DNA of 64,000 nucleotides, taken from the NCBI RefSeq assembly GCF_004217175.1, contig NZ_SHKI01000005.1, positions 248,001 through 312,000 of the forward strand, in the 5' to 3' direction. The stretch's first letter is position 1. Each line of letters begins with the position of its first letter. A program made the position numbers and the translations under genes. This document shows, piece after piece, positions 1 to 64,000 of the stretch. A model generated the notes under the pieces. That model ran no database searches, was not told the DNA's origin, and worked only from the letters and a program-made list of their open reading frames with translations. Source of the stretch: Leucobacter luti. GTDB lineage: Bacteria; Actinomycetota; Actinomycetes; Actinomycetales; Microbacteriaceae.

Positions 1-2835
1 ACGACGACCGTCGCCGCAGCGGCCACGGCCGACTCAGGAGCCCGCTTCCGCGTGGTCGTCTCGAACCAGGCGGGCTCCGTCACCTCCGAGACGGCGACCC
101 TCACGGTGAGCGACACCGGGGGCGAGCAGCCGGGCACCCCCGGCGCCGTGACCGGCTACGGCGTGAACCAGGCGGCCGGGGCGGCTCAGCCGAGCCTCAC
201 GGTCACCCCGGGACAGGAACTCGCGGTGGACGGCTCACAGACCGTGACCCTCACCGGTGCGAACTACGCCACCACCTCTGACGCGGGCGGCAGCTTCGGT
301 GGTGCGTACACGCTGTTCGGGGCGATCTCGCTCCGTGACGCGGCGGACCCGGGCAGCTGGGCCCCCACCAAGCGCGGCGTGAGCGGGGTCAACTACGATT
401 ACGCTGGCGAGGCCGGCGTGTACCAGCTGATGGTGAACTACCCGGGCAGCAGCACCGAGCCCGGCATGCCGTACATGGACGCTGACGGGAGCTGGACGCT
501 CGAAAACCACGCGATCCCCGGCGCTCAGTTCACGTCGCAGGCCGGCAAGACCATCGACTGCCTCGCGGCGGACACGCAGTGCGGTTTCATGACGATCGGT
601 GCCCACGGGCAGCGCTCCGGCGGCGTCGAGGTGTTCACCCCGGTGCAGTTCGCGACCGAAGCCCAGGGCATCGCCCCGCAGATCGTGACCCAGCCGGCCA
701 GCACCACGGTCGACGAGGGCGCTGCCGCGAACTTCGCCGCGACGGCGACCGGCACCCCCGAGCCCGCCCTGCAGTGGCAGCGCGCCGCCGCGGGAACCGA
801 GGAGTTCGCAGACATCGCGGGCGCAACCGAGGCGACGCTCTCCGTGTCCGCGGTCACCGCGGCGCAGAGCGGCGACCGCTTCCGCCTCGTCGCCACGAAC
901 GCGAGCGGATTCGTCACCTCGGATGCCGCGACCCTCACGGTCTCCGTGGCCGCCGCGACCGAGACAACAATCGCCGTCGACGCGCAGCCGACGGCCGAGT
1001 ACCCGCTGCACTTCGCGGGGGAGGACGTCGCGCTGCGCGCGACCGTCGCCCCGGCCGCAGCCGGCTCGGTTGAGTTCTTCGCCGACGGTGTCTCGCTCGG
1101 CGCTGCCGTATCCTCGGACGGTGCCGCAGAGTTGACCACCGCTGCCCTCGCGGGCGGTGCGCGCAGCATCACCGCGGCGTTCACCCCGGTCGATGCCGCC
1201 GCGTTCGCGCCGTCCGAATCCGCCGCGCGCGTGTTCCGCATTGTGGATCTCGCCCCGGCGGTCGACACGATTGAGGTCGGCGAGGCCGTGAAGCAGATCA
1301 CGGACGCCGAGCTGAGCTGGTCGGTGGCAAACTACGTGAGCTTCGGCTCCGGCCCCGGCAAGGAGGTGCTCGGCGGCAACGTGGCGCTCGCCCCGCTGCC
1401 CGAGACCCCGACGACGGCCGACCGCGCAAACCGCGCGTTCGTCTTCGCAGGCGGAACCGGCCACGAGGACGCCGCGGGCAACCGCGTCATCGACTTCGAC
1501 GGCTCGGTGCGCCTCACCTCGGGCACGCTGCCCCAGTGGAACTTCAGCGACCCGCAGCTCGTGATGAACGCCGCCGGCAACGGCACGCTCACCGCGACGA
1601 TCGACGGCATGTGGTTCGGCAGCGCGTTCGACGGTGAGGACGAGCCGTACGGCCCGGCCCGTGTGGTCGTACAGACCTTCGTCGGCGCGCAGCCCGAGAC
1701 GAGCGACGGGCTCACCGCGTTCTCGGTGGCTCCGCTCTTCGAGGGTCAGGTCGCCGCTGGCACCTGGAACGGCGCCTACACCGGCGCGACGCTCACGAAC
1801 GAGTTCCTGCGTCACGTGAACAGCAACGTCCGCTCGTACTTCCTGCAGTCCGGAAGCTCTTCGGACTCGACGAAGGCCGGCGCACCCATCGGTGTGAGCT
1901 TCGCCGCGGGCGTGGCTCCCACCGCTGCCGTGGGCACGGGCGCGCGGGTCATCGAGGGCGACGATGTCGTACTCACTGCCACCGCCTCGGGCGATCCCGC
2001 CCCGACGCTGCAGTGGCAGCGCGAGGTCGGCGACACCTGGGAAGATCTGGCTGACGAGACGGGTGACACCCTCACCATCACCGCGGCCGAGACCAACGCC
2101 TCCGGCCGCTACCGGGTTGTGGCGACCAACGCGTTTGGTACCGCTGCGGCGGACGCCGTCGAGGTTGAGGTCCGCGCGAAGCGGGCCGCGCAGCTGAGCG
2201 CGGCACCCACCGCGCAGAGCGTTGTCGAGGGCCAGGACGCCACGTTCACGGTCAGCGCGACCGGAACGCCCGAGCCGACGTTCACCTGGCAACTGCGTGC
2301 CCCGAGCGCCGCGGCGCCCGAGGACGTGGCGGCCGACGCGGGTGACGCGGGTGACGCGCAGCCTGACACGGCGGCGCGTGCCCTGGCGGTCCCGCTCGCC
2401 GAAGACGAGTGGGTCGACGTCGACGGCGCCACGGCCGACACCTTCGTGCTCCCGGCGGTGCAGCTCGCTCAGAGCGGCACGCAGGTGCGCGTGGTGGTCG
2501 ACAACGGGGTGGGCGATCCGATCGTCACCGATCCGGTGACGCTCACGGTGACCGCGAAGGCCCCGACCGATCCGGGTACGGATCCGGGGACCGACCCCGG
2601 CACCGACCCCGGCACCGACCCCGGCACGACCCCGGGCACGGATCCGGGGACCACGCCAGGTGCAACGCCCGGAACCACCGGGGGCGCCACGCCCGCGTCC
2701 CAGCCGGGCACCGCTGGCGGCCTTGCCGTGACGGGCGGAATGCTGCCGCTCGCGGCGGCGGGCGTGGCGGCGCTGCTGCTCGCGGCCGGCGCGGCCCTCG
2801 TGCTGCGCCGCCGCGGCGCGGCGCGACCGGAGTAA
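1..2835 (+). CDS. Wall-anchored Ig-like/HtaA heme-binding protein (5' end outside window)
   Basis: The reading frame is open from base 1, so the N-terminus and signal peptide lie outside the window. About 944 residues are visible. In order they contain the end of an Ig-like domain, a linker ending near residue 60, a beta-rich domain (about 60-215), an Ig-like domain (about 220-315), a bacterial Ig-like/FN3-type segment (about 318-415), an HtaA domain (about 430-637, Pfam HtaA type, known in corynebacteria to bind heme at the surface), two more Ig-like repeats to about 850, and a proline-spaced DPGT spacer. The C-terminus is LAVTGG, a hydrophobic helix and an RRR tail, an LAxTG sorting signal of the kind used by class E sortases. 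It probably captures heme at the cell wall for the heme oxygenase just downstream. The HtaA and anchor calls are firm; the ligand is inferred from the family. Confidence 0.85.
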   Translation, partial: TTTVAAAATADSGARFRVVVSNQAGSVTSETATLTVSDTGGEQPGTPGAVTGYGVNQAAGAAQPSLTVTPGQELAVDGSQTVTLTGANYATTSDAGGSFGGAYTLFGAISLRDAADPGSWAPTKRGVSGVNYDYAGEAGVYQLMVNYPGSSTEPGMPYMDADGSWTLENHAIPGAQFTSQAGKTIDCLAADTQCGFMTIGAHGQRSGGVEVFTPVQFATEAQGIAPQIVTQPASTTVDEGAAANFAATATGTPEPALQWQRAAAGTEEFADIAGATEATLSVSAVTAAQSGDRFRLVATNASGFVTSDAATLTVSVAAATETTIAVDAQPTAEYPLHFAGEDVALRATVAPAAAGSVEFFADGVSLGAAVSSDGAAELTTAALAGGARSITAAFTPVDAAAFAPSESAARVFRIVDLAPAVDTIEVGEAVKQITDAELSWSVANYVSFGSGPGKEVLGGNVALAPLPETPTTADRANRAFVFAGGTGHEDAAGNRVIDFDGSVRLTSGTLPQWNFSDPQLVMNAAGNGTLTATIDGMWFGSAFDGEDEPYGPARVVVQTFVGAQPETSDGLTAFSVAPLFEGQVAAGTWNGAYTGATLTNEFLRHVNSNVRSYFLQSGSSSDSTKAGAPIGVSFAAGVAPTAAVGTGARVIEGDDVVLTATASGDPAPTLQWQREVGDTWEDLADETGDTLTITAAETNASGRYRVVATNAFGTAAADAVEVEVRAKRAAQLSAAPTAQSVVEGQDATFTVSATGTPEPTFTWQLRAPSAAAPEDVAADAGDAGDAQPDTAARALAVPLAEDEWVDVDGATADTFVLPAVQLAQSGTQVRVVVDNGVGDPIVTDPVTLTVTAKAPTDPGTDPGTDPGTDPGTDPGTTPGTDPGTTPGATPGTTGGATPASQPGTAGGLAVTGGMLPLAAAGVAALLLAAGAALVLRRRGAARPE

Positions 2836-2920
2836 CCACGGGCGGGGCACCCCTCGGGGTGCCCCGCCTCACCCCACCTACACACTTCTCCCGCTGCGGG
2901 ACCGAAAAGATGGACGAGTC

Positions 2921-3643
2921 ATGAACCAGGCCGTAGACACCCCAGTTGACGCCGTGATCGCCGAGACCGAGGGGCGCCCGCTGTCGGTGCGGCTTCGAGC
3001 GCTGTCGCGCGTCGGCCACGTCGAGGGCGAGAGCGAGCCCCGCTTCGCCATCGCGTTCCTGCGCGGTGGACTCAATCGAGACGGAATTGCGGCGCAGGCC
3101 GCGCAGCACTACCTCATGTACCACGCCCTCGAGCGGGCCGCCGTCGCCCAGCGAGCCAGTCGCGGCGACGACTTCGCGTTCTGGCTCCCGGAGCTGCACC
3201 GGCTCCCGTCTCTCGCGGCAGACCTCGAACACTGGCTCGGGGCCGACTGGCACAGCGCCGTGTACGATCGCTTCGCGACCACGGGCATCATGACCTACGC
3301 CGCCCGCATCACCGAGGTCGCGGGCGACTCGCTGCCCCACTTCGTGGCGCACCACTACACCCGCTACCTCGCCGACCTCTCCGGCGGGCAGATGATCGCG
3401 CGCATGTTCCGCGACAGCTACCGCACCGACGGCGACGCCGGATCGACGTTCTACACCTTCCCGGAGATCGCAGACCCGGCCGCCTACAAGGATCGCTACC
3501 GGGCGCTCGTCGACGGCGCGGGCTTCACGCCAGACGAGGAGCGCACGGTGCTCCGCGAGGTCGCCTCCGCGTACTGGCTTAACGGCGTCGCCGGGCAGGA
3601 CCTTGAGGACCGCTTCGCCGAGTACGCCGAGGTGACGGCGTGA
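2921..3643 (+). CDS. Heme oxygenase (biliverdin-producing, HmuO/HO-1 type)
   Basis: A 240-residue protein, close to the usual 215-250 for bacterial HmuO. It would open the heme ring with O2 and electrons to give biliverdin, CO and ferrous iron in the cytoplasm. His33 (in RVGH) lies where the proximal heme ligand is expected, followed by the helix with HYLMYHALE. The distal-helix signature AHHYTRYLADLSGGQMIAR, with the flexible glycines over the heme face, is nearly canonical. No signal peptide is present. The ATG at 2921 gives the family-typical N-terminus. The gene ends in a 4-nt GTGA overlap with the next gene, so translation is coupled. Its place between two HtaA proteins marks a heme-iron acquisition locus; no heme ABC permease is visible, so it may lie upstream of base 1. 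Confidence 0.92.
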   Translation: MNQAVDTPVDAVIAETEGRPLSVRLRALSRVGHVEGESEPRFAIAFLRGGLNRDGIAAQAAQHYLMYHALERAAVAQRASRGDDFAFWLPELHRLPSLAADLEHWLGADWHSAVYDRFATTGIMTYAARITEVAGDSLPHFVAHHYTRYLADLSGGQMIARMFRDSYRTDGDAGSTFYTFPEIADPAAYKDRYRALVDGAGFTPDEERTVLREVASAYWLNGVAGQDLEDRFAEYAEVTA

Positions 3644-4074
3644 GCCGCACGATTCGCGGGGCCGGAGGGGCGGGGCGCACGCTGCGCCGCGTCGCGATCG
3701 CGAGCCTCGCCGTCGCGCTCGGGGCGGGCGCTGCCGGGTGCGCGCCCCGCGGCGACGCGGGCCCCGGCGCTGCGGGTTCGTCGAGCGCCGTCGTGGTCGA
3801 GTCCGCCCCGGTTGGCGAGGTCTCTGGCCTCGACGGGGAGCTGCGCGTGGGAGAAGAGCTGCGCGTGCTCATCGACACGCCAGACGTCGACTGGCGCGTC
3901 ACGAGCGCAGACTCGACCGTCGCGCAGGTGGTTGAGGACGATCCAGACGCGAACCCGCGGGTGGTGAGCGTGCGCGCGGCCGGAGCCGGTACCGCGGTCG
4001 TCGAGTTCATGCCAGCGGGCCGCGACGCAGACGCACAAGCGCTCGAAGTGACCGTCGCCGGGGGTGACGAGTGA
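3640..4074 (+). CDS. Small predicted lipoprotein of the heme locus
   Basis: 144 residues. An RR-containing N-terminus is followed by a hydrophobic stretch and the lipobox AGAAGC, so the mature protein should be lipid-anchored at Cys33 or so on the outer membrane face. The remaining 110 residues look like one small beta domain (GEELRVLID, VDWRVTSADSTVAQVV, GTAVVEF), reminiscent of Ig-like or chagasin-like folds, but I recognise no specific family. The start GTG overlaps the heme oxygenase stop, and its stop overlaps the next htaA start (both 4-nt GTGA), so the three genes form one coupled unit. I infer a role in heme relay or in holding a surface complex together; the sequence alone does not show it. 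Confidence 0.7.
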   Translation: MSRTIRGAGGAGRTLRRVAIASLAVALGAGAAGCAPRGDAGPGAAGSSSAVVVESAPVGEVSGLDGELRVGEELRVLIDTPDVDWRVTSADSTVAQVVEDDPDANPRVVSVRAAGAGTAVVEFMPAGRDADAQALEVTVAGGDE

Positions 4075-5717
4075 GCGGGCGGCGAGTGAGCGGGCGACGG
4101 GTTGGCGCCGCGGCCGCGCTCGCCTGCCTCGTGGCGGGGGCGCTCGCGGTCACGCCGCTGACCGCGTCTCAGCCCGCCTGGGCGGGACCCGCGGTCGGGG
4201 CTGAAGCGAGCGGCGCCGCAGCTCCGACTCAAGCGAGCGCCGCGGCTGCCCGGGACGCCGTGGCCCCCGGGGACACGCTCGCTGCCGCCGCCGTGCCCAC
4301 CTCCGTGACCGTCGCGGTCCCCGAAATTGCTGAGCGCGCGCGATACCTGCTCGGCGTCGCGGCCCCCGTCACCGCCACGGTGCGCGCGTCCGCGGTGGCG
4401 GGGGCCACCGCGGACGCCCCGCGCGGCACGGTCGAATTCTTCGACGGGGCGGTGTCGCTCGGCAGCGCGCCCGCCGTGCCGGCCGCGGGCGCTGCCACGG
4501 CGGCCGCGCGGATCGAGACCGCCGGCTGGTCGGCCGGGGGCGCCCGCGAGGTGCACGCCGAGTTCACGCCGGAGCCGGGGTCCGAGTTCGAGCCGGCGAC
4601 CAGCGCGCCGCGCACCTACCGGGTGGTGGACACTGCGCGCGCGGTGCCCGACATCGCGCTCTCGGGGGAGCCCACCGCGACGATCGCGGCGGCAGACCTC
4701 GAGTGGACGATCGGAAACATTTGGTTCAGCAACTTCCGGGTCGGCTTCGAACGCGAGGTGCTCGACGGCGACGTCACGCTGCCGGCGATAGCGCACCCGG
4801 GCGCCGGAGCGAGCGATCCGGCCCTGCAGGCTTACTACTTCCGGCCGTTCACCTTCGGGTCGGGCACCGGCGCGCGCGACGCGGCCGGGAACCGGGTCAT
4901 CGCGTTCGAGGGCACCGCGCGGCTCAGCTCCGGCAGCGGCAACCGCTGGGACTTCGCGGCGCCCCGCGTACACCTCGGGGCCGATGGTGCCGGGTACATC
5001 ACGGCGCTGTTCAGCGGCTTCTACGCCGCGGGCGACGCGCGCCAGGACTACCCCGAAACTCGCGTCACGATCGCCACCTTCGACGCCGCCGAGCTGGGCG
5101 CACCCACTGCGGCTGGCGAGGTTGCTGCGACGATCGAGCTGAACTGGGCGGGCCAGGCACGCGGGCCGGGCACCTGGTTCTACGACTACAACGATTCGTT
5201 CCCCACTGAGTTCGTCGCGCTACTCAACCCGCTCGTTGCGCCGTTCTTCGCGCGGAGCGCCGTCGCCACCGACGACTCGAAGATCCCGCACCCGATCACG
5301 CTCCGCTTCACGGAGACAGCGCTTGACGACGGCACGGATCCGGGGACGGAGCCCGGGACCGGTCCCGGTGCGGAACCGGGCACTGACCCCGGCGTGGACG
5401 CGGGCACCGACCCCGGGACTGACCCGGGCACCGACCCCGGGACTGACCCGGGCGGTGACCCGGGCCTTGATCCGGGCCCCGCGACTGATGGTGGGGTCGC
5501 AGGGGGAGCCGGGCCTGGTGTGCCCGACGGCGGGACCCCCGCGGGGACCACTGCTGCTGCGTCGACCTCGGCCACCCGGCCGTCGACGCTCGCGCACACG
5601 GGCGGTGTCGGGCTGTCGCCCGAGCACACCGCCGCGCTCACCGCGGCCGCCACGCTGCTTGGCGTGGCCGCACTGTGGCTCTCGTGGGCGCGCCGTGCGT
5701 GGCGCGGCCGCGGATAG
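4071..5717 (+). CDS. HtaA-domain protein with LAxTG anchor
   Basis: 548 residues. A signal peptide (hydrophobic core ALACLVAGALAV, likely cleavage after QPAWA) is followed by an FN3/Ig-like segment (about 80-190), one HtaA domain (about 200-420, starting ATIAAADLEWTIG), a DPGT/EPGT spacer (about 422-470), then LAHTGG, a hydrophobic helix and a basic tail: an LAxTG wall-sorting signal. The architecture parallels the larger protein at the left edge, suggesting paired surface heme receptors with different reach. The first GTG of the gene overlaps the lipoprotein stop (GTGA). The spacer DNA is a near-perfect repeat of about 12-24 bp rich in CCCGGG and could vary in length by slippage. Ligand specificity is inferred from the HtaA family. 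Confidence 0.87.
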   Translation: MSGRRVSGRRVGAAAALACLVAGALAVTPLTASQPAWAGPAVGAEASGAAAPTQASAAAARDAVAPGDTLAAAAVPTSVTVAVPEIAERARYLLGVAAPVTATVRASAVAGATADAPRGTVEFFDGAVSLGSAPAVPAAGAATAAARIETAGWSAGGAREVHAEFTPEPGSEFEPATSAPRTYRVVDTARAVPDIALSGEPTATIAAADLEWTIGNIWFSNFRVGFEREVLDGDVTLPAIAHPGAGASDPALQAYYFRPFTFGSGTGARDAAGNRVIAFEGTARLSSGSGNRWDFAAPRVHLGADGAGYITALFSGFYAAGDARQDYPETRVTIATFDAAELGAPTAAGEVAATIELNWAGQARGPGTWFYDYNDSFPTEFVALLNPLVAPFFARSAVATDDSKIPHPITLRFTETALDDGTDPGTEPGTGPGAEPGTDPGVDAGTDPGTDPGTDPGTDPGGDPGLDPGPATDGGVAGGAGPGVPDGGTPAGTTAAASTSATRPSTLAHTGGVGLSPEHTAALTAAATLLGVAALWLSWARRAWRGRG

Positions 5718-5718
5718 C

Positions 5719-6756
5719 GTGGCCGGGACGACGGTGCGGGCTGCCCAGGCCCAGGCCCAGGCCCAGGTCCCGGCCTCAGCCGCGGTGTCAGTCCCGGCCG
5801 CGGCCTCCCGAGACTCGCTGGGCTCCGCCTCCGCGGCGCCCAGCGACCCCGGGGCCGCGCCCGGCACCGCGGACGAGCGGCTCGCCTGGCTGCTCCGCGG
5901 GCTGGAGTACGATGGCGAGGTGAACGGCGAGGGTATCGGTGACGGTGGGCGCGAGTCCGGCGGCCGGGAACCGCGGCCGCGTCGCGCCCGGTGGCGCACG
6001 GCGGTCATCGGCGGCCTCGCACTCGCCGCTGTCGCCGTGGTCGGAATCGGTGCTGCGGTGATCGGCGGGGCCGACGCCGCTCCCGCGGGGTCCGGGGGGG
6101 CGACCGAGACCGATCCGGCACCCGCCGCCGTGCCGCCCGCCGAGCCGACCGACGCGACTGACGCGGCTGCGGCCGCGGGCGACGTCGACGCTGCGGCGGC
6201 GCCCGTCGTCGACCCGGTGTGGGCGGCAGACCTCGCCGACCGTGCGGGCATCCCAGAGCCGGCAATGCTCGCTTACGCGGGCGCGGCGCTCACGCTCTCG
6301 CAGGAGCAGCCGGGCTGCGGCATCGGGTGGAACACGCTCGCCGCGATCGGGTACGTCGAAACGCACCACGGCACGATCGGCGGGGCGCGCCTCGACGATG
6401 ACGGGCGCGCCCTCCCACGGATCCTCGGGGTGCCGCTCGACGGGGTCGCGTTCGACGCGATCGCCGACACCGACGGCGGCAGGCTCGACGGTGACGCGGA
6501 CTGGGACCGCGCGGTGGGGCCGATGCAGTTCATCCCGCAGACCTGGGCGGACTACGGCCGCTCGGCGAGCGGCGGGGTGCCCGACATCGACAGGATTGAG
6601 GACGCCGCGCTCTCCGCCGCGACGATGCTGTGCACGATCGGCGGCGACGTCCGCGTGCCGGAGAACTGGATCGCCGCGGTCAACGCCTACAACCCGAGCG
6701 TCGCCTACAACAACGACGTGGCCGACGCAGCCGACCACTACGCGGGCCTCGCCTGA
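5719..6756 (+). CDS. Membrane-anchored lytic murein transglycosylase
   Basis: 345 residues from the first in-frame GTG, directly after the htaA stop. A low-complexity N-terminus with AQAQAQAQ is followed by a basic patch and one membrane helix (TAVIGGLALAAVAVVGIG, about 97-120), so the catalytic part is outside. The SLT/MltB-type domain (about 170-340) shows AIGYVETHHG with the probable catalytic Glu, then VGPMQFIPQTW and a closing VNAYNPSVAYNNDVADAADHYAGL. It would cleave glycan strands of peptidoglycan, making 1,6-anhydro ends. The start is uncertain: a GTG at 5920 with GGAG at 5904-5907 would remove the repeat-coding part and keep the membrane helix. The open frame further upstream overlaps htaA and is a shadow. 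Confidence 0.8.
   Translation: MAGTTVRAAQAQAQAQVPASAAVSVPAAASRDSLGSASAAPSDPGAAPGTADERLAWLLRGLEYDGEVNGEGIGDGGRESGGREPRPRRARWRTAVIGGLALAAVAVVGIGAAVIGGADAAPAGSGGATETDPAPAAVPPAEPTDATDAAAAAGDVDAAAAPVVDPVWAADLADRAGIPEPAMLAYAGAALTLSQEQPGCGIGWNTLAAIGYVETHHGTIGGARLDDDGRALPRILGVPLDGVAFDAIADTDGGRLDGDADWDRAVGPMQFIPQTWADYGRSASGGVPDIDRIEDAALSAATMLCTIGGDVRVPENWIAAVNAYNPSVAYNNDVADAADHYAGLA
5744..5767 (+). repeat. (CCCAGG)4 hexanucleotide microsatellite
   Basis: Four exact head-to-tail copies of CCCAGG, in frame with the following gene if it starts at 5719, where they encode alternating Ala-Gln. The same hexamer, on the opposite strand, makes up the repeat tract at 15437-15528. Confidence 0.9.
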
Positions 6757-6770
6757 GGGATCCCGAGTGT

Positions 6771-6776
6771 TACGCT
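6771..6776 (+). promoter_or_regulatory. -10 hexamer TACGCT, leaderless type
   Basis: TACGCT is followed by exactly 6 nt and then ATG at 6783. It also sits in the right arm of a 6-bp inverted repeat (CCCGAG 6762-6767, CTCGGG 6775-6780), which may weakly terminate transcription from the gene before. Confidence 0.5.
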
Positions 6777-6782
6777 CGGGAC

Positions 6783-7334
6783 ATGGTCTCGCGGGTGGAT
6801 CTTGCAGCGGTCGCCGACGAGGTGATTGCCGAGGGAATCGAGTTCGGTGCGTACCGGATCGTGCGCGCCGCGATCAGCGCGGCTGAGGTACTCGTGCTGT
6901 TCTACACCTGGGGCAGCCCCGATCGGCTCATCGGTAGGATCTATCGCGATTCAGAACTCGCGGAGATCTACTCCGATGCGGCGGCGCCGGCTGCCGACAT
7001 TGCCGGTTCGATTGCCGCGCTCGATCTCGGGCCGCCGCCCGGGAGCGGTGTGACGCGGAGATACCCATGGCAGGAGGCACTTGGCCTCGCCGGTGTCGAC
7101 GTTGAATGGGTGAACGAACTGCCCAGCGCCGAGCTCACCCCAACGCTGCACTATGCGGACCCGAGCTGGGTCTTGGAAACTCGGTCGCCGTCCCGTGGTG
7201 TACCCGCTCCGCGAGCCCCCCGCTCCAGGGGCTCAGACACCGCCGCCAGCTCCGAGGCTGACACTGAATACCGGTACTCCGCCTCGTTCACCCCGCTCGA
7301 GTTCGGGGACGAGACCGACGCCCGGAACGGCTAA
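6783..7334 (+). CDS. Unknown protein, 183 aa
   Basis: I do not recognise a family. The first 125 residues look globular, with helices at the start (LAAVADEVIAEGIEFGAYRIV), a segment AAEVLVLFYTW, and a well-mixed composition. The last 60 are charged, Ser/Arg-rich and probably disordered. There is no signal peptide, membrane helix or cysteine motif. ATG 6783 is chosen because TACGCT lies 6 nt upstream and no other start fits; the frame is open further left but overlaps the transglycosylase. It stands alone between that gene and a converging amidase operon. It could be an Imm-type or YrhB-like small protein, but I have no support for either. Confidence 0.6.
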   Translation: MVSRVDLAAVADEVIAEGIEFGAYRIVRAAISAAEVLVLFYTWGSPDRLIGRIYRDSELAEIYSDAAAPAADIAGSIAALDLGPPPGSGVTRRYPWQEALGLAGVDVEWVNELPSAELTPTLHYADPSWVLETRSPSRGVPAPRAPRSRGSDTAASSEADTEYRYSASFTPLEFGDETDARNG

Positions 7335-7418
7335 GCAGGGAGCGCTGCCCTGCCGGCCCTGCCTGCCCTGTCTGCCCCACTCGCCCGTGCGCTGCCCACT
7401 GCCCACTCCACGCCACTC

Positions 7419-7480
7419 CACGAGTGTGCGGCTTCGTCACGAGTGTGCGGCTTCGCGGAGGCAGGCAAGCCGCACGCTCG
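7419..7480. terminator. Repeat-based hairpin between converging genes
   Basis: An 18-bp direct repeat (7419-7436 and 7438-7455, containing GAGTGTGCGGCTTCG) is followed by an inverted copy at 7467-7480. The second copy (7440-7453) and 7467-7480 pair over 14 bp with one G-U, loop 13 nt. CCACGAGTG (7418-7426) can also pair with CACTCGTGG (7494-7502). It lies between two converging genes and probably terminates in both directions. Confidence 0.6.
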
Positions 7481-7543
7481 TCAGTGAAGCCTCCACTCGT
7501 GGGGACAGCGGCGCCGCGCAGTCGCTGCCCGACGCGTCGCGCC

Positions 7544-8974
7544 CTACGGCAGCCGGGACCAGTCGACGGCTGCGTCAGCGCCGCGGGCGGCCTCGAACCA
7601 GGCTGCCACGCGCAGCAGGCGGTCATCGCTGCCGATGGGGCCCGCGATCTGCAGGCCGACCGTGCGGCCGTCCGCCTGGATGCCCGCGCCGATCGAGAGG
7701 GCTGGCTGACCGGACATGTTGTACGGCACCGTGAACGAGATGTGCCCCATCGTCTGGAGCGGGTCGGTGATGGGCATCGGGTCCTCGGCCGGGAACGCCG
7801 CGACCGGGGTGACCGGCGAAATGACCAGGTCGAATGGCTGCGTGGCGGCGCGGGTGAGGCGCGCCATCTCGTCCATCATGCTGCGATTGCGCACGGTCTC
7901 GGCCGCGGTGAAGTCCCGGCCTGCCACGCACCACTCAACGATGAACGGCAGCACGACCGACTGCTCGGCGGGCGTGAGCGCCTCGAAATCTGCGTACGAG
8001 CGACTACGCCAGTACCCCACGATCCCGTCGAGGATCTCGGGCGCGATGAACGGCGCGAGCGGCTCGACCGTCGCACCCGCGGCGGTGAACAGCTCGGCGG
8101 CAGCCTCGATCAGCGCGCGCGTCTCCGGCTCGACCGGCAGCCCGGACCCGGCGTCGAGCTGCAGCGCGACGCGCATCCCGGCCGGCGCGAGCGGCTCCGT
8201 GGACCACTCGAGCCCGGCGTACGCGCGCGTGAGGTAGTCGCGCGGGTCCGGCTGCGCGACGACCGACATGAGCCGGATCGCGTCAGCGGCGGTGCGTGTG
8301 AGCGGCCCGGCCGCCCGGCCCGTGTATGGCACGTCGAGCGGGATCAGGCCCTCGCTCGGCTTCAGCGCCGTGAGGCCCTGCCAGGAACCGGGGAGCCGGA
8401 TCGAGCCGCCGATGTCGGTGCCAACGTGCAGCGGACCGTAGCCGGCCGCCGCCGCGGCGCCGGCGCCCGCGCTCGATCCGCCCGAGGTGTGCGCGGGGTT
8501 GAGGCCGCCGCGGGTGATCCCGTGCAGGCTCGATACCCCCGACGAGAGCATTCCCCAGTCGGGCATCGTGGTGGACCCGACAATGACCGCGCCGGCCTCG
8601 AGGAGGCGGTCGGTCGTGGGCGCGTTCTGCTCGGGCACCGGCGGATTGGGGATCGCGGTGCCGGAGGGCTTGGGCTGCCCGGCGCGCGCGATGTTCTCCT
8701 TGACGGTCACGGGCACCCCGTCGAGCGGGCCTCGCGCGGCGCCCGCCGCCCAGCGCGCCGTTGCCGCCGCGGCGTCTGCGCGCACCTGCTCCGGGTCGAA
8801 CAGGAAGAGCGCGTTGAGCTCGGGCTCCCGGTCGACCACGCGCGCGATCACGTCTTCCGCGACCTCACTCGGCGTGAAGGTGCCTGCCGCGTACCCGGCA
8901 GCGAGGGCGCCAGCGTCGAGATCGGCGAGGCGCGGTGCTGCGGGGGAGGCGGTCGAGGCGGCGTGATCGGTCAC
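7544..8974 (-). CDS. Amidase signature family hydrolase
   Basis: 476 residues, typical for the amidase signature family. The Ser-cisSer-Lys triad is visible: Lys in GVPVTVKEN (about 95), the cis-Ser in TSGGSSAG (about 170), and the nucleophile region VGTDIGGSIRLPG (about 190). It would hydrolyse an amide to acid and ammonia or amine in the cytoplasm. It is the last gene of a minus-strand operon whose other members make an oligopeptide-type ABC importer, ending 52 nt before this start, so the substrate is probably an imported amide or peptide-like compound. The start is GTG 8974 with AAAGGA about 9 nt upstream. It is not GatA: the true gatA with gatC and gatB is at 57400. The exact substrate cannot be read from sequence. 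Confidence 0.85.
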   Translation of the reverse strand: MTDHAASTASPAAPRLADLDAGALAAGYAAGTFTPSEVAEDVIARVVDREPELNALFLFDPEQVRADAAAATARWAAGAARGPLDGVPVTVKENIARAGQPKPSGTAIPNPPVPEQNAPTTDRLLEAGAVIVGSTTMPDWGMLSSGVSSLHGITRGGLNPAHTSGGSSAGAGAAAAAGYGPLHVGTDIGGSIRLPGSWQGLTALKPSEGLIPLDVPYTGRAAGPLTRTAADAIRLMSVVAQPDPRDYLTRAYAGLEWSTEPLAPAGMRVALQLDAGSGLPVEPETRALIEAAAELFTAAGATVEPLAPFIAPEILDGIVGYWRSRSYADFEALTPAEQSVVLPFIVEWCVAGRDFTAAETVRNRSMMDEMARLTRAATQPFDLVISPVTPVAAFPAEDPMPITDPLQTMGHISFTVPYNMSGQPALSIGAGIQADGRTVGLQIAGPIGSDDRLLRVAAWFEAARGADAAVDWSRLP

Positions 8975-9026
8975 GGCGGGGGATCCTTTCGAGTGGCGTG
9001 GCGGGCGACGAGCGTCGGCCGTCGGG

Positions 9027-10913
9027 TTAGAAGGCGTGCGCGAGCTCCTGGCGCAGCGTCAGCGACGAGGCGATGAGGCGCTGCGTGTACGGGTGCTGCG
9101 GATCGCGGTACACGGACTCGGTGTCGCCGGCCTCGACGATCTCGCCCGACTGCATCACGATCACCGAGTCGCACAGGTGCCGCACCACGTTGAGGTCGTG
9201 CGAGACAAACACGAGGGTGAGCCCGTACTCGTCGACGAGGTCGGCCAACAGGTTGAGCACCTGCGCGCGCACTGACACGTCGAGCGCGCTCACCGGCTCG
9301 TCGGCCACGACCACCTGGGGGCGGCAGATCAGGGCACGCGCGATCGAGATGCGCTGCCGCTGCCCGCCCGAGAACTGGTGCGGGAAGCGCTCGGCGGCCG
9401 AGGCGGGGAGCCCCACGGCCTCGAGCATCTCGGCGACCATGCGGGACCGGTCGGCCGCGGTCTCGTTCCTGCCGCGCACGAGGAGCGGCTCGGCGATGAT
9501 CTGCTCGACCGTCATGCGCGGGTCGAGTGATCCCATCGGGTCCTGGAACACGATCTGCAGCTGCTGGCGCAGCTCGCGCAGCTGGGACTCCTTCGCCCCG
9601 GCGACCTCGTTGCCGGCAACGATCGCGCTGCCCGAGGTCGGCTGATCGAGCCCCGCGAGGATCCGCAGCAGCGTGGACTTGCCGGAGCCGGACTCGCCGA
9701 CCACACCGAGGCGACCGCCGCGCGGCACCTCGAAGGAGATGCCCTTGAGCGCGCGCACCTCGGGGGCGGGCTTGAACAGGCTGGTCTTGCTGCGCGTGTA
9801 GGTGCGCACCAGGTCGGTGACGCGCATCACTGACTCGGCGGTCGCGGGTGCCGGATCCTGCGCGGCGGGCGCCCGATCCGGATCCTGCGCGGCCTCGCCC
9901 GCGCCCGTCGCGTCCGCGGCAGCATCGGCAGCAGGAGCAACCTCAGCGGCCGCAACCTCAGCAGCCTCAGCCTCAGTGGCAGCCGCGGCTTCAGCGGCCG
10001 CGGCCTCCGCGGCGAGCTGCTCGCGCGTCGGCGGCACGTACTCCTTCGCGCTCGCGACGGTGAACAGGCGCCCCTCGGCGTCGGTCGCGTCGAGATCGCT
10101 CGCGGCGAGCAGCCCGCGCGTGTACGCGTGCTGGGGGCGCGTGAACACCTCCTCGGTGGTGCCCTCCTCGACCACCACGCCGTCGTTCATGACGAGCACG
10201 CGCGTGCACATGTTCGCCACCACGGCGAGATCGTGGGTGATGAAGAGCAGCCCCGTGTTGCGCTGCTTCACGAGTTCGAGGATCAGGTCGAGCACCTGCC
10301 GCTGCACGGTGACGTCGAGCGCCGTGGTGGGCTCGTCGCAGAGCAGCAGCCCGGGATCGTTCGCGAGCGCCATGGCGAGCATGACGCGCTGGCGCTGCCC
10401 GCCGGACAGCTGGTGCGGGTACGCGCGCGCGGCCTCGGCGGGATCCGGCAGGTGCACGGCGTCGAGCATCTCGACCGCGCGGCGGTGCGCCTCGGCGCGG
10501 GTTGGCGCGAGCTTGTGTTGCAGCATGATCTCGGCGACCTGCGCCCCCACCCGCATGAGCGGGTTCAGTGCGGTGAGCGGCTCCTGGAACACCATGGCCA
10601 TGTCGCGACCGCGGATCCGCGTCAGCTCGGACTCCGGGGCGGTGAGGAGGTTGCCCGTGGGCGCGCCCTCCCGTCCGGTGTTGAGCTCCACGGAGCCGGT
10701 CGCGGAGACGCCGGCCGGGAGCAGGCCCAGCAGTGCGGTCGTGGTCATCGACTTGCCGGATCCGGACTCGCCGATCAGACCGATGCGCTCGCCGTGCGCC
10801 ATGTGGAGCGAGAAATCGTGCACGAGGGCCCGGTGCGGGGTGCGCACGGTGAGGCCGTCGACGGCGAGCAGCGGGCGGGCGTTGGGTGCCTGGGCGGGAA
10901 GTGTCGTCGTCAT
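9027..10913 (-). CDS. Fused double ATPase of a peptide ABC importer (DppD-DppF type)
   Basis: 628 residues containing two complete ABC domains. The first (about 10-270) has [26 protein letters not shown] and [12 protein letters not shown]. The second (about 365-620) has [26 protein letters not shown] and [12 protein letters not shown]. Each is followed by an oligopeptide-transporter C-terminal extension. They are joined by an Ala/Glu-rich linker of about 60 residues (about 300-360) that looks disordered. All catalytic motifs are intact in both halves, so both should hydrolyse ATP. It would drive import through the two permeases encoded just upstream; its ATG overlaps the stop of the previous gene by one base. 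Fusions of this kind are common in actinobacteria; the substrate is unknown. Confidence 0.9.
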
Positions 10914-11815
10914 CAGCCGCGGTTTCCGTTCAGCTTCGGGTCGAATCGGTCACGGAGTCCGTCACCGAGCAGGTTGAAGCCCATGACCGCGATGGCGATC
11001 GCGAGCCCGGGGAAGATCGCGAGGAGCGGGTGCGTTCCGAGGAACTGCTGCGACTCCTGCAGCATCCGGCCCCAGGAGGGCGTGGGCGGCGGGGTGCCGA
11101 GCCCGAGGAAGCTCAGGCCTGCCTCCGCGAGCACGGCGAGGGCGAACGATACCGAGCACTGCACCACGACGATGCCGAGGATGTTGGGGAACACGTGCCG
11201 CAGCGCGATCCGGAATCGCGACTGGCTTGCCGCGCGGGCGGCGAGCACGTACTCGGTACTCATTACTTGCAGGGTGCCGGATCTCGCGACGCGCGCGAAG
11301 CCCGGGATCGTGGCGATTCCGATCGCGACCATCGCGGTGAGCGTCGACGCGCCGAACACGGCGCTAAACATGATCGCGAGCAGTAGCGCGGGGAACGCGA
11401 GCGCGATGTCGGAGGTGCGCATGATGACCTCTTCGATCCAGCCGCCGCGGATTCCCGCGAGGATGCCGAGTGGCGTGCCGATCAGGATCGCGATGCCCAC
11501 CGAGACGATGCCCACGAAGAGCGTGATCCGCGCGCCGTAGAGCATCGCCGAGAACACGTCGCGGCCGTAGCGGTCGGTGCCCATCCAGTGCTCGGCGCTC
11601 GGGCCCTGGAGGCGGTCGGCGGCGATCGCCTGCACCGGGTCGTACGGGGTCCACACGAACGAGACGAGCGCGGCGAGCGTGACGATCGCGACGAGCACGA
11701 GCCCGATGATGAGCGTGGGGGAGAGCCCGGCGCGCTTCTTTGGCGCGCGCGGGGCTGAGATCGCGGTGGTGCGCGGTGCCTGCACCGGGGGCGTGGGGAC
11801 ATTCTGCGTGGTCAT
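10913..11815 (-). CDS. Peptide ABC importer permease (DppC/OppC type)
   Basis: 300 residues. A hydrophilic N-terminus is followed by a first membrane helix (LIIGLVLVAIVTLAALVSFV), the extracytoplasmic loop with YDPVQAIAADRLQGPS and HWMGTDRYGRDVF typical of DppC, then five further helices. The EAA-type coupling loop is EYVLAARAASQSRFRIALRHVFPN. It pairs with the DppB-type permease encoded 2 nt upstream to form the membrane channel and couples to the fused ATPase, whose start overlaps this stop. The product is strongly matched to the family; the transported compound is not predictable. Confidence 0.9.
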   Translation of the reverse strand: MTTQNVPTPPVQAPRTTAISAPRAPKKRAGLSPTLIIGLVLVAIVTLAALVSFVWTPYDPVQAIAADRLQGPSAEHWMGTDRYGRDVFSAMLYGARITLFVGIVSVGIAILIGTPLGILAGIRGGWIEEVIMRTSDIALAFPALLLAIMFSAVFGASTLTAMVAIGIATIPGFARVARSGTLQVMSTEYVLAARAASQSRFRIALRHVFPNILGIVVVQCSVSFALAVLAEAGLSFLGLGTPPPTPSWGRMLQESQQFLGTHPLLAIFPGLAIAIAVMGFNLLGDGLRDRFDPKLNGNRG

Positions 11816-11817
11816 GA

Positions 11818-12765
11818 TTACGCGCTCTTTCGCATCCGGGGATCGACGATCGTGTAGAGCACGTCGACCACGAGGTTCAGGACCAGGGTGATGGCGACGA
11901 GCACCATCACGACTGACTGCACGGTGAGGAGGTCACGGTTGCCGACGGCGTCGAGCAGCATCGAACCGAGGCCGGGGATCACGAACACGCGCTCGATCAC
12001 GACGGCGCCAATGATGAGGGCGGCAATTTGCACGCCGGTGACCGTGATGACGGGGATCGCCGCGTTGCGGAGTCCGTGTTTGACGAGGGCGCCCATCTTG
12101 CTGAGCCCCTTCGCGCGGGCCGTGCGGAGGTAGTCCTCGCTCATGATCTCGAGCACTGCCGAGCGCACGTAGCGGGTGAGGATCGCGCCCTGGACGGACG
12201 CGAGCGCGAGGACCGGAAGGATCAGTCTGCGGAGGAAATCTCCGAAGTTCTCGCTCGGTGGCGTCCAGCCGCTCGCGGGCAGCCACCCGAGGCCCACGGC
12301 GAAGATGAGGACGAGCAGGATCGCGGCGAGGAAGCCGGGGATCGCGACGCCGAGCTGTGAGCCGGCACCGATGAGCACGCCGGAGAGGTTGCGGTGCTTG
12401 ACCGCGGCCCAGGTGCCCAGGGGGATCGCGATCGCGAGCGCGACGATCATCGCGGCAATCACGAGGATGAGGCTCACCTGGAGGCGGTCGGTGACGAGCG
12501 GGCTGATGTCGGTGCGCGTCACGTAGGAGACGCCGAAGTCGCCGCGCAGCAGGCCGCCGGTCCAGTCGAAGTACTGCACGATCAGCGGGCGGTCGGTGCC
12601 GAACTCTTTGCGCGTCTGCTCCAGCAGCTCGGGGGTCGCGTTGACGCCGAGCGCGATCTGGGCGGGGTCGCCGGGGATGAGGCGCATGAAGAGGAACACG
12701 ACAACGGTCGCGACCAGGTAGGTCACCACAAAGCGGGCGAGGTTGATCAGAATCCGTATGGCCAT
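11818..12765 (-). CDS. Peptide ABC importer permease (DppB/OppB type)
   Basis: 315 residues. The first helix lies within residues 5-30 and is followed by the hallmark RLIPGDPAQIALG and a periplasm-side domain, then five helices. The coupling loop is SEDYLRTARAKGLSKMGALVKHGLRNA, a textbook DppB EAA motif. The C-terminus LVVDVLYTIVDPRMR is also typical. It forms a heterodimer with the DppC-type permease encoded 2 nt downstream. Upstream lies a strong hairpin (12802-12832) that separates it from the binding-protein gene and may lower permease expression relative to the lipoprotein. Confidence 0.92.
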   Translation of the reverse strand: MAIRILINLARFVVTYLVATVVVFLFMRLIPGDPAQIALGVNATPELLEQTRKEFGTDRPLIVQYFDWTGGLLRGDFGVSYVTRTDISPLVTDRLQVSLILVIAAMIVALAIAIPLGTWAAVKHRNLSGVLIGAGSQLGVAIPGFLAAILLVLIFAVGLGWLPASGWTPPSENFGDFLRRLILPVLALASVQGAILTRYVRSAVLEIMSEDYLRTARAKGLSKMGALVKHGLRNAAIPVITVTGVQIAALIIGAVVIERVFVIPGLGSMLLDAVGNRDLLTVQSVVMVLVAITLVLNLVVDVLYTIVDPRMRKSA

Positions 12766-12801
12766 GCGTGGTCCTCGGGGTGGGGGATTGACGGTGCGGG
12801 G

Positions 12802-12832
12802 GCGGGCGTGGGCCGGATAGGCCCACGCCCGC
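12802..12832 (-). terminator. 13-bp perfect hairpin inside the importer operon
   Basis: 12802-12814 and 12820-12832 are perfect inverted repeats (GC-rich, 13 bp) around the 5-nt loop GGATA. It sits between the binding-protein stop and the DppB-type start. It has no T-run, so it may act as a partial terminator or as a 3' stabiliser of the binding-protein mRNA. Confidence 0.65.
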
Positions 12833-12873
12833 GTGGTGCGGCGGGGGAGTGCCCCGGGTGTTTCAGTGGTTCG

Positions 12874-14394
12874 TTAGTTCCAGCTGAGCTGCGACAGGTT
12901 GAGCGCCTCGATGATGGCGTTCTCCGGCAGGCCCTGCAGCTCGGCCTTCGCGACCGTGATGTTGGGGAACAGGAAGAGGACGCCCGTTGCGGCATCGTCG
13001 ACGATCTGCTCGGCGACCTGCTTCATCCCTGTAACGTACCCGGCCTCGTCGGCGGCGTCGGCCTCGGCCGCGATGGGCGCGATCGTGGTGTTGTCGTAGC
13101 CGATGTAGTAGTTCGGGTCGTTGAACACGGTGAGCAGATCGCGTGCCTCGGTCGCCAGGACCGTGGTCATCTGGTAGTTGTGGTTCGTGAAGACCTCGTC
13201 GAGCCACACGGCGGGGAACTCGGAGCTCTTGATGGTCGCCGTGATGCCGACGTCCTTCAGCTGCGAGACGACGATCTCGGACACTGCCTGCGCGTAGGGG
13301 CGGGTCGGCACGGTGTACTCGATCGTGAGGTTCTCCTGGCCGGCCTCCTTGAGGAGCTCCTTGGCCTTCTCGGGATCGTACGGGTACCTATCGTTCAGGT
13401 CCTCGTAGTACGGGTCCGTCGGGGTCGCGTAGGTGGCGACGAGCGAGCCGTAGCCGTTCCACGCGGTGTCGAGGATCGCCTGCTTGTCGAGTGCGAAGAG
13501 CACGGCCTGGCGCACGCGCACGTCGTCGAACGGGGCCGCCTTGTTGTTGAGTGACAGCGAGACCTCACCGCTCGAGGTACCGGTGGTCACGGTGTACGCG
13601 TCGTCCGCCTCGAAGGTGTCGAGCAGCTCGGGCGCCTGCAGGTTGACGATCGCGTCGATGTCGCCGGTGCGGAGCGCGTTCGTGGTGGCGGTCGCGTCTG
13701 CGAAGTACTTCAGTGTGACGGACTCGACGCCGGGCGCCTCGCCCCAGTAATCGTCGCGGGTGTCGAGCACGATCTTGTCGTTCGCGGTGAACGTCTCGAC
13801 CGCGTAGGGGCCGGTGCCCACGGGCTCGTTCGCGAGGTCCGCGACGCCGTCGGGGGAGAAGATCGCGCCCACCGGCGTGGCGAGGCTGAACAGCCACGCG
13901 TTCGAGGGCTGCGTGAGGGTCACGGCCACCTCGGTGTCCGAGATCACGTCGACGCTCTCCACGACGTCCATCTTCGCCTTCAGGCTGGACACCCAGTCGG
14001 TCTTGACGCGATCGAAGCTGAACTTCACATCGTCGGCGGTGAACTCGTCGCCGTTCGAGAACGTGACGCCCTCCTCCAGCGTGAACGTGTACGTCTTGCG
14101 GTCGTCGCTGATTTCCCAGCTCTTCGCGAGCAGCGGCTGGATCTCGCCGGCCTGATCGAGCTGCACGAGGCCCTCGTACACGTTCGACATCATTGCCTGC
14201 GGGATCGCTGATCCGGCGGTGGTGGTGAAGTCGAGGTTCACGGGTGCGCCGGTGAGCGCGATGGTGGCGGTGGTCGGCGTGGTTCCGGAGTCGGAGCCGC
14301 CGCTGCCCGCGGATCCCGCGGAGCAGCCCGCGAGGGTGAGGGCGCCGGCCGCGATGACCGCCGCGGTGAGGGTCAGTGAATTCCTGCGTCGCAT
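12874..14394 (-). CDS. Peptide/amide ABC importer substrate-binding lipoprotein (SBP family 5)
   Basis: 506 residues from ATG 14394, which has AGGAAAG 6-7 nt upstream and begins directly with a signal sequence (MRRRNSLTLTAAVIAAGALT) and the lipobox LAGC. The frame stays open 30 codons further but that part is Pro/Ala-rich and lacks signal-peptide character. The mature protein has the family 5 pattern: EGLVQLDQAGEIQPLLAKSWEIS, FTLEEGVTFSNGDEFTADDVKFSFDR, DVRVRQAVLFALDKQAI. It captures the substrate outside the cell and delivers it to the two permeases. It is the first gene of the minus-strand operon, with a FadR-type regulator starting divergently 272 nt away. Confidence 0.92.
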   Translation of the reverse strand: MRRRNSLTLTAAVIAAGALTLAGCSAGSAGSGGSDSGTTPTTATIALTGAPVNLDFTTTAGSAIPQAMMSNVYEGLVQLDQAGEIQPLLAKSWEISDDRKTYTFTLEEGVTFSNGDEFTADDVKFSFDRVKTDWVSSLKAKMDVVESVDVISDTEVAVTLTQPSNAWLFSLATPVGAIFSPDGVADLANEPVGTGPYAVETFTANDKIVLDTRDDYWGEAPGVESVTLKYFADATATTNALRTGDIDAIVNLQAPELLDTFEADDAYTVTTGTSSGEVSLSLNNKAAPFDDVRVRQAVLFALDKQAILDTAWNGYGSLVATYATPTDPYYEDLNDRYPYDPEKAKELLKEAGQENLTIEYTVPTRPYAQAVSEIVVSQLKDVGITATIKSSEFPAVWLDEVFTNHNYQMTTVLATEARDLLTVFNDPNYYIGYDNTTIAPIAAEADAADEAGYVTGMKQVAEQIVDDAATGVLFLFPNITVAKAELQGLPENAIIEALNLSQLSWN

Positions 14395-14592
14395 CGTTGC
14401 TTTCCTGTTCGAGGGGTCTGGCGTTGGCGCTGGGGCCGCGGCTCGTTCATTCTGTGGCGGAACACGCGAGGGTGTGCGTGTCACCGTGACCGGTTCGGTG
14501 CTGTGGCACCTGCTCTTCTAATCATCCTTGATCTATCATTCCGAATCGCCGGGTTCGAACCAGGATACATGGTAAGGCCACTTGATGGGGAC

Positions 14593-14598
14593 TAGACT
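14593..14598 (+). promoter_or_regulatory. -10 hexamer TAGACT for the FadR-type regulator
   Basis: TAGACT predicts a transcript start near 14605, giving a leader of about 60 nt to the TTG at 14666. It would place the upstream ATGs (14582, 14600) outside or at the very edge of the mRNA. The 14395-14665 gap also holds a 10-bp palindrome, GGTTCGAACC (14552-14561), a possible operator. Confidence 0.45.
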
Positions 14599-14665
14599 GA
14601 TGGGCAATTCCGGCCCGGTGCGGGACGGCGTGATCGCGTCCACCAACAGTAGGAAAGACCCTCAG

Positions 14666-15421
14666 TTGACGAACACCCACAGCTTTTCGCCCGCGGTGCC
14701 CGTGCACACGTATCAGCGCATCGTCGAACAAATCGAGCAGGCGATACTCTCGGGAGACATCCCGATCGGCTCTCAGCTCGCGAGCGAGCGCGACCTCATG
14801 GTCCAGTTCAGCGTCAGTCGGCCCACGGTGCGCGAGGCGCTCCGGGTGCTGCAGTCGATGGGGCTCATCGAGTCAAAGCCCGGCACCCGCGGCGGCCCGC
14901 TCGTGCTCGCCCCCTCGTCGAAGACGCTGGGCCGCTCGTTCCGCACCATGATCGGCACCGACGCGCTCAGCGTCGCCGAGCTCGTGCAGTACCGCGTGAT
15001 CCTCGAGGGCTCCGCCTCCAAGCTCGCCGCCCAGCGCCACACCGAGCAGCAGCTCGAGCGGATGCGCGCCGCGGTGGAGCGGATGCGGGCCGCCGCCGAG
15101 ACGAACGACGCCGACTTTGCGTCCGCCGACCTCGAATTTCACGAGGCCGTGTGGGCGGCGAGCGGCAATCAGATCCTCGAGATGAGCGGCCAGGCCGTCT
15201 CCGGCGTGCTGCGCGGCATGATGCAGCGTGACGCCGAGGGGGAACACCACGACAACCGGGTCAAGCTCGCCTCCGCCGAGATCGACCGCGGGCTGTTCGA
15301 CGCGATCGAGCGACGCGACGCGGCTGCCGCGGGCAAGATCGCGCGCGGAGCCGTGGCCGACCGCTTCGGCCCACTGCTCGACGAATCGGATCGCGCGGCG
15401 CTCCACCTGCTCGCCGAGTAG
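14666..15421 (+). CDS. FadR-subfamily GntR transcriptional regulator
   Basis: 251 residues. The N-terminal winged helix-turn-helix (about 15-75) has YQRIVEQIEQAILSGDIPIGSQL, SERDLMVQFSVSRPTVREAL and a wing GLIESKPGTRGG. An all-helical FCD effector-binding domain (about 95-245) follows, with the expected Asp/His pattern in ADLEFHEAVWAASGN. I start it at TTG 14666 because AGGAAAG lies 8 nt upstream and a -10 hexamer at 14593 puts the upstream ATGs outside the transcript; the frame is open 28 codons more. It is divergent from the importer/amidase operon and most likely represses it until an effector, perhaps the imported compound or its hydrolysis product, binds. Confidence 0.88.
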   Translation: MTNTHSFSPAVPVHTYQRIVEQIEQAILSGDIPIGSQLASERDLMVQFSVSRPTVREALRVLQSMGLIESKPGTRGGPLVLAPSSKTLGRSFRTMIGTDALSVAELVQYRVILEGSASKLAAQRHTEQQLERMRAAVERMRAAAETNDADFASADLEFHEAVWAASGNQILEMSGQAVSGVLRGMMQRDAEGEHHDNRVKLASAEIDRGLFDAIERRDAAAAGKIARGAVADRFGPLLDESDRAALHLLAE

Positions 15422-15436
15422 CGGGGTCCGCGCGCG

Positions 15437-15528
15437 GGGCCGGGGCCTGGGCCTGGGCCTGGGCCTGGGCCTGGGTCTGGGGCCTGGGTCCTGGGCCCTG
15501 GGTCTGGGCCTGGGTCCTGGGTCCTGGC
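15437..15528. repeat. CCTGGG hexanucleotide repeat tract
   Basis: About 90 bp made almost only of CCTGGG units and close variants (CTGGGT, GGGTCC). The unit is the reverse complement of the one at 5744-5767. It lies just after the regulator stop. Confidence 0.85.
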
Positions 15529-15548
15529 TTCTTCGTCGCCGAGTGGAG

Positions 15549-15586
15549 CCAAAGTGCCCCTTCGGTGCCGTGACGGGGCGCTTTGG
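15549..15586. terminator. Bidirectional terminator between regulator and MFS gene
   Basis: CCAAAGTGCCCC (15549-15560) pairs with GGGGCGCTTTGG (15575-15586), 12 bp with one G-U, loop 14 nt. The A/T-rich outer ends give a short T-run on each strand, and the genes converge here. Confidence 0.75.
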
Positions 15587-16981
15587 CTACACTCGGGCGC
15601 TCGCGGAGGCGGGGGCGGGGGCGCTCGCGGGGGTGGGGGCGCTCGCGGGTACGGGCGTGGCGGGTAAGACGCCCGCGGGCGCGCTGGTGGAGCCGCCCGC
15701 GGACGCGTCTGTGGGGGCCGCCGCGTCGAGGCCCCGCCGCTGCCGCGCGATCACGGCGAGCACGGCGCAGGCCGCCGCGGTCGCGAGCGCGAACGCGGTG
15801 ACCGCCGAGCCCAGGCCCAGCCGCTCGGTGAGGAAGCCGAGCGCGATCACGGGCACGGCGCTGCCCAGGTAGGTGACGGTGTAGATCGCGCTGACCGTCG
15901 ACGCGTGGTGCGCCGGATCGACCGCGGCGGTGGCCGCGGTGAACGCCGCCTGGAACGCGACGCCCTGGCCCACGCCGGCGAGCAGGCTCGCCGTGACCAG
16001 CAGCGCCGGGCTGCCGAGCGGGCCCGCCGCCGCCACGCCGACGAGCGCGACGGCGAGTGTGCCGAGCCCCGTGGGGAGCCGCCAGACGCCGGAGAGCGGC
16101 AGCAGCTGGGTGAGCGCCGAGGCGCCGAGCGTGAGCGCGGCGAGCAGCCCGATGAGGGGCCGCGCATCGGTCTGGACGATGCTCGCGAAGTGCGAGGGGG
16201 CCAGGGAGAGGCAGAACCCGAACACGGTGAAGCTGAGGAAGCCGGTCGCCGCCGCGACCCTGAACGCGCGCAGCGCGGCGGGGGACTGCCGCCCGCGGCG
16301 CCGGTCGGTGCGGGCGATTCGCGGCGGGGCGTCGGCCAGTGCGATCTGATCCGGGAGCCGGATCGGGCGGCACAGCTCGTGAGGGGCGAGCAGGAGAATC
16401 GCGGGGATGAGGGCGGCGAGCGTGATCGCCAGCGAGATGAACGGGGTCACGAGCGGTGCGGCGCCCTGCGAGAGGAGCCCGCCGATGACGGGGCCGGCCG
16501 CCACGCCACCGGAACTTGCGAGCAGCGTGAGGCGTCCCACGAGCGCCGGCCTGCCGGGAAGGAGCGTGCGGAGCGCGGCCGAGGCGGTGCCGGTGGCGCA
16601 GGCGATCGCGGCGCCCTGCGCGGCGCGGGTCACGCAGAACCACCCGAGATCCGGGGCGAACGCGAGCCCTGCGGTGCCGAGCGCGGTGACCGCGAGCGCA
16701 GACACGAGGACGGTGCGCCGGTTCACGGTGTCGGCGAAGCGGCGGAAGACGAGGAGGCCGACGATCAGGCTGAGCACGTAGCTCGAGAACGCGAGTGTCG
16801 TGCCGAGTGCGGTGATCCCGAGTCGCTGTTCGAGGAGCGGAAACAGGGGAGTCGCGAGGTTGGCGCTGACCAGCAGCGTGAAGAGGGTCAGGGCGGTCAG
16901 TGCGATGCGTATCCGTGGCCGAACCTGGGTGGGGGTGACCCGGGTGTGTGCGGGGTGCTCGTGGGTACGGGCGACGCTCAT
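15587..16981 (-). CDS. MFS transporter
   Basis: 464 residues with about 12 membrane helices. The cytoplasmic loop between helices 2 and 3 has [15 protein letters not shown], the motif A pattern of drug/H+ antiporter-like MFS proteins, and helix 5 carries [15 protein letters not shown], close to the motif C antiporter signature. This suggests an efflux pump rather than an importer. The start at ATG 16981 is supported by AAGGAGAACGCC directly upstream. The likely promoter is TATACT on the minus strand at 17064-17069. A Lrp/AsnC-type regulator starts divergently 213 nt away, so an amino acid or related small molecule is a reasonable substrate guess. Confidence 0.87.
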
Positions 16982-17063
16982 GGCGTTCTCCTTGTGGTGG
17001 GCGTGCCCTTGTGGGGCGTGTCCGTCCGCGTGCGCCGGGTGTGGCGATTGCGGTGTCTAGCTG

Positions 17064-17069
17064 AGTATA
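17064..17069 (-). promoter_or_regulatory. -10 hexamer TATACT for the MFS gene
   Basis: TATACT on the minus strand, giving a leader of about 75 nt to the MFS start. No clear -35 is visible. Confidence 0.4.
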
Positions 17070-17132
17070 CGGACGCACTGACCGCGTCCCTGAGAAGTAT
17101 TCAGCCAGGACTGCCCGAATCGCGCAAGCGAC

Positions 17133-17159
17133 TTGATCTAGATTGTGCAATATGATCAA
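17133..17159. promoter_or_regulatory. Candidate Lrp-type operator
   Basis: TTGATC (17133-17138) and GATCAA (17154-17159) are inverted arms separated by 15 nt; between them ATTG-TG-CAAT is a second small palindrome. The patch is AT-rich in a GC-rich region and lies between the divergent MFS and Lrp-type genes, 35 nt before the regulator start. Confidence 0.45.
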
Positions 17160-17194
17160 TATCTACAGGAACTAACCCGCAGAAAGCGTGCAAA

Positions 17195-17659
17195 ATGAGT
17201 AATCTCGACGCAACAGACCGCCGCATCCTTCGCGAGCTTGACGGCGACGCGCGAATGCCGACGGCGATGATCGCGCACCGCCTCGGGCTCGCCCGTGGCA
17301 CCGTGCAGGCGCGGCTCGAAAAACTCTCCGCTGCCGGCGCGCTCCGGCTGCACAGCGCCCGGATCGCTCCTGCGGCGCTCGGCCGCCCGGTCGGCGCGAG
17401 CGTGCAGGTGGAGCTCGACCAGCACCTCATCGCGGAGGCGATCACAGCGCTCGCGAACATCCCGGAGGTACTCGAGTGCTTCGCCCCGGCCGGCAACACG
17501 GACCTCCTGCTGCGGGTGGTCGCCAAGAACCCCGACGACCTCTATCGGGTGAGCGAGGAGATTCGGCTCTGCCCCGGCATCAACCGCACCTCCACGAGCC
17601 TGTTCTTGCGCGAGGTGATCCCGTACCGAGTCACGGGGCTGCTGGCCGAGGGGGCGTAG
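17195..17659 (+). CDS. Lrp/AsnC family transcriptional regulator
   Basis: 154 residues, the family's usual size. The N-terminal helix-turn-helix (about 4-55) reads LDATDRRILRELDGDARMPTA then LARGTVQARLEKL. The C-terminal RAM domain (about 70-150) has the beta-alpha fold with LLRVVAKNPDDLY. It probably binds an amino acid and forms an octamer or dimer of dimers on DNA. ATG 17195 starts the canonical MSNLDATDRRIL sequence; the ribosome binding site is weak (AGAAAG). It is divergent from the MFS gene with a candidate operator between them, so local control of that exporter and of itself is likely. Confidence 0.88.
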   Translation: MSNLDATDRRILRELDGDARMPTAMIAHRLGLARGTVQARLEKLSAAGALRLHSARIAPAALGRPVGASVQVELDQHLIAEAITALANIPEVLECFAPAGNTDLLLRVVAKNPDDLYRVSEEIRLCPGINRTSTSLFLREVIPYRVTGLLAEGA

Positions 17660-17728
17660 CGCCCGAATGCGCGCCGCGACTGCCCGAGCACCGCGCGCAC
17701 CCGAGCCGCGCGCGGGGACAGTGCGCTG

Positions 17729-18799
17729 CTAGGCCACGCGCGAGCGGTCCACGACGCGGCCGCCGCCGAGGGTGATCCCGCGCAGGAAGCCGGTGCCCCA
17801 GCTGAGGTGCATGGTGATGAGCGTGACCGCGGTGAGTACCCGGTCGCGGATCCCGCGCTGCTCGGGGATCCGCACCACTGCGAAGAGGATTCCGAGCGCG
17901 TAGAGCGCCGCCGGCGCCAAGAGGACCGGCCACGCCGAGGCCCAGGGGAGCACGCCGACGCAGAGCAGCACGAGCGCGATCGCGCTCACGGCGAGGCCGA
18001 GCACGAGCGCGCCCGGCGCGAAGAAACGCCACGGGTTCGCGCGGCCGTAGCGGCGCACGAGCACCGCGCGCCAGGTGCCGGTCGCGAAGAACTGCCGCGA
18101 GAGATCCGCGAAGCTCGCCCGCGGCCAGTACGTGACCTTGAGCGCGGGATCGAACCACACCGTGAAGCCGGCGCGCCGGATTCGGAGGTTCAGCTCCCAG
18201 TCTTCGCCGCGCAGGATCGTCGGATCGTACCCGCCCACCGCATCGACCGCCTCGCGTCGAAACACGCCGAGGTACGCCGACTCTGCCGGGCCGGGGGTGC
18301 CGTCGCCGTGGTACGCGCCGCCGCCCAGCCCGAACGGACTGTTGTACGAGCGAGCAATCGCGCGCTGCACGTCGCCCCGCCCCGCGGCGCGCATGATGCC
18401 CCCGACGTTTGCGAGCGCCGGCACGTCGCTGCGCTGCAGCGCAGCGACGCCGCGCGCGGTGTAGTCGGGGGTGAGCTCCGAGTGTGCGTCGACGCGGATG
18501 ATCACGGGGTGAGTGCTCGCGGCGATCGCGTGGTTGAGCCCGTTCGGGATGTCGCGCTCGGGGTTTGCCACGAGCCGCACGCGCGGGTCGGCGGCCGCGA
18601 GCCGCTCGGCGATCGCCGTGCTGTCGTCGCGGGACGGCCCGAGCGCGAGCACGATCTCCTGCTCGCCGGCGTACTCCTGGGCGAGGATCGTGCGCACCGC
18701 CGATTCCAGGAACTCCGCCTCGTTGAGCACCGGCATCACGTAGCTCACAGCGGGTACGGGGGCGAGAGGGGGGAGCTGCACGAACCGATCTTCCCACAC
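17729..18799 (-). CDS. Family 2 glycosyltransferase, membrane-associated
   Basis: 356 residues. The GT-A domain (about 18-240) begins SYVMPVLNEAEFLESAV, has VDAHSEL in the DxD position (about 102) and LRGEDWELNLRIRRAG as the ED acceptor-side motif. Three hydrophobic helices follow (about 255-320), for example LVLGLAVSAIALVLLCVGVL. It likely transfers a sugar to a lipid-linked or surface acceptor at the cytoplasmic face. GTG 18799 is the first start after the divergent gene. Neighbours make or export a glycerol-phosphate-type polymer, so a role in wall teichoic acid or a similar glycopolymer is plausible. The donor sugar is unknown. Confidence 0.85.
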   Translation of the reverse strand: MWEDRFVQLPPLAPVPAVSYVMPVLNEAEFLESAVRTILAQEYAGEQEIVLALGPSRDDSTAIAERLAAADPRVRLVANPERDIPNGLNHAIAASTHPVIIRVDAHSELTPDYTARGVAALQRSDVPALANVGGIMRAAGRGDVQRAIARSYNSPFGLGGGAYHGDGTPGPAESAYLGVFRREAVDAVGGYDPTILRGEDWELNLRIRRAGFTVWFDPALKVTYWPRASFADLSRQFFATGTWRAVLVRRYGRANPWRFFAPGALVLGLAVSAIALVLLCVGVLPWASAWPVLLAPAALYALGILFAVVRIPEQRGIRDRVLTAVTLITMHLSWGTGFLRGITLGGGRVVDRSRVA

Positions 18800-18828
18800 C
18801 CGTCACGGAGATCCTGAGATGACGGCGC

Positions 18829-18834
18829 TATTCT
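18829..18834 (+). promoter_or_regulatory. -10 hexamer TATTCT, leaderless type
   Basis: TATTCT, then six G residues, then ATG at 18841. The G-run could be read as a Shine-Dalgarno-like stretch, but it abuts the ATG with no spacer. Confidence 0.5.
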
Positions 18835-18840
18835 GGGGGG

Positions 18841-20076
18841 ATGCAACTGGCGAAGGATACGAAGCGCGCGGTCCGTCTGGCGAAGCGTGTGCTGAAGGGG
18901 CGGCGCGCGTTTTTTGAGCTGCGCAGCATGCTCGAGGAGCGTGGCCCGGTGCCGGAGCAGCACTACCGCGTCGGCGTGTACTTCGCCGATAGCGACGTGA
19001 ACATCTACCAGATGCGCCAGTGGTACGCGCCGCTGCAGGAGCTCTCGAAGACGCGCCCCGTGCTCGTGCTCGCGCGCAACGCGGCCGGTGCGCGGCAGCT
19101 CATGCGCGAGAGCGGACTCGATATCGCGTTTGCGCCGAAGGTCACGGACCTCGAGCGGGTGATCGACGAGCAGCAGCTCGACGTGATCCTCTACGTGAAT
19201 CAGAACACCCGCAACTTCCAGATGATGCGCTATGGCCAGCGCTGGCACGTCTTCGTCAACCACGGCGAGAGCGACAAGATGTACATGACCAGCAACCAGC
19301 ACAAGGCGTACGACCTGGCGCTGGTGGCCGGGGACGCCGCGAAGGCAAGACTCGCGGCGGCGCTGTGGGATTTCGACGTCGAAACGCGCACGATCGCGAT
19401 CGGCCGCCCGCAGACCGATCACCTGAGCGGCGCTCCGCCGTTCATTCCGGACGACCGCACTGTCGTGTTCTACGCGCCCACCTGGGAGGGGGACCGCCCC
19501 GCCGCGAGCTACGGATCGGTTGCTTCGCACGGCGAGCGCCTCGTCGCCGCGCTCCTTGGTACCGGCCGGCACCGGGTGGTGTACCGCCCGCACCCGCGCA
19601 GCGGCGTGGTGGACCCCGAGTTTGGGGCCGCAAACGCGCGGATCATCGCGGCGATCGCGGACGCGAACCGCGCTGATCCGAGCGCGCACCACGTCTACGA
19701 TGAGTCGCCCGTGCTCGGCTGGCAGCTCAGCCTTCCAGACCTCGCGATCTGCGATATTTCAGCGATGGTCTACGACCGGCTCGCGACCGGCAAGCCGCTC
19801 ATGGTGACCCGGCCCGCGGCGCCCGAGGCCGCGGTGGACGAGGGCGGCTACCTGAGCGTGTGCGAGTGGCTTGACGTCGCTGAACTCGGCGACGCCGTGG
19901 CGGTGACCGACCGAGTGATCGGCGACGAGGCCGCGCGCGAGCGCCTGGGTACGTGGTCAACCCGCTACTTCGGGGACACCTCGCCGGGGGCGCCCACGCG
20001 GCGCTTCCACGCGGCGATCGACGAGCTGCTCGCGCGCGCTGCTGCCTGGCGCGCGCGCCAAGCAGCAGACAGCTAG
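18841..20076 (+). CDS. CDP-glycerol glycerophosphotransferase family protein
   Basis: 411 residues, matching the TagB/TagF-type family (GT-B fold). Visible landmarks are WHVFVNHGESDKMYMTSNQ in the N-terminal half, then TVVFYAPTWEGDR, VVYRPHPRSG and LAICDISAMVYDRLATGKPL in the C-terminal half, where the His and the Asp/Ser pair bind the CDP-glycerol phosphates. It would add glycerol phosphate units to a lipid-linked acceptor, as in wall teichoic acid assembly, though other CDP-polyols are possible. A basic amphipathic N-terminus (TKRAVRLAKRVLKGRRAFF) may hold it on the membrane. It lies between a GT2 gene and an ABC polymer exporter, both on the other strand. Confidence 0.85.
   Translation: MQLAKDTKRAVRLAKRVLKGRRAFFELRSMLEERGPVPEQHYRVGVYFADSDVNIYQMRQWYAPLQELSKTRPVLVLARNAAGARQLMRESGLDIAFAPKVTDLERVIDEQQLDVILYVNQNTRNFQMMRYGQRWHVFVNHGESDKMYMTSNQHKAYDLALVAGDAAKARLAAALWDFDVETRTIAIGRPQTDHLSGAPPFIPDDRTVVFYAPTWEGDRPAASYGSVASHGERLVAALLGTGRHRVVYRPHPRSGVVDPEFGAANARIIAAIADANRADPSAHHVYDESPVLGWQLSLPDLAICDISAMVYDRLATGKPLMVTRPAAPEAAVDEGGYLSVCEWLDVAELGDAVAVTDRVIGDEAARERLGTWSTRYFGDTSPGAPTRRFHAAIDELLARAAAWRARQAADS
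20039..20068 (+). terminator. Hairpin overlapping the 3' end of the transferase gene
   Basis: CTGCTG (20039-20044) pairs with CAGCAG (20063-20068), and TGGCG (20047-20051) with CGCCA (20056-20060), with a small internal loop. It sits in the last codons, 40 nt before the converging exporter gene. Confidence 0.45.
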
Positions 20077-20109
20077 CGAGATTCTCGGAGTCGTGCCCGC
20101 AGCCGGCGC

Positions 20110-20880
20110 CTAATCGACCGGGTGGTCTGCGGCGTAGCGATCGAGCACGTCGTCGATCGGGCCGTCGAGTACGAGGCGGCCGCCGTTGAGGTAGAGGCCG
20201 CGCGTGCAGAATCGCCGCAGGTCTCGCTCGTTGTGCGATACCAGGAAGAGGGTCTTGCCCTCCGCGAGCAGTTCGTCGATCCGCCGGTAGCACTTCGCGC
20301 GGAACGCCTTGTCGCCCACCGCGAGCACCTCGTCGACGAGCAGCACGGGCTCGTCGAGTTGCGAGATCACCGAGAACGCGACGCGCACCTTCATCCCGCT
20401 CGACAGGTGCTTGAACGGGGTGTCGATCACGTCGGCGGCGCCCGCGAACTCGATGATCGAGTCGAAGCGAGCTGCGATTTCGCGCTTGGTGAGCCCGTGC
20501 AGGCCGGCGGTGAGGTGCACATTGTCGCGCACGGTGAGGTCGCCAACGAAGCCGCCGGTGATCTCGATCAGCGGGGCGACCCCACCGCCCACGGAGACGC
20601 GGCCCTCATCGGGGAACAGCACGCGCGCGACGAGCTTCAGTAGCGTCGACTTGCCTTGCCCGTTGCGGCCCACCACGCCGATCGCTTCGCCGGGGCGCAC
20701 GGTAAACGAGACGTCGCGCAGCGCCCAGAACTCGCCCCGGCGCGTGCGCCGCGCGCGGCCCGCGAACAGGTCCTTGAAGCTGCGGCGCGAGCCCCGGTTG
20801 CGGCGGAACCGCACCCCGAGCCCCTCGGCTGAGATGAGCGCGGCCGCCGTCTGCGTGTCGCCCTGCACTGAATCCGTCAC
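20110..20880 (-). CDS. ABC polysaccharide/teichoic acid exporter ATPase (Wzt/TagH type)
   Basis: 256 residues. It has the short N-terminal extension typical of TagH/RfbB-type ATPases (VRFRRNRGSRRSFKDL), Walker A VGRNGQGKSTLL, the variant signature HLSSGMKVRVAFSV and Walker B VLLVDEVLAVGD, which are hallmarks of this exporter class. There is no C-terminal carbohydrate-binding domain. I start it at GTG 20880, one base after the permease stop, because AAGGAG lies 8 nt upstream inside the permease end; the frame is open 8 codons more. Together with the permease it would flip a lipid-linked polymer, probably the one built by the neighbouring transferases, across the membrane. Confidence 0.9.
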   Translation of the reverse strand: MTDSVQGDTQTAAALISAEGLGVRFRRNRGSRRSFKDLFAGRARRTRRGEFWALRDVSFTVRPGEAIGVVGRNGQGKSTLLKLVARVLFPDEGRVSVGGGVAPLIEITGGFVGDLTVRDNVHLTAGLHGLTKREIAARFDSIIEFAGAADVIDTPFKHLSSGMKVRVAFSVISQLDEPVLLVDEVLAVGDKAFRAKCYRRIDELLAEGKTLFLVSHNERDLRRFCTRGLYLNGGRLVLDGPIDDVLDRYAADHPVD

Positions 20881-20881
20881 G

Positions 20882-21703
20882 TTACAGCTCCTTGAGAACG
20901 CCACCGATGGCGCGTTTGAATACGAACACGCCGAGGGCGAGGAACACGAGCGTCATCCCGCCCGACGCCGCGACCAGGGCCCAGTCAAGCTGGTCCGGGA
21001 AGAAACCCGCGCGGAACAGCGCGAAGATGCCCGAGAGCGGGTTCAACCAGGCGAGCGGCTGCGCGAACTCGGGCAGGTCGGCCGCACCGTAGATGATGGG
21101 TGAGGCGTAGAACGCGACGCGAAGAATCAGCTTCACGGCGCGCTCCAGGTCGCGGAAGAACACCACGAGCGGGGCGACCAGCAGCCCGATCCCGAGGGTC
21201 AGCGCGGCCAGCATCACGACGGCGAGCGGGAAGAAGACGAGCTCCCAGCCCACCTGCGCGCCTGAGAACACTGCAAACAGGACGAGCACGGGCAGGCTCA
21301 GGACAAACTCGATGCCCTTCGACGCCACGATCCTGCCCACCCAGATCCAGTGGGGGAGCGCAACCGACCTGACCAACCGCACGTCGCGCAAAAATGCGCG
21401 CGTGGAGTCCGAGACCGCGCCGTTGAACCACACCCACGGCAGCAGCGCCGTGAGGAGGAAGACGATGTATGGCGTCTCACCGACCGAGCGGGTGAACACC
21501 TGGGTGAAGATGAACCAGTAGATCAGGCTCATCAGGAGGGGATCGAGGATCGACCAGAGATACCCGAGGAGCGACGTCGAGTACCGCACCTTCAGATCAC
21601 GGCGGGTAAGGAGCCACAGGGAGGACCACGGATTCGAGCGCGGTGGTCTGGGAACAAATGTCACACCGCTATTCTGCCGGTTTCTGTGTTTCTCGGCGCG
21701 CAT
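20882..21703 (-). CDS. ABC polysaccharide/teichoic acid exporter permease (Wzm/TagG type)
   Basis: 273 residues from ATG 21703. The N-terminal amphipathic segment WSSLWLLTRRDLKVRYSTSLLGYLWSILDPLL is the signature of ABC-2 polymer permeases, followed by six helices and the conserved NPLSGIFALFRAGFF near the end. A GTG at 21664 is an alternative start with no better ribosome binding site. It shares the 21704-21738 gap with a divergent exporter gene. It is the first gene of a two-gene unit with the ATPase. The substrate is inferred from context to be a glycerol-phosphate or related surface polymer. Confidence 0.88.
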   Translation of the reverse strand: MRAEKHRNRQNSGVTFVPRPPRSNPWSSLWLLTRRDLKVRYSTSLLGYLWSILDPLLMSLIYWFIFTQVFTRSVGETPYIVFLLTALLPWVWFNGAVSDSTRAFLRDVRLVRSVALPHWIWVGRIVASKGIEFVLSLPVLVLFAVFSGAQVGWELVFFPLAVVMLAALTLGIGLLVAPLVVFFRDLERAVKLILRVAFYASPIIYGAADLPEFAQPLAWLNPLSGIFALFRAGFFPDQLDWALVAASGGMTLVFLALGVFVFKRAIGGVLKEL

Positions 21704-21726
21704 GCGCCTGGCGCGCGAGTATTTGA

Positions 21727-21732
21727 TAAATT
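21727..21732 (+). promoter_or_regulatory. -10 hexamer TAAATT, leaderless type
   Basis: TAAATT, then GGAGAC (6 nt), then GTG at 21739. The GGAG is too close to the GTG (2 nt) to serve as a normal ribosome binding site, which favours a leaderless start. Confidence 0.55.
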
Positions 21733-21738
21733 GGAGAC

Positions 21739-23037
21739 GTGCCGTCCGTAACCCCCTCCGCCGTGCCCGCTTCCGAGCCAGAAGAGAGCTCGACGTCGAG
21801 CGTCCCGGTTTTCGAGGGGGATTCCGCCGCAGCGCCAAGCGGCGCACCCCGCGTTCGCCCGAGCCGCGCCGCCGGCGCTCCTGTCCCGCCGCCCGCCGTG
21901 CCTCCTGTGCCCCCCGCGCCGCCCGCCGAACCGTCCGCGCCGCCCGCCCACTCTGAGGTGCCGAGCGCCGCGCCCGCGGCCCCCGCGGCCGCCCCGGTGG
22001 CCGCGCCGGTCCCGGCTCAGCCTGCGGTGCCGGCCCAGGCCGCCGCGCCGGTTCCGCCCGTCTCCGCGCCCACGCAGCCAGAGACCCCCGCACGCGAGGC
22101 AGTGCCCGCACGCGAGGCAGTGCCCGCACGCGAGGAGGCGCCCGCTCGCGAGGCGGCTCCCGCCCGCGAGGCAGCGCCGGCCCAGTCCGCGAGCCCGCGC
22201 ACTGGCCGCATTCAGGTGCCCGTGCCCTCCGTGGTTCGCGCCCGCGAGCGTGGCCGCATCGCGGAGCAGAACCCGGTTGTGCTCCGCACCGAGATGCTCA
22301 CGAAGACCTACGGTTCGCTCATCGCAGCGAACGAGGTCTCGGTTGACGTGCACGCGGGTTCGTTCACGGGCATCGTCGGCCCCAACGGCGCGGGAAAGAC
22401 CACCACGCTCTCGATGATCAGCGGTCTGCTCCGCCCCACCTCCGGTCGCGTGACGGTGAGCGGTGTTGACGTGTGGACCGACGGGCCCGCCGCGAAGCGC
22501 CTCATTGGTTCGTTGCCCGACCGCCTGCGGCTCTTCGATCGCCTCACCGGCGCACAGCTGCTCTATTACTCGGGCGTGCTGCACGGGGTGGACGCTGCCG
22601 CGGTCGCCCAGCGGTCATCCGAGCTGGCGGTCGCGTTCGGCCTCGAATCGGCGCTCGGGCGGCTGGTATCCGACTACTCGGCTGGCATGCAGAAGAAGAT
22701 CGCGCTCGCGTGTGCAATGATCCACGCGCCCGAGGTGCTGGTGCTCGACGAGCCGTTCGAAACCATCGACCCCGTATCCGCGGCGAACGTCACCGAGATT
22801 CTTGAGAAGTATGTCGCTGGCGGCGGCAGCGTGGTCATGTCGAGCCACAGCCTCGACCTGATCCAGCGGGTCTGCGACCACGTGTCGATCATCGTCGACG
22901 GCAGCGTGATCGCCCAGGGCACCGTTGACGCGGTGCGCGACGGACTTAGCCTGGAGGAGCGCTTCACGAAGCTCACCGGCATGAGCGACACACAGAAGGG
23001 CCTCGAATGGCTGCACGGCTCCTCCGAATCCGAGTAG
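21739..23037 (+). CDS. ABC-2 exporter ATPase with long Pro/Ala N-terminal extension
   Basis: 432 residues. The first 175 are low-complexity: Pro/Ala-rich, then a run of PAREA/PAREE pentapeptides (about 115-150). The ABC domain (about 183-400) has IVGPNGAGKTTTL, a variant signature DYSAGMQKKIALACAM and VLVLDEPFETIDP. The catalytic Glu and the H-loop His (MSSHSLDL) are present. It should power the membrane protein encoded immediately downstream (31-nt overlap). The N-terminal extension is unusual for this family and could tether the ATPase to a partner. Start GTG 21739 is supported by the -10 spacing, but a start near the ABC domain cannot be excluded. Confidence 0.8.
   Translation: MPSVTPSAVPASEPEESSTSSVPVFEGDSAAAPSGAPRVRPSRAAGAPVPPPAVPPVPPAPPAEPSAPPAHSEVPSAAPAAPAAAPVAAPVPAQPAVPAQAAAPVPPVSAPTQPETPAREAVPAREAVPAREEAPAREAAPAREAAPAQSASPRTGRIQVPVPSVVRARERGRIAEQNPVVLRTEMLTKTYGSLIAANEVSVDVHAGSFTGIVGPNGAGKTTTLSMISGLLRPTSGRVTVSGVDVWTDGPAAKRLIGSLPDRLRLFDRLTGAQLLYYSGVLHGVDAAAVAQRSSELAVAFGLESALGRLVSDYSAGMQKKIALACAMIHAPEVLVLDEPFETIDPVSAANVTEILEKYVAGGGSVVMSSHSLDLIQRVCDHVSIIVDGSVIAQGTVDAVRDGLSLEERFTKLTGMSDTQKGLEWLHGSSESE
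22088..22185 (+). repeat. 15-bp coding repeats (PAREA units)
   Basis: About six units of the type CCCGCACGCGAGGCA encode consecutive PAREA-like pentapeptides in the ATPase N-terminal extension; two neighbouring units are identical at 18 bp. Confidence 0.8.
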
Positions 23038-24572
23038 CGCTGCTCGGCGGCGCGTTTCGGGGATCGTTCGGCAGGGGACTGCGCACCTCGATCCTGTTCG
23101 TGCTGCTCGCGGCGCTCGCGGTGCTCGCCGCAGCGCTTCCGGTCTGGCTGATCGACGCGCCGTCCGAGCGCGCGATCATCGACGTCTGCCTGGGCTCGAT
23201 CGTGCTCGTGGCGGTGTTCTTCGTGCCGTTCTTCGCGAACCGCGGTCACCTCGAACCGCGGCAGTTCGCGCAGTTCCCGGCTCGCCCCGGGGCTGTCGGC
23301 GCAGCGCTGCTCACCACAACGGTCGTGAGCTGGCCGTTCTTCCTGCTCCTCGTGTGGCTGATCGCGCTGCGTGTGCTCCGGCCCGAGTGGGCTGAGCCCG
23401 GCTGGCTCGCCCCCGTCACGCTCGCGCTGGTCGCGGTGTTCGCGGTGACCGCGGCGCGCGTCACCTCGGCGCTCTCGAAGCTGCTGCTGGGTGAGCGATA
23501 TGAGGGCCTCATGCGCACCATCGGTGCCGTGCTCCTGGTCGCTGCGCTGCCGCTCGCGGTGTTCGCGATTGCCGCGACGCTCGGAACTGACGGCCTCGGC
23601 GCCGCTGCGGACTTCGCCGACGTGCTGGCGCTGACGCCGTTCGGTGCCCCGTTCGCGGCGCTCGGCGCCGCGGCAGACCCTGCGGCGGGGATGCTGCACC
23701 TCGGGATCCTCGCTGCGGCGATTGCGGTCCTGCTCCTGGTCTGGTCGATCGTTGTGAACGTTTCGCTGAGCCGCGTGGAGCGGCCGCTCGAGGTCGGAGT
23801 GGCCCGCAGCGGCCTCGGCTGGTTTGAGCGGTTGCCGGCTCGCCCGGCCCCCGCGATCTCCGCGCGACTGCTGACCTACTGGGCGCGCGACCCCCGCTAC
23901 CGCGTTGCCCTGTTCGCGATCCCGATCGCGCCGATCGTCATGCTCGTCGCCTTCTGGGTGGCCGGGGCTCCGCTTGGTCCGCTCGCGCTCGTGCCGCTCC
24001 CGGTGATCCTGCTGCTGCTCGGCTGGTCGCAGCACAACGACGTTGCCATGGACTCAACCGCCATCTGGGAACACGTCGCCAGCGGCACGAGGGGCGGCGC
24101 AGACCGCGCCGGTCGGCTCGCGCCCGTGCTGCTGCTCGGTGTGCCGCTCGCGCTCATCGGCTCCAGCATCACGGTCACGGTCGCTGGTGACTGGCGCGTG
24201 TTGCCCGCGGTGATCGGCATGAACCTGGGCGTGCTGCTCGTCGCGAGCGCGGTTGCGAGCGTCTTCTCGGTGCTCATGCCGTACCCGGCCACTCGGCCGG
24301 GGGACAGCCCCTTCGTGCAACCGCAGTGGTCGGGTTCCGGATCTGGCCTTGCCCAGACGCTCTCCATGGTCGTGACGCTCGTGCTCGCGGTGCCCCCAGT
24401 GTGGTTCTCGATCTCCGCGATTGTCGACGTTGAGTTTGCCGGAAATGTTTGGGCGCTGCTGTTCGGGGCGAGCTACGGCCTCCTCGCGCTCGCGCTCGGC
24501 GTGTTTGTTGGGGGGCGGATCTTCGACCGGTCCGGTCCCGAGCTCATCGGTGTCACGCAGGTCTACGACTAG
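23007..24572 (+). CDS. ABC-2 exporter membrane protein
   Basis: 521 residues with about 12 predicted membrane helices (for example SILFVLLAALAVLAAALPVWL near residue 30, and helices up to about 510). No soluble domain of note is present. It overlaps the ATPase gene by 31 nt in a different frame, indicating tight coupling. Such large ABC-2 permeases in actinobacteria usually export lipids, drugs or peptides; nothing in the sequence tells which. The start ATG 23007 is the first in frame. It is followed within 75 nt by the DUF3039 gene, which has its own leaderless-type promoter. Confidence 0.8.
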   Translation: MAARLLRIRVALLGGAFRGSFGRGLRTSILFVLLAALAVLAAALPVWLIDAPSERAIIDVCLGSIVLVAVFFVPFFANRGHLEPRQFAQFPARPGAVGAALLTTTVVSWPFFLLLVWLIALRVLRPEWAEPGWLAPVTLALVAVFAVTAARVTSALSKLLLGERYEGLMRTIGAVLLVAALPLAVFAIAATLGTDGLGAAADFADVLALTPFGAPFAALGAAADPAAGMLHLGILAAAIAVLLLVWSIVVNVSLSRVERPLEVGVARSGLGWFERLPARPAPAISARLLTYWARDPRYRVALFAIPIAPIVMLVAFWVAGAPLGPLALVPLPVILLLLGWSQHNDVAMDSTAIWEHVASGTRGGADRAGRLAPVLLLGVPLALIGSSITVTVAGDWRVLPAVIGMNLGVLLVASAVASVFSVLMPYPATRPGDSPFVQPQWSGSGSGLAQTLSMVVTLVLAVPPVWFSISAIVDVEFAGNVWALLFGASYGLLALALGVFVGGRIFDRSGPELIGVTQVYD

Positions 24573-24633
24573 GCCGACTGCGGCGCGGTTCGCCGACGGC
24601 GGACCCGGGCTGTGCGGATTCGCCGAACGGGTT

Positions 24634-24639
24634 TAGAAT
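24634..24639 (+). promoter_or_regulatory. -10 hexamer TAGAAT, leaderless type
   Basis: TAGAAT, then TGGGTC (6 nt), then ATG at 24646. The same hexamer with the same spacing precedes ligA (53797). Confidence 0.6.
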
Positions 24640-24645
24640 TGGGTC

Positions 24646-24930
24646 ATGGGATTCTTTACACGCGGTGACTCGGACGGTTCTGGGAGCCCAGCTGGCGGCA
24701 CTGATGTGCTCGACCGCGAGCTCGAGAAGCTGCTTGAAGACGCACAGATTGAGGACGGCGACCACGAGCGCTTCTCGCACTACGTGCCGAAGGACAAGAT
24801 TATGGAGTCGGCGCTCAGCGGTAAGCCCGTGCGCGCACTCTGCGGCAAGAAGTGGACCCCCTCGCGCGATCCCGAGAAGTTCCCGGTCTGCCCCGACTGC
24901 AAGCGCGTCTACGAGCGCATGAAGAAGTAG
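24646..24930 (+). CDS. DUF3039 family protein
   Basis: 94 residues, a small actinobacterial family of unknown function. The N-terminal 25 residues are Gly/Ser-rich. The conserved part contains HYVPKDKIMESALSGKPVRALCGKKW and then CPDCKRVYERM, so Cys residues near 65 and 83-86 may form a zinc knuckle. No membrane segment. ATG 24646 begins the usual MGFFTRG sequence, 6 nt after TAGAAT. It ends just before a 29-bp perfect hairpin shared with the converging pncB-type gene. I can offer no function beyond possible nucleic-acid or protein binding through the zinc site. Confidence 0.85.
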   Translation: MGFFTRGDSDGSGSPAGGTDVLDRELEKLLEDAQIEDGDHERFSHYVPKDKIMESALSGKPVRALCGKKWTPSRDPEKFPVCPDCKRVYERMKK

Positions 24931-24942
24931 CCGAAACACTGC

Positions 24943-25004
24943 ACCGCACGCAGAACTGCCGTGGCCCCGCGCTCTCGCGGGGCCACGGCAGTTCTGCGTG
25001 CGGT
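24943..25004. terminator. 29-bp perfect inverted repeat, bidirectional terminator
   Basis: 24943-24971 and 24976-25004 are exact inverted repeats around the loop CTCT. It lies 13 nt after the DUF3039 stop and 5 nt after the stop of the converging nicotinate phosphoribosyltransferase gene. Confidence 0.85.
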
Positions 25005-25008
25005 CTGG

Positions 25009-26325
25009 TTAGCGGTACTCGGTGGGAATCGCCGGGTCGCCGCGGGTCAGGCTCATTGCGACGGGCGGGAGTTCCTTCACGCGGAGCTGGTGGCGGTCGC
25101 GTGCGGCGGCGATCCCTGACGCTCCGGTGTGCTCGGACTGGACCTCGCCGTCGATCACGAGCGGCACGAGCACCTCGCGGCCGGCGGTCTCTTCGCCCTC
25201 GGCCATGCCGCCGGGGCCGTCTCCGAGGAAGATGAGCTCGGCGTTCGCGACGCCCCGCGCGTTGTAGCGGCGGCGCACGCTCTTGCGGCCGCCGACGGAG
25301 GCCTTGTCGGCGGACTTCTTGGCGACGGACACCCAGTTCCCTGAGTCGTCTTCGTGCGCGACGAGCTTGTAGACCATCCCCATGGTGGGGGTGCCCGATC
25401 CGACGACCACGGAGGTGCCCACGCCGAAGCTGTCGACCGGCGACGCGGCGAGCGCGGCGACGGTGTACTCGTCGAGGTCGTTGGTGACGGTGATCCGGGT
25501 TTGCGTCGCACCGAGCTCGTCGAGGAGGGCGCGTACGCGGGCGACGACGATGGGCAGGTCGCCGGAATCGATGCGGACCGCGCCGAGTCCGGTCCCCGCG
25601 ACTTCGACGGCGGTGCGCACGCCCTGCTCGATGTCGTAGGTGTCGACGAGCAGCGTGGTGTCTGCGCCGAGCGCGGCGACCTGCGCCTCGAACGCCTCGC
25701 GTTCGCTGTCGTGGAGCAGCGTGAAGCTGTGCGCGGCGGTGCCCATCGTGGGGATCCCGTGGCTGCGGCCCGCTTCGAGGTTTGAGGTGGCGCTGAACCC
25801 GGCGATGTATGCGGCGCGTGCGGCGGCGACGGCGCTGTACTCGCCCGTGCGGCGGGAACCCATTTCTGCGAGGGGCTTACCGTTGGCGGCGTGGCTCATT
25901 CGCGATGCCGCGGTTGCGACGGCGGAATCTGCGTTGAGGATGCTGAGGGCGAGCGTTTCGAGGAGCACGCCCTCGGCGAAGCTCGCTTCGACGGTGATGA
26001 GCGGGGAGCCCGGGAAGAACACTTCGCCCTCGGGGTAGCCCCACACGTTGCCGCTGAAGCGGTAGTTCGCGAGCCAGTCGAGCGTGGTGTCGGTGACGAC
26101 GCGCCCCGCGCGTAAGAACTCAAGCTCGGCGTCTTCAAATCGGAACCGCTCGATCGCTTCGAGGAGGCGTCCGGTTCCCGCGACGACGCCGTAGCGGCGT
26201 GCGCCGGAGAGGCGGCGCGCGAAGAGCTCGAAGACGCTTTGGCGGTGCGCTGTGCCGGCGTGCAGCGCTGCATCCACCATCGTGAGTTCATAGTGGTCAG
26301 TGAGCAGGGCCGTTGAGACGTTCAC
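25009..26325 (-). CDS. pncB: Nicotinate phosphoribosyltransferase
   Basis: 438 residues, the normal size. It joins nicotinate to PRPP with ATP to make nicotinate mononucleotide for NAD salvage. Landmarks are LLTDHYELTMVDAAL at the start, the histidine region AAHSFTLLHDSEREAF, and the phosphate-binding sequences VDTYDIEQG, AVRIDSGDL, and GVGTSVVVG. I start at GTG 26325: it gives MNVSTALLTDHYEL, and TATGCT lies exactly 6 nt upstream. The frame stays open far upstream but only as antisense to dnaE2. It ends 5 nt from the shared 29-bp terminator. Confidence 0.92.
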   Translation of the reverse strand: MNVSTALLTDHYELTMVDAALHAGTAHRQSVFELFARRLSGARRYGVVAGTGRLLEAIERFRFEDAELEFLRAGRVVTDTTLDWLANYRFSGNVWGYPEGEVFFPGSPLITVEASFAEGVLLETLALSILNADSAVATAASRMSHAANGKPLAEMGSRRTGEYSAVAAARAAYIAGFSATSNLEAGRSHGIPTMGTAAHSFTLLHDSEREAFEAQVAALGADTTLLVDTYDIEQGVRTAVEVAGTGLGAVRIDSGDLPIVVARVRALLDELGATQTRITVTNDLDEYTVAALAASPVDSFGVGTSVVVGSGTPTMGMVYKLVAHEDDSGNWVSVAKKSADKASVGGRKSVRRRYNARGVANAELIFLGDGPGGMAEGEETAGREVLVPLVIDGEVQSEHTGASGIAAARDRHQLRVKELPPVAMSLTRGDPAIPTEYR

Positions 26326-26331
26326 GTCGCC

Positions 26332-26337
26332 AGCATA
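26332..26337 (-). promoter_or_regulatory. -10 hexamer TATGCT, leaderless type
   Basis: On the minus strand TATGCT, then GGCGAC (6 nt), then GTG at 26325. Confidence 0.5.
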
Positions 26338-26420
26338 GTGCGTGAGCTGGGGGTCGTGGCAGTGGTTTCGGCGATTCATGAGTGTGACGGATTCGTGTGG
26401 CATGATGATGCGGCGCGTGG

Positions 26421-29400
26421 CTAGTGGAAGTCTCGGGAGCCGACGCCCGCGGGGGCCGCGAGCGGTTCGAAGGTGTCGGCGATGACGTTGACGACGCCCT
26501 CGGGGGAGCGCTCGAGGAGCCCGGTGACGATGAGCGCCGGTGCGGAGCGCGCGACGAGGCGGTTGCGCTGCCACACCTGTGCGAAGGTGACGATGTTGAC
26601 GGTGCCGGCCTCGTCTTCGAGCGTGAGGAATGTGATGCCGCCGGCTGTGCTGGGGCGCTGACGATGGGTGACGAGCCCGGCGACGGTGATCACGGTTCCA
26701 GGGCGGGTGCTTTTGGTGCGGTCGGAGCGGATCACCCGGCGCGCGTCGAGCTGGTCGCGGAGGAGCGCAAGCGGGTGCTCTCCCGTGACGATCCCGGTGC
26801 TCCACAGGTCGAGCGCGGTCTGCTCGCTCCCCGTGAGCACGGGCAGGAGCGGGGGCTGGACGTGCACCGCGATGTTCGGGAGGAACCGCTCGCGGTTGTC
26901 TGAGGCCGGTGCCGCGGCCCACAGCGCCTCGCGGCGGTCGAGGCCGAGGCTGTCGCACGCGCCAGCGGTTGCGAGTGCCTCGAGTCGCGTGCGGTCGAGG
27001 TCGGCGCGCCTGGCGAGGTCGGCCATGCTGAGGAACGGGCCGGCTGCGCGTGCGGCGACGATGCGCTCGGCGGTCGCGGTCTCGATGCCGCGGACGTCGG
27101 ACAGGCCGAGCCGCACGGCGAAGCCGCTGTCGCGACGATGCGCGCCGCTCGTGTCGGGGGCGCCGGGATCGAACGGTGGTACCGGCTCGGTCGCCTCGTG
27201 CGGCGCGAGTGCGCGCACCGGCTCGTCGGCGGTGCACGTGCCCCCTGCCCGCTGCGTCCTGGCCCGCGGCTCGAGGGCGGCGCGGCCGCCCGGGTCCACG
27301 CTGTCCGAATCTGCGCCTCCCGCGCTGTCCGCGCCCGCGCTGCCCGCGCTGCCCGCGCTGCCCGCGCTGTCCGCGCCCGCGCTGTCCGCGCCCGCGCTGT
27401 CCGCAGCTGTGCCGCCCGCGCCCGCCGCGGTGAGCGCCTCGAGATCGGCGTGCGCGCCGGAGTGCTGCACGTCGACGGGCCTGATCTCGACCCCGTGCCT
27501 GCGCGCGTCCGCGACGAGGGTGCGCGGCGCGTAAAAGCCCATCGGCTGTGAACGGAGGAGCCCCGCGAGGAACGCCCCAGGGTAGTGCAGCTTGCACCAG
27601 GAGCTGATGTAGACGAGGAGCGCGAAGCTGATCGAGTGGCTCTCGGCGAAGCCGAAGCTCGCGAACGCCTCGATCTGCTCGTAGAGGTGTGTGGCGTCGT
27701 CGCCCGTGATCCCGTTGCGGGCCATCCCCGCGAAGAGCTTGTCGCGGAGCGTACCGATGCGCTCCTCGCCGCGCTTTGAGCCCATAGCGCGGCGGAGCAG
27801 GTCTGCGTCTTCGGCGGTGCAATCGCCCACGGCCATCGCCATGTGCATGAGCTGTTCCTGGAACAGGGGGACCCCGAGCGTGCGCTCGAGCACCGGCTCG
27901 AGCTTCGGGTGCGGGTAGGTCACGGGTTCGGCCCCGTTGCGCCGCCGCAGGTACGGGTGCACCGCGCCGCCCTGAATGGGGCCTGGGCGGATCAGCGCGA
28001 TCTCGATGACGAGGTCGTAGAAGCTTCGTGGGCGAAGCCGGGGAAGCGTGTTGAGCTGTGCCCGGCTCTCAAGCTGAAACACCCCGATTGCGTCGGCGCG
28101 GCAGAGCATGTCGTAGACGCCGGGCTCCTCCTTGGGGATGGTTTCGAGGGTCCACTGCTCTCCCGTGGCGGCGGCGATGATGTCGATGGTCTTCTGGAGG
28201 GCGCTGAGCATGCCGAGGCCCAGCATGTCGAACTTCACGAGCCCCATGGTTTCGCATGATTCTTTGTCCCACTGGAGGACGGTGCGGCGGTCCATGCGCG
28301 CGTGTTCGATCGGGCAGACCTCGCCGACGGGGCGTTCGGTGAGGACCATGCCGCCGGAGTGGATGCCGAGGTGCCGCGGGGCGCGCAGGAACTCCTGCGC
28401 GAGGCGCTGGACCGGGAGCGGGATCGGGCTGTCTGGGTCCTCGTCGATCTCGCGCCAGCGCTCCATTGCCTTGGTCCACGCCCGCTGCTGCCCCGCACCG
28501 TAGCCGAGCGCCTTTGCGGCGTCCCTGATTGCAGCCTTGGGGCGGTAGCTGATGATGTTTGCGACCTGTGCCGCGTTGCGGCGGCCGTAGGTGTCGTAGA
28601 CGTACTGGATCACCTCCTCGCGGCGCTCCGAGTCGAAATCGACGTCGATGTCGGGTTCTTCGTCGCGCATGCTCGACAGGAAGCGCTCGAACGGGAGGTT
28701 GTATCGGATCGAGTCGACGGCGGTGATCTGGAGGACGTAACAGACCGCGGAGTTCGCGGCCGAGCCGCGGCCCTGGCACAGAATTCCCCGTCTGCGAGCT
28801 TCCTGCACGAGGTCGTACACAATGAGGAAGTAGCCGGGAAAGTCCTTCTGCTCGATGACGTCGAGCTCGCGTTCGAGGCGGGTCCGCACCGCCTCGGTGA
28901 GTGTGCCGTAGCGGCGCTCGGCGCCCTCGCGCACGAGCTGCCGGAGCCAGGTCATCTGGGTGTGGCCGTGGGGGACGGGGAGTCGCGGGAGGCTCGGGCG
29001 TGCGGAGCGGAGTGGGAACGCGAGTTCCCGTGCGAGCGGAACTGTGCGGTGCACCGCGTCTGGGTAGCGAGCGAAGCGGCGCAGCTGCGCGGCCCCGGAG
29101 CGCAGGCGTGCGCCGCCGGAGGCGGGGAGGTGCGAGTCGAGCTCGTCGAGGCTGCGGCGGGCGCGCACGGCCGCCATCGCTTCGGCCAGGGGTGCCTGCG
29201 CGGTGGTGGCGTAGTGCACGTTTCCGGTGACGAGGGTGGGGAGGTGCCGTTCTCGGGCGAGGGCGGCGAGCTGGGCGTTGAGCGTGTCGTCGCCGGGGTG
29301 GCCGTGGCTGGTGAGCTCCACGTAGACGTTGTCGACCCCGAAGAGAGCGGTGAGGCGATCGAGCTCTGCCCCGGCGAGTGCCTCGCTCTCGGCTCGCGTG

Positions 29401-30077
29401 GACCCCGCGGCCAGCGCGCGCCGCACGGCGCCCTTGCGGCATCCGGTGAGAACGGCCCAGTCATCCTTACCGTGCGCGGCGAGCGCCTCGAGATCATAGC
29501 TGGGGCGTCCCTTCACCCCGCCGGTGAGCTGGCCCTCGGTGATCGCGCCGGCGAGGCGGTGATACCCCTGCGCACCGCGCGCGAGGACGAGGAGATGCGT
29601 TCCCATCGGGTCGGTGGCCCCCAGCTGCGGGGCATCGAGACCCAGTGAGAGCTCGGCGCCGTAGACCGTGAGCAGCGGCGTGTGCTCCGCCGCGGCAGCG
29701 GCACGCTCCGCTGCCTCGGCCTCCGCGGCGAATACCGCCGCACCGTAGAGCCCGTCATGGTCGGTGATGGCGAGGCCGGAGAGGCGCAGCCGCGCTGCCT
29801 CGGCAACGAGCGCTTCGGGAGCAGAAGCGCCGTCGAGGAAACTGAAGTGGGAGTGCGCGTGGAGCTCGGCGTACTCAACGTGCTCGGCGTCGTGCGAGTC
29901 GGGGCTGGGAGTGAAGTGTGCGGCGCGGGGGGCTGGCGTGAACTGAACGGGTGCGGTGCCGGCGCTCTCTTCCGCGCTGGGTGCGCCGGCCGTGGTGTCT
30001 GGTGCAGGTCTCTGCGCGCGCCCGGAGAGACGACGTTCAAAATCGGTCCACGTGAGTGGTGGATTGTTCCATCCCAC
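26421..30077 (-). CDS. dnaE2: Error-prone DNA polymerase III alpha subunit (DnaE2/ImuC)
   Basis: 1218 residues. The start MGWNNPPLTWTDFERRLSG is diagnostic for DnaE2. A PHP domain (about 65-290) has HAHSHFSFLDGAS and ITDHDGLYG; the polymerase core has EPDIDVDFDSERREE with the catalytic aspartates; HhH and OB segments follow. It performs translesion synthesis with ImuA and ImuB after DNA damage. Start GTG 30077 has GGGAGA 7 nt upstream. A Ser/Ala/Gly/Asp-rich insertion at about residues 885-925 (DNA about 27300-27420, repeated GCGCTGTCCGCG-type units) interrupts the C-terminal half and is probably a disordered loop. It is the last gene of the cassette, 75 nt after imuB. Confidence 0.93.
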   Translation of the reverse strand: MGWNNPPLTWTDFERRLSGRAQRPAPDTTAGAPSAEESAGTAPVQFTPAPRAAHFTPSPDSHDAEHVEYAELHAHSHFSFLDGASAPEALVAEAARLRLSGLAITDHDGLYGAAVFAAEAEAAERAAAAAEHTPLLTVYGAELSLGLDAPQLGATDPMGTHLLVLARGAQGYHRLAGAITEGQLTGGVKGRPSYDLEALAAHGKDDWAVLTGCRKGAVRRALAAGSTRAESEALAGAELDRLTALFGVDNVYVELTSHGHPGDDTLNAQLAALARERHLPTLVTGNVHYATTAQAPLAEAMAAVRARRSLDELDSHLPASGGARLRSGAAQLRRFARYPDAVHRTVPLARELAFPLRSARPSLPRLPVPHGHTQMTWLRQLVREGAERRYGTLTEAVRTRLERELDVIEQKDFPGYFLIVYDLVQEARRRGILCQGRGSAANSAVCYVLQITAVDSIRYNLPFERFLSSMRDEEPDIDVDFDSERREEVIQYVYDTYGRRNAAQVANIISYRPKAAIRDAAKALGYGAGQQRAWTKAMERWREIDEDPDSPIPLPVQRLAQEFLRAPRHLGIHSGGMVLTERPVGEVCPIEHARMDRRTVLQWDKESCETMGLVKFDMLGLGMLSALQKTIDIIAAATGEQWTLETIPKEEPGVYDMLCRADAIGVFQLESRAQLNTLPRLRPRSFYDLVIEIALIRPGPIQGGAVHPYLRRRNGAEPVTYPHPKLEPVLERTLGVPLFQEQLMHMAMAVGDCTAEDADLLRRAMGSKRGEERIGTLRDKLFAGMARNGITGDDATHLYEQIEAFASFGFAESHSISFALLVYISSWCKLHYPGAFLAGLLRSQPMGFYAPRTLVADARRHGVEIRPVDVQHSGAHADLEALTAAGAGGTAADSAGADSAGADSAGSAGSAGSAGADSAGGADSDSVDPGGRAALEPRARTQRAGGTCTADEPVRALAPHEATEPVPPFDPGAPDTSGAHRRDSGFAVRLGLSDVRGIETATAERIVAARAAGPFLSMADLARRADLDRTRLEALATAGACDSLGLDRREALWAAAPASDNRERFLPNIAVHVQPPLLPVLTGSEQTALDLWSTGIVTGEHPLALLRDQLDARRVIRSDRTKSTRPGTVITVAGLVTHRQRPSTAGGITFLTLEDEAGTVNIVTFAQVWQRNRLVARSAPALIVTGLLERSPEGVVNVIADTFEPLAAPAGVGSRDFH

Positions 30078-30152
30078 GGTCGTTCTCCCTTCACGTGTCG
30101 TGTGTCGTGTGCCATCGTTCGCGCTGCGCGCCGCTGGGCGCGCGGTCGTGGG

Positions 30153-31748
30153 TCAGTCGTAGCGGCCCTCGGCGAACCACTCGCCGCGTTCGTAATACAG
30201 CAGCCAGGCGTCCCCGTCGGCGAGTCGCAGCTGGAGGCGGAATCGCTCGGGAGCGCCCTGCCACCAGCGTTCGCGAACTGGCCAGGGGGCTGACCAGCCT
30301 TCGACTCGATCCGAGAACTCAGTGTGCGAGACGCGAAGCCGGGCGGGGAGCGCGGTGAGGAGGTCTTCTGCATCGACGCTGACCGCGACGCCCTCGACGT
30401 CGAGGAGCGCGGCTGACAAGGGCGTAGCGAATACTCGGCTCGGGACGGGGCCGGTGAGGGCGCCGGGCCAGGGCGCGCTCGCCGACCCGCGGGTGTCCGC
30501 GGGGCGGGTGCGGGAGGTGCCCCAGGGGATCATGGTTTGGCGGGATGCGAGGAGCCGCCCACCAGAGAGCTGCGCGGTGCCGACGGCGGCGTGCCCGAGG
30601 CGGTTCTGGGCGCGACTGAGGTGGTGGTGCACTCGCTCATCTGGCTCGGTGTTCCAGAGGCCCGGTTCGTGCGCTGCGGCCCGATCGGTGTGCGTCGGTG
30701 TGATTCTGACGCGGGTGATGCCCGCCCCGCCACGCTCAGCGTCGTGTGAGATGGACGCGGCTTGCCACCGCACGCGGCCGACGGTATCGCTCGCGGTGAA
30801 ACGATGCGGGTGCGCCCACTCCCGTTCGTGGCGGACAGAGATGTCGTCGGTGAGTTCGATGCGGAGCGCCGTGCACACGAGGCGCTCCTCGGCTAGGCCC
30901 GAGATGAACCGGTCTGCGAGCGTCGCGCAGGCGAACGCGAGCTGTTCGGCGGTGTCGATGGGGGGTTCGAAGCTGAGATCCACGGAAAACTCACGCACCG
31001 GCGCGCGGGGCCGCACCTCGGCGCCGTGGACGGGGCCCGTTGCGGTAGCTCGGCGGTGCGCTGCGACTCCGGCGGCCCCAAACCGTTGCCGTACCGCATC
31101 CTCGGGGAGCGCTGCCAGCGCCCCGAGTGTGCGAATGCCAAGCCCGCTCAAGACCTCTGCGAAGTCTCCCGGCGCTGCGTGATCGACGGGGAGCGGGCTG
31201 AGAAACGCCGCGGATGCGCCAGCGGGGACGATGCGTATCCCGGCGCATGGGACGGCGAGGCCCGGCGCGGTCGCGGCGGCACGAGCCGCTTGCTCCGCGG
31301 CGAAGATGCCGTCGGCGATTCCGATTCGCACCCCCGTGAGGTCGAGCTCGGTCGCGAGTGCGAGGAGCGCGGCGGCGGCGGGCTCCTCCCCGCCGTAGTA
31401 GCGGGCGGGCCCGCGCGCGCGCATGGCGCACAGGCCCGGGCGCCGAGACTCGATGCCAGGAATCAGACGCTCGATAGCAGCGAGCACCGGAGCAAATCTG
31501 CGCTCGTCAATCTCCGGGTCGTGGGGACGAACCGCGAGGTCCGGGCAGCGCATTTGGGCCTCGCGTTCGCGGAGCCCGACGCGCACGCCCGCCTCGCGAG
31601 CTGCCGCGGAGCAGGCCACGACACGCCGATTCGCGACGAGCGCGATGGGTGGCGGGAGGGGGTCTGTGTCGTCGTCTTGGTCGTGGACGTACGCGTGAAC
31701 GGGCCAGTCTGGGACCCAGAACACGAGCGCCCGCTCGCCGGAGCTCAT
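30153..31748 (-). CDS. imuB: ImuB, Y-family polymerase-like mutagenesis factor
   Basis: 531 residues. It has the Y-family fold (palm and fingers about 1-240, little finger to about 370) but the catalytic Asp motif normally near the start is replaced by LVFWVPDWPV, so it is not expected to polymerise. In mycobacteria ImuB is the hub binding DnaE2, ImuA and the beta clamp. The C-terminal tail includes SRVFATPLSAALLDVEGVAV and a conserved WYYERGEWF-like ending (LLYYERGEWFAEGRYD). It overlaps imuA by 4 nt (ATGA). Family and role are well supported by synteny with imuA and dnaE2. Confidence 0.9.
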   Translation of the reverse strand: MSSGERALVFWVPDWPVHAYVHDQDDDTDPLPPPIALVANRRVVACSAAAREAGVRVGLREREAQMRCPDLAVRPHDPEIDERRFAPVLAAIERLIPGIESRRPGLCAMRARGPARYYGGEEPAAAALLALATELDLTGVRIGIADGIFAAEQAARAAATAPGLAVPCAGIRIVPAGASAAFLSPLPVDHAAPGDFAEVLSGLGIRTLGALAALPEDAVRQRFGAAGVAAHRRATATGPVHGAEVRPRAPVREFSVDLSFEPPIDTAEQLAFACATLADRFISGLAEERLVCTALRIELTDDISVRHEREWAHPHRFTASDTVGRVRWQAASISHDAERGGAGITRVRITPTHTDRAAAHEPGLWNTEPDERVHHHLSRAQNRLGHAAVGTAQLSGGRLLASRQTMIPWGTSRTRPADTRGSASAPWPGALTGPVPSRVFATPLSAALLDVEGVAVSVDAEDLLTALPARLRVSHTEFSDRVEGWSAPWPVRERWWQGAPERFRLQLRLADGDAWLLYYERGEWFAEGRYD

Positions 31749-32512
31749 GAGAGTTCCCCCGCCCCGTGCGGCTCTGGCGAAGATGCCCTGTGCGACCCGG
31801 GCAGCGTCGCCACGAGTGCCACGGGTGGCGTCGGAGCGAGCGGTGGTGTCGCAGTGAGCGGTGGTGTCGCAGCGAGAGGCGGAGCCGCTCCCGTGGGTGT
31901 CGCCGCGAGCGCGCCCGCGGTGAAGCGCACGAGGTGCTGCTGCTGGCCGCGACGGTCTTCGGACTGCACCGAGAGCTCTCGGTCGCCCAGGATCCCCTCG
32001 CCCTGCCCGAGGCCAGACCAGCGAGACCCGGTGACGCGGAGCGAGCTTTCTGGGTGGGGCCAGCTGCTTGTGGTGATGAGCGCTGAGCCGTGCTCGCGCA
32101 GCCGCGCGGAAATGCGCTCGGTGTCGCCGTGGCGGGGGCGCTCTGCGGCGTGGACGAGGACAACCGTGAGGACCTCACTGAGTGCCCCGGCGAGACCGAA
32201 GGTGTCTGCCCCGGGGTGTGGGATCAGTATGCAGCGGTCGAGTGCAATGCCGAGCGCTGCCGCGGCCTCCGCACCAAATGTGGGGATGCCGATAATGCCG
32301 CACCAGGAGCCCGCGGCGGATGCCGCCGTGAGCAGCGCGAGCGCGAGGCTGAGTGAGCCGTGGACCGAATAGCTGGAGCCCATGCGGAGTGCGCCGCCGG
32401 GCAAGAGCGGACGTAGTGGAGCGGCGGTGGGGAGCGCGCGATCATCGAGCCGCAGTGGCTGCATTTGAGTGATGCGCTGCTGCAGCGAGCGGACTGTCGC
32501 TGAGGGGTTCAT
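31745..32512 (-). CDS. imuA: ImuA, RecA-like mutagenesis factor
   Basis: 255 residues. The sequence resembles the RecA core without a proper Walker A: the equivalent region is GSSYSVHGSLSLALALLTAAS, so ATP binding is probably lost, as in actinobacterial ImuA' proteins. The middle contains GIIGIPTFGAEAAAALGI and ILIPHPGADT. The C-terminal 55 residues are Pro/Thr/Ala-rich. It is the first gene of the SOS cassette and starts 11 nt after a LexA box. The start ATG 32512 gives MNPSATVRSLQQRI. Confidence 0.85.
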   Translation of the reverse strand: MNPSATVRSLQQRITQMQPLRLDDRALPTAAPLRPLLPGGALRMGSSYSVHGSLSLALALLTAASAAGSWCGIIGIPTFGAEAAAALGIALDRCILIPHPGADTFGLAGALSEVLTVVLVHAAERPRHGDTERISARLREHGSALITTSSWPHPESSLRVTGSRWSGLGQGEGILGDRELSVQSEDRRGQQQHLVRFTAGALAATPTGAAPPLAATPPLTATPPLAPTPPVALVATLPGSHRASSPEPHGAGELS

Positions 32513-32522
32513 GCAGCAATAT

Positions 32523-32538
32523 TCGAATATATGTTCGA
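32523..32538 (-). promoter_or_regulatory. LexA (SOS) box before imuA
   Basis: TCGAATATATGTTCGA matches the actinobacterial/Gram-positive SOS consensus CGAACN4GTTCG with a single change (T for C in the left arm). It is the only such site I found and lies 11 nt from the imuA start, overlapping the expected promoter. Confidence 0.85.
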
Positions 32539-32654
32539 ATAAGTCAATCTCGATTTTGCTCCGTGTGTTGCGCGCCCGAACCCGTGTCTGGTGCCCCGCG
32601 GTGAGCGGGAGCGCCGCTCGGCGTCGCGACTCGATCGTGAGGGCTCGGACGGCG

Positions 32655-32660
32655 TAGGAT
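32655..32660 (+). promoter_or_regulatory. -10 hexamer TAGGAT
   Basis: TAGGAT followed by 7 nt (GGGGCAG) and ATG at 32668, again compatible with a leaderless or nearly leaderless mRNA. Confidence 0.45.
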
Positions 32661-32667
32661 GGGGCAG

Positions 32668-32991
32668 ATGAACGAGGACGAGCTGGACGACTATGAGCGC
32701 GAGGCCGAGCTGTCGCTGTTTCGCGAGTACCGAGATATCGCGAGCCAGTTCCGCTATGTCGTGGAGACCGAACGCCGGTTCTACCTCGCTAACGAGGTGA
32801 ATCTGCAGCGCCAAGACGCTGGGAGTGATTTCTACTTCGAGCTGTCGATGACCGATGTGTGGGTGTGGGACGTCTACCGCGCCGATCGGTTTGTGAAATC
32901 GGTGCGCGTGCTCACCTTCAAGGACGTGAATATTGAGGAGCTCTCTGCCCGCGAGTTCTCCCTGCCGCAGGAGTTGGCGCTCGACGAGTAA
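32668..32991 (+). CDS. DUF2469 family protein
   Basis: 107 residues, acidic, a highly conserved actinobacterial family of unknown role found next to the UPF0102/YifB/DprA block. The conserved core is visible: YEREAELSLFREYRDI, VVETERRFYLANEVNL, MTDVWVWDVYR, SVRVLTFKDVNIEEL. No membrane or signal segment. I chose ATG 32668 (MNEDELDDYE), the family-like start, rather than ATG 32659, which overlaps the -10 hexamer. It begins a plus-strand series running to the XerC-like gene. Confidence 0.88.
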   Translation: MNEDELDDYEREAELSLFREYRDIASQFRYVVETERRFYLANEVNLQRQDAGSDFYFELSMTDVWVWDVYRADRFVKSVRVLTFKDVNIEELSAREFSLPQELALDE

Positions 32992-33047
32992 CGGGTGAGC
33001 TGCGGCGCGAGTACCATTCACAGCGCCTCCGCCGCGGCGTTCGCGAC

Positions 33048-33061
33048 CGAGTTATCCACAG
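33048..33061 (+). promoter_or_regulatory. DnaA-box-like element CGAGTTATCCACAG (copy 1)
   Basis: Contains the perfect 9-mer TTATCCACA (33052-33060). A second copy with the same 14 bases is at 56225-56238. Both are intergenic, upstream of plus-strand DNA-metabolism genes. Confidence 0.55.
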
Positions 33062-33123
33062 AGATCACACTCGCTCGTTTTTCGTGACCCTTCGCGCCGA
33101 AGATATCGGCAGGAGGTGTTCAC

Positions 33124-33546
33124 ATGAACCGCGCACCAGAATCACCCACCCCTCGGCGGGGAGCCACGGCGCACCAAGCGCACGAACACGAGCACGAGAA
33201 CCGAACGCTCGGGGCCCGAGGCGAGGCGATCGCTGCCGATTACCTCGCCAAGCGCGGCTGCCGTGTGCTCGCGCGCAATTGGCACAGCGCTTACGGCGAA
33301 CTCGATCTCGTTGTGTGCGACGGCGACACACTCGTCGCGGTCGAGGTGAAGACCCGTGCCGGCGCGGGGTACGGCGATCCACTCACCGCGATCACCGCGC
33401 GCAAGGTCGCACGCCTCCGTCGGCTCCTCTTTGAGTGGTCGCGCACGAACCGGGCGCGCGGGGCTCGGCTCCGGATCGACGCGATCGGCATCACGATCCG
33501 CCCCGGGCAAGAGCCCCTCCTCGATCATCTGCGGGGCGTCTCGTGA
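33124..33546 (+). CDS. UPF0102 (YraN-like) putative endonuclease
   Basis: 140 residues. The PD-(D/E)XK-like core is clear: LGARGEAIAADYLAKRG, then YGELDLVVCDGDTLVAVEVKTR, where Glu/Asp and EVK form the nuclease-type site. Upstream AGGAGGTG is an excellent ribosome binding site. It overlaps yifB by 4 nt (GTGA). The family is conserved next to yifB and dprA and is presumed to work in DNA processing, though no activity is firmly established. Confidence 0.87.
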   Translation: MNRAPESPTPRRGATAHQAHEHEHENRTLGARGEAIAADYLAKRGCRVLARNWHSAYGELDLVVCDGDTLVAVEVKTRAGAGYGDPLTAITARKVARLRRLLFEWSRTNRARGARLRIDAIGITIRPGQEPLLDHLRGVS

Positions 33547-35117
33547 GCGGGGACGAGGTCTGTCGGGCCTCCGCGGTCGCGCTTACCGGGCTGCACGGGA
33601 CCGCGGTGACGGTCGAGGCCGCGGTATCCCAGCAGCTCCCCGGGATGACCATCATCGGCCTCCCGGATGCGGCACTCGCGGAGGCAAAGCTTCGCGTTCG
33701 CACCGCCACGTCTCAAGCGGGGATCGCGCTCACGAACCGGTTCCTCACCGTGAACCTGAGCCCCGCGGCGCTCCCCAAGCACGGGGCGGGGTTCGACCTC
33801 GCAATCGCGCTCGCAGCGCTGGCGGCGTCGAGGCGGCTCCCCGCAACGCACCTTCCGCACATCGCTCACCTGGGTGAACTCAGCCTCGGTGGCGAGCTGC
33901 GCCGCCCGGCGGGGCTGTTGTCCGCGGTGGTTGCCGCGCAGCGTCTTGGATTTCAGCGCGTGATGGTGCCCGCGGCCTGCGGCGCTGAGGCCGCGCTGGT
34001 CCCGGACATCGAGGTCATCGCGGTGGGGACCCTCGCGGAGGCGGTTGCCTGGTACCGAGAGGGCTGCCCGCCGCACCGGATCGTCACCCCCGCGGCGCCA
34101 CGCGACCGCGCGGTGAGCGGGTCGGGCCCCGACGGGGCAGCAGCGGCCCACCTGGGGGACATCTCGGAAATCATTGGCCAGGCAGACGCCGTGCAGGCAC
34201 TCGTCATCGCCGCAGCGGGGCGGCACCACCTGTCACTCGTGGGGCCGCCCGGGGCCGGAAAGACGCTGCTGGCGACGCGGTTGCCGACGCTGCTCCCGGA
34301 ACTCACCGATGCCGAGGCGCTCGAAGTGAGCAGCATCGCGTCCCTGGGCGGGCGGCCGCTGACCGAGCTCGTCCGCCGGCCACCGCTCGAGAGCCCGCAC
34401 CACACAGCCTCGGCCGCCGCCATCATCGGCGTCGGCACCGGGAACATCGTGCGGCCTGGAGCCGTGACGCGCGCCCACCACGGGGTGCTTCTGATGGACG
34501 AAGCGCCCGAGTTCCCCCGCGCGGTCCTCGACGCGCTCCGGCAGCCACTCGAAACCGGCACCGTAGAGATTCATCGCTCCCAGATTCGCACCACGCTGCC
34601 GGCCCGGGTACAGCTCGTGCTCGCGGCGAACCCGTGCCCGTGCGGCAACGCCGGGTCGCCCGACACCGCGCTCGAGTGCAGATGCACCCCCAGTGCGCGT
34701 GTGAAGTACCAGCACCGAGTCTCGGGGCCGCTCGCCGATCGCATTGACCTGCGGCTCGCGCTTCACCGGGTGTCCCGCGTGCACCGCGCAGACCCAGAAC
34801 ACGGGCCACCGAGCAGCGCCACGCTGCAGCGGAGCGTGCGGCGAGCGAGAGCGCGCGCCGCCGACCGGCTGCGGGGCACCCCGTGGCGCGTCAACGCCGA
34901 GGTACCCGGGCGCTGGCTCCGCGCCCCCGGGCAGCAGCTGTCCCGGGCAGACACCGCGGTGCTCGACGGGGCGCTCGCCCGGGGCTCACTCACGCTCCGC
35001 GGCTACGACCGAGCGCTCAGGGTTGCCTGGACCATCGCGGACCTCGCGGGACGCGAGCGCCCACGGCGCGACGATATTGCGCAGGCGCTGGTGCTCCGAA
35101 ACGGAGTGGGGACATGA
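33543..35117 (+). CDS. YifB/ComM-type Mg-chelatase-like AAA ATPase
   Basis: 524 residues. An N-terminal S5-fold/Lon-like region (GMTIIGLPDAALAEAKLRVR) is followed by the AAA+ core with GPPGAGKTLLATRLP, Walker B LLMDEAPEF, and LAANPCPCGNAGS, then a C-terminal helical domain. In Gammaproteobacteria ComM is a hexameric helicase that extends branch migration in transformation. Its position between the UPF0102 nuclease and DprA, with 4-nt overlaps on both sides, suggests the same DNA-uptake or recombination context. Start GTG 33543 is fixed by the overlap with the previous stop; the frame is open further upstream without family similarity. Confidence 0.9.
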   Translation: MSGDEVCRASAVALTGLHGTAVTVEAAVSQQLPGMTIIGLPDAALAEAKLRVRTATSQAGIALTNRFLTVNLSPAALPKHGAGFDLAIALAALAASRRLPATHLPHIAHLGELSLGGELRRPAGLLSAVVAAQRLGFQRVMVPAACGAEAALVPDIEVIAVGTLAEAVAWYREGCPPHRIVTPAAPRDRAVSGSGPDGAAAAHLGDISEIIGQADAVQALVIAAAGRHHLSLVGPPGAGKTLLATRLPTLLPELTDAEALEVSSIASLGGRPLTELVRRPPLESPHHTASAAAIIGVGTGNIVRPGAVTRAHHGVLLMDEAPEFPRAVLDALRQPLETGTVEIHRSQIRTTLPARVQLVLAANPCPCGNAGSPDTALECRCTPSARVKYQHRVSGPLADRIDLRLALHRVSRVHRADPEHGPPSSATLQRSVRRARARAADRLRGTPWRVNAEVPGRWLRAPGQQLSRADTAVLDGALARGSLTLRGYDRALRVAWTIADLAGRERPRRDDIAQALVLRNGVGT

Positions 35118-36484
35118 GGGGCGACGTGCAGGGACTCGGCGCCGACCCCGAGTTCCGGGAGCGGCTGCGCATCCTGACCTCGCCGCCCGAAGCACCATCC
35201 GAAGCGCCATCCGAGGCGGCGCCCGAAACGCCTCCCGGGGAACCGCCCGTCTCTCCCACCTGGGCAGCGGGGGAGTCCGAGGGCGACATCTCCCCGGAGC
35301 GAGCCGAAGCCCTGCTCGCGCGACTCGTCTGGGCGCGACTGGTCGAGCCCGGCGACGCGGTCGCGGGCACGCTCATCGCCGCGCTCGGCGCAGCACCACT
35401 CCTGTCGCTCCTGGTCGCGGGACGGAGCGGGCGCGCCATCTGTGACCGGGCGCGGGCTGCCGGAGCGAACGACCTCGACGAGCGCGCCGTCGCCGCTGGA
35501 GTGCGCCGCTGGGTGCCCCGCCTTGACCGGGCAGCGTGCCTCGCCGACCTCGACCGTGGAATCGCCGGGCAGATGCGTATTCTCACCCCGGAGACCCCCG
35601 CCTGGCCCGTCGCGCTCAACGACCTCGGGGCCCACGCGCCACTCGCTCTGTGGGTCCGCGGACACCCCGCACGCCTCGCCGCGCCCAAACTCGCGATCGT
35701 CGGGGCGCGAGCCTGCACCGGGTACGGGGCGCACATCACCGCCGAACTCGCGAGCGCCGCCGGTGCCGCCGGTGTCACCGTCGTCTCCGGCGCAGCATAT
35801 GGAATCGACGCGGCCGCGCACCGCGCCGCGCTCGCCGCAGCGCACCCCACCATCGCGGTACTGGCCGGCGGGGCAGACCGGAGCTACCCCAGCGCGCACC
35901 GAACACTCCTGGAACGGATCGCGGCAACCGGGGCCGTGTGCTCGGAGCTCGTGCCCGGCGCCGCACCCACGCGGTGGCGTTTTCTGCAGCGGAACCGACT
36001 GATCGCGGCGCTCGCGCGGGCAACCCTCGTCACCGAGGCAGGGCTGAGATCCGGATCGCTCAACACGGCGGGGCACGCGGCCGCACTCGGCCGCCCCCTC
36101 GGCGCCGTGCCTGGGCCGATCACCAGTGCCGCATCCTCGGGGTGCCACCTCCTCCTCCGCGAATACGGGGCGGACCTCGTCACAAACGAAGAGGAACTCC
36201 GGGAACTCCTCGAACTTCCGCGGGCAGGGCTCCCCGGGGAGGGACCCGCCGGAGGCGATGCGCCACCAGCCGGGTCCGCGCGGCAGCCCCCGCTTCATCG
36301 CAGAATCATCGACGCCCTCCCGCTGCGCGGGCGCCGCAGCACCGCGGAGGTAGCGCGCCGGGCCGGGGTGGAGCTCGCCGAGGCGCGCGGGGCGCTCGCC
36401 GAGCTCGCTCTCCTCGGACACGTCGCCCAAGGCGAAACGCCGGGCCCCGAAGGCGACGAGTGGGCCCTGCAGCGGCGAGAATGA
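35114..36484 (+). CDS. dprA: DNA-processing protein DprA
   Basis: 456 residues. The Rossmann-fold core (about 190-400) has KLAIVGARACTGYGAHI, GAAYGIDAAAHRAALAA, AVLAGGADRSYPSAHR and GSLNTAGHAAALGR, all canonical. A C-terminal winged-helix domain is present (RRSTAEVARRAGVEL). The N-terminal 45 residues are Pro/Glu/Ala-rich. DprA loads RecA onto single-stranded DNA entering the cell. The ATG overlaps the yifB stop (ATGA), so the upstream open frame is not used. Confidence 0.92.
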   Translation: MRGDVQGLGADPEFRERLRILTSPPEAPSEAPSEAAPETPPGEPPVSPTWAAGESEGDISPERAEALLARLVWARLVEPGDAVAGTLIAALGAAPLLSLLVAGRSGRAICDRARAAGANDLDERAVAAGVRRWVPRLDRAACLADLDRGIAGQMRILTPETPAWPVALNDLGAHAPLALWVRGHPARLAAPKLAIVGARACTGYGAHITAELASAAGAAGVTVVSGAAYGIDAAAHRAALAAAHPTIAVLAGGADRSYPSAHRTLLERIAATGAVCSELVPGAAPTRWRFLQRNRLIAALARATLVTEAGLRSGSLNTAGHAAALGRPLGAVPGPITSAASSGCHLLLREYGADLVTNEEELRELLELPRAGLPGEGPAGGDAPPAGSARQPPLHRRIIDALPLRGRRSTAEVARRAGVELAEARGALAELALLGHVAQGETPGPEGDEWALQRRE

Positions 36485-36488
36485 GGGC

Positions 36489-37478
36489 ATGCACCTTGAA
36501 GCGGCGACCGCGGCGTTCATCACCGCCGTCCGCGCAGAGTACGGGTACTCGGAGCACACCGTGCGCGCCTACCGGAGAGACCTCCAAGACTTCACCGAGT
36601 TCGCCGAGCGCACGGGAACCCCCACGCTGGAGCACTGCGACCTCGAACTGATGCGCGCCTGGCTCTGGGACCGACAGCAGCGGGGACTTGCCGCGAGCAC
36701 CATCGCGCGAAACGTCGCCACGCTCAAATCGTTCGGAACCTGGATCGAACGGGGTGGCCTGCTCCCCGGCAACCCGGCCTCGCGCCTGCGCACGCCCAAA
36801 GCCCCGCGCGCACTCCCGCGGGTGCTCGGAGACGAGCAGATCAGCCGCATCCTCGACCGGGTAGGCCGCCGCGCCGCCGGGGGAGACCCAGAAGCCGGGG
36901 GAGACCCGGAAGCGGGACGCGACCACGCGGTACTCGAACTCCTCTACGCCACCGCCCTGCGCGTCTCAGAACTCTGCGGGATCACGCTCGCGAACCTCGA
37001 CCGACGCGAACGGACCGTCCGCGTCCTCGGCAAGGGCGGAAAAGAGCGCGTCGTCCCCTTCGGCGGGCCCGCGGCCAGGGCACTCGACACGTACCTTGAA
37101 CGCGCCCGCCCGGTGCTCTCTGCGCGCAGTGCTGACCGGAGCCGCCCCGAACGCGCGCGCTCCGGGGCGCTCGCCGCCGAACCAGACCGCGCCCCAAAGT
37201 ATCCCCAGCTGTTCCTCGGCAACCAGGGCGACCCGCTCACGCAGAGCGCCGTCTACCGGCTCGTCTCACGCGAGCTCGCGCAAGAACCCGGCAGCGGGCC
37301 CAGCGGGCCGCACACTCTTCGCCATACCGCAGCAACCCACCTCCTCAACGGCGGGGCTGACCTGCGCGTGGTACAGGAGATGCTTGGGCACTCGAGCCTC
37401 GCGAGCACCCAGGTCTACACGCACGTGTCCACGGAGCGCCTCGCCGAACGCTACCGGCAGGCCCACCCGCGCGCCTGA
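36489..37478 (+). CDS. xerC: XerC/XerD-type tyrosine recombinase
   Basis: 329 residues. SAM-like N-terminal domain (about 5-90: YGYSEHTVRAYRRDL) and catalytic domain with Arg158 (ATALRVSEL), the Lys in GKGGKERVVPF, HTLRHTAATHLL, LGHSSLASTQVY with the nucleophile Tyr310. It would resolve chromosome dimers by cutting a dif site with its partner XerD, which is not in this window. The setting next to dprA and the rpsB block is the usual actinobacterial xerC place, so it is a housekeeping enzyme and not a phage integrase. An insertion at about 210-245 (RSADRSRPERARSG) is polar and probably a loop. Start ATG 36489 lies 5 nt after the dprA stop. Confidence 0.88.
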   Translation: MHLEAATAAFITAVRAEYGYSEHTVRAYRRDLQDFTEFAERTGTPTLEHCDLELMRAWLWDRQQRGLAASTIARNVATLKSFGTWIERGGLLPGNPASRLRTPKAPRALPRVLGDEQISRILDRVGRRAAGGDPEAGGDPEAGRDHAVLELLYATALRVSELCGITLANLDRRERTVRVLGKGGKERVVPFGGPAARALDTYLERARPVLSARSADRSRPERARSGALAAEPDRAPKYPQLFLGNQGDPLTQSAVYRLVSRELAQEPGSGPSGPHTLRHTAATHLLNGGADLRVVQEMLGHSSLASTQVYTHVSTERLAERYRQAHPRA

Positions 37479-37601
37479 CAGCGCCGACGGCCCACCCGTA
37501 CCGTGACCCGCCCCGGCCCGATCCTGCCCCGCCCGGATCCCCACTCCGCCCCGCCCGTTCCCGCCCCGCCCGACCCTGGCCCAGCCCATGCCGGGCGCGC
37601 T

Positions 37602-38168
37602 CTACCCGGGGGACTCATGCTCGCCCCAGGGGAGCAGGATCGGTGCCCCGAGCAGGTACCGCATGGGGGAGACGTACTCGCCGGCCACGCGCACCCCGAG
37701 ATGGACGCACTCGTCGGCGCAGTGCCCGCCATCCGACACGGTCCCCAGCGCGCCGCCCCGTGCGATCTGGTCGCCGACAGCGAGGTGACTCGTCACCGGT
37801 TCGAGTGAGTACACGGTCTCCGCGTCGACCCGCACGGTGACCGTGTCTCGATCCACGACGCGTCCGACGAACTCGACGGTGCCGGTAGCGGGCGCGCTCG
37901 CCGTGGCGCCCGGCAGCGCCGGCATATCGATGCCCCGGTGCCCCGCGGTGTAGGGCGTGGGCGGGGCAGCATAGGGCCCGGACACCACGAGCTGGCCGGC
38001 GAGCGGCGGCCACCACCGGGCGTCCTGCGCGGCCACGCGCGCCGCGCTGCCCGGCGAGGGCACGCCCGGCGCGAGCGCGAGCACAGTCGCTACCGTGGCA
38101 AGGGTGGCGGCCGAGCCGCGTGCGTGCGTGCGGCGGGCGGCCGGGGAGCCGGTGAGAGGATGGCGCAT
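37602..38168 (-). CDS. Secreted M23-family peptidase (LytM domain)
   Basis: 188 residues. A Tat-less signal-type N-terminus (ATLATVATVLALAPGVPSPG) is followed by the LytM domain: HRGIDMPALPG (metal His and Asp), then VTVRVDAETVYSLEPV and GHCADECVHLGVRV. The usual HxH is CxH here, so the first (catalytic) His is replaced by Cys while the metal His stays. It would cut peptidoglycan cross-bridges or act as a regulator of another hydrolase. The gene is convergent with xerC and divergent from rpsB. Confidence 0.8.
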   Translation of the reverse strand: MRHPLTGSPAARRTHARGSAATLATVATVLALAPGVPSPGSAARVAAQDARWWPPLAGQLVVSGPYAAPPTPYTAGHRGIDMPALPGATASAPATGTVEFVGRVVDRDTVTVRVDAETVYSLEPVTSHLAVGDQIARGGALGTVSDGGHCADECVHLGVRVAGEYVSPMRYLLGAPILLPWGEHESPG

Positions 38169-38285
38169 GGACGCTACTCTGCCCGCGGCGCCCGCGAACG
38201 CCGGGGCCGACTACCGTGCTGGGGAAAAGTCGGGCTGGATTCCACCGTTTCCCGGGCTGTGAGCGCGGGGCGAGCCGCGGCGGAC

Positions 38286-38339
38286 GGAGCGAATACCGGA
38301 GCGAGGCCCGGAGCGAATCCCGGAGCGAGTCCCGGAGCG
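38286..38339. repeat. 12-bp tandem repeat upstream of rpsB
   Basis: Four and a half copies of a 12-mer of consensus GGAGCGARTCCC run from 38286 to 38339, 32 bp before the rpsB -10 hexamer. Apart from this repeat, the promoter and the leader, I see no gene in 38169-38553. Confidence 0.8.
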
Positions 38340-38370
38340 TCGCTGCACGAAACACTGCCGGTCCTGGTGA

Positions 38371-38553
38371 TACACTGGTCGACGCACCTCGAAAGAGGTG
38401 ACTTCGCGTGCCCACTCATCGGAGCGCCGCCATCGGTCTTTCGTTCTCTGGAACAAAGCGGCGGGGCCCGAGGGCACCAGGATCTGGTCGCACTCGCGAC
38501 CGAACACAACCGAAAGCGCGCGCCTATTGTGGTGCGCAGAACAGGAGACGGCA
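38371..38553 (+). promoter_or_regulatory. rpsB promoter and structured leader
   Basis: A -10 hexamer TACACT (38371-38376) predicts a start near 38383. The transcript would begin almost at once with a perfect GNRA-capped hairpin: CACCTC-GAAA-GAGGTG (38385-38400). The remaining 150 nt are untranslated and GC-rich before the ribosome binding site AGGAGACGGCA. Leaders on rpsB commonly serve S2 autoregulation; that role here is inference. Confidence 0.55.
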
Positions 38554-39444
38554 ATGGCCGTTGTAACCATGCGCCAGCTGCTCGACAGCGGCGTTCACTT
38601 TGGACACCAGACCCGCCGCTGGAACCCGAAGATGAAGCGCTTCATCTTCACCGAGCGCTCGGGCATCTACATCATCGACCTGCAGCAGTCGCTCGGCTAC
38701 ATCGACTCGGCGTACGAGTTCGTGAAGCAGACCGTTGCACGCGGTGGCAACATTCTTTTCGTTGGCACGAAGAAGCAGGCTCAGGAAGCGGTTGCCGAGC
38801 AGGCGACCCGCGTGAACCAGCCCTACGTGAACCAGCGCTGGCTCGGCGGCCTCCTCACGAACTTCCAGACGGTCACGGGCCGCCTGGAGCGCATGAAGGA
38901 GCTCGAGCAGCTCGACTTCGAGGGCACCACGAGCGGCTTCACCAAGAAGGAGCTCCTGCTCAAGAAGCGCGAGCTCGACAAGCTGCAGAAGTCGCTCGGC
39001 GGCATCCGCAACATGGGCAAGACCCCTTCGGCGCTCTGGGTGGTCGACACCAAGAAGGAGCACCTCGCGATTGACGAGGCGAAGAAGCTGGGTATCCCCG
39101 TGATCGCGATCCTCGACACGAACTGCGATCCCGACGAGGTCACCTACCCGATCCCGGGTAACGACGACGCGATCCGCTCCGTTGCACTCCTCACCCGCGT
39201 GATCGCTGACGCGATCGCCGAGGGCCTCATGGAGCGTCACCAGAAGCCCGAGGCTGGCGAGGCTGCTGCTGAGCCGCTCGCCGAGTGGGAAGTTGAGCTG
39301 CTGAACGCAGACGCACCCGCCGCTGAGGCAACCGAGGCGCCCGCCGCTGAGTCAACCGAAGCCGCTGCTGAGGCGCCCGCCGCCGAGGCTGCTGAGGCAC
39401 CGGCCGCTGAGGCGACCGAGGCCGCCGCACCGGCTGCCGAGTAA
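38554..39444 (+). CDS. rpsB: 30S ribosomal protein S2
   Basis: 296 residues; the conserved part (1-240) starts [20 protein letters not shown] and includes [10 protein letters not shown] and [25 protein letters not shown] precedes ATG 38554. The frame is open upstream to 38398 but the ribosome site fixes the start. The last 45 residues are an Ala/Glu/Pro/Thr repeat of [10 protein letters not shown] type absent from most S2 proteins. It precedes tsf by 44 nt, the universal rpsB-tsf pair. Confidence 0.97.
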
Positions 39445-39488
39445 TTCGGTTCCCCGTTAGTCACTGAACCACTCAGAAGGAGTCACAC

Positions 39489-40319
39489 ATGGCTGCAGTA
39501 AGCATGGCTGCTGTGAAGGAGCTGCGCGAGCGTCTCGGCGCCGGCATGCTCGACAGCAAGAACGCACTCGTCGAGGCTGAGGGCGACATCGAGAAGGCGA
39601 TTGAGATCCTGCGTCTCAAGGGCCTGAAGGGTGTTGCCAAGCGCGGCGACCGCGAGGCGAGCGAGGGTCTCGTCGCGGTTCGTCAGAGCGAGGGTGCCGC
39701 CACGATGATCGAGCTCGTTTGCGAGACCGACTTCGTTGCGAAGAACGAGAAGTTCATCGCCCTGGCCGAGCGCGTGCTCGACGCGATCGTCGCCGCAAAC
39801 GCGTCGACCGCGGAGGAGGCCCTCGCGGCCCCCGCCGACGGCAAGACCGTTGCAGACGTGATCGCAGACGAGTCCGCGATCATCGGCGAGCGCATCGTGC
39901 TCCGCAAGGTGACCCGCATCGAGGCGCCCGCGACCTCGGTGTACCTGCACCAGACCTCGAAGGATCTGCCGCCGCAGATCGGCGTGGTCGTTGGGTACGA
40001 GGGCGACGGCGCAGATGCTGCACTCAGCATCGCCCGCCACATCTCGTTCGCAGACCCGCTCTACGTGACGCGCGAGGAAGTTCCCTCCGCTGACGTCGAG
40101 AAGGAGCGCGAGATCGTCACCGAGATCTCGAAGAACGAGGGCAAGCCCGAGGCCGCTCTGCCGAAGATCGTTGAGGGACGTCTGAACGCGTTCTTCAAGC
40201 AGGTCGTGCTCGGCGAGCAGGTGCACGCACTTGATGACGAGAAGCGCGACGTGAAGAAGGTCGCTGACGCGGCCGGCATCACGGTCACCGGCTTCGCGCG
40301 CAGCAAGGTCGGAGCCTAG
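39489..40319 (+). CDS. tsf: Elongation factor Ts
   Basis: 276 residues. It catalyses GDP release from EF-Tu. The N-terminal UBA-like domain ([19 protein letters not shown]) and the invariant TDFVAKN (about 80) are present, followed by the two subdomains of the core. AGAAGGAG with good spacing precedes ATG 39489; an internal in-frame ATG five codons later ([12 protein letters not shown]) is an alternative start. A strong hairpin terminator follows 8 nt after the stop. Confidence 0.97.
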
Positions 40320-40327
40320 CGAGTGTT

Positions 40328-40362
40328 CACGGGACCCGGGCCATTTTGGTCCGGGTCCCGTG
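40328..40362 (+). terminator. Terminator after tsf
   Basis: CACGGGACCCGG (40328-40339) pairs perfectly with CCGGGTCCCGTG (40351-40362); the inner GCC/GGT extends the stem to leave an ATTTT loop. No T-run follows, as is usual in actinobacteria. Confidence 0.8.
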
Positions 40363-40374
40363 GCATGTCCGCAC

Positions 40375-40380
40375 TATCAT
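40375..40380 (+). promoter_or_regulatory. -10 hexamer TATCAT for pyrH
   Basis: TATCAT directly after the tsf terminator gives a predicted start near 40387 and a leader of about 50 nt to the pyrH start. Confidence 0.5.
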
Positions 40381-40437
40381 TGCCTCAGTCGAGGCCACAC
40401 AGTTTTTCACTATCCGCGCCGCACGAAGGAGATCCAC

Positions 40438-41157
40438 ATGACCGAGACCGCAGATCGTAAGCGTCGAGTTCTGCTGAAGCTCTCCGGAGAGGCGTTCGGC
40501 GGGGGCACGCTCGGCGTGAACCCCGACGTGGTGAGCCAGATCGCCCGCGAGATCGCGGCCGCGATGGAGCACGCCGAGGTCGCTGTCGTCGTCGGCGGCG
40601 GTAACTTCTTCCGCGGCGCCGAGCTGTCGCAGCGCGGCATGGACCGCGCGCGAGCCGACTACATGGGCATGCTGGGCACCGTGATGAACGCCCTCGCGCT
40701 CCAGGACTTCCTGGAGCAGGCCGGCGTGTCTAGCCGCGTGCAGTCGGCGATCACCATGACCCAGGTCGCTGAGACCTACATTCCCCTCCGCGCGGTGCGT
40801 CACCTGGAGAAGGGCCGCGTCGTGATCTTCGGCGCCGGCGCCGGACTGCCGTACTTCTCGACGGACACGGTCTCGGCACAGCGCGCGCTCGAAATTCACG
40901 CCGACGAGGTGCTCGTCGCGAAGAACGGCGTCGACGGCGTCTACACCGCCGATCCCGCGAAGGATCCGAGCGCGACGCTCATCCGAGACATCAGCTACGG
41001 CGAGGCACTCGTCCAGGGGCTGAAGGTGGTCGACTCGACCGCGTTCAGCCTGTGCATGGACAACGGGATGCCGATGCGGGTGTTTGGCATGGAACCGGCC
41101 GGGAATGTCACCGCCGCGATCCGGGGCGAGAAGCTCGGGACCCTGGTACACCGCTAA
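40438..41157 (+). CDS. pyrH: Uridylate kinase (UMP kinase)
   Basis: 239 residues, amino-acid-kinase fold. It phosphorylates UMP to UDP with ATP in pyrimidine synthesis. Landmarks: [59 protein letters not shown], and [18 protein letters not shown] lies 8 nt before ATG 40438. It is followed by frr at 35 nt; its own promoter TATCAT lies just after the tsf terminator. Confidence 0.97.
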
Positions 41158-41192
41158 GCTTGAACAAGTTCGGCAACACAAAGGAGAGCACC

Positions 41193-41747
41193 GTGATCGA
41201 AGAGGTCTTCGTCGACATCAAGGACCGCATGAACGGCGCGGTCGAGTCCGCAAAGGACGGCTTCGCCTCGGTGCGTACCGGTCGCGCGACTCCGGCCCTG
41301 CTGCAGAATCTGCAGGTCGACTACTACGGCACCCCGACGCCGCTCCCGCAGCTCGCGTCGGTGCAGAACCAGGACGCACGCAGCCTCCTCATCACCCCCT
41401 ACGACAAGGGTGCGATGAAGGACATCGAGCAGGCGATCCGCGACATGCCAAACCTCGGCGCAAACCCGTCGAACGACGGCACCGTGATCCGCGTCACCCT
41501 GCCCGACCTCACGGAGGAGCGCCGCAAGGAGTTCGTCAAGATCGTGAAGGGCCGTGCGGAAGACGCGCGCGTCGCGATCCGCAACGTGCGCCGTCAGGGC
41601 AAGGACGACCTCGAAGCGCTCAAGAGCGAGCTCGGTGAAGACGACGTCGCGCGCGCCGAGAAGGAGCTCGAGGCGGTCACCAAGCAGTTCATCGAGCAGA
41701 TCGATGATGCGCTGAAGCGCAAAGAAGCCGAGCTGCTGGAGGTCTGA
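41193..41747 (+). CDS. frr: Ribosome recycling factor
   Basis: 184 residues, the standard length. It splits post-termination ribosomes with EF-G. Typical features are the start [38 protein letters not shown] and [18 protein letters not shown], with long helices making the three-helix bundle. Start is GTG 41193 with AAGGAG upstream. cdsA follows after 5 nt. Confidence 0.97.
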
Positions 41748-41752
41748 GCCGC

Positions 41753-42670
41753 GTGTCAGGGGCGGAGAAGCGGGACGAGCTGCGGAGCGCGCTCGAGACG
41801 ACGCGCGCGCAGCTCGAGGCGACGAACGCTCGCATTGAGGCGCGCGCCGGTCGCAACCTCTTCTTCGCGATCCTGTCGGGGCTAGTGTTCGGGGGAGTGT
41901 TCCTCGCGAGCCTGCTGCTCGTGAAGCAGGTGTTCGTTGCGCTGGTCGCGGTCGTGGTCGCGGTCGCTCTCGTGGAGCTCGCCTCCGCGTTCCGCGTGTC
42001 CGGGCGCCGGGTGCCGCGCGTCGGCGTGGTCCTCGGCGGCCTCATTATTGTGGGTGGCGCGTTCTTCTGGGGTGCCGAGGGCATGCTCGTCGGGCTGTTC
42101 GCCGGTTCGGCGCTGTTGACGCTGTGGCGCCTGGTCGAGGGCCTGTTCCCCGCATGGGAGACGCCCCCGCGCACGCTCATTCGAGATGTATTCTCGGGGC
42201 TCTTCACGCTCGTGTACGTGGCGTTCCTCGCATCGTTCACCGTGCTGCTGGTCGCTCCGGAGCGCGGTGAGTGGTGGGTGTTCGCGCTCGTCGTGATCGT
42301 CGTCTCGGTCGATGTCGGCGCGTACGCGGCAGGCGTGACGCTGGGCAAACACAAGATGACCCCGCGAATCAGCCCGAACAAGACCTGGGAGGGCTTCTTC
42401 GGCGCAGCGGTGCTCGCGGCCGTCGTGGGGGTGACCGTCTCGGTGTTCGCGCTGCAGCAGCCCTGGTGGGTGGGCATCATCCTCGGCCTCGTGGTGCTCC
42501 TCACCGCGACGGGCGGTGACCTCACCGAGTCTTTGATCAAACGCAACCTCGGAGTGAAAGACATGAGTAGTTGGATCCCGGGTCACGGCGGATTCCTCGA
42601 CCGGCTCGACTCGCTGCTGCCGTCCGCCGTCGGCGTGTACGGCGTCGCGCTCTTCCTCGGAGTGGTCTGA
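41753..42670 (+). CDS. cdsA: Phosphatidate cytidylyltransferase
   Basis: 305 residues. It makes CDP-diacylglycerol for phospholipid synthesis at the membrane. A predicted cytoplasmic coiled N-terminus (about 1-40) is followed by eight or so membrane helices. The family signature near the C-terminus is present: GDLTESLIKRNLGVKDMSS and PGHGGFLDRLDSLL. Start GTG 41753 lies 5 nt after frr, with a weak ribosome site. Its TGA may overlap an ATG at 42670, an alternative start of the next gene. Confidence 0.93.
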   Translation: MSGAEKRDELRSALETTRAQLEATNARIEARAGRNLFFAILSGLVFGGVFLASLLLVKQVFVALVAVVVAVALVELASAFRVSGRRVPRVGVVLGGLIIVGGAFFWGAEGMLVGLFAGSALLTLWRLVEGLFPAWETPPRTLIRDVFSGLFTLVYVAFLASFTVLLVAPERGEWWVFALVVIVVSVDVGAYAAGVTLGKHKMTPRISPNKTWEGFFGAAVLAAVVGVTVSVFALQQPWWVGIILGLVVLLTATGGDLTESLIKRNLGVKDMSSWIPGHGGFLDRLDSLLPSAVGVYGVALFLGVV

Positions 42671-42708
42671 TGGGCGCGCGTTCACAGCAAGCCCGCCGCG
42701 GCGCGGGG

Positions 42709-42714
42709 CAGAAT
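42709..42714 (+). promoter_or_regulatory. -10-like hexamer CAGAAT
   Basis: CAGAAT, then GGTGCG (6 nt), then GTG at 42721. It differs from TANNNT only at the first base. Confidence 0.35.
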
Positions 42715-42720
42715 GGTGCG

Positions 42721-43275
42721 GTGCACACATCGTTCCCACTCGCGTCCGGCTCACACCCGGGGTACGCGCCCGAGCAGGTTGATGAGTTCTTGGCGCGCGC
42801 GCGAGCCTCGTACGAGGGGGCCGACACCGCTGGTGCGGGGATGACTGCTGCCGAGGTGCGGCACACGGCGTTCCAAGTGAAGCGCGGTGGGTACGCGACC
42901 CGCTACGTCGACGCGGCGCTCGATCGCCTCGAAGAGGTGTTCTTTGAGCGTGAGCGCCGGGCGAAGGTCCGAGCCGCCGGCGAGGACGCGTGGTGGGACG
43001 AGACCCGTGCGCTGCTCTCCGAGGTGCGCGGCCGCATTCAGCGACCGCGGGGTCGCCGGTTTCGCCGGCGCGGCCTGTTCGCCACGGGGTACCGCCGCTC
43101 GCAGGTTGACGCGTTCCTCGACCGCGTCTCCGAGATGTTCGAGCGGCGCGAGCTCGCCCTGAAGCCCGCTGAAGTGCGCGACGTGGTGTTCCACTCGCAG
43201 TGGCGTGGCTACGACGAAGACCAGGTCGACGCGCTACTCGACGGCGTGGTCGAGCTCATCCTGGCGACGCGCTGA
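42721..43275 (+). CDS. DivIVA-domain-like protein
   Basis: 184 residues with two related segments. Each has the DivIVA-type pattern of an aromatic/glycine turn followed by a coiled helix: GYAPEQVDEFLARARASYEG (about 14-35) and GYRRSQVDAFLDRVSEMF (about 123-140); two further half-units are GGYATRYVDAALDRLEEVFF and RGYDEDQVDALLDGVVELI. No membrane span. Such proteins in actinobacteria relate to Wag31/DivIVA curvature-sensing at the poles, here perhaps as a small adaptor. I favour GTG 42721 for the family-like start; ATG 42670, overlapping the cdsA stop, would add 17 residues. Confidence 0.75.
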   Translation: MHTSFPLASGSHPGYAPEQVDEFLARARASYEGADTAGAGMTAAEVRHTAFQVKRGGYATRYVDAALDRLEEVFFERERRAKVRAAGEDAWWDETRALLSEVRGRIQRPRGRRFRRRGLFATGYRRSQVDAFLDRVSEMFERRELALKPAEVRDVVFHSQWRGYDEDQVDALLDGVVELILATR

Positions 43276-43340
43276 CGCGGCGCGTGCCGCACCTGAACGC
43301 CGACTTTGCGTCTGCCGTTGTCCGAATCCGCTCGCTGAGA

Positions 43341-43346
43341 TAAGAT
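43341..43346 (+). promoter_or_regulatory. -10 hexamer TAAGAT
   Basis: TAAGAT is followed by 9 nt before GTG 43356, giving at most a 3-nt leader. Confidence 0.45.
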
Positions 43347-43355
43347 CGTTACATT

Positions 43356-43997
43356 GTGGCTTCTGTGAATACCAAATCCGTCTCCCGCTGGTCGCGTTTT
43401 CGCGCACCCGTCGCCGGGCTCGCTGTCGCGGGCTTCCTCGGTGCGGCAGTGATCGCACCGTTCGCGCTTCCCAGCGCCCAAGCGGACGTGGACACGCTCG
43501 CCTTCCAGGAGCGCATCCACCAGGAGTTCACGCCGAACGAGACCGAGACGGCCGACCTCGTCTACGCCGAGATCCCCGTCGTGGAACTGCCGGACCCGGA
43601 AGAGGTGCGCAAGAAGCAGGAGGCCGAGGCCGCTGCGAAGGCCGCCGAAGCCGCGAAGGCGGCCGCGGCCGCCGGGCAGCCGAGCGTCGACGCTGGCGCG
43701 CCGCCGAAGTACTCGGGCGGCGGATCGCCAGCCGAGTGGATGGCCGCCGCGGGCATCGCCGAGGCCGACTGGGGATACGTCGACTTCATCGCCTCCAAGG
43801 AGAGCACCTGGAACCCGAACGCCACGAACGCGAGTTCGGGAGCGTGCGGCCTCATCCAGGCACTGCCGTGCAGCAAGGTGCCGGGCAACGGCTACGACCC
43901 GGTGGACAACCTCACCTGGGCGAACGGCTACGCCGTGGGTCGCTACGGCAGCTGGGCTCAGGCGTACGCGTTCTGGACCGCGAACCACTGGTGGTGA
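43356..43997 (+). CDS. Secreted transglycosylase-like protein
   Basis: 213 residues. Signal peptide with core VAGLAVAGFLGAAVIAPFAL and likely cleavage after PSAQA. A charged, Ala/Lys/Glu-rich middle (about 78-105) may be a coiled helix. The C-terminal domain (about 125-213) resembles a lysozyme-like/transglycosylase fold: WGYVDFIASKESTWNPNATN with a probable catalytic Glu, ACGLIQALPCSKVPG and the end YGSWAQAYAFWTANHWW. Two cysteines may form a disulfide. It probably acts on peptidoglycan outside the cell, like other actinobacterial single-domain transglycosylases. The next gene starts 12 nt after the stop. Confidence 0.8.
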   Translation: MASVNTKSVSRWSRFRAPVAGLAVAGFLGAAVIAPFALPSAQADVDTLAFQERIHQEFTPNETETADLVYAEIPVVELPDPEEVRKKQEAEAAAKAAEAAKAAAAAGQPSVDAGAPPKYSGGGSPAEWMAAAGIAEADWGYVDFIASKESTWNPNATNASSGACGLIQALPCSKVPGNGYDPVDNLTWANGYAVGRYGSWAQAYAFWTANHWW

Positions 43998-44009
43998 TCC
44001 GGGGACACT

Positions 44010-44291
44010 ATGCCCCGTAAGCACCGACGCGCGCACTCGAGCGAGCTCCCCGACGTCACGCGACTCGCGAACGGCGGGGCGCGCAGGCAGACTCGGCGGG
44101 GCCGCGAGTGGTTCGTGCGCGAGATCTCTGCGCAGCGCGCCGAGAAGGTGTATCGCTGCCCCGACTGCGGCCTCGCCATTCCGGCCGGGCAAGCGCACCT
44201 CGTTGCGTGGTCGGCAGAGCACATGTTTGGCGATGACGCCGCAGTTCGCGAGCGCCGGCACTACCACGCACACTGCTGGCGGCTCGCGTAG
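44010..44291 (+). CDS. Small zinc-ribbon-like protein, unknown role
   Basis: 93 residues, basic N-terminus (PRKHRRAHSSELPDVTR) and one likely metal site: YRCPDCGLAIPAGQAHLVAW, then HYHAHCWRLA at the very end. The two Cys of CPDC with His and Cys of HxHC would bind zinc. Similar small proteins occur widely in actinobacteria, but I know no function. It starts 12 nt after the transglycosylase-like gene and may be co-transcribed. Confidence 0.7.
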   Translation: MPRKHRRAHSSELPDVTRLANGGARRQTRRGREWFVREISAQRAEKVYRCPDCGLAIPAGQAHLVAWSAEHMFGDDAAVRERRHYHAHCWRLA

Positions 44292-44416
44292 CGCGTCTGC
44301 GAGTCGGGGCGATCTGAGGGCCAGGCGGATCCGCGTCGCTTCGCCCACCCGCACCCGAGACACCCGTCTCGCTCCGGCCCGCACTCGAACCCGGCGGGTG
44401 GGGGGGAGCGCCGCGC

Positions 44417-44950
44417 CTAGAACAGCGTGGGAGCCGCCGGTTCCGCGGGATCGACGTCGACGGTCGCGCTCGGCGCAGTGGCAGCGCCAGCGAGCCCGGG
44501 CCCCTCGTCTGGCGCGCGGCCAGCCTGGAACGCCGTCGCGGCCGCGCGGGCGCGATCGTCGGCGGCCTCGTTGAGCGGGTGGCCGGCGTGGCCCTTAACC
44601 CACTCAAACGTCACCGTGCGGCCCACGAGGGCGGCGTCAATGCGTTCGAGCAGCTCCCGGTTGAGTACCGGCTTGCCATCGGCCTTGCGCCAGCCCTTCC
44701 GTTTCCACCCCGGCATCCACTTCGTCACCGAGTTGATCACGTACTGGCTGTCACAGAGAATGTGCAGTGGCTCGGGCGCGCGGTCGGCCGTGGCGAGCAG
44801 TAGGTCGAGCACCGCCATGAGCTCGCCCTGGTTGTTCGTCGCGCGCGGCCAGCCCCCGGCGCGCCACTGCTGCGCGTCGACGACCCAGGCCCAGCCAGCG
44901 GGTCCTGGGTTCCCGAGGGCGGATCCGTCTGCTGCAGCTGTGAGTGTCAT
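44417..44950 (-). CDS. rnhA: Ribonuclease HI
   Basis: 177 residues. It degrades RNA in RNA-DNA hybrids. The four acidic residues of the active site are visible: Asp8 (AAADGSALGNPGPAGWA), Glu43 (NNQGELMAV), Asp67 (LCDSQYVIN) and an Asp near 131 (KGHAGHPLNEAADDRA). The C-terminal 35 residues are Ala/Pro/Asp-rich and likely disordered. GAGAGGA lies about 6 nt before ATG 44950. It lies downstream of the coiled-coil gene but is separated from it by a terminator. Confidence 0.92.
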   Translation of the reverse strand: MTLTAAADGSALGNPGPAGWAWVVDAQQWRAGGWPRATNNQGELMAVLDLLLATADRAPEPLHILCDSQYVINSVTKWMPGWKRKGWRKADGKPVLNRELLERIDAALVGRTVTFEWVKGHAGHPLNEAADDRARAAATAFQAGRAPDEGPGLAGAATAPSATVDVDPAEPAAPTLF

Positions 44951-44970
44951 GGTTCAATCCTCTCAGAACA

Positions 44971-45008
44971 CAGCACCCCGCCGCGGCGAGTGCCGCGACG
45001 GGGTGCTG
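44971..45008 (-). terminator. Terminator after the coiled-coil gene
   Basis: CAGCACCCCG (44971-44980) pairs with CGGGGTGCTG (44999-45008) and CGCGGC with GCCGCG inside, loop GAGT, one mismatch. It separates the large coiled-coil gene from rnhA on the minus strand. Confidence 0.75.
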
Positions 45009-45050
45009 CTGGTGTGGGTGCTCCCGGCCGGTGTGCCGCCCGCGGGGCTA

Positions 45051-47963
45051 CTACTGCTCGGGTGCGGGCTGCGCCGCGGCCGCCTGCGCGTCCGGGGCCG
45101 CGGAGGCCGTGACCCCATCGGCGACGGGCGCGTCGACGAGGCGGCCAGCCACGGTGCTCATCTTCTGCGCGTTTGTGATGACCTCGCCGAGGCTCTCGAA
45201 GTAGCGCGCCACAGCGCCGCGCTCCACCTTCAGCTGCGTCATGCGGTCCTCTGCGGCGGCAAGTACCTTCGAGGCGCGATCCTCGGCCGCCGCGAACGTG
45301 GTCTGTGCGCGCTGCTCGGCCTCCAGCACGATCTCCGCGGCCTGGCGCTCGGCGACAGCGCGGGCGTTGCGGGCGTCCTGCGCCGCGTTGCGGGTGATCG
45401 TCTCGTACTCGGCGCGGGCCGCGTCGAGCTGAGTGCGCAGCTCCGACAGCTCCGCGGTCGCCGCGGCGACCTCGCGCTGCGAGGCCTCCGCGGCCTCGCG
45501 CTGCCGCGTGGCGAGATCCTGCTCGAGGGTCTCGCGCTGCTCGGACGCGTGCAGCGCAAAGTTGCGGGTATCGGTGTCGATCTGCTCGCGCAGCTGACGT
45601 GCCGCATCCTCAGCCGCAGTGCGCAGCGCGGCGAGCTGCCCCTCCTCTGCGCCGCGGTACTCCGCGAGTTCGGCGACCGTGTCGGCGCGCAGCAGGTCGG
45701 TCTCCTCGGTGACCGTGGCGCGCAGCGCGGCGACCTCGCGGGCGATTGCCGCTTCCTGAGCCTCGCGCTGCGTGCGCAGCTCCTCGGTGTGCTGCGCCAC
45801 CTCGGCTGCGATCTGGCGATCGTGCTCGGCGCGCTCGCGGGCGAGATCCGTGTCGAGCCTCGCGCGCTCACGCTCGATCTGCAGCTCCAGTTCCTCGCGC
45901 TCGAGCCCGAGTGCCTCGGCAGCTTCCTCCCGCGAGATTCGCATCCGCTCGGTTTCGGCCGCCTGCTCGTCGGCGATCCGCTGCTCGTGTGCGCTCAGCT
46001 GCGCGGCGAGGCGCTCGTTCTGCACGGTTGTCGCGTCGGTGATGCGGGCCTCGTGCTCCGCGAATCCGCGCGCCTGCTCGGTCGCGGCGCGATCGCGCTC
46101 GTCGCGCAGCTCCTGCTCGTGGACGCCGCGCTCGGCGTCGATCTGCGTGCGGTGGCTCTCCCACTCGGAGATGAGGCGGTCCTGGTGGCTCGCGAGCTCG
46201 GAACCAATGCGCTGCTCGTGCGCAGCGCGTTCGGTGGCGATCCGCTCGGTGTGCGCGGCGAGCTCGCTTGCGAGCGCGTCGTCCTGGGTCGTGCGCTCGG
46301 ACGCGAGAGCCTGCGTGTGCGCCTGCAGCTCCGAGTCGATCGCGGTCTCGTGCTCCTCGCGCTCGGCAGCGATGCGGGCCTCGTGCTCGGCGCGCTCGGC
46401 GGCGATGCGGGCCTCGTGCTCGGCGCGCTCGCTGGCAATCCCGGCTTCGTGGGCCTCCCGCTCGGCCGCGATCGTGAGCTGGTGGGCCCCGAGCTCGCTG
46501 CTGAGACGCGTCTCGTGGGCGTCGGACTCGGTGGCGATCCGAAGCTGGTGCTCAGACAGCTCGGCGGCGATCCGCGTTTCGTGAGCGTCGCGCTCGTCGC
46601 GCATGCTCGCCTCGTGCGCCACGATCGCGGCGCGCAGCGAGTTGTCGTGCGACTCACGCTCCGCAGCGAGCTGCGTGTCGTGCACGTCGCGCTCGGTGGC
46701 GAGCTGCGTGTCGTGCGCCTCGCGCTCCGAGGAGATCCGGTCGCGGTGCGCGGTGAGCTCACCGCCGAGCTGAAGTTCCTGCTGCTCGCGGCTTGCCGCA
46801 AGCTCGCTGTCGAGCTGGGCGCGCTCGTCGGCGCGCTCCTGCGTCGCCCGGGCGGTGATGCGTTCCTGTTCGCGCGCGGCCTGGTCCGTCAGGGTCGCGA
46901 GCTCTGCCTGGTGCGCCTCGAGCTCACGCGTGATCGTGGCCTCGTGCTCGGACCGCTCCTGCGCGCTGCGATCGAGGTGGGTCTGCTGCTCGAAGGCAAT
47001 CCGACGATCGTGCTGCTCGCGCTCGGTGTGCAGCGCCTCGTCGTGCTCCGCGCGCTCCTGCGCGATCCGCCCGCGAAGCGTCTCCATCTCGGTGGTGAGC
47101 GCGCGCCGCTGCGCGTCGAGCCCGGCCTCAAGCTCGCGTGTGCGCTCGGTGAATCGCTCCTCGAGCTCCGACTCCTCGCGCTGGCGCTTCGCCTCGAACT
47201 CGGTGCGCGCGCGCTCGCCCTCACGGACCAGGCGTGCCCGCTCCAGCTCGGCCTCGCGCTCGCTCTCCTCCTGCTGGCGCGCAAGCGAAACGGCGTGCTG
47301 CTCGGTCTGCGCGCGGAGCTCCTCGGCGGCGGACTGTGCCTCTGCGGTGACGCGCTCGGCCTCGGCCTGCGCGGCAGCGAGTGCCGCCTGTGCCTCGCGG
47401 TGGGCGCTCTCGCGCGCCACCCCGGCCTCGCGTTCGGCGGAGCTCCGGGTGAGCTCTGCCGTGTGCGTCGCTTCCTCGAGCAGGCGTTCGCGCTCGGCGT
47501 TCGCTGCAGCGTCTTGCTGCGCGGCGTCAGTGCGGGCCCCGGTGATGAGGGTCTCGGCCTGCTCGGATGCCGACCGCAGGAGCTCGTCTGCCCGGGTCTG
47601 CGCGGAGGCGAGCACCCGCGTGCTCTCCTCCTCGGTGGTGCGGCGCAGCTTTTCCGCGTCGAGGTCGGCCTGGGCCATGAGACGCTGGGCGTGATCCTCG
47701 GCGACCTGCAGGCTCTTCTCCACACGGAGTCCGAGTCCCGAATACCCGCTCGCGCCGAGCTCCGCAACCTGCTCCTGGAGCTCCGCGATCAGCTGCCGCT
47801 GCTCCTGCCCCACCCCGGTCGCCTGCTGGTGGGCCGACTGCAGCGACTCGATGTGTGACTGGAGTGCGCTGATGTGACCGGTGAGAGTTCCGATCCGGTC
47901 GTCTACTTCTTCGCGGTTGTAGCCGCGAAACGCAGGGGAGAAGGGCTGGACTGCTTCTGACAC
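45051..47963 (-). CDS. Giant hendecad coiled-coil cytoskeletal-like protein
   Basis: 970 residues from GTG 47963, which has GGAG 5 nt upstream and starts VSEAVQPFSPAFRGYNREEVDD, a DivIVA-like N-terminus. ATG 48026 would add a Pro-rich 21-residue head and lies close after a -10 (TATCAT, 48037-48042). The rest is almost all coiled coil. From residue 307 (DNA 47045) at least 47 consecutive 11-residue units run in unbroken phase to about 823, with consensus HExRIAxERAE; 26 of the first 33 begin with His. The C-terminus is Ala/Gln-rich. It resembles the Streptomyces Scy/FilP filament proteins in general design, so a polar or envelope scaffold is likely. Neighbouring 33-bp DNA units at about 46360-46440 are almost identical, so repeat number may change by recombination. 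Confidence 0.85.
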   Translation of the reverse strand: MSEAVQPFSPAFRGYNREEVDDRIGTLTGHISALQSHIESLQSAHQQATGVGQEQRQLIAELQEQVAELGASGYSGLGLRVEKSLQVAEDHAQRLMAQADLDAEKLRRTTEEESTRVLASAQTRADELLRSASEQAETLITGARTDAAQQDAAANAERERLLEEATHTAELTRSSAEREAGVARESAHREAQAALAAAQAEAERVTAEAQSAAEELRAQTEQHAVSLARQQEESEREAELERARLVREGERARTEFEAKRQREESELEERFTERTRELEAGLDAQRRALTTEMETLRGRIAQERAEHDEALHTEREQHDRRIAFEQQTHLDRSAQERSEHEATITRELEAHQAELATLTDQAAREQERITARATQERADERAQLDSELAASREQQELQLGGELTAHRDRISSEREAHDTQLATERDVHDTQLAAERESHDNSLRAAIVAHEASMRDERDAHETRIAAELSEHQLRIATESDAHETRLSSELGAHQLTIAAEREAHEAGIASERAEHEARIAAERAEHEARIAAEREEHETAIDSELQAHTQALASERTTQDDALASELAAHTERIATERAAHEQRIGSELASHQDRLISEWESHRTQIDAERGVHEQELRDERDRAATEQARGFAEHEARITDATTVQNERLAAQLSAHEQRIADEQAAETERMRISREEAAEALGLEREELELQIERERARLDTDLARERAEHDRQIAAEVAQHTEELRTQREAQEAAIAREVAALRATVTEETDLLRADTVAELAEYRGAEEGQLAALRTAAEDAARQLREQIDTDTRNFALHASEQRETLEQDLATRQREAAEASQREVAAATAELSELRTQLDAARAEYETITRNAAQDARNARAVAERQAAEIVLEAEQRAQTTFAAAEDRASKVLAAAEDRMTQLKVERGAVARYFESLGEVITNAQKMSTVAGRLVDAPVADGVTASAAPDAQAAAAQPAPEQ

Positions 47964-48036
47964 GTGCTCTCCGGAATCTGAGGCGAGAAATCCCCGCGGG
48001 CGCGCCGGGGGTGGCGGCTTGGGCATGTAAAGGTTA

Positions 48037-48042
48037 ATGATA
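48037..48042 (-). promoter_or_regulatory. -10 hexamer TATCAT for the coiled-coil gene
   Basis: TATCAT on the minus strand predicts transcription starting near 48030, hence a leader of about 65 nt to GTG 47963, or an almost leaderless start at ATG 48026. Confidence 0.45.
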
Positions 48043-48216
48043 GTTCACATCCCGGGGAGCCGAGTGGGGTTTTGCGTGGCTGACGGGGGGAATCCAGAGC
48101 TTGTCCGCATGGATTATGCGGAAAGCTCGGGTAGCGTTACACGCTGAGGATCCGTTTGCGTGCAGCGAAACCAGTGCTGCGGCCGCCGGAACCGATTACC
48201 AATGTGAGGAGCCCAC

Positions 48217-50307
48217 GTGCGATACGTGCTTGCGATTGCAGCGCTCGTGCTGTCCGGCGTCATGCTGATCCTGGGGATTGGCCAGCGCACGTTTCTTGCG
48301 GGACCCGCTGAAATCAGCTTTCCCGTGGAGACGAATTCGGAGGCGAGCTTTGCGGTCGTCGACGGCGCCGAGTTTGCAAAGGTGCCCGGTCAGGCGAACG
48401 TGGTCGTCTCCGGCGACCAGGCGTTCGTGGCCACCGGCGCGACTCGCGACGTTCGCGGCTGGGTAGAGCCCTTTTTGCACGCCGAACTCTCGGTTGACAC
48501 CAAGGGGAAGCGGCTCCTCAGTGCGCTGATCGCCCCCGTGCAAGACGCCGGCCCCGAGGGAGTCAGCACCGAGACCGGCCTGGACCCGCGGGGGAGCGAT
48601 CTCTGGCTGGAGGAGCGCACCATTGACGCCTCCGGCAGCGGTGTTGAGACCGAGTCCCTGCGCGTCCCGGTATCGGTGACCTCAGACCAGTCGGTGTTGA
48701 TAGCCGCAGACGGGACCCAGCCAATGCCGGCAGACGTGACCCTCGTGTGGGCGCAGGATCGGAGCACACCTTGGGCGGGGCCGCTGCTCGTTGGCGGCGG
48801 CGTGCTCGCGCTCGTGGGCGGTCTGCTCTACCTGCTCGCGGTCGATCATGACCGGCGCGGGCTTGGGCCGCGTCGCGGCCGTCGGGGCCCGCTGCAGGGC
48901 CTGCGCAATCGCAGGGCACGTGGCGGATCCCGGCGATCTGCCGCAGCCTCGCCCGCCGCAGCTGCGGGCCCGGCGGCCGATCCGACGCCGGCAGCGGCCG
49001 ACGGGACCGAGTCTGAGGCCCCGCCCGCGGCTGCCGACACTGATGCGGGCGCCGCGCCCGTCTCGCCAGTCGACACCGAAGCACCAGCTGCGCCCGAGAC
49101 ACCTGCCGAAGCACCTACCGCCGCACCCGAGGCGCCTACCGCCGCACCCGACGCGGCCGGTGGAGCGAAGGCCGAACGGCGGGCTGTGACGTCGCGGCGC
49201 CCCGGGTGGGCGCGGCGCGGCGCGCTCCCCGCGCTGGGGCTGACGGTCGCGCTCGGCCTGAGCGGCTGCTCGGCGAGCTACTGGCCGCAGACGGCGGCGC
49301 CCACGAAGACGTCGGAGGCGCCCTCCGAGTCGCCGGCCTCCGCGGTCGCCCCGGTCCCCGTGACCGACGGGCAGCTGCAGCGGATCATCGAGCAGATCTC
49401 CGCGGACGCGATGACCGGCGACGACACGCTCGACGCGTCCGCGCTGGAGGATCGGTTCACGGGTGACGCGCTCGCGCAGCGGGCCGCAAACTACGCGATC
49501 CGGTCCGCAAAGCCGGACTACGGGGTGGTGCCGCCGCGGATCACGGCGGAGGAGCTCGACTACGAGCTGATGCAGAGCACCGAGACCTGGCCGCGCACCC
49601 TGTTCGTCACGGTGGCATCGACCCCGGGGGCGGCCGCGAGCGATGCCGGCACTGACGCCGAGGCCGGGGCCGAGACGACCGGCACGTCGCCGTCGCTCGC
49701 GCTCGTGATGACGCAGGCAAACCCGCACGAAAACTACCGGGTGTCTCGGGTGATCGCGCTGCGCGGCGGCATCTCGATGCCGCAGGCCGCGCCCGCCGAG
49801 GACGGGACCGCCGTGCTCGCGAACGACATCGAGACGCTCGTGCTGCAGCCGGGGCAGGTGGGCGCTGCCTACGCTGCGCTGCTGCAGAACGGCGCAGACG
49901 CCGAGGAGGCGCAGTACTTCGACCTCACCACGGACTCCCTGCTCGACACGTACGGCAAGGTGCGGGCCGAGGCCGCGCAGGCGCAGTCGGACGAGAAGGG
50001 GCAGACCATGAAGTTCTCGGTGACTGCCCGCCAGGGTGACGAGGATCCGGTTGCGCTCTCGACCGGGGCCGGTGGTGCGCTCGTCGCCACGACCGTGATC
50101 GAGGAGCAGATTGTGGACGCCGACGGCGGCCGGTACAAGCCGCAGGCTAAGGATGAGGTAACGGCACTCTCGGGGCTGAGCGGCGAGCAGGACCGCCTGG
50201 TGCAGGAGGTCGCGCACCAGATGCTGTTCTTCGTCCCGAGCAAGGCCGAAGACGCGAAGATCCAGCTCCTCGGAGTGACGAGCGAGCTTGTAGGAGTGAG
50301 GAACTAG
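48217..50307 (+). CDS. Membrane protein with internal lipobox-like segment, unknown function
   Basis: 696 residues. Helix 1 (VLAIAALVLSGVMLILGIG, 4-22) is followed by an exported domain (about 25-180), helix 2 (GPLLVGGGVLALVGGLLYLLA, about 189-209), a basic patch, an Ala/Pro-rich linker (about 240-330), then a third hydrophobic stretch with LGLTVALGLSGCS (about 340-352), identical in form to a lipoprotein lipobox, and a second exported domain (about 380-696). It reads as a membrane protein fused to a complete lipoprotein; the lipobox follows RR-type residues (RRPGWARRG). I recognise no enzymatic family. Start GTG 48217 with GAGGAG 5 nt upstream. The next gene starts 2 nt after its stop, so it works with the thioredoxin-fold protein. 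Confidence 0.75.
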   Translation: MRYVLAIAALVLSGVMLILGIGQRTFLAGPAEISFPVETNSEASFAVVDGAEFAKVPGQANVVVSGDQAFVATGATRDVRGWVEPFLHAELSVDTKGKRLLSALIAPVQDAGPEGVSTETGLDPRGSDLWLEERTIDASGSGVETESLRVPVSVTSDQSVLIAADGTQPMPADVTLVWAQDRSTPWAGPLLVGGGVLALVGGLLYLLAVDHDRRGLGPRRGRRGPLQGLRNRRARGGSRRSAAASPAAAAGPAADPTPAAADGTESEAPPAAADTDAGAAPVSPVDTEAPAAPETPAEAPTAAPEAPTAAPDAAGGAKAERRAVTSRRPGWARRGALPALGLTVALGLSGCSASYWPQTAAPTKTSEAPSESPASAVAPVPVTDGQLQRIIEQISADAMTGDDTLDASALEDRFTGDALAQRAANYAIRSAKPDYGVVPPRITAEELDYELMQSTETWPRTLFVTVASTPGAAASDAGTDAEAGAETTGTSPSLALVMTQANPHENYRVSRVIALRGGISMPQAAPAEDGTAVLANDIETLVLQPGQVGAAYAALLQNGADAEEAQYFDLTTDSLLDTYGKVRAEAAQAQSDEKGQTMKFSVTARQGDEDPVALSTGAGGALVATTVIEEQIVDADGGRYKPQAKDEVTALSGLSGEQDRLVQEVAHQMLFFVPSKAEDAKIQLLGVTSELVGVRN

Positions 50308-50309
50308 AG

Positions 50310-51281
50310 ATGTCACAGCAGATCCCCGAACGAATCCCCGGTGGCGGCATTGACCTGAGCCACCTCGCCGCGCGCGGCCAGGCGGCCGCGCAGCCGGGCG
50401 GCCCCGCAGCTGCTGGCGCGGGCGGTGCGCCCGACGCGCGCGTGGTCGATGTGCCGTCGCTCGTGATGGACGTGACGGACGCGAGCTTCGAGCAGGCCGC
50501 GCAGCTCTCGACGGTCGTGCCCGTGGTGGTCGAGCTGTGGGCCGCGTGGAGCGAGCCCAACGCCGAACTGAGCCCGGTCCTCGAGAAGGTCACGCGCGAG
50601 TTCGGCGGGCGCGTGCTGCTTGCGCGCGTCGACGCGGACGCGAACCCCGGACTCGTGCAGGCATTCCAGGCGCAGGCGATCCCCACGGTCGTCGCGCTTG
50701 TCGCCGGGCGCCCGGTGCCGCTCTTCCAGGGGGCGCAGCCGGAGGAGCAGGTGCGCGACGTGTTCACGCAGCTGCTGCAGCTCGCCGAGCAGCACGGGGT
50801 GGTGGGGCGCGTCGCGGCGCCCGACCAGGACGCGACGGCCGCCGACGCCGCGCCGAGCGAGCCCGAGATCCCCGCCGCGCACGTCGCCGCGGTCGAGGCC
50901 GCCGAGCGCGGTGACTTCGCCGGGGCAGTCGCCGAGTGGGAGGCGGTGCTCGCGAAGGCGCCAGCCGACGCCGTGGCGCGTGCCGCACTCGTGCAGATGC
51001 GGTTGCTGCAGCGCCTCTCGGGTGTCAGCGCTGAGGAGGTCCGCGCGGCCGCCGCTGCCGCGCCCCAGGGGATCGCCGAGCAGCTCGCGGTCGCCGATCT
51101 CGACGTGTCGGGCGGGCACGTCGAGGATGCGTTCCTGCGACTCCTCGACCTGTTCGCCGCGAGCGACGAGGACGCCCGCGCGGTGGTGCGTGAGCGCCTG
51201 CTCGAGCTGTTCGAGGTGGTTGGCGTGGCTGACCCGCGCGTGATCGCCGCCCGGGGGCGGCTCGCGAACCTGCTCTACTAG
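50310..51281 (+). CDS. Thioredoxin-fold/TPR co-chaperone-like protein (YbbN/CnoX type)
   Basis: 323 residues. A Gly/Ala-rich N-terminus (1-45) is followed by a thioredoxin fold (about 50-155) with VVPVVVELWAAWSEPNAELSPVLEKV and QAIPTVVALVAGRPV. The CxxC of real thioredoxins is SEPN, so it has no redox activity. The rest (about 185-323) is helical, tetratricopeptide-like, ending LFEVVGVADPRVIAARGRLANLLY, as in YbbN. Such proteins hold unfolded clients for GroEL or DnaK in E. coli. It is preceded by GAGGAACTAGAG across the upstream stop and followed 8 nt later by a cysteine desulfurase. Confidence 0.85.
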   Translation: MSQQIPERIPGGGIDLSHLAARGQAAAQPGGPAAAGAGGAPDARVVDVPSLVMDVTDASFEQAAQLSTVVPVVVELWAAWSEPNAELSPVLEKVTREFGGRVLLARVDADANPGLVQAFQAQAIPTVVALVAGRPVPLFQGAQPEEQVRDVFTQLLQLAEQHGVVGRVAAPDQDATAADAAPSEPEIPAAHVAAVEAAERGDFAGAVAEWEAVLAKAPADAVARAALVQMRLLQRLSGVSAEEVRAAAAAAPQGIAEQLAVADLDVSGGHVEDAFLRLLDLFAASDEDARAVVRERLLELFEVVGVADPRVIAARGRLANLLY

Positions 51282-51289
51282 GAGGGCCG

Positions 51290-52480
51290 ATGCCCCAGAC
51301 GCGCGCATACCTCGACCACGCCGCGACCTCGCCGATGCCCGAGCCGGTGCTCGCGGCGTATGTCGACGCACTGCGCACCGTGGGGAATCCCGCGTCTACG
51401 CACGCGCACGGCCAGGCGGCGAGCGAGGCGCTGGAGCAGGCCCGCGACGAGATCGCGGGCCTGCTCGGCTGCGATCACGCCGAGCTCATCTTCACGAGCG
51501 GCGGCACCGAATCGGTGAACCTCGCGCTGAAGGGCATGTACTGGGCGCGGCGGCGCGCGGGACTGGGGAGCACGATCCTCGTTGCCGAGGGGGAACACCA
51601 CGCCACGATCGAGGCCGCCGAGTGGCTCCGCGACACCCAGGGCGCCACGCTCGTGTGGCTCCCCATAGACGGGGCCGGGCGCCTGGCCCCGGAGACGCTC
51701 AGCTCCGCGATCGCGGCGGCGGGAGCGGCCGAGGTCGCGCTCGCGTCGTTCATCTGGGTGAACAACGAGGTGGGCACGGTGCAGCCCGTGGCGCAGCTGT
51801 GCGAGATCGCGTCCGCGGCCGGGATTCCCAGCCACGTCGACGCGGTCGCCGCGCTGGGGCAGGTCCCCGTCGACTTCACCCGCTCTGGAGCGGCGGCGGT
51901 GAGCGTATCCGCGCACAAGATCGGCGGGCCCGTCGGCGTGGGCGCCCTGCTCCTCGGGCGCCGCGCGGTGGCGGATCCGCTCGTGCACGGCGGCACGCAG
52001 CAGCGCGCCCGCTCGGGCACGCAGGACGTGGCCGGTGCGGTCGGATTTGCGGCTGCCCTGCGCCTCGCGCTTGCACCGACCGGGGCACCGGGGAACACCG
52101 CGCTCGCGCGGGTCACGGCGCTCCGCAACAGCCTGATCGCCGGCGTGCGCGCGGCCGATCCCGGTGCGGTGCTGCGCGGGCCGGCCCCGGGTGCGGAGCG
52201 TGCACCCGGCAACGCGCACTTCACGTTCCCCGGCTGCCAGGGCGACTCGCTCGTGTTCCTGCTCGACGCCGCCGGCGTCTCAGCGTCCGTGGGCTCCGCC
52301 TGCCAGGCGGGCGTCGCGGAGCCGTCCCACGTGCTCCGCGCAATGGGCGTGCCCGAGGCGGAGGCCGCCGGTGCGCTGCGCTTCACGCTCGGGGCCCACA
52401 CCACCGCGGACGAGGTCGACCGGCTGCTCGCGGCGCTGCCAGATGCGCTGCGGCGGGCGCGCAGCGCCGGACTGGCGTAG
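51290..52480 (+). CDS. Cysteine desulfurase (NifS/IscS-like)
   Basis: 396 residues. It takes sulfur from cysteine as a protein persulfide. PLP-binding Lys in SAHKIGGPVGVGALLL (about 206), the substrate-side His in EGEHHATIEAAEW, and the catalytic Cys in VGSACQAGVAEPSHVL (about 340) are present. The start YLDHAATSPMPEPVL is canonical. AGGAGGGCCG precedes ATG 51290. mnmA follows, which needs exactly this sulfur for tRNA 2-thiouridine. The TAG stop also serves as the first three bases of the mnmA -10 hexamer. Confidence 0.92.
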   Translation: MPQTRAYLDHAATSPMPEPVLAAYVDALRTVGNPASTHAHGQAASEALEQARDEIAGLLGCDHAELIFTSGGTESVNLALKGMYWARRRAGLGSTILVAEGEHHATIEAAEWLRDTQGATLVWLPIDGAGRLAPETLSSAIAAAGAAEVALASFIWVNNEVGTVQPVAQLCEIASAAGIPSHVDAVAALGQVPVDFTRSGAAAVSVSAHKIGGPVGVGALLLGRRAVADPLVHGGTQQRARSGTQDVAGAVGFAAALRLALAPTGAPGNTALARVTALRNSLIAGVRAADPGAVLRGPAPGAERAPGNAHFTFPGCQGDSLVFLLDAAGVSASVGSACQAGVAEPSHVLRAMGVPEAEAAGALRFTLGAHTTADEVDRLLAALPDALRRARSAGLA

Positions 52481-52483
52481 ACT
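52478..52483 (+). promoter_or_regulatory. -10 hexamer TAGACT built on a stop codon
   Basis: TAGACT, then ATTCCG (6 nt), then GTG at 52490. The first three bases are the stop codon of the desulfurase gene. Confidence 0.55.
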
Positions 52484-52489
52484 ATTCCG

Positions 52490-53710
52490 GTGAAAGTTCT
52501 GGCGGCGATGAGTGGGGGTGTCGACTCCGCGGTTGCTGCTGCCCGCGCGGTCGAGGCCGGGCATGATGTGGTTGGCGTGCATCTCGCCCTGAGCCGGATG
52601 CCCGGGACGGTGCGGACCGGCTCGCGCGGGTGCTGCACGATCGAGGACGCGATGGACGCGCGCCGAGCGGCAAACCTGCTCGGGATCCCGTTCTACGTGT
52701 GGGATCTGAGTGAGCGCTTCCGCGAGGACGTGGTCGACGACTTCATCGCCGAGTACGCGGCGGGACGCACGCCGAATCCATGCATGCGCTGCAACGAGAA
52801 GATTAAGTTCGCCGCGCTCCTCGACAAGGCGATCGCGCTGGGGTTCGACACGGTCGCCACGGGGCACTACGCCACGCTCGCCGACGGCGCGAGCGGGCGG
52901 GAGCTGCACCGCGCGAGCGCCTGGTCCAAGGACCAGTCGTACGTGCTGGGGGTGCTCACGGAGCGGCAGCTCGCGCACTGCTACTTCCCGCTCGGCGATA
53001 CCCCGTCGAAGGACCTCGTGCGCGCGGAGGCCGCCGACCGCGGCCTGCAGGTCGCGCAGAAGCCCGACAGCCACGACATCTGTTTCATCCCGGACGGCGA
53101 CACGCGCGGGTGGCTCTCCGACCACGTGAGCCGCGAGCCCGGCGAGATTCTTGACGAGGCGGGCGCCGTGATCGGCAGCCACGATGGGGCGCACGGCTAC
53201 ACCGTGGGCCAGCGCCGCGGTCTGCAACTGGGGCGTCCAGCTGAGGACGGGAAGCCGCGCTACGTACTGTCGATCCGGCCGGTGTCGAACCAGGTGGTGG
53301 TTGGCCCGAAGGAGCGGCTCGCGATCTCCCGCATCGCGGGCGGACGCTATAGCTGGGCGGGGGAGCCCGGCTTCGACACCGCTCAGACGTTCCGCTGCGA
53401 GGTGCAGATCCGCGCCCACGCCGATCCGGTTCCCGCGACGGCGCGCCTCGTCCCGATTCTCGAGGCGGAGCGCACGGAGCAGCACCGCGCCGACGCGACG
53501 CACGAGATCGTCGTCGACATCGACCTGCTGCACGCCGAGCCGCTGCTCGGGGTCGCCCCGGGGCAGACAGCGGTGCTCTACATCGGCACGCGCGTACTCG
53601 GCCAGTTCACGATCGACCGCGCGGTGCCGCTCGATGCCGAGGCCGCCCCCGATCAGGCGGCCGGCGCGGGCGACGGGGCAGCCGCCGTCGGCGGCTCCGA
53701 GCGCGCCTAG
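52490..53710 (+). CDS. mnmA: tRNA 2-thiouridine synthase MnmA
   Basis: 406 residues. It thiolates U34 of Lys, Glu and Gln tRNAs. The PP-loop [10 protein letters not shown] opens the protein; the first active-site Cys is in [13 protein letters not shown] (about 100), the second in [10 protein letters not shown] (about 200). The C-terminal beta-barrel ends near 370 and is followed by a 30-residue Ala/Gly tail. The desulfurase immediately upstream supplies sulfur. Start GTG 52490 with TAGACT 6 nt before it and no ribosome site, so a leaderless mRNA is likely. Confidence 0.95.
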
Positions 53711-53796
53711 CCGCCAAACGCCCGGAGCGCCGCGAATCTACCGCGCTGCGATTCAGGTGCGCCGCGATTCAGATGCGTGTTGTCGGGGGTCAAACC

Positions 53797-56211
<2,415 letters not shown>

Positions 56212-56224
56212 GTGCCGCGGCGGT

Positions 56225-56238
56225 CGAGTTATCCACAG
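56225..56238 (+). promoter_or_regulatory. DnaA-box-like element CGAGTTATCCACAG (copy 2)
   Basis: Contains TTATCCACA at 56229-56237, 14 nt after the ligA stop. Same 14-mer as at 33048-33061. Confidence 0.55.
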
Positions 56239-56332
56239 CCGAAAAACTTGCCGCGAGCTTTGCCCTGGCTCTCGCTACGCTTAACGAAACCTCCGCCCAG
56301 GGCGGCGGCCATCAAAGCTGAAGGGACACGGC

Positions 56333-57019
56333 ATGACAGACCAGAGCGCGCCCACGCAGCGCGCGGCGTGGGCCACGCAAGATCCGCTCCTGCTCGAGTA
56401 CTACGACACCGAGTGGGGCGACCCGATCACCGACGAGGTTGGCGTCTTCGAGCGGCTCACGCTCGAGGCGTTTCAGTCGGGGCTGTCGTGGCTCACCGTG
56501 CTCAGGAAGCGCCAGGCGTTTCGGGAGGCCTTCGACGGCTTTGACCCGCGGCGCATCGCAGCGTACGACGACGGCGACGTTGAGCGGCTGCTCTCCGACT
56601 CCGGCATCATCCGCAATTCGAGGAAAATCCACGCGACGATCGGCAACGCCCGCGCCACGCTGCAGCTCGCCGCGGCAGACGGCCCGTCACTCGCGGAGCT
56701 CGTCTGGTCGTACATGCCGGAGCGGTCGCCCGCGCCCGCGACCGACGCCGAGGTGCCCGCTACCTCTCCGGAGTCGGTCGAGCTCGCCCGCGTACTGAAG
56801 CGCCACGGGTTTAGCTTCGTGGGCCCCACGACGGTCTACGCGCTGATGACCGCGATCGGGATCGCCGACGGCCACCTGGTCACCAGCCCGCGGCGCGGGT
56901 GCTCGGGGCTCTGGAACATCGACGGGAGTCGCACCGACGCGCCCGCACCGTTCGCCGCGCGCGGGTCCAGCCGCGCACCAGACGGTGAACCGGGCGGGCT
57001 CCCCGCGACCGCTCGCTAA
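56333..57019 (+). CDS. DNA-3-methyladenine glycosylase I (Tag) homologue with altered zinc site
   Basis: 228 residues. The Tag family body is clear: YDTEWGDPITDEVGVFERL, LEAFQSGLSWLTVLRKRQAF, NSRKIHATIGNA and SFVGPTTVYALMTAIG. It would remove 3-methyladenine from DNA. However, the zinc-holding residues of E. coli Tag (Cys4, His17, His175, Cys179) are mostly gone: Ala11 and Tyr24 replace the first two, and the end reads GHLVTSPRR, keeping only His. The pocket Glu and Trp (LE..SGLSW) remain. Upstream AAGGGACACGGC positions ATG 56333. It follows ligA. Confidence 0.85.
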   Translation: MTDQSAPTQRAAWATQDPLLLEYYDTEWGDPITDEVGVFERLTLEAFQSGLSWLTVLRKRQAFREAFDGFDPRRIAAYDDGDVERLLSDSGIIRNSRKIHATIGNARATLQLAAADGPSLAELVWSYMPERSPAPATDAEVPATSPESVELARVLKRHGFSFVGPTTVYALMTAIGIADGHLVTSPRRGCSGLWNIDGSRTDAPAPFAARGSSRAPDGEPGGLPATAR

Positions 57020-57022
57020 GAT
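57017..57022 (+). promoter_or_regulatory. -10 hexamer TAAGAT for gatCAB
   Basis: TAAGAT at the tag stop predicts a start near 57029 and a 36-nt leader with GGAG before ATG 57065. Confidence 0.45.
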
Positions 57023-57064
57023 GGTGGGGTCTGAGAACCACACCCGAAGCCATGATGGAGCAGC

Positions 57065-57400
57065 ATGCCTGAAACCTCTGCGGCCGGTCCCGCCGCGACG
57101 AGCGGTGAGATCACGGCCGAGACCGTGCAGCATCTCGCCGGTCTCGCCCGGATCGCACTGACCGACACCGAGATCGAATCGCTCACGACCGAGCTCGGCT
57201 CGATTCTGACGAATATCGCGAAGGTGGGTGAGGTCGTGAGCGCCGACGTGCCAGCGACCAGCCACCCGATCCCGCTGAACAACGTGACGCGCCCCGACGT
57301 GATCGCTGATGTGCTGACGCACGAGCAGGCCCTCGCGAACGCGCCCGAGACGACGGACGGCATGTTCCGCGTTTCATCGATCCTGGGAGAAGAACAGTAA
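57065..57400 (+). CDS. gatC: Glu-tRNA(Gln)/Asp-tRNA(Asn) amidotransferase subunit C
   Basis: 111 residues. GatC wraps around GatA and stabilises the complex. The conserved core is [22 protein letters not shown] and the C-terminal FRVSSILGE; the first 15 residues are an Ala/Ser extension. ATG 57065 has GGAG (57057-57060) 4 nt upstream. It overlaps gatA by one base (TAATG). First gene of gatCAB. Confidence 0.95.
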
Positions 57401-58935
57401 TGAGCGAGCTGATTCAGCTGACCGCGGCGGATCTCGCCGCGAAGCTCGCCGCAGGCGAGGTGTCGTCCGTCGAGGCGACGCAGGCGCACCTTGACCGCAT
57501 CGCCGCCGTTGACGGCGAGCTGCACGCGTTCCTCGCGACCGACGCCGAGGCGTCGCTCGCGGCCGCGCGCGCGGTCGACGAGCGCCGGGCCGCGGGAGAG
57601 CAGCTTGGCGAGCTCGCCGGCGTGCCCCTGGCGATCAAGGACGTGCTCGTCACCACCGACATGCCGGCCACCTCCGGGTCGAAGATTCTCGAGGGCTACC
57701 GCTCGCCGTACGACGCGACCGCCGTCGCGAAGGCGCGCGCCGCGGGCCTCGTGAACATCGGCAAGACGAACATGGACGAGTTTGCCATGGGATCGGCCAC
57801 CGAGAACTCGGCGTACGGGCCCACGCACAATCAGTGGGACACGTCTCGCGTGCCCGGCGGCTCCGGTGGCGGCTCGGCCGTCGCGGTGGGCGCGTTCGCC
57901 GCGCCGCTCGCGCTCGGCTCGGACACGGGCGGCTCGATCCGCCAGCCGGCCGCCCTCACCGGCACCGTCGGCGCAAAGCCCACGTACGGCGGGGTGAGCC
58001 GCTACGGCGCCATCGCGCTCGCGTCGTCCCTCGACCAGATCGGCCCCTGTGCGCGCACCGTCCTCGACACCGCGCTGCTGCACGACGTGGTCGCCGGGCA
58101 CGATCACCACGACTCCACCTCGCTCAACCACGCGTGGCCGTCGATGGCCGCCGCCGCGCGCAGCGGCGCCGACCCGGCGAGCCTGCGCGGCCTTCGCGTG
58201 GGCGTGGTGAAGCAGCTGATGATCGACGGCGTGCAGCCGGGCGTCAAGGCGCGCTTCGACGAGTCGCTCGCGCTGCTGCAGGCACAGGGTGCCGAGATCG
58301 TCGAGATCGACGCACCGCACTTCGAGTACGCGGTTGCCGCTTACTACCTGATCCTCCCCGCTGAGGCATCGAGCAACCTTGCGAAGTACGACTCGGTGCG
58401 CTTCGGCCTCCGAGTTACCCCCGCCGGCGGTGGCACCGTCGAGGGGGTCATGAGTGAGACCCGCGCCGCGGGCTTCGGCGCCGAGGTGAAGCGCCGCATC
58501 ATCCTGGGCACCTACGCGCTCTCTGCCGGCTACTACGACGCGTACTACGGCAGCGCGCAGCAGGTGCGCACGCTGATCCAGCGCGACTTCGCCGCGGCGT
58601 TCGCCCAGGTCGACGTGATCGCCTCGCCGACGGCGCCCACGACCGCGTGGGCGCTCGGCACGCACACGGGAGACCCGATGCAGGACTACCTGAACGACGC
58701 CACCACGATCCCCGCGAACCTCGCAGGGATCCCGGGGCTCAGCCTCCCGATCGGTACCGCGAGCGAGGACGGCCTGCCCGTCGGCTTGCAGCTCATGGCC
58801 CCGGCCTTCGAAGACGCTCGCCTGTACCGCGCCGGCGCCGCGATCGAGCAGCTCATCGCAGACCGCGATGGTGCGCCGTTCTGGGCGCAGGCCCCGTCCC
58901 TTGCAGGTGCCCCGAGCCGGAAGGCGGCCGCGTAA
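57400..58935 (+). CDS. gatA: Glu-tRNA(Gln)/Asp-tRNA(Asn) amidotransferase subunit A
   Basis: 511 residues. The amidase subunit frees ammonia from glutamine. The triad is visible: Lys in [10 protein letters not shown] (about 80), cis-Ser in [12 protein letters not shown] (about 155) and the nucleophile Ser in [13 protein letters not shown] (about 180), with the GatA-type [19 protein letters not shown]. One-base overlaps on both sides (TAATG) couple it to gatC and gatB. Confidence 0.97.
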
Positions 58936-60449
58936 TGGCGAAGACGAAGCTGATGAAGTTCGAGGAAGCGCTCGAGCGCTACGAGCCGGTCATCGGGCTC
59001 GAGGTGCACGTGGAACTCAACACCGCCACGAAGATGTTCTCCTCCGCCCCGAACACCTTCGGTGCTGAGCCGAATACGAACCTCACTCCGGTGTGCCTCG
59101 GGCTGCCCGGCGCGCTGCCGGTGGTCAACGAGCAGGCCGTGCGCTACTCGATCAGCCTGGGCCTCGCGCTCGGGTGCGAGATCGCTGAGGTCTCCGGGTT
59201 CGCGAGGAAGAACTACTTCTACCCAGACATGGCGAAGAACTATCAGATCTCGCAGTACGACGATCCGATCGCGTTCGACGGCACGGTGGAGATCGAGCTC
59301 GCGAGCGGCCGTGTGGTGCACGTGCCGATCGAGCGCGCCCACATGGAGGAGGACGCCGGGAAGCTGAACCACATCGGCGGCTCAACCGGGCGCATCCAGG
59401 GTGCGGAGTACTCGCTGGTTGACTACAACCGGGCCGGCGTGCCGCTCGTCGAGATCGTCACCCGCCCGATCTTTGGCGGCGAGGCCGACACCCCCGAGAT
59501 CGCCGCGGCGTACGTTGCGACGATCCGCGAGCTGGTCACGGCGCTCGGGATCTCCGATGCGCGGATGGAGCGCGGGAACCTGCGCTGCGACGCGAACGTG
59601 TCCCTGCGGCCGCGTGGCAACGAGGACGCCGGCATGAGCGTGCTCGGCACTCGCACGGAGACGAAGAACGTGAACTCGCTGCGCTCGATCGAGCGCGCGG
59701 TGCGCTTCGAGATCCAGCGCCAGGCGCAGCTGCTCTCCGAGGGCACTGCGATCACGCAGGAGACGCGTCACTGGCACGAGGACACCGGGGAGACCTCCCC
59801 GGGCCGTCCGAAGAGCGACGCCGACGACTACCGGTACTTCCCGGAGCCCGACCTGGCTCCGCTCACCCCGTCGCGCGAGCTGGTTGAGGAGCTCCGCGCC
59901 GGGCTGCCCGAGCACCCCACGCTGCGCCGGCGCCGCCTGATCTCCGAGTGGCAGTTCTCCGCACTCGAGTTCCAGGACGTCGTCAACGCGGGCCTGGTCG
60001 GCGCGATCGAAGCGACCGTCGCCGCCGGCGTGCCGGCCCATGCCGCGCGCAAGTGGTGGACGGGCGAGATCGCGCGCATCGCGAACGAGCGAAGCGCGGT
60101 TCCGACCGAGCTCATCACCCCCGAGCAGATCGCCTCGGTCGTGGCGCTCGTGGACGAGGGCACGCTGAACGACAAGCTGGCGCGCCAGGTCATCGCCGGC
60201 ATCATCGACGGCGAGGGCACCGCGGCGGAGATCGTCGCCGCGCGCGGCCTCGCGATCGTGTCGGACGACGGGGCCCTCATCGCCGCCGTCGACGCCGCGC
60301 TTGCCGAGCAGCCCGACGTGCTCGCGAAGATCCGCGACGGCAAGGTGCAGGCCGCCGGGGCGATCATCGGTTCGGTGATGAAGGCAATGCGCGGCCAGGC
60401 CGATGCCGCGCGCGTGCGCGAGCTCGTGCTGGAGCGCGCGAGCGCGTAA
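58935..60449 (+). CDS. gatB: Glu-tRNA(Gln)/Asp-tRNA(Asn) amidotransferase subunit B
   Basis: 504 residues. GatB holds the tRNA, phosphorylates the mischarged acyl group and amidates it. The GatB signature is present: [25 protein letters not shown]-type [18 protein letters not shown], and [16 protein letters not shown]; the C-terminal YqeY-like tail ends [16 protein letters not shown]. Its ATG overlaps the gatA stop. The organism thus makes Gln-tRNA and/or Asn-tRNA by the indirect route. A strong terminator follows 20 nt after the stop. Confidence 0.97.
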
Positions 60450-60468
60450 CGAAGTTCGCGGAGTACCC

Positions 60469-60510
60469 GGACGAGGCGTCCGGCGGAGTGATCCGCCGGG
60501 CGCCTCGTCC
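60469..60510. terminator. Terminator after gatB
   Basis: 60469-60487 pairs with 60492-60510 over 19 bp with one G-U, loop GTGA. It separates gatB from the converging small gene and may work both ways. Confidence 0.8.
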
Positions 60511-60546
60511 GTTGAGCGTGCACGGGCGGAGTCGCGCCGGCGCGCG

Positions 60547-60942
60547 CTACTCGGCGCCCGGGTCGGGGAAGACGCGGCGCACCACCGTTTGCATATCGCG
60601 GTCGAGGCCAGCGACGTCAGCAGAGAGGCGGTCGAGCCTGGCCTCGACGCGCGAGAAACGCCCGTCAATCCGATCAAACTGCTGCTCGACCCGCGTGAAA
60701 CGCTCGTCAATCTGCGCAAACTGGTGCTCGACCCGCTCGAACTGGCGGTCGACCCGTGCAAACTGGCGGTCGATCTGTTCGAAGTTGCGCTCGATCTGAG
60801 TGAAGTGGAGCCGCATTTCGGCGCGGAGCCCGTCTACCAGGACCCCCACGGTGCGGTGCGTGGCGCGCGACGTCAGCACCACCATGCTCACGAGCGTCGC
60901 GACGAGCAAGCCGATGGCGGTCCAGATTTGAGGTTCAGTCAC
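60547..60942 (-). CDS. Small membrane-anchored coiled-coil protein
   Basis: 131 residues. One membrane helix near the start (IWTAIGLLVATLVSMVVLT), then one long heptad coiled coil: about seven units of the form FxRVDRQ/FxQIDER with aromatic and valine or isoleucine at core positions (about 55-105). No further domain is visible. Proteins of this build (DUF1640-like or phage-tail-fibre-like coils) usually oligomerise; the role is unknown. I prefer GTG 60942, about 10 nt after AGGGAG; GTG 60951 is an alternative but leaves only 1 nt to that site. It stands alone between gatB and glpK, ending after the gatB terminator. Confidence 0.7.
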   Translation of the reverse strand: MTEPQIWTAIGLLVATLVSMVVLTSRATHRTVGVLVDGLRAEMRLHFTQIERNFEQIDRQFARVDRQFERVEHQFAQIDERFTRVEQQFDRIDGRFSRVEARLDRLSADVAGLDRDMQTVVRRVFPDPGAE

Positions 60943-61100
60943 GGTCGTCACGCTCCCTATTGTGTGTGGTGTGTACCGATCGTGCCAGGGTGGGGTCGTG
61001 AAATTGGGCGCGCAGGTGGGTCTGTGAGTAACTCGCGACTCTGGGCTACTCAGCCTCGCATGTGAGCGGGGCGGGTGTGACCGCGCTGTCTGAGTGCCAA

Positions 61101-62615
61101 CTACTGTGTGTCGGCGTCGACCCAGTCAATCGACTTCGACACTGCCTTGCGCCACTGCCGAAGCAGCCGGTCCTGCTCGGCCTGTTCGAGGTGCGGCTCC
61201 CAGCGGCGATCCTCCCGCCAGTTGGCGCGCAGCTCGTCGATGCCAGACCAGAAGCCCACCGCGAGGCCCGCCGCGTACGCGGCGCCGAGCGCCGTGGTCT
61301 CGGCAACTCGCGGCCGCACGACCGGGACGCCGAGCACGTCGGCCTGAAACTGCATCAGTGTGTCGTTGGCGACCATGCCGCCGTCGACGCGCAGCTCCGC
61401 CAGGGGGACGGGCACGTCCGCGTTGACGGCGTCGAGCACGTCGCGGGTTTGGTACGCGACCGCCTCAAGGGCGGCCCGCGCGATGTGACCGCGGTTCGCG
61501 TACCTGGTGAGCCCCACGATCGCGCCGCGCGCGTCGGGCCGCCAGTAGGGGGCAAACAGCCCGGAGAACGCCGGGACCACGTACACCCCGCCGTTGTCGG
61601 GCACCGAGCCCGCGAGCGCCTCGACCTCGTCGGCCGAACGGATCAGCCCGAGCTGGTCGCGGAGCCACTGAATCAGGGACCCCGTGACGGCGATCGATCC
61701 CTCGAGCGCGTAGTGTGCGGGAGCGTCGCCGAGCTGATAGCCGACGGTGGTGATGAGTCCGTTGGTCGAGTGGACGATCTCCGTGCCCGTCTGGAAAATC
61801 AGAAAGCAGCCCGTGCCGTAGGTGTTCTTCGACGTGCCAGCCTCGAAAGCCGCTTGCCCGAACGTCGCCGCCTGCTGGTCGCCGAGGATCCCGGCGACCG
61901 GGACGCCGTGCAGCAGCGAGGACGGTTCGGCGTGGCCGTACACCTCGGACGACGAGCGGATCTCGGGAAGCATGGCGCGGGGGATGTTGAACGCCCGGAG
62001 CAGCTCGTCGTGCCAGGAGAGTGTGGTGAGCTCCATGAGCAGTGTGCGCGAGGCGTTCGTGACGTCGGTGATGTGCACGCCGCCCTCGGGCCCGCCGGTG
62101 AGGTTCCAGAGCACCCACGTGTCCGGGGTGCCGAAGAGGAGATCGCCGGCCTCGGCCCGCTCGCGGGCGCCGGGGACGTGCTCGAGCAGCCACGCGATCT
62201 TTGACGCGGAGAAATAGCTGGCGAGCGGGAGCCCAGTCGTGCTGCGGAAGCGATCGGTGCCGCCCGACGCGGCGAGCTCGTCGATGAGCGGCTGCGTGCG
62301 TGTGTCCTGCCACACGATCGCGTTGTGGATCGGCTCGCCGGTGTGGCGATCCCACACGATCGTGGTCTCGCGCTGGTTGGTAATGCCGATCCCGGCGATG
62401 TCCTGGCCGGTGAGGTCCGCCCGGCCGAGCGCGACGCCGATCACCTCCTGCACGTTCTGCCAGATCTGCAGGGGATCGTGCTCAACATATCCGGCCTGCG
62501 GCATGAGCTGCGCGTGCTCCTTCTGCCCCACGGCGACAAGACTTCCGGCGCGGTCGAAGATGATGGCGCGGGAGGACGTGGTGCCCTGATCGATCGAGAT
62601 CACGTATTCGGGCAT
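61101..62615 (-). CDS. glpK: Glycerol kinase
   Basis: 504 residues, the standard length. It makes sn-glycerol 3-phosphate from glycerol and ATP. Landmarks: [20 protein letters not shown] (ATP phosphate site), [18 protein letters not shown]-type [28 protein letters not shown], and [22 protein letters not shown] precedes ATG 62615. It is downstream of glpD (112 nt), and the two make the glycerol uptake pathway into glycolysis. No facilitator gene (glpF) is in the window. Confidence 0.96.
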
Positions 62616-62726
62616 GTGGGTCTCCTCTGACGGTGCGGCGGAACGGCGATCTGGTCTGCGAAGGGAAGGGACGGAATATCGGGAAGCTGGCAGCGAGCGC
62701 CGGGTGGCGGACGCCGGGTGGCGACG

Positions 62727-64000
62727 CTAGTGCTGCGCGACGAGGCCGCGTGCTCCGAGCTCGACCCGGTGGGCGGTTCGGAGGAGCTCGGTGGTGCGCG
62801 CAACCTCCGCCTCCTGGGTGGCGGCGTCCCAGCCCAGCGCGGGGGCGATCGCGGCGGCCACCTCCCTGAGCGTGTCGGCCGTCATCCCGCCGACGAACGC
62901 GATCGAGGTGCGCCGCAGCAGGAGGTCGTCGAGGTGGACCACACCCTCGGCTCCGGCCAGGTGGGCGAGCTCCTCGGCCGAGTAGCCCGGCGCCGAGGCG
63001 AGCTCCTCGGGGGCGGCTGGGAGCGTCGCGAGCACCTCGGTGGCGCGGGTACCGTACCGGTCGAGCAGCCGGGAGACGAGCACCGGGTCGTGGCTGCCGC
63101 CGTGCTTGGCGATCCAGATCCGCCGCGAGGCGCGGTCCCTGGGGAAGCCCGCCCCGCCGCCGATCATGGTGGCGCGGGTGCTCACGGTACGCGTCGCGCC
63201 GAGCAGCTGCAGCGTCTCATCGCCCAGGTGCTCGGCGAGCGCGCGGAACGTGGTCCATTTGCCCCCCACGAGGCTGAGCGTGCGGACGCCCCCGAGCCAG
63301 CCGTGCTCGATCCGGTAGTCGCGCGACACGAAGCCCGGCGCGGTGTCGTCGTGCCGGGGCAGTGGTCGGATCCCGGAGAACGAGTACACGATCTGGTCGC
63401 GGCGCACCGTGACGCTCGGGAAGACGTGGGGGATGAGGTCGAAGAAGTAGTCAACCTCGGCGTCGGTGCAGACGCTCGGCTCGCCGGGGTCGGCGTCGAT
63501 GTCGGTGGTGCCCACCATCACCCGGCCCTTGAGCGGGTAGATGAGCACGATCCGGCCGTCCGAGTGCTCGAAGAACATTTCGCGCCCGCCGGTCGCTGCG
63601 AGCAGCTCCGGGTGATCGAACACGATGTGCGAGCCCTTCGTGCCGCCCATGTAGTGGGTGGGCCGGCCGAGTGCCGCGTTGGTCTGGTCGGTCCACGGGC
63701 CGCTCGTGTTAATCACGACCCGCGCGGTGAGCGAGAACTCGTCCCCGGTGAGCTCGTCGCGCAGCTGCACGCCGCCGTCGGCGAAGCCGACCGCCGAGAC
63801 ATAGTTCGCCGCGCGCGCGGTTGCGGTCTCGGGCAGCGCGCCCGGTTGCTGCTGCCCGGCGGCGATCCCGTCGCCCAGCACGTCGAGCGCGAGCCGCTCG
63901 GGGTCGTGCATCGACGCGTCGAAGTACGTGGCGGTGTACTTGATCCGGGGGTTGAGCCGCGGCAGTGCCCGCAGCGACCGTTCTCTCCCGTGGAAGCGGT
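62727..64000 (-). CDS. glpD: Glycerol-3-phosphate dehydrogenase (5' end outside window)
   Basis: The frame runs to the window edge; 424 codons are visible, so the N-terminal FAD-binding Rossmann part is missing. The visible part starts RFHGRERSLRALPRLNPRIK and contains KYTATYFDASMHDPERLALD, VINTSGPWTDQTNAALGRP, GTKGSHIVFDHPELL, MVGTTDIDADPG, FSGIRPL and VGGKWTTFRALAEHLGD, matching aerobic GlpD. It oxidises glycerol 3-phosphate to dihydroxyacetone phosphate and passes electrons to the quinone pool. It is upstream of glpK on the same strand. The gap between them has two copies of CGCCGGGTGGCG, each able to form a small hairpin. Confidence 0.94.
   Translation of the reverse strand, partial: RFHGRERSLRALPRLNPRIKYTATYFDASMHDPERLALDVLGDGIAAGQQQPGALPETATARAANYVSAVGFADGGVQLRDELTGDEFSLTARVVINTSGPWTDQTNAALGRPTHYMGGTKGSHIVFDHPELLAATGGREMFFEHSDGRIVLIYPLKGRVMVGTTDIDADPGEPSVCTDAEVDYFFDLIPHVFPSVTVRRDQIVYSFSGIRPLPRHDDTAPGFVSRDYRIEHGWLGGVRTLSLVGGKWTTFRALAEHLGDETLQLLGATRTVSTRATMIGGGAGFPRDRASRRIWIAKHGGSHDPVLVSRLLDRYGTRATEVLATLPAAPEELASAPGYSAEELAHLAGAEGVVHLDDLLLRRTSIAFVGGMTADTLREVAAAIAPALGWDAATQEAEVARTTELLRTAHRVELGARGLVAQH

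Follow-up and report, generated by a model that had tools for sequence, protein, structure and literature searches.

Analysis of a 64,000-nucleotide stretch of the Leucobacter luti genome (hereafter the window) reveals a gene for a 970 aa protein that, judged by its sequence architecture, is a DivIVA-like protein of the FilP/Scy group, and whose central rod of 11-residue repeats (hendecads) carries a histidine array on the core side of the helix. FilP-like rods are an already known kind of protein; a His every 11 residues on the core side is what is new. We propose a FilP-like dimeric rod in which stacked layers of ionisable His tune pairing or bundling with pH, a reading for which we consider the chances to be about evenly balanced. 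The parts of the protein and the neighboring genes are as follows, in window coordinates:

45051..47963, minus strand: coding sequence of the FilP/Scy-group DivIVA-like rod protein, 970 aa; open frame with start at 47963 and stop at 45051-45053
47769..47963, minus strand: DivIVA-like domain, residues 1-65, RGYNREEVD motif and then a heptad coil (PF05103; profile and period evidence)
47679..47756, minus strand: second conserved motif GASGYSGLGLRVEKSLQVAEDHAQRL, residues 70-95 (alignment, AF2)
47046..47678, minus strand: proximal coiled coil with phase shifts, residues 96-306, period between hendecad and 51/14
45957..47045, minus strand: 33 pure hendecads, residues 307-669, column 1, at the core edge, being His in 26
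45657..45956, minus strand: hendecads continuing in phase, residues 670-769, column-1 His at 714 and 725 only
45162..45656, minus strand: distal coil with phase shifts, residues 770-934, ending in the strongly conserved QLKVERGAVARYFESLGEV segment
45054..45161, minus strand: tail, residues 935-970, predicted unstructured (pLDDT <50)
44417..44950, minus strand: RNase H gene (rnhA), directly downstream (PF00075)
48217..50307, plus strand: divergent neighbor, 696 aa, conserved nearby, with hydrophobic stretches by eye
50310..51281, plus strand: ybbN-like thioredoxin-TPR protein, conserved neighbor (PF00085, PF14561)

The rod gene begins with GTG, and this choice of start is sound, since the compared His-clade homologues, with the exception of L054 and its copy L079, have a start codon at precisely the same place in the alignment. 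The full-length AF2 model is of low confidence (pTM 0.22) and predicts a continuous helix over residues 81-934 with a modest pLDDT of 65. Numbered as in the alignment, which starts at residue 2, GASGYSGLGLRVEKSLQVAEDHAQRL begins at a predicted break between helices (AF2 break at 69-72); G77 of this motif is invariant in the 41 aligned sequences, and Y73, G75, L76, E81, L84, A87 and E88 are each conserved in at least 90% of them. At the other end, the QLKVERGAVARYFESLGEV segment contains invariant columns in an alignment of 17 sequences (A2), and the predicted helix ends there. A Foldseek search with the N-terminal model recovered no significant match, nor did a PDB sequence search with the His region recover any.

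The N-terminus had been described as DivIVA-like in the initial annotation, and its first 159 residues indeed match PF05103 at 29.5 bits (gathering score 28), while a Pfam search with the full 970-aa protein gave nothing up to E 0.1. PF05103 is found in all 41 aligned N-termini with E up to 0.01, and the N-terminal profile matches structures of GpsB, DivIVA and Wag31. The motif RGYNREEVD departs from the RGYDxxEVD of the group by an Asn for the first Asp, with R, G, Y and V invariant in the 41 sequences; among the proteins compared for the heptad coil, 41 have RGYN and 22 RGYD. The coil that follows the RGY motif is heptad, with a mean peak of 3.49 residues, in 82 of 87 measurable proteins (47 of the His clade and 35 others). 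In PMC9858780, the FilP/Scy group is described as having a DivIVA-like motif, a heptad coil and a hendecad rod, and as restricted to Actinobacteria. The protein has the N-terminal motif, the heptad coil after it and the hendecad rod, and comes from Actinobacteria; this match in architecture supports the assignment, and with it the kinship with FilP and Scy that had been noted earlier.

All 54 genomes of the genus, its own included, contain a match to the rod gene, and 21 of the 22 named loci are from Leucobacter, the remaining one being from Pseudoclavibacter. On the tree the array has a single origin: one change accounts for the His clade, which has a support of 99/93 and recurs in 100% of 200 bootstrap trees. 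Five relatives of 870-1003 aa lack the array, indicating that a long rod does not need His. A search of 149 genomes of the order with the His region (E 1e-8) returned its own genome as the sole match; the 21 of 149 rows that were listed include no other genome of genus g1. The Leucobacter rod locus has rnhA, the 696 aa protein, for which no Pfam match was found, and ybbN; the RNase H gene is kept in 20 of 20 Leucobacter loci over 7 kb. One neighborhood query, p41689, was left out, as it reads a cdsA-like frame in antisense.

Read in units of 11 from residue 307, the protein gives 33 units over DNA 47045-45957, and the count of 26 beginning with His in the initial annotation was reproduced. For the large hydrophobics (ILVMFWY) of residues 307-670 the peak is at 3.67 residues with a power of 25.4, against 0.4 at 3.5, and His itself peaks at 11 and its harmonics. 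Counting Ala as hydrophobic leaves a weak 11/3 peak of 2.8, and the strongest signal is then the 5.5 harmonic of the 11-mer, at 20.6; with or without Ala, the period analysis rules out heptads in this region and bears out the hendecads. Across the central rod the power is 23.9 at 11/3 and 4.8 at 51/14, and the C-terminal region peaks at 3.640. The run of at least 47 unshifted units that had been claimed is safe for about 40-42, and its last few units are ambiguous in register: most settings of the Viterbi decoding place the first shift after 307 at 746 (hydrophobic pattern) or 770 (all letters), and the strictest all-letter setting extends the unshifted run to 840, about 48 units. Pure 11-residue rods are also seen in array-less relatives, both of the same family (L080, L082, L083 and L096) and of another family (L064 and L070). 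A pure hendecad rod unique to the His-array protein was accordingly rejected; only the His array is special.

The array itself comprises 26 of the 27 His of residues 307-670, all in one of the 11 columns, whereas in 100,000 trials of random His placement never more than 11 fell in one column. The other seven column-1 residues of the 33 units are A, A, L, Q, Q, A and Q, and over all 47 units His begins 28, two of them after unit 33. Homologues without the His positions, which the initial annotation had named as a refutation, are not what is observed in the clade: the positions are kept in 47 distinct proteins from seven genera, and with a register set blind to His, column 1 is His in 1126 of their 1596 complete units (per-protein median 72%, range 38-82%). 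Over their central stretch, His-clade proteins have between 25 and 51 column-1 places. In the comparison with L002, column 1 has an identity of 0.88, exceeded by the 0.94 of column 8; in five relatives it is 0.96 and in nine further ones 0.75, the highest of any column in both sets. Searches of open-licence PubMed Central papers brought up no earlier example of rods of this type with a His array.

Given the variable repeat number, the presence of near-copy units (20 and 21, with 0.91 nucleotide identity) and a highly charged rod with only 15% large hydrophobics, one might suspect a stable single α-helix, or a neutral low-complexity repeat produced by slippage in GC-rich DNA. We regard this as very improbable. 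The mean nucleotide identity of neighboring units is only 0.54, and across 122 aligned His sites of five near relatives 13 His codons differ synonymously as against 3 that are changed; loss of His at the rate of the variable columns was looked for and not seen. A single α-helix is thought unlikely on account of its few acid-to-base pairs at i to i+3/i+4 (0.04 per residue in 307-670), a density judged low without a single-helix control.

Helix angles relative to the hydrophobic moment, computed without His, place column 1 at -36, column 5 at -3 and column 9 at +29 degrees. Column 5 is one of ILVMFWY in 93% of units and column 9 is Arg in 56%, and column 1 stands to these two in the 4-4-3 spacing expected of core positions. 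In a rough model of a parallel dimer at the observed moment the His CB-CB distance is 7.2-8.5 Å (5.4-10.0 Å over all settings); column 2, mostly Glu/Asp, is equally near at 7.0-8.2 Å, columns 3, 4, 7, 10 and 11 lie at 13.5-17.6 Å, and columns 5 and 9 are nearer, at 3.5-5.1 Å, which puts the His at the edge of the core and not at its center. The His is thus a core-edge residue beside the Ile/Leu column, and the outward stripe envisaged at first is not supported. A solvent-face array that governs how filaments pack side by side, or that binds some other molecule, would account for the regularity of the His on one face, and, with so polar a core, the true interface could differ in a rod more complex than a plain dimer; nevertheless, the 36 degrees between column 1 and the moment and the 4-4-3 spacing speak against it, and we judge it improbable. 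With one reliable Ile/Leu per 11 residues and a column 9 that is mostly Arg, the core is polar enough that a plain dimer may be weak, and a higher oligomer or antiparallel packing is possible.

His pairs at such CB-CB distances might share a metal. Facing His, alone or with the column-8 Glu, might therefore hold layers of Zn, Ni, Cu or Co that make the rod stiffer or draw rods into bundles, and their regular spacing over 26 units would suit this. However, two His per layer make a poor site without further ligands, replacements by Gln are frequent, the model is crude, and no metal-transport family was named among the neighbors given to Pfam, which cover part of the window. A metal-stacking rod hence appears quite unlikely.

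Asn or Thr at comparable places in other coiled coils specify parallel in-register pairing and oligomer number, and the core-edge His could be a structural polar layer of this type, with no physiological switching by pH or metal. His is most often replaced by Gln (23 of 29 cases in one set), which is polar without being ionisable and makes up 13% of all column-1 residues. In the best-fitting register of ten array-less relatives column 1 is Thr in 58% and Ala in 22%, so that a polar or small residue may have stood there for a long time. Against this, Thr, Ala or Gln would serve equally well, yet His occupies about 70% of units and is kept in proteins down to about 36% identity. Moreover, the Thr-to-His correspondence itself may be doubted, resting as it does on a register that is preferred, not proven (-0.039 per residue, with -0.130 for the next best). 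Offset 0 has the best overall fit. It comes first in 27 of the 41 rows anchored at the N-terminal side; of the 39 rows anchored at the C-terminal side it comes first in 25 and offset 7 in 12 (L055 and L089 among the rows are the same protein); were offset 7 true, the His would occupy the core Leu position of the relatives. Three long proteins outside the family are not comparable in composition, the decoding having settled on another register. On balance, a purely structural layer is a serious possibility, though one we do not favor.

We therefore return to the dimeric rod with ionisable His layers. Its N-terminal DivIVA-like module would form a parallel dimer that docks on partners at the pole or septum, and the remainder would be a single helix some 850 residues and roughly 130 nm long, with a nearly straight pure-hendecad coiled coil in its middle. 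Column 1 would have become His in an ancestor shared by Leucobacter and the six other genera sampled, and in a parallel dimer the His layers would follow one another at intervals of about 1.65 nm along some 54 nm. With the conserved column-8 Glu and the column-2 Glu/Asp, these layers would most likely form an ionisable polar core. D/E occupies column 8 in 0.89 of units before His and in 0.52 before other residues, and column 2 in 0.67 of His units and 0.43 of others; in these associations the units are not independent, and the His units are contrasted with degenerate ones that are themselves less regular in other columns (column 5: 0.99 vs 0.76). The net charge per residue is -0.12 without His charge and -0.05 with every His charged. 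Protonated His might thus pair with the adjacent acids, fixing the chain register and removing much of the excess negative charge; if the layers neutralize acids in this way, pairing and bundling should respond to cytoplasmic pH, and more strongly than in array-less relatives. Core-side placement makes such pH-dependent pairing more natural than a lateral stripe. A bolder version, which we think rather unlikely, is a bacterial rod resembling intermediate filaments, with a ladder of about 26 ionisable His layers at its interior edge. This ladder, having arisen once in a previously array-less rod in the ancestor of Leucobacter and its neighbors, would protonate cooperatively near pH 6-7 and switch the rod between loose and tight pairing or bundling, so that the filament would read the cytoplasmic pH over its whole length.

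The family bears on the question of how FilP-type rods respond to conditions. FilP assembly depends on pH: according to PMC6599971, FilP is fully sedimented at pH 3.9 and 6.8 and is soluble to 32% at 8.8 and 72% at 11. The six FilP frames beside Scy have only 3 His each, so a His array is not required for this published Streptomyces response. These frames are of 310-311 residues, the Leucobacter rod being about three times longer, and that FilP scores 26.6 bits against PF05103, below the cut-off of 28. FilP shares the RGY-type DivIVA-like motif and the heptad coil and, as described in PMC9858780, also the hendecad rod and the restriction to Actinobacteria. Crotonyl-CoA carboxylase/reductase and methylmalonyl-CoA epimerase are reported as neighbors of Scy and some FilP clusters; the Leucobacter rod adjoins ybbN and the 696 aa protein and not the thiolase of FilP. 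A thiolase lies beside Scy, and three of the 13 order-level loci (L057, L060 and L069) have one next to the homologue.

Scy likewise is a very long DivIVA-like rod, almost entirely of hendecads in the description that PMC9858780 offers of it. Glu-rich open frames from ten Scy loci have 1,271-1,600 aa, against which the 970 aa of the Leucobacter rod hardly merit the term giant once applied to it. As had been supposed, the periods differ: Scy follows 51/14, with a peak at 3.642-3.644 in 10 of 10 frames and a power of 0.0-2.8 at 11/3, while the Leucobacter mid-rod is pure 11/3. Scy also differs in its His content, about 1.1-1.3%. The Scy family NF041483 scores 17.7 bits on the N-terminus (cut-off 1040), does not appear among the four families listed with E up to 0.1 for the whole protein and has no match in the genome at E 0.001; with neither its 51-residue repeat nor its cut-off score found, identity with Scy was rejected. 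The likeness to DivIVA/Wag31 lies in the N-terminal domain family, and DivIVA/Wag31 proper (NF050102) was rejected at 29.5 bits against a cut-off of 260; the best Wag31 match of the genome lies elsewhere (C6:254751-255242, 81.1 bits) and is also under this cut-off. PolyDIV, with two to eight DivIVA-like motifs per chain, was rejected on the single RGY motif seen by eye.

A further comparison is with long array-less members of the family, L080, L082, L083 and L096, which have alignable N- and C-terminal regions and pure 11/3 rods in proteins of 799-978 aa, with 0-13 His in the whole protein. When these four are pooled with six shorter relatives, at the preferred register, column 1 is Thr/Ala, column 9 Val and column 2 Arg/Lys. 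A charge swap, in which the column-2 Arg/Lys of the relatives gave way to Glu/Asp and the positive charge moved to columns 1 and 9, is kept as a lead only, since it hinges on how the two groups are set in register with each other. PMC9858780 describes hendecad coiled coils as largely unexplored. The Leucobacter family adds long rods of the FilP/Scy group from well outside Streptomyces and offers a ready template for pH-responsive rods. Because its homologous rods are all pure hendecads and alike in length, but only some have a His layer in each repeat, they provide a natural comparison, in which the role of core-edge ionisable residues in a filament is directly testable.

The rod protein, whose family and periodicity are well supported, is a real variation, conserved and confined to one clade, on a cytoskeletal family that is already known. 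It is encoded by the following gene:

45051-47963, minus strand, rod gene, 970 residues, GTG start

Reading the protein in steps of 11 from residue 307, we recover the hendecad table of the initial annotation, with 33 units of which 26 begin with His (column 1 of columns 1-11). A single column holds 26 of the 27 His of residues 307-670, against a maximum of 11 in 100,000 random placements. Over the same residues the large hydrophobics peak at a period of 3.67, as expected for 11/3, with a power of 0.4 at the heptad value of 3.5; when Ala is counted as hydrophobic, the 11/3 signal is weak and the strongest peak is the 5.5 harmonic of the 11-mer. The long unbroken run also stands, but it ends at residue 745-769 under most settings and thus comprises 40-42 units rather than the at least 47 once claimed. 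At residues 362-405 the array is interrupted by four successive His-less units (A, A, L and Q in column 1), a gap that the consensus of a 17-protein alignment suggests is shared. A 1143-codon open frame (44427-47858, plus strand) runs antisense to nearly the whole rod gene and probably arises as a side effect of the repetitive, GC-rich sequence.

The rod protein has matches in all 54 Leucobacter genomes searched (its own included), in 80 of 100 relatives (these 54 among them) and in 47 of 60 in a family sample; among the 22 loci with named records, 21 are from Leucobacter and the remaining one from Pseudoclavibacter. The DivIVA-like N-terminus noticed earlier is borne out by the motif RGYNREEVD, by PF05103 matches in 41 of 41 aligned members and by a profile search of the PDB that matched GpsB, DivIVA and Wag31 chains. 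Such a motif followed by a heptad coil defines the DivIVA-like domain (PMC9858780), and since a long hendecad rod lies beside this domain, we place the protein in the FilP/Scy group of that study. With modest confidence, AF2 predicts that residues 81-934 form a single helix (17 sequences; numbering begins at residue 2). Identity with Scy itself was rejected: the score with the Scy model is far under the cut-off, and the rod middle peaks at 11/3, in contrast to the 51/14 peak of 10 of 10 Scy frames, which upholds the proposed difference from the 51-residue repeat.

Homologues from 105 loci were reduced to 87 distinct proteins (3 loci yielded none, and exact duplicates and one cut copy were removed), of which 47 with at least 20 His constitute the His clade: 41 come from Leucobacter, and six further genera of the same family (G139, G116, G143, G056, G111 and G058) contribute one each. 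With the register assigned blind to His, column 1 is His in 1126 of 1596 complete units of these 47 proteins (median 72% per protein; lowest 9 of 24, at locus L054), showing that the His positions are kept. In a midpoint-rooted tree built on the first 200 residues, in which 20 of 83 inner branches are open and L054 and L076 form long rows, the clade forms one side of a single branch with support of 99/93, present in 100% of 200 bootstrap trees. The remaining 40 homologues have 0-18 His in the whole protein, and because five of them measure 870-1003 aa, rod length does not bring His. The coil after the RGY motif is heptadic on average in the 82 of 87 proteins measurable (47 His-clade, 35 other), and 45 of 47 His-clade proteins span 52 residues from this motif to a second one, versus 45 residues in 32 of 35 others; thus the N-terminal coil of the clade (47769-47963 in the query) is one heptad longer. 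Column 1 is the most identical column against five near relatives (0.96) and against nine relatives (0.75); against the homologue at L002 it reaches 0.88, with column 8 higher at 0.94. The query uses CAC for each of its 37 His, and across 122 aligned His sites in the five near relatives the codon is the same at 106, synonymous at 13 and changed at 3.

Across the His clade, 88% of units have Leu or Ile in column 5 and 76% have Glu in column 8, and column 9 is Arg in 56% and Leu in 17%. The hydrophobic moment, for which only Ile, Leu, Val, Met, Phe, Trp and Tyr were counted, is directed at column 5; column 1 deviates from it by 36 degrees in one direction and column 9 by 29 degrees in the other, and columns 9, 1 and 5 are spaced like the hendecad core positions a, d and h. 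When two parallel helices are roughly modeled at this moment, with approximate CB geometry, the same-column CB-CB distance of column 1 is 7.2-8.5 A, close to the 7.0-8.2 A of column 2; it is shorter in columns 5 and 9 (3.5-5.1 A) and longer in columns 3, 4, 7, 10 and 11 (13.5-17.6 A). Together the angle and the modeled distances therefore place the His stripe at the edge of the interface, an edge common to acids, and argue against an outward stripe.

When ten same-family proteins without the array are pooled (2123 residues), the register that fits best assigns Thr or Ala to column 1, Arg/Lys to column 2 and Val to column 9. As Thr or Ala thus occupies column 1 of these relatives, the sequence comparison suggests that the array arose by Thr to His replacement. 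Replacement of a core Leu by His is a possible alternative, since at the C-terminal anchor a register shift of 7 between the clade and its relatives comes first in 12 of 39 rows, but it is not favored by the preferred register (-0.039 per residue versus -0.130 for the next). Long FilP-like rods of 870 and 1003 aa, perhaps lengthened independently, also occur in another family of the order (loci L064 and L070); when they are pooled with L063, their hendecads differ in composition and abound in Ala, Tyr and Arg.

The order of rnhA, the rod gene and the divergent 696 aa-type protein is kept in all 20 Leucobacter loci longer than 7 kb, with the thioredoxin-TPR gene ybbN next in 19 (L040 ends before it); the 696 aa-type protein and ybbN lie beside the homologue in further loci as well, namely L053-L056 of the family, L130 and L131. 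Of 13 loci elsewhere in the order, 9 have ybbN nearby, 7 have glgB and 3 have a thiolase (L057, L060 and L069); all three are absent near the homologue at L058, and at L068 the N-terminal query itself has no match. Given these common neighbors and a thiolase that adjoins Scy too, Scy and the rod-protein homologues are suggested, though not proven, to be positional counterparts. A further gene 1.8 kb from the FilP-like gene (42571-43275, plus strand; true start probably internal to this frame) codes for a protein with four GY-type motifs (HPGYAPEQVD, GGYATRYVD, TGYRRSQVD and RGYDEDQVD) and a PF05103 score of 53.8 bits. It looks like a PolyDIV protein in the sense of PMC9858780, and occurs in 19 of the 20 Leucobacter loci, L053-L056, L130 and L131.

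Of the His units, 89% have an acid in column 8, four residues ahead of His, and 67% have one after it in column 2, and the net charge per residue of 307-670 moves from -0.12 with His uncharged to -0.05 with every His charged. In light of these adjacent acids and this charge shift, we propose that the His ladder might make the charge and pairing of the rod depend on pH near neutrality. Gln is the main replacement of His (23 of 29 in the nine-relative set), and a purely structural polar layer would account for this at least as well. A pH-linked ladder may be compared with FilP of Streptomyces coelicolor, whose assembly is pH dependent, with full sedimentation at pH 3.9 and 6.8 and soluble fractions of 32% at 8.8 and 72% at 11 (PMC6599971), and which has its own pH response with no need of a His array.
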